Of a DNA stretch of 22,667 nt, positions 1 through 22,667 are shown one piece after another (positions within the stretch are counted from its first letter, which is position 1; each line of letters begins with the position of its first letter). The position numbers and the translations under genes are program-made. The DNA lies in IMG/VR virus record IMGVR_UViG_3300025889_001030, positions 1-22,667 of that record; one strand, 5' to 3'. The notes beneath the pieces are model-generated. The model saw only the letters and a program-made list of their open reading frames with translations, was not told the origin of the DNA and did no database searches. The stretch comes from a virus.

Positions 1-777
1 AATGAAGTTGACTTGACCGCCCGCCATCTGTGGCTGCTGAACGAAGGCGCGGCGCGGATCGCGCGCTGCGATGGCGACCCGGACTATTTCGACGCACAGG
101 TCGCCGGGTGGTGGTGTTGGGGTGCTTGTTCATGGATTGGAGCGGGCTGGTGTTCCGGGAGTGGCCCGTGGACTTGGAATGGCGATGTTCACGAATGGGC
201 CGAGGGCAACGCAGGGCAAGGCATCAACCGGAAACGGCCGCACTTGGGGGGGAGCGCCGGGGCCAATGGTATTGGCGTTCACAAACAGGGCATCGACATC
301 GCAGCATGGGTGCAAGCACTAGCCGCGCGCCTGCGCCGTGTGCGCGTCTGTGCGGGCGACTGGTCCCGCGTGTGCGGCGATACGGTCACTTGGCGCCACG
401 GCACGACCGGCATCTTCCTGGACCCGCCCTATGCCGACACGGCGGGCCGGACCGCCGATCTCTACGCGCAGGACTCTCTGACCGTCGCGCACGATGCGCG
501 GGAATGGGCCATCGAAGCCGGTCGCAACCCGCTGATGCGCATCGCATTCGCCGGATACGATGGCGAACACAAATTCCCCGCTGATTGGTCGAAACTGCGA
601 TGGAAGGCGAACGGCGGCTTTGGGTTACAAGGCAACGCCGCCGGTCGGGAAAACGCAGCCCGCGAGACCATCTGGTTTTCCCCCGCGTGCATCCCGCCCG
701 AACAGCGCGGGTTGTTTGATGTGATCGAGCCCGAAGACGCGCGGATGGAGGATGCCAGCCGGGAGGGCGGCAAATGA
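1..777 (+). CDS. D12-class N6-adenine DNA methyltransferase (5' end outside window)
   Basis: The reading frame is open from base 1, so the gene starts upstream and only the C-terminal ~258 residues are present. The catalytic motif DPPY is encoded at 421-432, preceded by hydrophobic residues (IFL), as in N6-adenine methyltransferases that transfer a methyl group from S-adenosylmethionine to adenine in DNA. A tryptophan- and glycine-rich stretch (GWWCWGACSWIG) at about 96-165 precedes it; I recall this from phage Dam-like proteins of the D12 class. The N-terminal FxGxG cofactor-binding motif is not visible and should lie upstream. A TTG at 13 could be read as a start, but the open frame before it and the missing N-terminal domain argue against it. 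Likely role: marking phage DNA against host restriction or controlling phage DNA. The target sequence cannot be told. Confidence 0.85.
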   Translation, partial: NEVDLTARHLWLLNEGAARIARCDGDPDYFDAQVAGWWCWGACSWIGAGWCSGSGPWTWNGDVHEWAEGNAGQGINRKRPHLGGSAGANGIGVHKQGIDIAAWVQALAARLRRVRVCAGDWSRVCGDTVTWRHGTTGIFLDPPYADTAGRTADLYAQDSLTVAHDAREWAIEAGRNPLMRIAFAGYDGEHKFPADWSKLRWKANGGFGLQGNAAGRENAARETIWFSPACIPPEQRGLFDVIEPEDARMEDASREGGK

Positions 778-810
778 CCGACCGCCCGCAACAACGAACG
801 GAAGGCACCG

Positions 811-1122
811 ATGCCAGAACCCAAACCAATGCCGGTCACGCTGCTGACCTGGAAGCCACTCAATAAAGGCAGCCTGTGGGGCTTCGCGGATGTCCAGCTT
901 GGCGCCATGAAGATCAACGGCGTGATGGTGTTTCACAAGGATGACGGCCAGTCGTGGGCCATGTTGCCATCGAAGCCGTCCATTAAGGCCGATGGCACCG
1001 TCTACACCGGCAGTGACGGCAAACCGAAATACACGCCCGTGGTCGAGTGGGCCAACCGAGAGACGAGCGAACGATTCAGCGCCGCCGTGATCGCCGCGAT
1101 CCGGGGGCGCGAGGAAGAATGA
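811..1122 (+). CDS. Small SpoVG-like protein
   Basis: This encodes 103 residues, starting at ATG 811 behind a GGAAGG ribosome binding site about six bases upstream. The middle of the protein (a beta-rich stretch with KINGVMVFHKDDG followed by WAMLPSKP) resembles the SpoVG family, small proteins with an invariant 'MPSK'-like loop that can bind nucleic acid. The C-terminal part (EWANRETSERFSAAVIAAI) is predicted helical, also as in that family. The similarity is recognised by eye only and is moderate. The gene lies between the methyltransferase and the helicase genes, consistent with a DNA-metabolism role. Its stop overlaps the start of the next gene (ATGA at 1119). Confidence 0.7.
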   Translation: MPEPKPMPVTLLTWKPLNKGSLWGFADVQLGAMKINGVMVFHKDDGQSWAMLPSKPSIKADGTVYTGSDGKPKYTPVVEWANRETSERFSAAVIAAIRGREEE

Positions 1123-1544
1123 GGCCGGTCGACCGCATCAACGCGATGGCCGAGGAGATGGGCAAGCCATGTGCGCGGGGCATGATCCACCCATCCCACG
1201 CACTCGCGGCCATCACGCGATCGGTCGTCAGGATCGACACGGAACGCCCGCCCGATCTGCCCATCCATTTCACCGTGGCCGGCACCATCCACACCGCCCA
1301 TGGCATCCTCAAGCGAGCGGCCAAGGCCCACGTCGACCGCATGAACGCGACCCGCCGTGCCATCCAAAAGGACGCCATGGCACGCCTGGAACAGCGCCAG
1401 CCGGCAAACGCGATCCGAGCCGAAGCCCACAACATCAACGGCGAAGCCGGGTTCCCGCTCATGGAGCATCAGGTGGAAGAACAGGTACGCGCAGCCGCAG
1501 AAATCATTATGAAGCGCCGCGCCGAGGCGCCCCATGCCCAATGA
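1119..1544 (+). CDS. Unrecognised phage protein in replication cluster
   Basis: This encodes 141 residues from ATG 1119, chosen because it forms an ATGA overlap with the preceding stop; an in-frame start at 1047 would overlap the previous gene by 76 bases and add an arginine-rich, shadow-like N-terminus. The protein is soluble, mixed charged and largely helical after residue 60. Its C-terminal part, around EHQVEEQVRAAAEIIMKRR, could form an amphipathic helix. No domain or motif is recognised. The 3' end overlaps the helicase gene by 11 bases, so the two are probably translated together and the protein may assist replication. That is inferred from position only. Confidence 0.65.
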   Translation: MRPVDRINAMAEEMGKPCARGMIHPSHALAAITRSVVRIDTERPPDLPIHFTVAGTIHTAHGILKRAAKAHVDRMNATRRAIQKDAMARLEQRQPANAIRAEAHNINGEAGFPLMEHQVEEQVRAAAEIIMKRRAEAPHAQ

Positions 1545-2754
1545 CCCAGTGGCCGACATCCTCGCCCTACCCGTCCCACGGCGGCCCGTCATGGTCGACA
1601 CCGCACAGCCCAAGGCCCTCTGGCGGCACAAGGGCGGATGGAGCGAAGCGGACATCCCACCGCGCCGATGGATCGTCCCGCGCTACCTCATGCGCGGCTC
1701 GGTCTCCCTGATCGCTGGCCCCGGTTCCGCCGGGAAATCATCGCTGATCAAAGCCTGGATGGTGGCGCTGGCGTTCGGCCAGCCGTTTAGCCGGTTCCAG
1801 GTCACTACGCCGATGAAGGTCCTGTCCTACAACGTCGAGGACAACCTCCAGGAGGAGCAGCGCCGGACAAGTTCGACCCTCCGCCAGTTTCACCGCACGT
1901 CGGAAGAAATCCCCGACACGCTCCAATTCATTGGGCCCACCCATATAGGCGTGCTGGTACAGCGAGACGCGGTCACCGGCTTCGTGGTCAATCAGCCGGC
2001 CATGGACGAGCTTATCGCCATCCTCGATGAGTTCCGCCCGGACGTGCTGATCCTGGACCCGCTGGTCGAACTGCACACCGCCGATGAGAATGACAACACC
2101 GGCATTCGCGCCGTCATCGCGACGTTCCGCGCCTTGGCCGTCCAATACGACTGCGCCATCCTAATCGCGCACCACGTCCGCAAAGGCACGCTCTCCCCAG
2201 GCGAGCCCGATGGCATCCGAGGCGGCGGGTCCATCGTCGGTGCCGTCCGATCAGCCTTTACACTGTTGCCCATGACGGAGGAAGAAGCCGGGCGCCTGAA
2301 CGTCGATCCAAAGCGCCGCCGCTGGTATTTCCGCCTCGATGACGCCAAGCAGAACTATGCGCCCATCGAGGACGCCGAATGGTTCCAACGCCAGGTCTAC
2401 ACGCTGGGCAATGACGAGGAAGTCGTCGCAGCCGAGCCCTGGCAACCCCCTTCGCCGTGGGACGGCCTCACGTGGCCCATGATCGACGCCATCCTGGACC
2501 GCATCAACGCTGGCCTCACGGACGGTCGACACTACGTCCTAAGCCGTCAGGCCAAGGATCGCTGGGTCGGAGCGGTGGTCATGGACGTGGCCGGAAAGTC
2601 CGATGGCCAGGCCGCTACCATCGTCAGGAAGTGGCACGAGGAAGGCGTCCTATACACTAACACGGCGCGCAACCCCGTTATCAGGAAAGACGAGGTTGTC
2701 GTCCTGGCGGACACCGCGAAGATGGCTACCATGCGGGCCGGGGGGGATGCGTGA
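1534..2754 (+). CDS. RepA-like hexameric helicase / AAA-type ATPase
   Basis: This encodes 406 residues. A Walker A motif GPGSAGKSS lies at residues 62-70 and a Walker B strand VLILDP at 171-176. A sensor-like IAHHVRK follows at 211-217, then a glycine-rich segment (GIRGGGSIVGAVRSAF) at 228-243. This order matches RepA/RSF1010-type and DnaB-like RecA-fold replicative helicases, which unwind DNA with ATP hydrolysis. The N-terminal 50 residues and the C-terminal ~150 residues (a possible winged helix) are not recognised. The gene overlaps its upstream neighbour and is followed directly by a repeat-rich non-coding segment, which fits a replication module with an origin nearby. A DNA-repair RecA-like ATPase is an alternative. 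Confidence 0.85.
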   Translation: MPNDPVADILALPVPRRPVMVDTAQPKALWRHKGGWSEADIPPRRWIVPRYLMRGSVSLIAGPGSAGKSSLIKAWMVALAFGQPFSRFQVTTPMKVLSYNVEDNLQEEQRRTSSTLRQFHRTSEEIPDTLQFIGPTHIGVLVQRDAVTGFVVNQPAMDELIAILDEFRPDVLILDPLVELHTADENDNTGIRAVIATFRALAVQYDCAILIAHHVRKGTLSPGEPDGIRGGGSIVGAVRSAFTLLPMTEEEAGRLNVDPKRRRWYFRLDDAKQNYAPIEDAEWFQRQVYTLGNDEEVVAAEPWQPPSPWDGLTWPMIDAILDRINAGLTDGRHYVLSRQAKDRWVGAVVMDVAGKSDGQAATIVRKWHEEGVLYTNTARNPVIRKDEVVVLADTAKMATMRAGGDA

Positions 2755-2772
2755 CGGTATCAGGACACCGCC

Positions 2773-2814
2773 AGAAGTACGCGGAGAACCTCGCAGAACC
2801 TCGCGCGTACTTCT
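2773..2814. repeat. 11-bp inverted repeat enclosing a tandem 10-bp repeat
   Basis: AGAAGTACGCG (2773-2783) is the exact reverse complement of CGCGTACTTCT (2804-2814). The intervening bases are essentially two tandem copies of AGAACCTCGC (2785-2794 and 2795-2804). The core AACCTCGC recurs at 2838-2845 and, with one change, at 2932-2939, giving an iteron-like series. It begins 19 bases after the helicase stop codon. Confidence 0.75.
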
Positions 2815-2816
2815 CA

Positions 2817-2926
2817 AACGCCCTAGTAGAACCACGCAACCTCGCACTCGCGAGGAAGTGCGCAAGAAGCACGCACTTCCTCGCATGCGCGAGTCTGCTG
2901 TTGCGTGGTCCCCAGGCTAGGGCGTT
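2817..2926. repeat. Nested ~110-nt palindrome, candidate origin or structured RNA
   Basis: Four perfect arm pairs are nested inside one another: AACGCCCTAG 2817-2826 with 2917-2926; ACCACGCAAC 2831-2840 with 2900-2909; CTCGC 2841-2845 with 2889-2893; and a 13-bp pair 2850-2862 with 2872-2884 around a 9-base loop. Together they give about 38 base pairs separated by small internal loops. No run of T follows, so it is not a standard intrinsic terminator. It lies between the helicase gene and the next gene, where a replication origin, a structured RNA or a protein-binding site is plausible. Nothing convincing is encoded between 2755 and 3012. Confidence 0.75.
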
Positions 2927-3012
2927 GCCCGAACCTTGCGGCGATCCTCGCGGATGGATGCTTGGGGAATGTTAGTTGGAAGCCGCATCGCAATCACAAC
3001 GGAGGCACGGAA

Positions 3013-3471
3013 ATGACGGACGAGGAACTGATGGGCTGGATGATCGAAGGCGGGTGGATTGATTCCAGGAAGTGTCCTCCGGGACCAAATGCCGTGGTGG
3101 AGTGGTCCAGGTTGGGAGGTGTCGGGCCGATTAAAGTCACGGATATGCCGTCTCGGGTAGATAGCCTAGACTACGTGTACTGGCGCCACCCCAGGCCGGT
3201 TGATGAGCCAAAGCCCCCCCGTGATCCGCTGGCAGGCTGGCGGGCATGGCTGGCACGGATTGAGGCCGCCGAGGGCGTTACTGAGGCGGATGTAACCGGC
3301 GGCGCACCGGTTTCGCGCCCGAAGCCAAATTACGCGCGGATCATCCACGCATGGCACGTGCCGTCCGGCCCGCTCTATGTTCTGGACGAAAGGGGGCGTG
3401 TGTGGGCTCTGGTTGGGGGCGGATGGATGGAAATTGCATCCTACCCGCCTGGGTGTGATCCTCGGGGGTGA
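3013..3471 (+). CDS. Unrecognised phage protein
   Basis: This encodes 152 residues from ATG 3013, placed by a GGAGG ribosome binding site at 3001-3005. The longer in-frame start at 2905 falls inside the palindrome arms and is rejected. The N-terminus is acidic (MTDEELMGWMIEGGWID). A proline-rich linker (RPVDEPKPPRDP) sits near residue 63, a short helix follows (LAGWRAWLARIEAAEG), and the end is beta-like (GPLYVLDERGRVWALVGGGWMEI). The last part resembles the beta-rich repeat found in some phage proteins of unknown role. No function can be assigned. It is the first gene of the accessory block and may be expressed apart from the helicase gene because of the 258-base gap. Confidence 0.7.
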   Translation: MTDEELMGWMIEGGWIDSRKCPPGPNAVVEWSRLGGVGPIKVTDMPSRVDSLDYVYWRHPRPVDEPKPPRDPLAGWRAWLARIEAAEGVTEADVTGGAPVSRPKPNYARIIHAWHVPSGPLYVLDERGRVWALVGGGWMEIASYPPGCDPRG

Positions 3472-3473
3472 TT

Positions 3474-3509
3474 GGGGTAACCGGTAATCAGGAAGTTACC
3501 GGTTACCCC
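3474..3509. repeat. 14-bp perfect inverted repeat directly after a stop codon
   Basis: GGGGTAACCGGTAA (3474-3487) pairs perfectly with TTACCGGTTACCCC (3496-3509) around an 8-base loop. It begins two bases after the stop of the upstream gene. There is no T-run afterwards, so it could be a factor-assisted terminator, an mRNA-stabilising hairpin, or a protein-binding site. Confidence 0.75.
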
Positions 3510-3524
3510 GCGCGCGCGGTGGTC

Positions 3525-3570
3525 TACCTGCTCGATCCACCTGCTGGACTCAAATTGGATCGAGCAGGTA
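3525..3570. repeat. 15-bp perfect inverted repeat with 16-base spacer
   Basis: TACCTGCTCGATCCA (3525-3539) is exactly repeated in inverted form as TGGATCGAGCAGGTA (3556-3570). It lies between the preceding hairpin and the first promoter-like cassette. It could be an operator for a dimeric regulator or a second hairpin of a terminator region. Confidence 0.75.
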
Positions 3571-3590
3571 AATCGAGCACCCCACACCAT

Positions 3591-3672
3591 CCCCAAAATT
3601 GCACATTTCCCCTTGACGCCCGTGCACGAGCGTTGCACAGTGCGTGCATCGGGACGGGATGGCCGGACCGGG
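3591..3672 (+). promoter_or_regulatory. Promoter-like repeat cassette, copy 1
   Basis: This ~82-bp segment is repeated with about seven mismatches at 4106-4187, offset 515 bases. It holds a TTGACG hexamer (3613-3618) resembling a -35 box, and 15 bases downstream a conserved GTTGCACAGTG element containing a dyad, TGCAC/GTGCA. Both copies end just before the ribosome binding site of a small gene. Conservation in this position suggests a promoter with an operator. The -10 box is not canonical. Confidence 0.5.
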
Positions 3673-3688
3673 AGAGGGAGTGGGGATG

Positions 3689-4054
3689 ATGGATATTAAT
3701 GCAATCGCAACGGCCCACGGCATCCAAGCCCAGATGGTGGTCAATGCTCTAGCTGAGGCTGGATGGGATTTCAGTCAACTCGACCGGGCCGACCCGACGC
3801 ATGTTGACTTTGCTACCCGCGTCGTCACTGACGTTGCGCAGCGCGTCGCGGCCGCAATCTCTAAGCGGGCAGAGCGCGACGCCAAGATCATTGCTGCCCG
3901 CGAATCTGGCATGACGCATGCCGCGAAGCTGAACCCAGCGGCATCCTGCACTCGTTGCGACGGCAAGGGCCGCATTCGGGGATTTAGCCATGTCGAGGGC
4001 GGTAGGTGCTTTGCTTGCGGAGGCGCTGGGGTTCGCCGGATTCGAGCGGCCTAA
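3689..4054 (+). CDS. Small protein with DnaJ-type zinc-finger motif
   Basis: This encodes 121 residues from ATG 3689; ATG 3686 is equally in frame and adds one methionine. GGGAG at 3676-3680 serves either. The C-terminus carries CTRCDGKG and CFACGGAG (Cys 87, 90, 107, 110), the CxxCxGxG pair of DnaJ central zinc fingers, so it probably binds one zinc ion. No J domain is present. The first 35 residues (INAIATAHGIQAQMVVNALAEAGWDF) look like a short helical, possibly DNA-binding region, followed by an alanine-rich helix (residues 45-70). It is probably a small regulatory or scaffolding protein. It sits behind promoter cassette copy 1. Confidence 0.7.
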   Translation: MDINAIATAHGIQAQMVVNALAEAGWDFSQLDRADPTHVDFATRVVTDVAQRVAAAISKRAERDAKIIAARESGMTHAAKLNPAASCTRCDGKGRIRGFSHVEGGRCFACGGAGVRRIRAA

Positions 4055-4105
4055 CCCAGGGTTTCGGCCCGCGCGCGCGGTGATGGCGCCAACCCACCGC
4101 CCCCA

Positions 4106-4187
4106 CCCCAAAATTGCACATTTCCTCTTGACGCCCGCGCACTCATGTTGCACAGTGTGTGCATCGGGACGGGATGGCCGGACCGGA
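4106..4187 (+). promoter_or_regulatory. Promoter-like repeat cassette, copy 2
   Basis: This is the second copy of the cassette at 3591-3672. TTGACG (4128-4133) is kept. The downstream dyad is better formed here: TGCACA, GTG, TGTGCA (4150-4164). A GC tract (CCGCGCGCGCGGTG) also precedes both copies at a distance. It precedes the gene starting at 4202, whose GGAGG lies at 4191-4195. The spacing to the gene start is nearly the same as in copy 1. Confidence 0.5.
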
Positions 4188-4201
4188 GGGGGAGGACGAA
4201 C

Positions 4202-4483
4202 ATGGCAAATTTTAGGTTTTTTGCTGATAGGGCAGACGGATCAACAGTCATGTCCAGGCGCGCCGACTACGACATTGGATCCAACAAGATGCCTCGTATC
4301 TGGGACGAGGAAGCCCGCACATGGACCCGCGCCACTCGGATCGTCATCCGCAAGAATATGCCCAGCATGCACGAGTGCGACGCCAGATGCATGAACGCTA
4401 CCGGCCGCACTATGCAGTGCGAGTGCTCCTGCATGGGCAAAAACCACGGCAAGGGAACGGCGCTGGTATGCTTGGAATCCTGA
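4202..4483 (+). CDS. Small cysteine-rich protein with CxCxC...NHG motif
   Basis: This encodes 93 residues from ATG 4202, set by GGAGG six bases upstream. The N-terminal half is mixed and polar. The C-terminal half carries HECDARC (57-63), CECSC (73-77) and GKNHGKG (79-85), a spacing of cysteines and histidines typical of a small metal-binding knuckle. I have seen this CxxxC-CxCxCxGxNHG arrangement in small phage and plasmid proteins without known function, so it is described rather than named. It is preceded by promoter cassette copy 2 and followed by a short gap to the next gene. Confidence 0.7.
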   Translation: MANFRFFADRADGSTVMSRRADYDIGSNKMPRIWDEEARTWTRATRIVIRKNMPSMHECDARCMNATGRTMQCECSCMGKNHGKGTALVCLES

Positions 4484-4527
4484 TCCCCGTGTCCCCCGAT
4501 TGATCCCTGAACCCAGAAGGAACGGCC

Positions 4528-4701
4528 ATGAAACCCACCCAATACGTTACCTGGTGGCGCCAGGTTGACGCCATCCTGGCGCACCGCCAGCACGACCCAT
4601 CAACCTCTGGCGAGGCGTGGGACCTGTTCCGTCAGGGCTGCACGCCAAGCGAGGCGGCAACTTCGATCTTGGTGCGGAGGATTGTCGGAAATGACATCTG
4701 A
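4528..4701 (+). CDS. Small unrecognised protein, 57 residues
   Basis: ATG 4528 follows AGAAGG at 4515-4520 with seven bases between. The product is 57 residues, helical in appearance (MKPTQYVTWWRQVDAILAHR at the start, then SEAATSILVRRIVG near the end). Its 3' end overlaps the next gene by 11 bases, and the reading frame and ribosome site fit a real small gene. No family is recognised. It probably belongs to one translation unit with the helix-turn-helix gene after it. Confidence 0.55.
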   Translation: MKPTQYVTWWRQVDAILAHRQHDPSTSGEAWDLFRQGCTPSEAATSILVRRIVGNDI

Positions 4702-4894
4702 GGAGCTGCGTTCTGCTCTCGCCAGCCTCGAATGGTCCGTGACCGACGCGGCGTGGTATCTTGGCGTGTCGCGGCGGTCGCTAAACTATTGGTTGTCGGG
4801 GTATAGTTTCGTTCCTCTGGCGGTGACACTGCTGATTGATCTGGCGGTGACGGTGCCGGATGCGAAGAAAAGGTTGATGGGGAGGTTGGTGTGA
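4691..4894 (+). CDS. Small helix-turn-helix protein
   Basis: This encodes 67 residues from ATG 4691, with GGAGG ten bases upstream; a longer frame reaching back to 4565 lies over the preceding gene and is rejected. Residues about 16-37 (SVTDAAWYLGVSRRSLNYWLSG) fit a helix-turn-helix, with the turn at YLGVS and the recognition helix RRSLNYWLSG. It would be a DNA-binding regulator, perhaps of the promoter cassettes or of replication, but its target is unknown. The C-terminal helix (VPLAVTLLIDLAVTVPDA) is hydrophobic and could mediate dimer contact. Its stop overlaps the next start (TGATG). Confidence 0.65.
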   Translation: MTSEELRSALASLEWSVTDAAWYLGVSRRSLNYWLSGYSFVPLAVTLLIDLAVTVPDAKKRLMGRLV

Positions 4895-5349
4895 TGGAAT
4901 TGCGGCCGCCGATTGAGGACCGGGATGGATGGTGGTGGTTATTCAGCCCCGTGCATGGGCGCTTCGTCGCGCGTTGGGATAGCGATAGAAAGCCAGGCTG
5001 GCGCATGCCTTGGGGGTTCGATTGTTCGCCGCGCAACGCCGCAAATTCTTACACTCTCGCCAGCCGCCGCGAGGTAGTGTTCACGCCGGATGAAGAGGAG
5101 ACGCCTTCCGTGGCAGATCGCGCGCGATGGACCGAAGACGCGGTCAATGTGATCTTGGCACAGTTGCGAGATCGGCTGAAACAGTGCTGCGCGTCATGTG
5201 ATCGCTATCGAAGTCATGGCGTCCCCGGCGTCCAGCCGCATTACCGCTGCACATGGACGTCATCCGACGCGCCGTGGTGGGTGACGTTCGGGAAGGATGT
5301 GCTGGCGGGGGACGGGGAGGACTGCAAGGCGTGGATAGCGCGGGAGTGA
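4894..5349 (+). CDS. Unrecognised cysteine-containing phage protein
   Basis: This encodes 151 residues from ATG 4894; an in-frame GTG at 4891 is possible, but GGAGG at 4881-4885 fits ATG 4894. The N-terminus is aromatic (DGWWWLFSPVHGRFVARW) and resembles a small beta domain. A cysteine cluster lies in the C-terminal half (CCASC at 98-102, Cys 119, Cys 144), compatible with metal binding. The middle is charged and helical (WTEDAVNVILAQLRDRL). No family is recognised. It is coupled to its neighbours by overlapping stop and start codons. Confidence 0.65.
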   Translation: MELRPPIEDRDGWWWLFSPVHGRFVARWDSDRKPGWRMPWGFDCSPRNAANSYTLASRREVVFTPDEEETPSVADRARWTEDAVNVILAQLRDRLKQCCASCDRYRSHGVPGVQPHYRCTWTSSDAPWWVTFGKDVLAGDGEDCKAWIARE

Positions 5350-5549
5350 TGGAGATGCAATGCCCAAGCTGCGGCTCGCCGACTTATTATTTTGGGTTGC
5401 CGTTGGCCGGCCAGGCCATACCGCCAAGCGGTATGTATGATCCGAACTTGATCCGAACCAACATCAAATGCACACTATGCGGATGGAGTTCGCCGACGAC
5501 GGGGTCGCCCCGTTATGGCGGGAAGCCAAAGAAGGAACCGCAATCATGA
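5349..5549 (+). CDS. Small zinc-ribbon protein
   Basis: This encodes 66 residues from ATG 5349, which overlaps the previous stop (TGATG). A second ATG at 5355 has better spacing to GGGAG (5342-5346) and gives a protein two residues shorter. CPSCG at residues 5-9 and CTLCGW at 41-46 form the two knuckles of a classical zinc ribbon, with a loop of about 32 residues. The C-terminus is basic (GGKPKKEPQS). Such phage proteins often resemble the Lar-type restriction-alleviation fold, but that link is only suggested by the shape here. It probably binds nucleic acid or protein. Confidence 0.65.
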   Translation: MEMQCPSCGSPTYYFGLPLAGQAIPPSGMYDPNLIRTNIKCTLCGWSSPTTGSPRYGGKPKKEPQS

Positions 5550-5719
5550 GCGCATCAGAGACCAACGATCACGATCAGCATCAATGGCCGATTGTGGCAT
5601 CTGCCCCTATTATGGTTCGCGAGGCGACTGCGGCCGATCGAGATTATTGGGTGGCGCTATTCCGTGAACAATCTGAGCGTGTCGACGCGAGCAACGCTAG
5701 GCGCCTGTTTTCGGAGTGA
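5546..5719 (+). CDS. Small acidic unrecognised protein, 57 residues
   Basis: ATG 5546 overlaps the previous stop (ATGA) and follows GAAGGAA at 5531-5537 by eight bases. The N-terminus is polar and histidine/aspartate-rich (SETNDHDQHQW). The rest reads VREATAADRDYWVALFREQSERVDASNARRLFSE, mostly helical. It is the last gene of the accessory block: the terminator hairpin starts seven bases after its stop. No function is recognised. Confidence 0.55.
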   Translation: MSASETNDHDQHQWPIVASAPIMVREATAADRDYWVALFREQSERVDASNARRLFSE

Positions 5720-5725
5720 TCACCT

Positions 5726-5751
5726 AAGCCGCCTCCGGGCGGCTTCTTTTT
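5726..5751 (+). terminator. Intrinsic terminator at end of accessory block
   Basis: An 8-bp perfect stem AAGCCGCC (5726-5733) / GGCGGCTT (5738-5745) with a 4-base loop is followed by a T-rich tract (TTCTTTTT). It lies just after the last small gene and before the packaging genes, so it probably ends the transcript of the accessory block. Confidence 0.85.
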
Positions 5752-5765
5752 GCCCCACAGCCGTT

Positions 5766-5819
5766 ACGTTATAACATAACACACAACACGCTTGATGTGC
5801 GGAACGTTATAACATAACA
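5766..5819. promoter_or_regulatory. Pair of 16-bp direct repeats in AT-rich island before packaging genes
   Basis: ACGTTATAACATAACA occurs twice, at 5766-5781 and 5804-5819, 38 bases apart. Each copy contains the palindrome GTTATAAC and a TATAAC hexamer like a -10 box, but no well-spaced -35 box is seen. The position between the terminator and the first late gene at 5830 suggests a control site for late transcription. A packaging-related recognition site is an alternative. Confidence 0.5.
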
Positions 5820-5829
5820 ATCCGGACCC

Positions 5830-6216
5830 ATGGCGAAATCGACCTCACCAGGGACGCGGTATGGGAAGGGCACCGGTTGGGGTGGCCCTGCGAAAGGGCC
5901 CGGTAACGGGAAGCCCAGCTTTGTTGAGGATCAGTCACTCATGAGCCGCACCGGTCGTCAGAGGGTTGAGCCGGGCACCCTGACTTTCATCGAAGCGAAA
6001 GCGTTGGCCCGCGCGATGCAGGCCGAGGCGGTGCAGGACAACATCCTCCGCATTGCCTTGGAGGGCCGCACCGAGCGCGATCAGATCGCCGCCGGCACCG
6101 CGTTCATGAACCGCGTGATGGGCATGCCAGTCGCGGCCAACATCAACATGGATGGTGGCCCGATCAACGTCACCGTCCGGCGGTTCGGGGAGGATGACGA
6201 TGCTCCGGCCGAGTGA
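5830..6216 (+). CDS. Putative terminase small subunit
   Basis: This encodes 128 residues. The N-terminus is rich in glycine, lysine and proline (SPGTRYGKGTGWGGPAKGPG). The central helical part (ALARAMQAEAVQDNILRIALEGRTERDQIAAGTAFMNRVMGMP, about residues 56-100) looks like the helical repeat found in several phage small terminase proteins, which recognise the viral DNA for packaging. The main support is its position two genes before the large terminase gene. The ribosome binding site is weak. If not a small terminase, it is a small DNA-binding phage protein. The function is a reasoned guess. Confidence 0.5.
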   Translation: MAKSTSPGTRYGKGTGWGGPAKGPGNGKPSFVEDQSLMSRTGRQRVEPGTLTFIEAKALARAMQAEAVQDNILRIALEGRTERDQIAAGTAFMNRVMGMPVAANINMDGGPINVTVRRFGEDDDAPAE

Positions 6217-6400
6217 CGGATTCGTGCCGCTGCGGAACCTGACCGTTGAGCGGGACGGTCGGACCATGATCCTGCTGGACAACGACGGCCAGCGCCGTTT
6301 CGGGCGGTATGACTCACTGGTAGGCCAGTGGATGTCGACGATTGAGGAACGCCTCGTCCTCCGCCCGATCGCCGCGAGGGCCATGCCCCATGGCAATTGA
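6200..6400 (+). CDS. Small unrecognised protein before large terminase
   Basis: This encodes 66 residues from ATG 6200, chosen because GGGGAGG at 6187-6193 is six bases upstream; ATG 6194 is in frame but touches the ribosome site. It overlaps the end of the previous gene and the start of the terminase gene. The protein has a beta-like core (LTVERDGRTMILLDNDGQRRFGRYD) and a helical end. It may be a small terminase accessory. No family is recognised. Confidence 0.6.
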   Translation: MLRPSDGFVPLRNLTVERDGRTMILLDNDGQRRFGRYDSLVGQWMSTIEERLVLRPIAARAMPHGN

Positions 6401-7784
6401 CATCGATCTTCCCGCCGGCGGCTGGCGTCCGCGCCAATACCAAATCCCGCTCTGGCGCTACATGGAACGCGGAGGCCGTGGCGGAAAGCGCGCGATCGCC
6501 ATCTGGCACCGCCGGGCCGGCAAGGACGAATTGGCCCTGCATGCCGCCGCTTGTTCCGCGATGGAACGGCCCGCGACCTACTGGCACATGCTTCCCGAGG
6601 CTGCCCAGGCGCGCAAGGCGATCTGGCAGGCGGTCAACCCACATACCGGTGTCCGCCGCATCGACGAAGCGTTCCCGCACGCGCTGCGCGATACGACCCG
6701 AGAACAGGAAATGTTCATCCGGTTCAAGAATGGCGCGACCTGGCAGGTGGTGGGATCGGACAATTACAACTCGCTGGTGGGATCGCCGCCATGGGGTGTG
6801 GTGATGTCCGAATACGCGCTCGCGAACCCGGCCGCCTATGGCTACTTGTCCCCGATCCTCCGGGAAAACGGCGGCTGGTTTATGGCAATCACCACCCCGC
6901 GCGGGAAAAACCACGCGCACCGGATGCTGACCGCCTCCCGCACCAATCCGGCATGGTTCGCGCAGGTGCTGGCCGCGAATCAGACTGACGCGTTCACGCC
7001 GGAAGCGCTGGCTGAGGAACACAAGGACTACCTCGCCAACTTCGGCGCCGACATGGGCGAGGCGCTTTATCAGCAGGAATACTTCTGTTCGTTCGACGCT
7101 GCGATCATGGGTGCGTTCTGGGGTGCGGAGTTGGCCGAGGCGGAGCGTGATGGCCGGATCGGCGTTGTGCCGGTTGAGCCGTCGCTACCGGTCCACACGG
7201 CGTGGGATCTCGGTGTTGGCGATGCGACTGCGATTTGGTTCTGGCAGGCAGTTGGGCGCGAAATCCATGTCGTGGACTACTACGCCGCGCACTCGCAGGG
7301 CATCGAACACTATGCGGCGGTGATCCGGGAGAAGGGCTACATCCCCGGCACCGATTGGGTTCCACACGACGCGAAGGTGCGCGAGCTTGGCTCGGGTCGG
7401 TCCCGGGTTGAGACGATGATCCGGGCCGGGCTGCGCCCTCGGCTTGTCCCGGATCATCGGTTGGAGGATGGGGTCAACGCCGCGCGCCAGACATTGGCCC
7501 GGTGTTGGTTCGATCTTGGAACATGCGCGGACGGCATCGAGGCGCTGAAGGCCTATCGCCGCAAGTGGGACGAGAAACTACGTCGGTTCGATGATGCGCC
7601 GTTGCACGATTGGGCATCCGATCCAGCCGATGCGTTCCGCTATCTGTCGATGGCGTGGCGGGAAGTCGCGCCGCAAATCCAGACTGCCGCCGATCGCCCG
7701 CTCATGGTCGGGCCGGGCAACCGCGTGACGTTCGACGACGTGTTCAAGCAGCACCGGAAACCACATAGCCGCTGGGCGGCATAG
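6390..7784 (+). CDS. Terminase large subunit
   Basis: This encodes 464 residues from ATG 6390, which overlaps the previous stop; the longer frame to 6342 adds only a non-conserved leader. The motor domain has the Walker A-like loop WHRRAGKDEL at 39-48, a Walker B-type strand ending in an acidic residue (GVVMSEYA, Glu141) and the coupling motif ITTPRGKNH at 167-175. The C-terminal nuclease domain has acidic residues of the RNase H-like fold in AWDLG (Asp273), VDYY (Asp296) and HDWASDPADAFRY (406-418). It pumps and cuts phage DNA into the prohead, using ATP. The length is typical for short-tailed phages. Confidence 0.92.
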   Translation: MAIDIDLPAGGWRPRQYQIPLWRYMERGGRGGKRAIAIWHRRAGKDELALHAAACSAMERPATYWHMLPEAAQARKAIWQAVNPHTGVRRIDEAFPHALRDTTREQEMFIRFKNGATWQVVGSDNYNSLVGSPPWGVVMSEYALANPAAYGYLSPILRENGGWFMAITTPRGKNHAHRMLTASRTNPAWFAQVLAANQTDAFTPEALAEEHKDYLANFGADMGEALYQQEYFCSFDAAIMGAFWGAELAEAERDGRIGVVPVEPSLPVHTAWDLGVGDATAIWFWQAVGREIHVVDYYAAHSQGIEHYAAVIREKGYIPGTDWVPHDAKVRELGSGRSRVETMIRAGLRPRLVPDHRLEDGVNAARQTLARCWFDLGTCADGIEALKAYRRKWDEKLRRFDDAPLHDWASDPADAFRYLSMAWREVAPQIQTAADRPLMVGPGNRVTFDDVFKQHRKPHSRWAA

Positions 7785-7791
7785 GAGCGAC

Positions 7792-8106
7792 ATGCCAACC
7801 TCGTTCACCTTCACGCCGAACGCCGCCGGCACGGCCATTGCAGTGTTCGACAACACCGGGACGATCAAGGCGACGATGGCAGGCGTCGGGAACCTCTGCC
7901 GCGTGCTGAACAGCGGAACCACCACGGCGTTCGTGACCATCGAGACCACCGGCACCGTGACGGCCAGCAAGACGACGTCCATGCCGATCGGCAGTGGCGC
8001 GCCGGCCGAGGTGTTTACCATCCCGTCGACCGGCACTGTCTACGCCACGGGCATCACGAACGCCGGCACCGCCTCCGTCGCCTTCACGCGCGGATCAGGC
8101 GCATGA
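7792..8106 (+). CDS. Small threonine/alanine-rich structural protein
   Basis: This encodes 104 residues with GGAG four bases before ATG 7792. The sequence alternates small and hydrophobic residues (FTFTPNAAGTAIAVFDNTG, then ETTGTVTASKTTS), as in all-beta proteins, with no charged helices. It is placed between terminase and the SGNH-hydrolase gene, and its stop overlaps the next start by an ATGA. It is probably a small virion protein such as a head decoration or fibre component. The specific role is not known. Confidence 0.6.
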   Translation: MPTSFTFTPNAAGTAIAVFDNTGTIKATMAGVGNLCRVLNSGTTTAFVTIETTGTVTASKTTSMPIGSGAPAEVFTIPSTGTVYATGITNAGTASVAFTRGSGA

Positions 8107-9455
8107 GCGAAATCGAATATCCTTCGATTGGAACGGGTGCGATCGCACTCACGCCGAACGCCGTGCGGAATTTCGGGTTCAGGTCCAACCAATACACATG
8201 GTTGCGGAACATGAACCCGAACGAACTGGTCATGAACGGCACGCGAGGCGGGACGGAGTTCATCAGCCTCGATATCCCGGATGACTTCTTCGCTGTGCGC
8301 GTTGGTTTCATGAATACCACGGCATCAACGTTCGACGTGACCTTGGTCAAAGCGATTGCCAGCGCTGGCACGGACTATGTGCAGCCGGTGGACAGCACGG
8401 GCGCGGCGCGGGCGGACGCGGACTGGTCAACCCTAACCAGCGTCAATGCCGGGTTGGATGTCCCGGAGATCGTCACTGTTGCTGGCGCCTCGACCGCGCA
8501 TACCGTCCTCGCCAACGCCACGAATGCCAGCACGGGCCTGACGGACGATATCGCCTACACCTGGACGGATTGGGTGGCATGCAAAAGTCAGCCCGCGCTG
8601 CCGATCACTGGCATGCGCCGGCTCATGATCCGCGCGCTGATCCCGTCCAGCCAGACGGTGGTCTACAACATTCAGACCAACGACGACTGGTGGGCTAATT
8701 CCGCGCTGAACTACGGCTACGACCAGTGGCGTGGGGGCGTTCGGAACAACACGGATTACGTGACCACGCCCTCAAGTGCGTCAGCGCAGACGACGTCGAC
8801 CCTGGAGACGGCGCCGGTCACGGGCATGATGTGCGCGGTGATCCAGGTGCTGACCAAGCGCCCGGCCGTGATCGGCATGTCGTGCGGCGACAGCACCTAT
8901 GCCAACCCGGCCTGGGGGATGTCTGTCCTGGCGGCGGTGCAGGCCGGCCAAGCCACGGTCGGCACTGTCCCGCAAGGGTTCGTGTCGTGCGCGGTGGGTG
9001 GCACCTATAACGCGCAGTTCTTCCCCCGCCTCGCGGCGTTGCTGCCCCTTGTGCGCCCGTCATGGGTGGTCCTTCCGGGCTGGACCACGAATGACTTCAA
9101 CGTCGCGGGCCTGTCCTATGCGGCATCCGAGGCAACGTTCAACGCCCGACTGGCGCGCGTCGCCGCCTTGGCGCGGGAGAATGGTGCGGTCCCGATCTTC
9201 ACGACGCCATGGGGATATGACACAGCGTCAACCATCCCCTCCATGCTGGCCATGTGGCAGTCCATGCGGGCGCGGGCGCTCACGATGGCCAATGGCGGAG
9301 AGCTGGTGGCGGATCAGTTCCAGGAGGTCGGGAACGTCCTGACGGCGCGCTACTACGACGGCATGTCCAGTGACGGGCTGCACCCGACTAAGCCCGCGAA
9401 CCAGCGCGGCGCGCGCGTGCTCATGCCGCAGATCAAGCGAGTGACTGGTCTGTGA
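8103..9455 (+). CDS. SGNH/GDSL-type hydrolase, probable virion esterase
   Basis: This encodes 450 residues. Residues 1-250 appear beta-rich and are not recognised; the C-terminal 200 residues carry the SGNH blocks: GDS at 262-264 (Ser264 nucleophile) in GMSCGDSTY, a glycine at about 299-300 (CAVGGTYN), GWTTND at 326-331 (Asn330) and DGLHP at 424-428 (Asp424, His427). The family removes acyl groups such as acetyl from polysaccharides. In a phage it would suit a virion enzyme that deacetylates host surface glycans. Its place between terminase and portal is unusual. There is no signal peptide. The stop overlaps the portal GTG start, so the two are probably co-translated. Confidence 0.8.
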   Translation: MSEIEYPSIGTGAIALTPNAVRNFGFRSNQYTWLRNMNPNELVMNGTRGGTEFISLDIPDDFFAVRVGFMNTTASTFDVTLVKAIASAGTDYVQPVDSTGAARADADWSTLTSVNAGLDVPEIVTVAGASTAHTVLANATNASTGLTDDIAYTWTDWVACKSQPALPITGMRRLMIRALIPSSQTVVYNIQTNDDWWANSALNYGYDQWRGGVRNNTDYVTTPSSASAQTTSTLETAPVTGMMCAVIQVLTKRPAVIGMSCGDSTYANPAWGMSVLAAVQAGQATVGTVPQGFVSCAVGGTYNAQFFPRLAALLPLVRPSWVVLPGWTTNDFNVAGLSYAASEATFNARLARVAALARENGAVPIFTTPWGYDTASTIPSMLAMWQSMRARALTMANGGELVADQFQEVGNVLTARYYDGMSSDGLHPTKPANQRGARVLMPQIKRVTGL

Positions 9456-11578
9456 GCGTCACCGTCCAACGCGTCGACGATATCAAGGAATACGGGTCCG
9501 GCACGGATGGCGTAGAGGCAAGGTGGCGCGCGGAATTCGCGTCACAATCGGCGATTTTCACGCCCTGGTATAACAGTTGCCGCCGCATCGAGCGGCGGTA
9601 TCGTGAAAAAGCGGACGTCCGCACCGACTACCCGGTGAAAACCGGATGGGCGCGGTTCAACGTATTGTGGTCCAACATCCAAACGTTGCAGCCCGCGCTC
9701 TATTCTCGGCCGCCCGTGCCGGTGGTAACGCGGCGGTTTCGGGATCGCGATCCCGTGGCGCGGGCTGCGGCGACGATCCTGCAACGGGCGCTGGTCTACA
9801 CGATCGACGACGCGGCGCTGGACGAGCGCATCCGGATGTGCGTGCTGGACTACGCGTTGTATGCGCGTGGCACGCCCTGGATCATTTACGAGCCGACCTT
9901 CGACGGGGCCGGCAACTTCACGGGCGATCGGGTCGAGTGGGACTTCGTCCATCGCGACGACTTCATGCATGGCCCCGGCAAGACGTGGCCAGAGGTATCA
10001 TGGGTTCGTCGCACGGTGCGCATGACCCGCCGCGAAGGTATCAAGCGGTTTGGGCCGAAGTTCCGCGAAGTCGATCTGACATGGCGCCCATCCGAAATCA
10101 AGCGGACGGAGGAAGCCGAGGAAGAGGTGATCGCGCGGGCCGAGGTCGCCGAGGTTTGGTGCCGCCCGGAACGGTGCGTCTATCATTTTGGTGATCCGGA
10201 CGGGAAGAATATCCTGTTGGAGAAATCCCCGCCGCCGCTGGATCTGAAAGACTTCTATCCGTGTCCGCAACCTTTGTATGGCACGATGACCAGCGGCACG
10301 ATGGTTCCTGTTCCCGATTTCACGGAATATGAGGACCAAGCGCAGGAACTTGACGACCTGACGGGCCGGATCAGCGCGCTCACGTCCGCCATTCGGATGA
10401 ACTTTGCCTATGACAACCGGTTCCCCGAGTTGGCTCGCATCTTTGATGAGGACATGGAGAACAATGGGATCGGGATTGAACAGTGGTCCGAGTTTGCCGC
10501 GAAGAACGGCATGGCTGGCGCGATGTCGTTTGTCCCCGTCGCGGAAATGGTCGGAACGCTGCAAGCTCTGATCGAAAGCCGGACACAGGTAAAATCCGAC
10601 CTGTATGAAATCACCGGTATTGCGGATGTCATTCGGGGATCGTCTGCGCCAGAGGAAACTGCGACAGCGCAACGCATCAAGGGCCGCTATGCCACGATGC
10701 GGCTGTCCGATCGACAACTGGCCGTGGCGCGGTTCGTTCGCGACATGCTGCGCATCACGGGAGAGGTGATGTGCGAGCGGTATTCGCCGCAAACTTTGTG
10801 GCAGATGTCCAGCTTCGGCACGATGGAACATGGCGGCGACATTCCGCCCGAGCAACTATTCATGGAGGCTTACAAGCTCCTTCAAAATGAACGGTTGCGC
10901 GGGTTTCAGATCGATATCGAGGACCAGTCCACAATCGCGCTGGATGATGGCGAGGAAAAGCGCGATCGGATGGAATTCCTGACGGCGGTTGGCGGGTTCA
11001 TCGGGCAGGCATCCGCGTTGCCTCCGAACCTGGCACCCGCGCTGCTGCCGATGCTGGGGAAGCTGATCCTGTTCGGCGCGCGCGGGTTCCGCATCGGGGC
11101 TGAAATGGAAGTCACGATCGAGGACGCCATGGCGCAGTTGTCTCAATCGTTGCAGCAACAGGCACAAAACCCGCAACCGTCGCCAGATATGATCAAGGCG
11201 CAGGCCGAAATGGCGCGGGCGCAGGCGGACGTTCAGGCGAAGCAGGCCGAGACACAGGCATCGTTGCAGATCGAACAGATCAGGGCCGGCGCGATGGCGC
11301 AGAAATCGCAGTCCGACATGGCGATTGCGCATGTGACGTTGCAGATCAAGCAGATCGAGGCCGGGCAGGCGCAACAGCGGATGCAAGCCGACACGATGCA
11401 GGCGCAGGCGCAGAACGCACAGGATGAAACCGATCACGCGCTGTCGATTGGTGAAATGGAACTGGCCGCAGCAGATCAGCAACATCAGCACGCTATCGAT
11501 TGGGCGAAAGTCGCGATTGAGCAGCAGAACGCCGACACGAATGAGGAGAAGGCGGAGGGGCGTGAAGATGGAGACTAA
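9452..11578 (+). CDS. Portal protein
   Basis: This encodes 708 residues starting with GTG 9452, in a GTGA overlap with the hydrolase stop. The N-terminal and central parts (to about residue 540) have the layout of podovirus portals. They include the segment RFNVLWSNIQTLQPALYSRPP near 68-88 and the helical stem area with many charged residues. The order, terminase then portal then scaffold then capsid, supports the call. Residues about 575-700 form a long glutamine/alanine-rich helix likely to be a coiled coil (repeated QAEMARAQADVQAKQAET type), possibly the barrel that reaches into the head, as in P22. The dodecameric portal is the DNA gate. Confidence 0.88.
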   Translation: MSVTVQRVDDIKEYGSGTDGVEARWRAEFASQSAIFTPWYNSCRRIERRYREKADVRTDYPVKTGWARFNVLWSNIQTLQPALYSRPPVPVVTRRFRDRDPVARAAATILQRALVYTIDDAALDERIRMCVLDYALYARGTPWIIYEPTFDGAGNFTGDRVEWDFVHRDDFMHGPGKTWPEVSWVRRTVRMTRREGIKRFGPKFREVDLTWRPSEIKRTEEAEEEVIARAEVAEVWCRPERCVYHFGDPDGKNILLEKSPPPLDLKDFYPCPQPLYGTMTSGTMVPVPDFTEYEDQAQELDDLTGRISALTSAIRMNFAYDNRFPELARIFDEDMENNGIGIEQWSEFAAKNGMAGAMSFVPVAEMVGTLQALIESRTQVKSDLYEITGIADVIRGSSAPEETATAQRIKGRYATMRLSDRQLAVARFVRDMLRITGEVMCERYSPQTLWQMSSFGTMEHGGDIPPEQLFMEAYKLLQNERLRGFQIDIEDQSTIALDDGEEKRDRMEFLTAVGGFIGQASALPPNLAPALLPMLGKLILFGARGFRIGAEMEVTIEDAMAQLSQSLQQQAQNPQPSPDMIKAQAEMARAQADVQAKQAETQASLQIEQIRAGAMAQKSQSDMAIAHVTLQIKQIEAGQAQQRMQADTMQAQAQNAQDETDHALSIGEMELAAADQQHQHAIDWAKVAIEQQNADTNEEKAEGREDGD

Positions 11579-12002
11579 CTTCACAACATTCCGCGATTAT
11601 GTGGCTACGACGTCAGGAAATTTCGGATTGGGGTTAGACCATTATGAGATTGAGCGCGTTGCTGACGCCATTAATCACGATCTTGGTATCGGTTTTGTTC
11701 GTTGTGATCCCGAGTGGGATCGGAAATTCCTGGACGCAGCGTCACGCGAACTAAGACCCTATTGCGAGCGCGCCAGACAGGACGCAATCGCTCGCGTTGC
11801 CGCGATAAAGGCCGGAGATGCGACGGAAGGGCAGATCGCAAGAGAGATCGCCGCCGTTAATGCACGCGATGGGCTGGGCATGACGCGGGATGAGATCGCA
11901 CATCATGCGAAATTAACCCATCGGTGGCAGGGCTGGGGCGCCGTCGGGCTTAACCTTCATTCTTTCTATTTGCGTCGAGATGCGGAGTGTGAGGATGGCT
12001 AA
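11568..12002 (+). CDS. Unrecognised protein inserted after portal, possible moron
   Basis: This encodes 144 residues from ATG 11568 with GGAGG about ten bases upstream, overlapping the portal end by 11 bases. It is mostly helical and charged (RQDAIARVAAIKAGDATEGQIAREIAAVNARDG). The codon choice is more AT-rich than in the neighbours (many TTA, GTT, GAT and ATT codons), which resembles the accessory genes and hints at later gain. It ends over the start of the next gene. No family is recognised. It may be a moron-type accessory gene rather than a structural one. Confidence 0.65.
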   Translation: METNFTTFRDYVATTSGNFGLGLDHYEIERVADAINHDLGIGFVRCDPEWDRKFLDAASRELRPYCERARQDAIARVAAIKAGDATEGQIAREIAAVNARDGLGMTRDEIAHHAKLTHRWQGWGAVGLNLHSFYLRRDAECEDG

Positions 12003-12348
12003 ATTCATCTGGCACAACGGCGATTGGGTAGACACCACCGGCTGGACGCGACCCGCGCCCGTGTTCCCCGGCATCATCCGCGACACGATGGAGCCGCTCC
12101 GATCCATGGCCAGCGGGCGCATGCACGACAGCAAGTCCGCGCTTCGGGCTGAATACCGCGAGCTAGGCTATGTCGAGTTGGGCAATGATGCGCCAACGCG
12201 GAACGCGCCATTCCGCCCCGATCCCGATACCGAGAAAGACATCAACGAAGCCTGGAACATGTTGGAACAGGGCTATCAACCCGACCCGACGCCGCGTGTT
12301 TCTGACGGCGAATTCGCGAATGTGGAAACGAGGATGATCGATGTCTGA
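11995..12348 (+). CDS. Conserved small phage protein of the capsid module
   Basis: This encodes 117 residues from ATG 11995, with GAGG directly upstream, overlapping the previous stop. The N-terminus (MAKFIWHNGDWVDTTGW) and the segment PGIIRDTMEPLRSMASGRMHDSKSALRAEYRELGYVELGND look like a small protein I associate with podoviral capsid gene clusters, located between portal and scaffold. Its function is unknown. The C-terminus is acidic. It overlaps the scaffold gene start by eight bases, so expression is probably coupled. Confidence 0.7.
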   Translation: MAKFIWHNGDWVDTTGWTRPAPVFPGIIRDTMEPLRSMASGRMHDSKSALRAEYRELGYVELGNDAPTRNAPFRPDPDTEKDINEAWNMLEQGYQPDPTPRVSDGEFANVETRMIDV

Positions 12349-13324
12349 CACCACCGAAGCCCCCGCTGACGACCTGTCCGCCGATATCGGCGCGGCATGG
12401 GATGAGATCGTCGCCCGCGAGGAAGGCGGGTCGACGGAGCGCGATGATCGCGGCCGGTTTGCCGCGCGCGATGGTGGCGAGAAGGCCGAGACCAAACCTG
12501 AACCCGAGGCTTCTGCCCCAGCCAGTGATGCCCCGTCGCATTGGGCAGAGGATGAAAAGGCGCATTGGGCAACGCTGGCGCCGGAAGCGCAGCGGGCCGT
12601 TTTGCGCCGTGAACGGGATATTGAGAACGCCGCCCGCGAGCGTGATGAAACCGCCCGGCGGTATCAGCCAATCGATGAGGTGATCGCCCCGCATCGGGAC
12701 AAGTGGGCAGTCGCGGGCGTGCAACCACAAGAGGCCATTCGGCAGCTTCTGGCGGCACAGGACGCACTGACCACCAATTTCGATGGGGCGTTGCCCGCGT
12801 TGATCCGCGCCTTTGGCCGCGACCCGGTGGCAATGGCTTACGCCCTTCTCGGCGCCAATTCCCAGGCGGCGCTGGACGGGCAGCAGGGCCACAACCTCCC
12901 GGCTCGCGACCCGAGGTTGGATGAACTCTACAACTGGAAACAGCAGCAGGAACGCGCCACCGCGCAGCAGCTGGAACAGCAGCACCTGGCCGCCATAAAA
13001 GAAGTTTCCGACCAGATAGAGACGTTTTCGCGTGACCCGGCATATCCCCATTTCGAGACCGTGCGTCACGACATGGGCGCGATGTTCCAGGTCAACCCGA
13101 ACATGACTCTCAAGGACGCCTACGAACGCGCGGTGTGGGCCAACCCCACGACACGCGCGACGCTGATGGCCCAAGCGCAGGTGCAGCCCGCCAAGGCCAC
13201 GTCAAAGCCCACGTCGATCCGAGATACGCCATCGCAGGCCGGTGCGGCCCGTAGCGTCAATCGGGACGGGTGGACCACCGAAGATTATTTACGCGAAGCC
13301 TGGGATCAACAGACAGCAGCATAA
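12341..13324 (+). CDS. Capsid scaffold-type protein
   Basis: This encodes 327 residues. It is highly charged and alanine-, glutamate- and glutamine-rich, with long predicted helices (EDEKAHWATLAPEAQRAVLRRERDIENAARERDETARRY, residues ~70-108; QQERATAQQLEQQHLAAIKEVSDQIETF, ~206-233) and disordered ends. Its position just before the major capsid gene and its composition are those of scaffolding proteins that guide prohead assembly and leave before maturation. It has no cysteine and no catalytic motif. The last ~60 residues (KPTSIRDTPSQAG and after) are likely the coat-binding tail, an inference from other scaffolds. Confidence 0.75.
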   Translation: MSDTTEAPADDLSADIGAAWDEIVAREEGGSTERDDRGRFAARDGGEKAETKPEPEASAPASDAPSHWAEDEKAHWATLAPEAQRAVLRRERDIENAARERDETARRYQPIDEVIAPHRDKWAVAGVQPQEAIRQLLAAQDALTTNFDGALPALIRAFGRDPVAMAYALLGANSQAALDGQQGHNLPARDPRLDELYNWKQQQERATAQQLEQQHLAAIKEVSDQIETFSRDPAYPHFETVRHDMGAMFQVNPNMTLKDAYERAVWANPTTRATLMAQAQVQPAKATSKPTSIRDTPSQAGAARSVNRDGWTTEDYLREAWDQQTAA

Positions 13325-13336
13325 GGATTCGCCAAC

Positions 13337-14362
13337 ATGGCATCCCCGGGACTTTCCGAGCTTGTTACCACCACCTTGCGCAATCGCACGCGCAAGACGG
13401 CGGATAACTACACGCGCAACAACGTCATCCTCACCCAGCTTTCCAAGCGGGGCCGGGAGACGTTCGACGGCGGCCGAACCATCGTCCAGGAACTGATGTA
13501 TGCGAACAACGTCACATACATGCGGTATTCCGGATACGACCCCCTGAACATCACCCCGTCCGACGTGATGACGTCCGCCGAATTTCCGATCCGGCAGATG
13601 GCGGTCGCGATCTCCATCAACGGCCTGGAGATGCTTCAGAACATGGGCCGCGAACGGTCGATCGCCCTGCTGCGCTCGCGGATCGACAATGCCGACGAGA
13701 CCGCCGCAAACGGCATCGCCTACGATATGTTCTCGGATGGCACGCTGGCGGGGCAAATCCTCGGCCTGCAAGCCCTGATCAGCGCGACCCCGACGTCCGG
13801 CACCATCGGCGGGATCGATCGCGCGACGTGGACCTTCTGGCAGAACCAGAAATTCGCGTGCGTCGCGGACGGCGGCGCGGCCATGACCAGCGCCAACATC
13901 CAGCGTTACATGAACACGCTGGCGATGCGGATGGTTCGCGGCATGGACATGCCGGACATGATCCTCGCGGACAACACGACCTATGCCGCGTTCCTGGAAA
14001 GCCTCACGGCCATCCAGCGGATCACGTCGTCGGATCGCGCGGTTTCCGGGTTCGCGTCGCTGGCCTATTCCGGCATCGGTCGGGAAATCCCGGTCTATCT
14101 GGCCGGCGGCTTCCAGGGCTCGACCACGGACGGCAACACGTTCGGTTCCGGCTACACGGGTGCCGTTGGCGGCCCGACGGCGGGGTACATGTATTTCGTC
14201 AACTCGAAATACCTGCATTACCGCCCGCATGTGGAACGAGATTGGGTGCCGCTCGATCCCGACCGGGTCAGCGTCAATCAGGACGCGATGGTCAAGCTCA
14301 TCGGCTGGGCCGGCAACATGACGATCTCGAACGCGTTCATGCAGGGCGTTTTGATCCCGTAA
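13337..14362 (+). CDS. Major capsid protein
   Basis: This encodes 341 residues, with AAGGA nine bases before ATG 13337. The protein begins with a helical N-terminal arm (SELVTTTLRNRTRKTADNYTRNN) and continues with alternating beta and alpha segments (EFPIRQMAVAISINGLEMLQNMGRERSIALLRSRIDNADETA) as in HK97-fold coat proteins. It sits right after the scaffold gene and before the small decoration-like gene, the usual order in short-tailed phages. Its length is in the typical range. It forms the icosahedral shell. I recognise the family by general form and context, not by a specific motif. Confidence 0.85.
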   Translation: MASPGLSELVTTTLRNRTRKTADNYTRNNVILTQLSKRGRETFDGGRTIVQELMYANNVTYMRYSGYDPLNITPSDVMTSAEFPIRQMAVAISINGLEMLQNMGRERSIALLRSRIDNADETAANGIAYDMFSDGTLAGQILGLQALISATPTSGTIGGIDRATWTFWQNQKFACVADGGAAMTSANIQRYMNTLAMRMVRGMDMPDMILADNTTYAAFLESLTAIQRITSSDRAVSGFASLAYSGIGREIPVYLAGGFQGSTTDGNTFGSGYTGAVGGPTAGYMYFVNSKYLHYRPHVERDWVPLDPDRVSVNQDAMVKLIGWAGNMTISNAFMQGVLIP

Positions 14363-14377
14363 CCAAGGAGACCTATC

Positions 14378-14905
14378 ATGCCTTTCGGTATTTCCCTTGA
14401 AGGGATCAACCTGACGACCGCCTACACGGTCAACACGGCCAGCACGCCGGAAATCCCCGGGCCGCCGTTCGCGGTGGGCACGACGGTTCGCGCGACGGAC
14501 GGGTCAGACTGGGTGTTCGTCAAGCTGGCAGCGTCGCAGACCATCGCGGCCGGCGACTTCGTCTACGTCTCGACGCCGTCGACGTTCGTGGTCACGTCCC
14601 TGGCCAACGCCGCCAAGGCGCTGCTGGGCGCCCTGGTGGGTGTCGCTGGCGCGGCGGCCACGTCCGGCACGACGTCCTACGAATACATCTGGATTCAGCG
14701 GTCGGGATACCGTTCGTCGGCAAACTGCCTGACCGGGTCGCTCGCCAACACTGAGCTGCACACCACGGCGACGGCGGGGCGGGTCGATGACACGGCTGCC
14801 GCCGGCACCAGCGCGACCGTCGCCGGTGTGGTCCAAATCGCGACCGCCGCGTCCAACACGGCTGCGGTGATGCTCAACTATCCGACGATCGGAGTGGCCG
14901 ACTGA
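14378..14905 (+). CDS. Head decoration-like protein
   Basis: This encodes 175 residues, with the strongest ribosome binding site in the region, AAGGAGA, about eight bases before ATG 14378, as expected for a protein needed in many copies. The sequence is small-residue-rich and beta-like (AAGDFVYVSTPSTFVVTSL), with almost no helix, matching capsid decoration or cement proteins that sit on the shell. It directly follows the major capsid gene. No specific family is recognised. Its stop overlaps the next start (TGATG). Confidence 0.6.
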   Translation: MPFGISLEGINLTTAYTVNTASTPEIPGPPFAVGTTVRATDGSDWVFVKLAASQTIAAGDFVYVSTPSTFVVTSLANAAKALLGALVGVAGAAATSGTTSYEYIWIQRSGYRSSANCLTGSLANTELHTTATAGRVDDTAAAGTSATVAGVVQIATAASNTAAVMLNYPTIGVAD

Positions 14906-15504
14906 TGAACGCGATCACATACGAGCCGTGGGGGCAGAACTTCCGCACCTTCGGCGATGAAGGTGAGGGATCGGCGCAGGATCGACGGATGCATGTCCGG
15001 TTCTTTACTATGGCCGAGTTGCAGTCGTTCCGATCGGAAGCGGAAGGGCACCCGATTTACGAAAACCGGGACATGGTGGAAATCCGCCAGCCCGGGGAAC
15101 GCGATGCTGTGGTCCGGCGCGTGCAGCGATGGGACACGGTGCGTTTCAAGCCGCAGTGGGAAGCCTACCAGAACCAGCGCGAACAGGTTCAGGACGGCGT
15201 GCCGCTGATGGTGCTGTTCCCGCATGAACCGGCGATCGTCGAGATGATGAAGGGCGTTCGGCTCTACACCATCGAGGCGCTGGCCGGCGCGTCCGAGGAG
15301 GCCCTGCGTAAGCTGGGCATCGGTGCCCGGCAGTGGAACGCGCGCGCCAAGCAGTATCTCGCGGCCTTGGACAAGGGGAAGGGCGTCGCCCAACTCCAGC
15401 ACCAGGCGGCGGAACTGGAGCGCGACAACGCCGATCTGCGGAAGAAGATGGAGGCCATGGCCGCGCAGATCGAGGCCATGCAGCAGAGGAGCGCGGTGGC
15501 ATGA
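14905..15504 (+). CDS. Phage structural-module protein with helical C-terminus
   Basis: This encodes 199 residues from ATG 14905. An N-terminal basic, aromatic domain is followed by a helix-hairpin-helix-like stretch (VRLYTIEALAGASEEALRKLGIGARQWNARAKQYLA, about residues 118-153). The C-terminus (LQHQAAELERDNADLRKKMEAMAAQIEAMQQ, 165-195) is a clear coiled coil with heptad spacing. I have seen this layout in proteins next to capsid genes, with unknown role. It could bind DNA or help capsid assembly. It overlaps the next gene by four bases (ATGA). Confidence 0.65.
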   Translation: MNAITYEPWGQNFRTFGDEGEGSAQDRRMHVRFFTMAELQSFRSEAEGHPIYENRDMVEIRQPGERDAVVRRVQRWDTVRFKPQWEAYQNQREQVQDGVPLMVLFPHEPAIVEMMKGVRLYTIEALAGASEEALRKLGIGARQWNARAKQYLAALDKGKGVAQLQHQAAELERDNADLRKKMEAMAAQIEAMQQRSAVA

Positions 15505-16616
15505 GCGACACCACAGTAACCGTTCGGAACCTGATCGGTCTCGGCACGCCGCCGCCGCTGGCGCAATACCTCGCCACCACGCCCGGCGCCTGGTCCTTCT
15601 CCTACCTCGTGGCCAACACCACACCGGGCACCATCATCGGCCTGCCAGCGGCGCAGGGCGGGACGGTGGCCATCACGGGCGGCACATCTTCCACCAGTGG
15701 CAACGCTGGCGGGGTTGTGGCGATCACAGGCGGCACCCCGGGCGCCACCGGGGTTGGTGGTGCGATCACGCTGGCTGGCGGCGCTGGCGGGGCTTCTGGC
15801 GCCGTTGGCGGGGCCATCACGATCAGCGCGGGCGCGTCGACCACCACGAACAACGGCGCCACGTCGATCCTGGAGGGTGGCGCGTCGGGTTCCGGCGCCA
15901 CCGGTAACGGCGGCATCGGGCGTGTGCGTGGCGGCAACGCGGCATCCACCAACGGCACGGGCGGTATTGGCTGGCTGAACGGCGGCACCGGCACAGGCAC
16001 CGGGGCGGGCGGCGCGGCGCAGATTGACGGCGGATCGGGCGCAACGGGCGGCACTGGTCGTGGTGGCCATGTTGTCATCACGGGCGGCACGTCCGGGACC
16101 GGCGCGTCGGGCAACGGCGGTCAGGTTCAGATCGCGGGCGGGTCGGCGGTGTCGACCAACGGCAACGGCGGCGACGTGGTGGTCACGCAAGGCGCGCTGG
16201 CGGGGACCGGCACGATCGGTTGGTGGATCATGCGGTCCAACACCCTGTCACGTCAGCGCACGCCGTATGCCCTGACGACCAGCACAACGCTGTTGATCAA
16301 CTCGATGATCTCGGCCGATATGCTGCTGACCGTGAACCAGGGAGGCGGCGCCAACTCGAACCTGACGCTTCCGACCGGGACGAATGTTCAGAACAACGTC
16401 TCGGCCTCGCTGGCGGACGATGACTCGTTCGACTTCTGGGTCATCAACATCAGCACGAACGCGGCCGAAACAGCGACGATCGTCACCAATACGGGTTGGA
16501 CGCTGGTCGGGAATATGGTGGTGGTTTCAAACTCCGCCTCCACGGCGTCGTCTTCGGCCCGGTTCCGAGCGCGACGAACCGCGTCGGCCACCTGGACCCT
16601 CTATCGGATCGCCTGA
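15501..16616 (+). CDS. Glycine-rich repeat protein, possible fibre or head spike
   Basis: This encodes 371 residues from ATG 15501, behind GAGGAG, with an ATGA overlap. Residues about 53-236 hold eleven imperfect units of 16-18 residues of the form GG-x-hydrophobic-x-I-x-GG-(S/T), as in GGTVAITGGTSSTSGNA. Such spacing suggests a glycine-rich solenoid or polyglycine-helix bundle. The C-terminal ~110 residues, beta-rich, could be a head or trimerisation domain. The first 50 residues may attach the protein to the virion. No family name can be given safely. The setting between capsid and connector genes indicates a virion protein. Confidence 0.7.
   Translation: MSDTTVTVRNLIGLGTPPPLAQYLATTPGAWSFSYLVANTTPGTIIGLPAAQGGTVAITGGTSSTSGNAGGVVAITGGTPGATGVGGAITLAGGAGGASGAVGGAITISAGASTTTNNGATSILEGGASGSGATGNGGIGRVRGGNAASTNGTGGIGWLNGGTGTGTGAGGAAQIDGGSGATGGTGRGGHVVITGGTSGTGASGNGGQVQIAGGSAVSTNGNGGDVVVTQGALAGTGTIGWWIMRSNTLSRQRTPYALTTSTTLLINSMISADMLLTVNQGGGANSNLTLPTGTNVQNNVSASLADDDSFDFWVINISTNAAETATIVTNTGWTLVGNMVVVSNSASTASSSARFRARRTASATWTLYRIA
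15657..16208 (+). repeat. Coding tandem repeats of ~48-54 bp (glycine-rich units)
   Basis: Eleven degenerate units occur in the glycine-rich gene. Each unit encodes about 16-18 residues beginning GG and carrying a GG(S/T) or near variant in the middle. DNA stretches such as ATCACGGGCGGCAC recur at several places. The repeats differ enough to indicate old duplications maintained by selection on the protein. Confidence 0.7.
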
Positions 16617-16619
16617 CCG

Positions 16620-17561
16620 ATGGGGATGAGCGCGCTCGCACTGGTGAACGCGGCCCGCGCGGAGTTGGGCTTTACGCCGCCGCTGACCACGCTTGTGGCC
16701 AATGCGGCGATGGCCCAATTCCTCGCGTTGCTTCAAGCGGTCGGGCGCGATTTGGTGACGGAGAAGGACTGGACGATGTTGCAGCGTGTGACGACGCTGC
16801 AAACCGTCGATCCCGTCGTGACCACGGCGGACACGACAGAAGCGTCCACGTCTCTGACCAACGCCGGCACGATTGTTGGCGTGGATAGCGACTGTTCGAT
16901 CACTGGCCTCGGCATCCCGGTTGGTGCCCGGATTGTCTCGGCCAGCGGGTCGACCATCGTCATGGACAGCAAGGCGTCGGCGACGGGTACCGGGATCACT
17001 GTCACGATCAGCCGCGATACGTTCGCCATGCCTGCCGACTTCCGGAAATGGGTGAACCAGACGCAATGGGACCGGACGAATAACTGGCCGCTGATTGGCC
17101 CGATCTCGCCGCAGGAATACCAGTGGGCCGCGTCAGGCGTGGTCCAGACCGGGCCGCGTGAACGGTATCAGCAGGTCTACACGAGTAGCGGGGCGCCGGG
17201 CATCCGGCTGTGGCCACCGCCGTCTGCGGCCGAGGCGCCCGCGACGATCTCCTACCAATACATGTCGGCCTATTGGGTCCTGTCCAACGCGTCGCCGCCC
17301 GTGCCCAAGGCGACGATCACGGCGGACACGGACACCTTCATCTTCCCTGATGATCTGATGATCGCGGGCCTGAAAGCCAGGCTTTGGCGCGCAAACGGGT
17401 ATGATTCGACGGCCTACGACCAAGACTTCGCGCGTATTTTCTCCAAGATCACGTCGCAGGACGGCGGGTCACGTGTGTTGATCGCGGCGCGGCGGCGGTA
17501 TCCGTATTTGATCTCACCGATGAACGTGCAGGATGGCAACTGGCCGAGTGGGGGCGGCTGA
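16620..17561 (+). CDS. Head-tail connector protein with inserted beta domain
   Basis: This encodes 313 residues from ATG 16620; ATG 16626 is an alternative start, and neither has a strong ribosome site. The N-terminal helical part (ALALVNAARAELGFTPPLTTLVANAAMAQFLALLQAVGRDLVTEKDWTMLQR) and the C-terminal part (DDLMIAGLKARLWRANG, then RRYPYLISP) fit the P22 gp4-like connector that binds under the portal. Between them, about residues 62-138 form a beta-rich stretch with no counterpart known to me, perhaps an inserted domain exposed on the tail. The gene order before the tail hub supports the call. The stop overlaps the next start. Confidence 0.65.
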   Translation: MGMSALALVNAARAELGFTPPLTTLVANAAMAQFLALLQAVGRDLVTEKDWTMLQRVTTLQTVDPVVTTADTTEASTSLTNAGTIVGVDSDCSITGLGIPVGARIVSASGSTIVMDSKASATGTGITVTISRDTFAMPADFRKWVNQTQWDRTNNWPLIGPISPQEYQWAASGVVQTGPRERYQQVYTSSGAPGIRLWPPPSAAEAPATISYQYMSAYWVLSNASPPVPKATITADTDTFIFPDDLMIAGLKARLWRANGYDSTAYDQDFARIFSKITSQDGGSRVLIAARRRYPYLISPMNVQDGNWPSGGG

Positions 17562-19084
17562 TGCCCAAACCGAACATCCAGGCGTTAAGCTTTCCGGCTC
17601 CGAGCGGTGGGTGGGATACCGCGTCGCCGCCGGATCAGATGCCGATCAACATGGCTTACCAGCTTCGGAACCTGTTCCCGGATGACGACGGCGTTACCGG
17701 CCGGGGAGGGTCAATTCTTCACTGCGACACGGCGGACGCAACATCCTGCTATGCGCTGATCACTTATTCATCCCCCACAGCGGAAGAGCTGATTTCGGCG
17801 CACGAAAGCGGCGCGGTCTATGACGTGACAACGTCGACGCCTGCCACGTTGGCGACCGGCTATAGTTCATCAGAATGGTCCTGGGTGCAGTTCTCCAACT
17901 CGTCCGGCCATTACGTCATTGCCGCGAATGACAGCGGGTCGGATGTCCCGTGGGTTTACGACGGGGCTACGATTACGCCGATTGTAGTGACAGGTGTTAC
18001 GGACACAAACCTATCCCGCGTGTGCGTGTATCTACAGCGTGTATTCTTCGTGGAGCGCAACACGCTGTCACTTTGGTATGCGGCGGCGGGCGCTTTCCAA
18101 GGTGCGTTGACTGAACTTGATCTTTCGTCATACGCCACGAAGGGTGGGGCGATCACCGCGCTTGCGACGTGGACCCGCGACAACGGGACCGGCGGCATGG
18201 ATGACATGCTCGTTGTCGTGACGACGCGCGGGCAACTTCTGGTGTTCAACGGGATCGACCCAAGTGTTTCAACCTTGTGGGTTCTGGCTGGTGTCTTTGA
18301 TGTTGGATTGCCGGTTTCCGGGCCGAATTGTTTGGTCCGGACTGGTCCCGATCTGATCCTGCTTGGGTCTGATGGCTACCGGCCCATTTCTGACTATCTC
18401 GCGTTAGGGCGGTCGGCGGCGTCGGAATCTGGACTGTCCAGGAATATTTCTGGGGCGGCGAAATTCCTAACAAGCACGTATCGCGAAGAACCCGGGTGGT
18501 GCGGGATCGTGGTTGATAATCGCGCCATGATGATCATCAACTCACCCCAAGGCGATCCGGGCGGGGCGGTAAGGCAGCAGGCGGCAAATCTGCGCAAAGG
18601 AGCGTGGTGCGAGTTCACCGGAATGACGGCGACAACATGGGGCATCCGCGCCGGGGAACCGTATTTCGCAGCGGCTAACGGGAAAATCTATCGGGCGTTG
18701 ACGGGGTTCGGAGATGGCGACAACAACGACGAACCCATAGCCTTTTTCTACCAGTCATCTTTCCAGGCGCCGACAGGCGGATTGGCGATCTGTCGGTCCA
18801 TTTCGATCTCGCCGGTGCTTGACATCGTGGACGCAGATGACTTGACAGGCTACCCTGACATTTCTGTTGGCGTGTCGTCCAACTATGGTTCCGTCCCAGC
18901 GGCGAACGCGATCTCCGTCGAATACGCCAAATGGGGGGAGCTTTCCAGTAATTCGCAGCGAATTCCGGAAATCGCTTACACCTCATTCGGCCGCGCGTTT
19001 TCCGTGTTCTTCTCGTGGGAAGGAGTTGGGACCATCAAGGTCTACAATACAAGGCTGATCTATGAGGCGGGGGGTAGGTTATGA
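17561..19084 (+). CDS. Tail hub/nozzle-like protein (P22 gp10-type)
   Basis: This encodes 507 residues from ATG 17561, with a TGATG overlap. The whole sequence is beta-rich with short repeated strands and glycine/aspartate turns (SGAVYDVTTSTPATLATG, VPWVYDGATITPIVVTG), as in beta-propeller tail proteins. The N-terminus (APSGGWDTASPPDQMPINMAYQLRNLFPDDDGVTGRGG) matches the opening seen in phage tail stabilising proteins, which contact the connector and close the channel. It follows the connector gene. The length is close to P22 gp10 (about 470 residues). The identity is supported by context and fold style. Confidence 0.6.
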   Translation: MPKPNIQALSFPAPSGGWDTASPPDQMPINMAYQLRNLFPDDDGVTGRGGSILHCDTADATSCYALITYSSPTAEELISAHESGAVYDVTTSTPATLATGYSSSEWSWVQFSNSSGHYVIAANDSGSDVPWVYDGATITPIVVTGVTDTNLSRVCVYLQRVFFVERNTLSLWYAAAGAFQGALTELDLSSYATKGGAITALATWTRDNGTGGMDDMLVVVTTRGQLLVFNGIDPSVSTLWVLAGVFDVGLPVSGPNCLVRTGPDLILLGSDGYRPISDYLALGRSAASESGLSRNISGAAKFLTSTYREEPGWCGIVVDNRAMMIINSPQGDPGGAVRQQAANLRKGAWCEFTGMTATTWGIRAGEPYFAAANGKIYRALTGFGDGDNNDEPIAFFYQSSFQAPTGGLAICRSISISPVLDIVDADDLTGYPDISVGVSSNYGSVPAANAISVEYAKWGELSSNSQRIPEIAYTSFGRAFSVFFSWEGVGTIKVYNTRLIYEAGGRL

Positions 19085-19554
19085 GCCAAATCATCACCGG
19101 CCAGGATGACTTTGTTCGCAGCGCTGTGACGAAGCTGATGAAAGGCGACGCGGTGGAATTCGGCCCGTCCACCACGATCGGCATCGCCAGTTCGGATCGG
19201 TCGAAATTCTATGCCGGCATCGTCTATCATTCGTGGGACAAGACGCATGGGACCTTGTGCTTCACGCTCGGTGCCACGACGCCGAAATGGGCAACGAGGG
19301 GGAATATCCGGGCCATGCTGTCCTACCCGTTCGATCAACTTGGTGTGAACAAACTCATGGCGTGCATCGCGAGCGACAATGGTTCATCCCTGCGCCTTGC
19401 GACGGTTCCGCTGGGCAATGGAGTGCGGTTCACGCGCGAAGCGATCCTGCGCCACCAGTTTGGCAAGGGGAGGCATGGCATGGTGTATTCGCTGATGGCG
19501 GACGAGTGGCAGCGGTCGCAGAGGCCGCGCGTGGTGATGAAGGAAGCGGCGTAA
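19081..19554 (+). CDS. GNAT-like acetyltransferase in tail module
   Basis: This encodes 157 residues from ATG 19081 (ATGA overlap). The order of elements fits the GNAT fold. A beta strand holds IASSDRSKFYAGIVYHSW; the likely acetyl-CoA helix is TRGNIRAMLSYPFDQLGVNKLMACIASDNGSSLRLA; the region VPLGNGVRFTREAILRHQFGKGRHGMVYSLMADEWQ corresponds to the end of GNAT proteins. The usual Q/RxxGxG/A loop is not clearly visible, so catalysis is uncertain. Similar proteins occur among podovirus tail genes. The substrate is unknown. The stop overlaps the next start. Confidence 0.65.
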   Translation: MSQIITGQDDFVRSAVTKLMKGDAVEFGPSTTIGIASSDRSKFYAGIVYHSWDKTHGTLCFTLGATTPKWATRGNIRAMLSYPFDQLGVNKLMACIASDNGSSLRLATVPLGNGVRFTREAILRHQFGKGRHGMVYSLMADEWQRSQRPRVVMKEAA

Positions 19555-20840
19555 TGGCAGGCGGCGGCAAGGGCGGCGGATCGGCACCCACCCCTCCCGA
19601 TCCCGTGAAAACGGCGCAGGCGCAGTCGGCAGCCAATGCCGAAACCGCCCGCGTGCAAGGCGCGATGAACCGCGTCAACCAATACACGCCGTATGGCAAC
19701 ATCACATGGCAGCCGAACCCACAGAACCAGGCGTGGGTGGACCAGCAGCTTGCGGCGGCAAAGGATTTCCGCACCAAGGCCGGCACGCTGGACACGTGGG
19801 ACGAAGCCGGGGATCGGAAATACTTCATGGAGCAGTCGCCTTATCGCGACAGCTACAACATGACGACGGAACTGTCTCCGGCGCAGAAAATCCTGCAAAC
19901 CTACCAGGAATACGGCCAGGGCAAGTATGGCGAGGCGGCGGCGAACCAACTCGACAAGCTCTCCGGCGCCCTATCCACGCCATTCCAGGGGCAGCCCTAC
20001 GCGTCCCGGACTGATGCCCTCGGCCAGATGGCGCAGGATCGCATCGGGGCGTTGAACAACCTCCCTGGGTTCCAGGACACCACGGGGGGCTATCGCACCG
20101 CCGCTGGCGACATGAGCCTGGACGCTGCCCAGAAGGCGGCAGGACTGGCCGGGCAGCCGATCAACACGGACTACAACGCCGTTCGGCAACAGGCGATCGA
20201 CGCGGCCAACTCCCGGCTCAATCCGCAATTCGCGCAGGATGAGGAGAGCATGCGCGCCCGGCTGCTGGCGTCGGGCCATGCCGAGGGATCGAAGGGGTGG
20301 GAGAACGCCTATCGGACGTTCAATCAGGGCCGAAACGATGCCCGGATGCAGACGATCCTCAATGCGGAGAACCTGGCCGGCCAATCGATCCAGCAGACCG
20401 GGGCGTTGCGCGGGATCCCAATGGGGGAACTGTCGCAGGTGCAGGGCATGGCCGGGAACCTCGGCAACGTCGCCGGCACGATCCAAGGCCAGAACATGGC
20501 CAACTATCAGATGCCGTTTCAAACCGGGCAGAACATCATCGGTCTCGCGGGGCAGGGCGCGAACCTCGCCAATCAGGGGTTCAATCAGGCTATCGCGACC
20601 CGCAATCAGCCCTTGAACGAGACCGCCGCGCTGCTGACCGGAAACATGGTCCAGACGCCACAGTCGCAGGCGATCCCGACAACGCAGGTGGCGCCAACAG
20701 ACCTGATCAACGCGACCATGGGCAGCTACGGCGGGCAACTTCAGGCCTACAACGCGCAACAGCAAGCGGCGGCAGCGAACATGGGCGGCCTGTATGGACT
20801 GGCCAGCACGGGCGTTATGGCAGCGGGGATGTATTTCTGA
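19554..20840 (+). CDS. Internal virion/ejection-type protein
   Basis: This encodes 428 residues from ATG 19554, which overlaps the previous stop, with AAGGAAG upstream; a longer frame reaching to 19233 runs over the preceding gene and is rejected. The protein is rich in alanine, glutamine, asparagine and glycine. Its N-terminus is glycine-rich (MAGGGKGGGSAP), much of the rest appears helical, and the C-terminus ends with a hydrophobic segment (MGGLYGLASTGVMAAGMYF). This is the composition of proteins ejected with the DNA in short-tailed phages. The position before the transglycosylase is the usual one. No motif gives an activity. Confidence 0.6.
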   Translation: MAGGGKGGGSAPTPPDPVKTAQAQSAANAETARVQGAMNRVNQYTPYGNITWQPNPQNQAWVDQQLAAAKDFRTKAGTLDTWDEAGDRKYFMEQSPYRDSYNMTTELSPAQKILQTYQEYGQGKYGEAAANQLDKLSGALSTPFQGQPYASRTDALGQMAQDRIGALNNLPGFQDTTGGYRTAAGDMSLDAAQKAAGLAGQPINTDYNAVRQQAIDAANSRLNPQFAQDEESMRARLLASGHAEGSKGWENAYRTFNQGRNDARMQTILNAENLAGQSIQQTGALRGIPMGELSQVQGMAGNLGNVAGTIQGQNMANYQMPFQTGQNIIGLAGQGANLANQGFNQAIATRNQPLNETAALLTGNMVQTPQSQAIPTTQVAPTDLINATMGSYGGQLQAYNAQQQAAAANMGGLYGLASTGVMAAGMYF

Positions 20841-21562
20841 TGGAACCGCTGTCCCGCCACCAGAAGATCATGCTGTCATTCTCGGGGGGCAAGGATAGCC
20901 TCGCGTGCCTGTATCTGCTGCGGGATCATTGGCCCCGGATCGACGTCGTGTGGATGAACACGGGCGACGCCTTCCCCGCGACGATCGCCCTGATGGATCG
21001 GGTTCGCGCCATGGTGCCGCGCTTCGTCGAGTTGCGATCGGACCAGCCGGCGCAGATCGCACGTGAAGGCTGGCCGGTCGACGTTGTGCCCCTGACGCGG
21101 ACGCGGATCGGGCGGACGATCGACGGGCACGATAAGCAGTTGTTCCAATCTTACCTCGCATGTTGCAACGCGAATATGTGGACGCCGACGTCGGACTATG
21201 TCCGATCCTCCGGCACAACGCTGGTCATTCGGGGCACCCGGACGGCGGACGCAAAGAAGTCCCCGGTCCGAAGCGGTGATGTTGTGGGTGGCGTCGAGTT
21301 CTGGCACCCGATCGAACACTGGACAGCGGAGGAAGTGTTCGCGTTCCTGACGGTCAACGGGCACGAAATCCCGGCGCATTACAGGTTCACAAAAACCTCG
21401 CTGGATTGCCGGTTCTGCACCGCGCATCTTCCCGAAACGGGCGGGTTTATGGAATACGTTCGCCGGGACGTGCCGGAGATCGCGCCCGAGTTGCAGAGGC
21501 GCATCACGGAAATCCGCGACGCTTTGCGTGAGGAACTTCGCCATGTGGAAGGCTGCCTCTGA
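20840..21562 (+). CDS. PAPS/APS reductase-family PP-loop enzyme
   Basis: This encodes 240 residues from ATG 20840, overlapping the previous stop. The PP-loop SGGKDS lies at residues 15-20, which binds the ATP-type phosphates in the adenine-nucleotide alpha-hydrolase fold. A cysteine pair CC at 108-109 and CRFC at 190-193 are separated by exactly 80 residues, the CC-X80-CXXC pattern that binds a [4Fe-4S] cluster in APS reductases and related enzymes. The C-terminal ECGLH motif of sulfonucleotide reductases is absent, though the sequence ends EGCL. Possible roles are sulfur transfer or nucleotide/nucleic-acid modification. A true sulfate-assimilation role is not shown. It sits among virion genes. 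Confidence 0.85.
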   Translation: MEPLSRHQKIMLSFSGGKDSLACLYLLRDHWPRIDVVWMNTGDAFPATIALMDRVRAMVPRFVELRSDQPAQIAREGWPVDVVPLTRTRIGRTIDGHDKQLFQSYLACCNANMWTPTSDYVRSSGTTLVIRGTRTADAKKSPVRSGDVVGGVEFWHPIEHWTAEEVFAFLTVNGHEIPAHYRFTKTSLDCRFCTAHLPETGGFMEYVRRDVPEIAPELQRRITEIRDALREELRHVEGCL

Positions 21563-21864
21563 TGATTGACCCGATGATGATGGCCGGCCTGATGGGCGGA
21601 ATGGGTGGCAACGCTGGCGGCGCTGGCGCCGATCCCGAGGCCATGAAGCGCATGTTCATGCTCCAGATGTTGTTGAAGCCGGACGACAAGTCCGGCGGGC
21701 ATGCCGGGGGCGTGGCGCAACTGGGCAAGTCCCTCATGGCCGGCATGCTGATGAACAAGGGCATGAACAGGAACGGCGTCCAGTTCCCGGAAATGCATTA
21801 CGGATTCGAGAACCTGTTCGCCGGTCGACCTTGGAACAGCCCGCCGGGAGGGGCGCCGACATGA
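21562..21864 (+). CDS. Small methionine/glycine-rich protein
   Basis: This encodes 100 residues from ATG 21562 (TGATG overlap). Fifteen residues are methionine, with the N-terminus MIDPMMMAGLMGGMGGN and a central amphipathic helix MKRMFMLQMLLKP; the rest is glycine- and alanine-rich. It lies between the PP-loop gene and the transglycosylase gene and overlaps the latter by four bases. It may be a small membrane-active or internal virion protein for DNA ejection. No family is recognised. Confidence 0.55.
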   Translation: MIDPMMMAGLMGGMGGNAGGAGADPEAMKRMFMLQMLLKPDDKSGGHAGGVAQLGKSLMAGMLMNKGMNRNGVQFPEMHYGFENLFAGRPWNSPPGGAPT

Positions 21865-22667
21865 TTGGGGACGGCACGACTTCGCTCTACGCGCAAAACC
21901 CGCTCTTGGCGCAGGCCCTGCGCAAGCAGCAGTTCGCGACCATGCTGGCCGGGAACGCGATGGGATCGGAGCCGATCAAGGCCCACTCCCAGGGCGTGAA
22001 CAAGGTGGCGCAGGCACTGTTGGCGGCGATGTTGATGAACCGCACCGATGAGGACATCACCAAGGCCAGCGAGAAATCCGAGGCCGAACGGACGGCGTTC
22101 AGTTCCATGATGGCGGCGGCGTTGTCCGGACAACCGGGGGGCGGAAAGGTGGAACCACCGGTGGCGGCCAATGTTCCATCTGCCTCTCCATCCCCGTTGA
22201 GCGGAATTGTTCACCAACTCGAAAGCCGGGGATCGATGGCCCCGGGGATCATGGGTGATGGCGGTCGGGCGGCCGGCCCCATGCAGGTGCATCCCGCCGC
22301 ACTGGCCGACGTGAACCGGGCGCAGGGCACGAACATCCCGCATGGGGAGTTGGCTGCGAACCCGCAAGTTGGAATGCAGGTGGGAGAAGCCTACCTGAAC
22401 CAGATGTTGCAGCAGTTCGGCGGCGATCGCGCCAAGGCCCTGGCCGCCTACAATGCCGGCCCTGGGCGCGTGGCGGCGGCGGTGGCGCAGTACGGGGAGA
22501 ACTGGCGGCAAGGTATCCCAGAAAGCACGCGGGCCTATCTGGCGAACGCGGAGGCGCGGATGGGTGGCCAGGGCGCACCCGCACCCACAGCCGCCCCAGA
22601 CATCACCAACCGAGACCTTCAAGCCGAACTGGATCAGGCGAAGCGCCTTCAGATGGTGGCCATGCAG
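21861..22667 (+). CDS. Lytic transglycosylase-type virion protein (3' end outside window)
   Basis: This reading frame starts at ATG 21861 (ATGA overlap) and stays open to the end, giving 269 residues; the gene continues beyond the window. The SLT-type domain shows a likely catalytic glutamate at LESRG (Glu121), GPMQVHPA at 139-146, and AYNAGPGRV at 196-204. These motifs cleave the glycan strand of peptidoglycan without water, giving anhydro-muramic ends. In short-tailed phages such domains sit in ejected internal proteins and open the cell wall for DNA entry. The N-terminal 100 residues are helical and not recognised. Confidence 0.85.
   Translation, partial: MIGDGTTSLYAQNPLLAQALRKQQFATMLAGNAMGSEPIKAHSQGVNKVAQALLAAMLMNRTDEDITKASEKSEAERTAFSSMMAAALSGQPGGGKVEPPVAANVPSASPSPLSGIVHQLESRGSMAPGIMGDGGRAAGPMQVHPAALADVNRAQGTNIPHGELAANPQVGMQVGEAYLNQMLQQFGGDRAKALAAYNAGPGRVAAAVAQYGENWRQGIPESTRAYLANAEARMGGQGAPAPTAAPDITNRDLQAELDQAKRLQMVAMQ

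Follow-up and report, generated by a model that had tools for sequence, protein, structure and literature searches.

A probable iteron-type replication origin directly after a RepA-type helicase gene in a phage and its relatives

For most phages outside model systems, the origins and initiators of replication are unknown. In phage lambda, the iterons of ori-lambda are located within the gene of the initiator that reads them, the O protein, which is no helicase. P4 alpha, another initiator, is an SF3 helicase. Helicase, primase and the winged helix that binds repeats at the origin are all part of this one protein (PMC4234260). The replication protein of pRN1 (ORF904) likewise joins a primase and a helicase to a C-terminal winged helix, and replication requires a stem-loop of ~100 nt, poorly conserved in sequence, located just 3' of the replication gene; a stem-loop also follows the replication gene of Bordetella phage BIP-1 (PMC4234260). 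RSF1010 (IncQ) encodes RepC, RepA and RepB' as separate proteins and has an origin with iterons and hairpins (PMC4234260, PMC4538821).

The window (the whole stretch of DNA that was analysed, 22,667 nucleotides) is a 22.7-kb phage record, which is a fragment. The stop codon of a helicase gene at 2752-2754 and the ATG of the following gene at 3013, both confirmed from the ORF coordinates, are separated by 258 nt, and this interval is occupied by an array of short repeats and palindromes. We consider it highly probable that positions 2755-3012 are the replication origin of the phage, placed directly after the gene of a RepA-type helicase that acts as its initiator. The features are as follows.

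1534..2754, plus strand: RepA-type (AAA_25, RSF1010 RepA-like) helicase, 406 aa, proposed origin-binding initiator (Pfam, PDB, Foldseek)
2440..2751, plus strand: C-terminal winged-helix-like domain, residues 303-406, proposed to bind the iterons (AlphaFold, Foldseek)
2548..2550, plus strand: codon of Q339, whose alignment column varies with iteron class family-wide (MI, tree test, held-out loci)
2755..3012, plus strand: the complete array of iterons and palindromes, proposed as replication origin (repeats, fold, same position in relatives)
2773..2814, plus strand: hairpin A, 11-bp arms enclosing two tandem iterons (read directly, folded)
2787..2795, plus strand: iteron AACCTCGCA, exact (this and the following copies by word scan)
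2797..2805, plus strand: iteron AACCTCGCG, 1 mismatch, 10 bp past the preceding copy
2817..2926, plus strand: hairpin B, nested palindrome of ~110 nt (read directly, folded)
2830..2838, plus strand: iteron AACCACGCA, 1 mismatch
2838..2846, plus strand: iteron AACCTCGCA, exact
2867..2875, plus strand: iteron-like AAGCACGCA, 2 mismatches
2877..2885, plus strand: iteron-like TTCCTCGCA, 2 mismatches; resembles TTCCGTGCA of the relatives
2902..2910, minus strand: iteron-like GACCACGCA, 2 mismatches, inverted
2932..2940, plus strand: iteron-like AACCTTGCG, 2 mismatches
2944..2952, plus strand: iteron-like ATCCTCGCG, 2 mismatches
3013..3471, plus strand: next gene, which bounds the array; 152 aa, GGAGG upstream of the ATG, no known family

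The predicted gene order is of the temperate-phage type. Leftward ERF-like and YqaJ-like recombination genes were read from the ORFs of the window, a YdaS/Cro-like repressor gene and methyltransferase genes precede the helicase, later genes and head genes come after it, and the array sits within a rightward gene run. The 152-aa gene 3013..3471 has no match in Pfam or PHROG. No primase was identified in the fragment that the record represents, and none of the genes scanned around the helicase is RepC-like or RepB'-like. A second record (L097) is 99.8% identical across the shared part and reaches 7.5 kb further left.

The window contains several further elements. Downstream of gene 3013..3471 lie two perfect inverted repeats, of 14 and 15 bp, at 3474-3509 and 3525-3570, and the plus-strand folding window from 3451 has the most stable fold in the entire record. 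A 90-bp element, possibly a phage promoter or operator, occurs twice with 88% identity (3582-3671 and 4097-4186), each time upstream of a small gene and with a TTGAC-like stretch. The sequence ACGTTATAACATAACA is present at 5766-5781 and 5804-5819, 38 bp apart, between a terminator-like hairpin and a gene that starts at 5830. Among the late genes, an ORF at about 20840-21562 contains SFSGGKDS, which recalls PAPS-reductase-like proteins by motif resemblance alone.

The helicase matches Pfam AAA_25 (E = 2.6e-34) and PHROG 25693 (E = 1.2e-78), a family listed as of unknown function. Its sole sequence relative in the PDB at a convincing E-value is RSF1010 RepA (1g8y/1nlf/1olo, E = 1.6e-23), which also provides the top Foldseek matches (1nlf, E = 4e-15). 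The core is that of an RSF1010 RepA-type (SF4/AAA_25) hexameric helicase and not of an SF3 helicase such as P4 alpha-like initiators possess. The RSF1010 RepA match spans profile positions 49-295, and the C-terminal domain lies outside it. AlphaFold models reach a pLDDT of 90.4 for the whole helicase and 91.5 for the C-terminal domain modelled alone; in both, the domain has the H-H-H-beta-beta-H topology of the winged-helix type, with residue 339 immediately preceding the second helix. The best Foldseek matches of the domain are mostly winged-helix DNA-binding proteins, all at E > 0.02. The helicase is predicted to have a winged-helix-like C-terminal domain that RSF1010 RepA lacks.

When up to two mismatches to AACCTCGCA are allowed, a 9-bp word with a consensus near AACCTCGCA occurs nine times in the 258 nt compared to 0.86 copies expected. 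The copies are mostly on the plus strand, with spacings between neighbours of 8, 10, 10 and 12 bp. The preliminary description had reported four copies of a core, and all four are present, AACCTCGC being exact at 2787, 2797 and 2838 and the one-change form AACCTTGC lying at 2932, although the count is in fact about nine at two mismatches. There are two strong hairpins in the interval. In hairpin A, the 11-bp inverted repeat AGAAGTACGCG (2773-2783) and CGCGTACTTCT (2804-2814) flanks a tandem AGAACCTCGC AGAACCTCGC, and the outer arms of the nested palindrome in hairpin B are AACGCCCTAG (2817-2826) and CTAGGGCGTT (2917-2926). On direct reading, every element described earlier was found in its place. 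The interval has the make-up of an iteron origin, with several short replicon-specific repeats adjoining the gene of the proposed initiator.

The group formed by this phage and its relatives resembles P4 alpha, pRN1 and RSF1010 in its proposed working and belongs to none of them. As in P4 alpha, a helicase shares one protein with a predicted winged-helix-like domain that is proposed to bind the origin repeats; unlike P4 alpha, this helicase belongs to the RSF1010 RepA type (SF4), only some members have a fused primase, and the array, built around palindromes, directly follows the gene. Hairpins A and B are large stem-loops directly 3' of the replication gene, as in the archaeal plasmid pRN1 and in Bordetella BIP-1/BPP-1, where the gene encodes a protein with primase, helicase and a C-terminal winged helix. 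Those systems, however, have an SF3 helicase and no iterons were found in them, whereas here the helicase is of the RepA type and iterons are the main feature, with a word that tracks the protein. RSF1010 has a homologous helicase core as well as iterons and hairpins at its origin, as at the origin proposed here, and its oriV combines the iterons with ssiA/ssiB; its iterons are bound by a separate RepC and its primase is also separate, whereas here we propose that iteron binding is fused to the helicase. Similarly to lambda, the phage would have an origin of iterons read by a phage initiator, but here the helicase itself appears to be that initiator and the array follows its gene. What sets the group apart, as proposed, is that an RSF1010-type ring helicase has its own DNA-reading domain fused to it and that its gene is followed by iterons and a palindrome. 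We found no description of such an array in open-access papers.

Scans with a three-member helicase alignment yielded 79 viral loci (the near-identical phage included) and 40 loci in bacterial genomes; an alignment built from eight distant members diverged too much to serve for scanning. The nearest helicase relatives are 41-52% identical, and prophages of Gluconobacter, Acetobacter and Lichenicoccus are among them. A repeat-and-palindrome score was run over each whole locus of ~10 kb; in 88 of 123 helicase loci, it peaks at the helicase stop. The stop-codon region tested covers ~3% of positions, so that about four of the 123 loci are expected by chance. After the helicase stop, equally large palindromes fold in most relatives, and hairpins resembling A and B are found; about a quarter of the relatives have no outstanding array there. 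The preliminary description had named an absence of conserved arms or repeats beside homologous helicase genes as a refutation. The arm sequences are indeed not conserved across relatives, but the architecture recurs in most of the 123 loci.

Repeat or palindrome maxima also follow the helicase in three phages outside the main group, namely Faecalibacterium phage FP_Lugh, Escherichia phage JL1 and Wolbachia phage WO (WOVitA2) (L222, L225 and L220, respectively), and five other tested phages have no such repeat maximum after the helicase. The closest relative (L098) carries a dense tandem repeat, CTGATCCC/CCCCGACC, in 14 copies upstream of the helicase at about 2673-3005.

Each phage has its own word of ~9 bp, which is 328-fold denser in the arrays than outside (430 copies of the top 8-mers in 28.7 kb of arrays compared to 34 in 743 kb outside). 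Neighbouring copies on the same strand are 8-12 bp apart in 176 of 318 cases. A palindrome of the CCYTWWRGG type (CCCTTTAGGG) is present in 47 of 82 arrays and in 80 of 1663 control windows; the hairpin core of the window array is without this centre. Words of different relatives include ACTGGAGCA, ACTGGCGCA, ACTGCGGCA, AGGTGGCGCA, AGGTGGGGCA and AGGTGAGGCA. Within the subfamily of the window phage, they are AAGCCATGCA, TTCCGTGCA, ATCCATGCA and ATCCGCGCA, and the window word AACCTCGCA fits the subfamily form xxCCxxGCA. Between the Gluconobacter and Acetobacter prophages, one word position has changed from A to G concertedly in four copies. Comparison among the loci reveals a conserved position and architecture, a replicon-specific word, its concerted change and, as detailed below, its covariation with a single residue, and it indicates that the word is read by a trans-acting factor.

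Four genomes each contain two such prophages (L302-L309; genomes G1199, G1425, G1006 and G1000). The helicases within a pair are 58-81% identical, and the words differ within each genome (AGGTGTGGCA/AGGTGCGGCA, GGTGCCGCA/ACTGGAGCA, GGTGCTGGA/AGGTGCGG and GGTGGGGAA/GTGGCGGA). These co-resident prophages, with related helicases and unlike words, look as if they were under incompatibility.

With high probability, the trans-acting reader of the word is the helicase. Phages with more similar C-terminal domains also have more similar words (Mantel r = 0.19, p = 0.0015), also in a test partial on the AAA core (p = 0.001), whereas the AAA core shows no such relation (r = 0.06, p = 0.16). A single column among 385, occupied by Q339 in the window and first noticed in a different alignment, tracks word class with a mutual information (MI) of 0.99 bit, compared to 0.40 for the next best column. 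Among loci with AGGTG words, 35 of 36 have Q in this column, and among those with ACT words, 26 of 29 have R or K; L147, L213 and possibly L235 are exceptions to the rule or doubtful. On the tree of the AAA core, word class requires at least 14 switches, of which 4 fall on branches with strong support. The residue moves with word class in 3.8 of 4 independent pairs and never in the opposite direction, four pairs being too few to reach significance. For a held-out test, loci were fetched afterwards, the class was predicted from the protein and the word was found from the DNA alone; all 9 non-redundant loci with an assignable word agree with the prediction, the remaining ones having too few copies or another word type. 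The residue code is a result for the wider family and not for the window phage, whose subfamily aligns poorly around position 339 and which has Q339, yet a word that is not of the AGGTG class in the chosen orientation. For the two bases that precede GCA, taken as another specificity position, no clear residue emerged.

The preliminary description had offered a structured RNA as a second reading, in which the hairpins act in the transcript as an antiterminator, attenuator, stability element or small RNA. The folding that it had proposed as a check returned a very stable structure for 2755-3012 (-114.4 kcal/mol, z = -4.96, with none of 200 shuffles as low). Among 752 stretches of 130 nt folded across the record, the one from 2821 is the most stable on the minus strand and ranks 5th on the plus strand, and the array does lie within a rightward gene run, as an RNA element would. 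However, the whole window has no Rfam match at the gathering threshold, and a tRNA search gave none. The terminator-like T-run is absent, as had been noted, with no terminator-like site detected in 2755-3012. Moreover, an RNA hairpin needs neither direct repeats on both strands nor a phage-specific word, and the word covaries with a residue in the C-terminal domain of the helicase. We therefore regard a structured RNA as very unlikely, the stability of the fold notwithstanding. Translation of the interval was also considered: a 74-aa GTG ORF that overlaps the helicase stop and two other overlapping ORFs have no significant relative in the loci fetched, and no conserved reading frame across the interval was found.

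Alternatively, the helicase domain or another phage protein could bind the array as an operator or partition site, for transcription control or segregation. The covariation speaks for recognition of the array whatever its purpose, and the words of co-resident prophages would differ for any replicon-specific site. On the other hand, the array is 3' of the helicase gene and clear of its promoter, the word is tracked by a replicative-type helicase, often accompanied by a primase, and known origins that similar proteins read take the form of a palindrome or of iterons next to the gene; an operator or partition role is highly improbable.

Searches for the exact sequence found the array only in the near-identical phage. 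The helicase and array had no blastn match among phage genomes, a search of IMG/VR with the hairpin-arm DNA pattern turned up the near-identical phage and, as the sole other match, an unrelated contig-end fold-back, and among the stretches fetched for 80 loci of terminase relatives, a homologous helicase or array occurs only in the near-identical phage. The contig-end hairpin (L092, 1-55) resembles an assembly fold-back rather than a biological match. A mobile palindromic element, or low complexity arising by chance in GC-rich phages, would fit a sequence that cannot be aligned across most phages and has its exact match in one near-identical contig only, but its likelihood is practically negligible, as position and covariation already contradict it, most relatives have their array at the same spot behind the helicase stop with a different, 328-fold enriched word in each, and shuffles never attain its repeat score (43, compared to a mean of 2.7 and a maximum of 22).

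An iteron replication origin beside the helicase gene, as the preliminary description had suggested, is the best-supported reading, given that the position recurs and the word tracks the C-terminal domain. We infer from these comparisons origin activity, DNA binding, strand opening and priming. The winged-helix-like domain of the helicase would bind the 9-bp iterons, about one helical turn apart, and this binding would assemble the helicase on duplex DNA beside the palindromes. Opening of the palindrome strands or extrusion of hairpins could then expose single strands on which the helicase ring is loaded, and a primase, fused or adjacent in several relatives, or the host primase would start synthesis. 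One relative (L181) has Prim-Pol and PriCT_2 fused to the helicase, and another (L094) has a Toprim primase gene just upstream of the helicase gene. The helicase-array module is also found on circular plasmids of Methylobacterium (L216, with phage genes present) and Microvirga (L217), in which no other initiator is annotated and none was detected among the subset of proteins scanned; a further plasmid with the helicase module (L218) also encodes repBC. A switch in GC skew, another of the checks proposed at the outset, did not materialize: there is only a local sign change at the array, and three complete circular relatives disagree.

For a broad group of phages, these results supply an origin and an initiator that can be put to the test, together with a proposed specificity residue and a sequence rule for finding origins. 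It seems likely that in a large, mostly alphaproteobacterial group of phages and prophages, a RepA-type ring helicase finds its own origin, with a winged-helix-like domain that reads a fast-evolving word, residue 339 (Q or R/K) setting the word class and differing words avoiding cross-talk. If this is true, sequence would be enough to locate the origin of such phages and to read part of their specificity, and related prophages that share a cell may stay apart through their different words, in a manner similar to plasmid compatibility.
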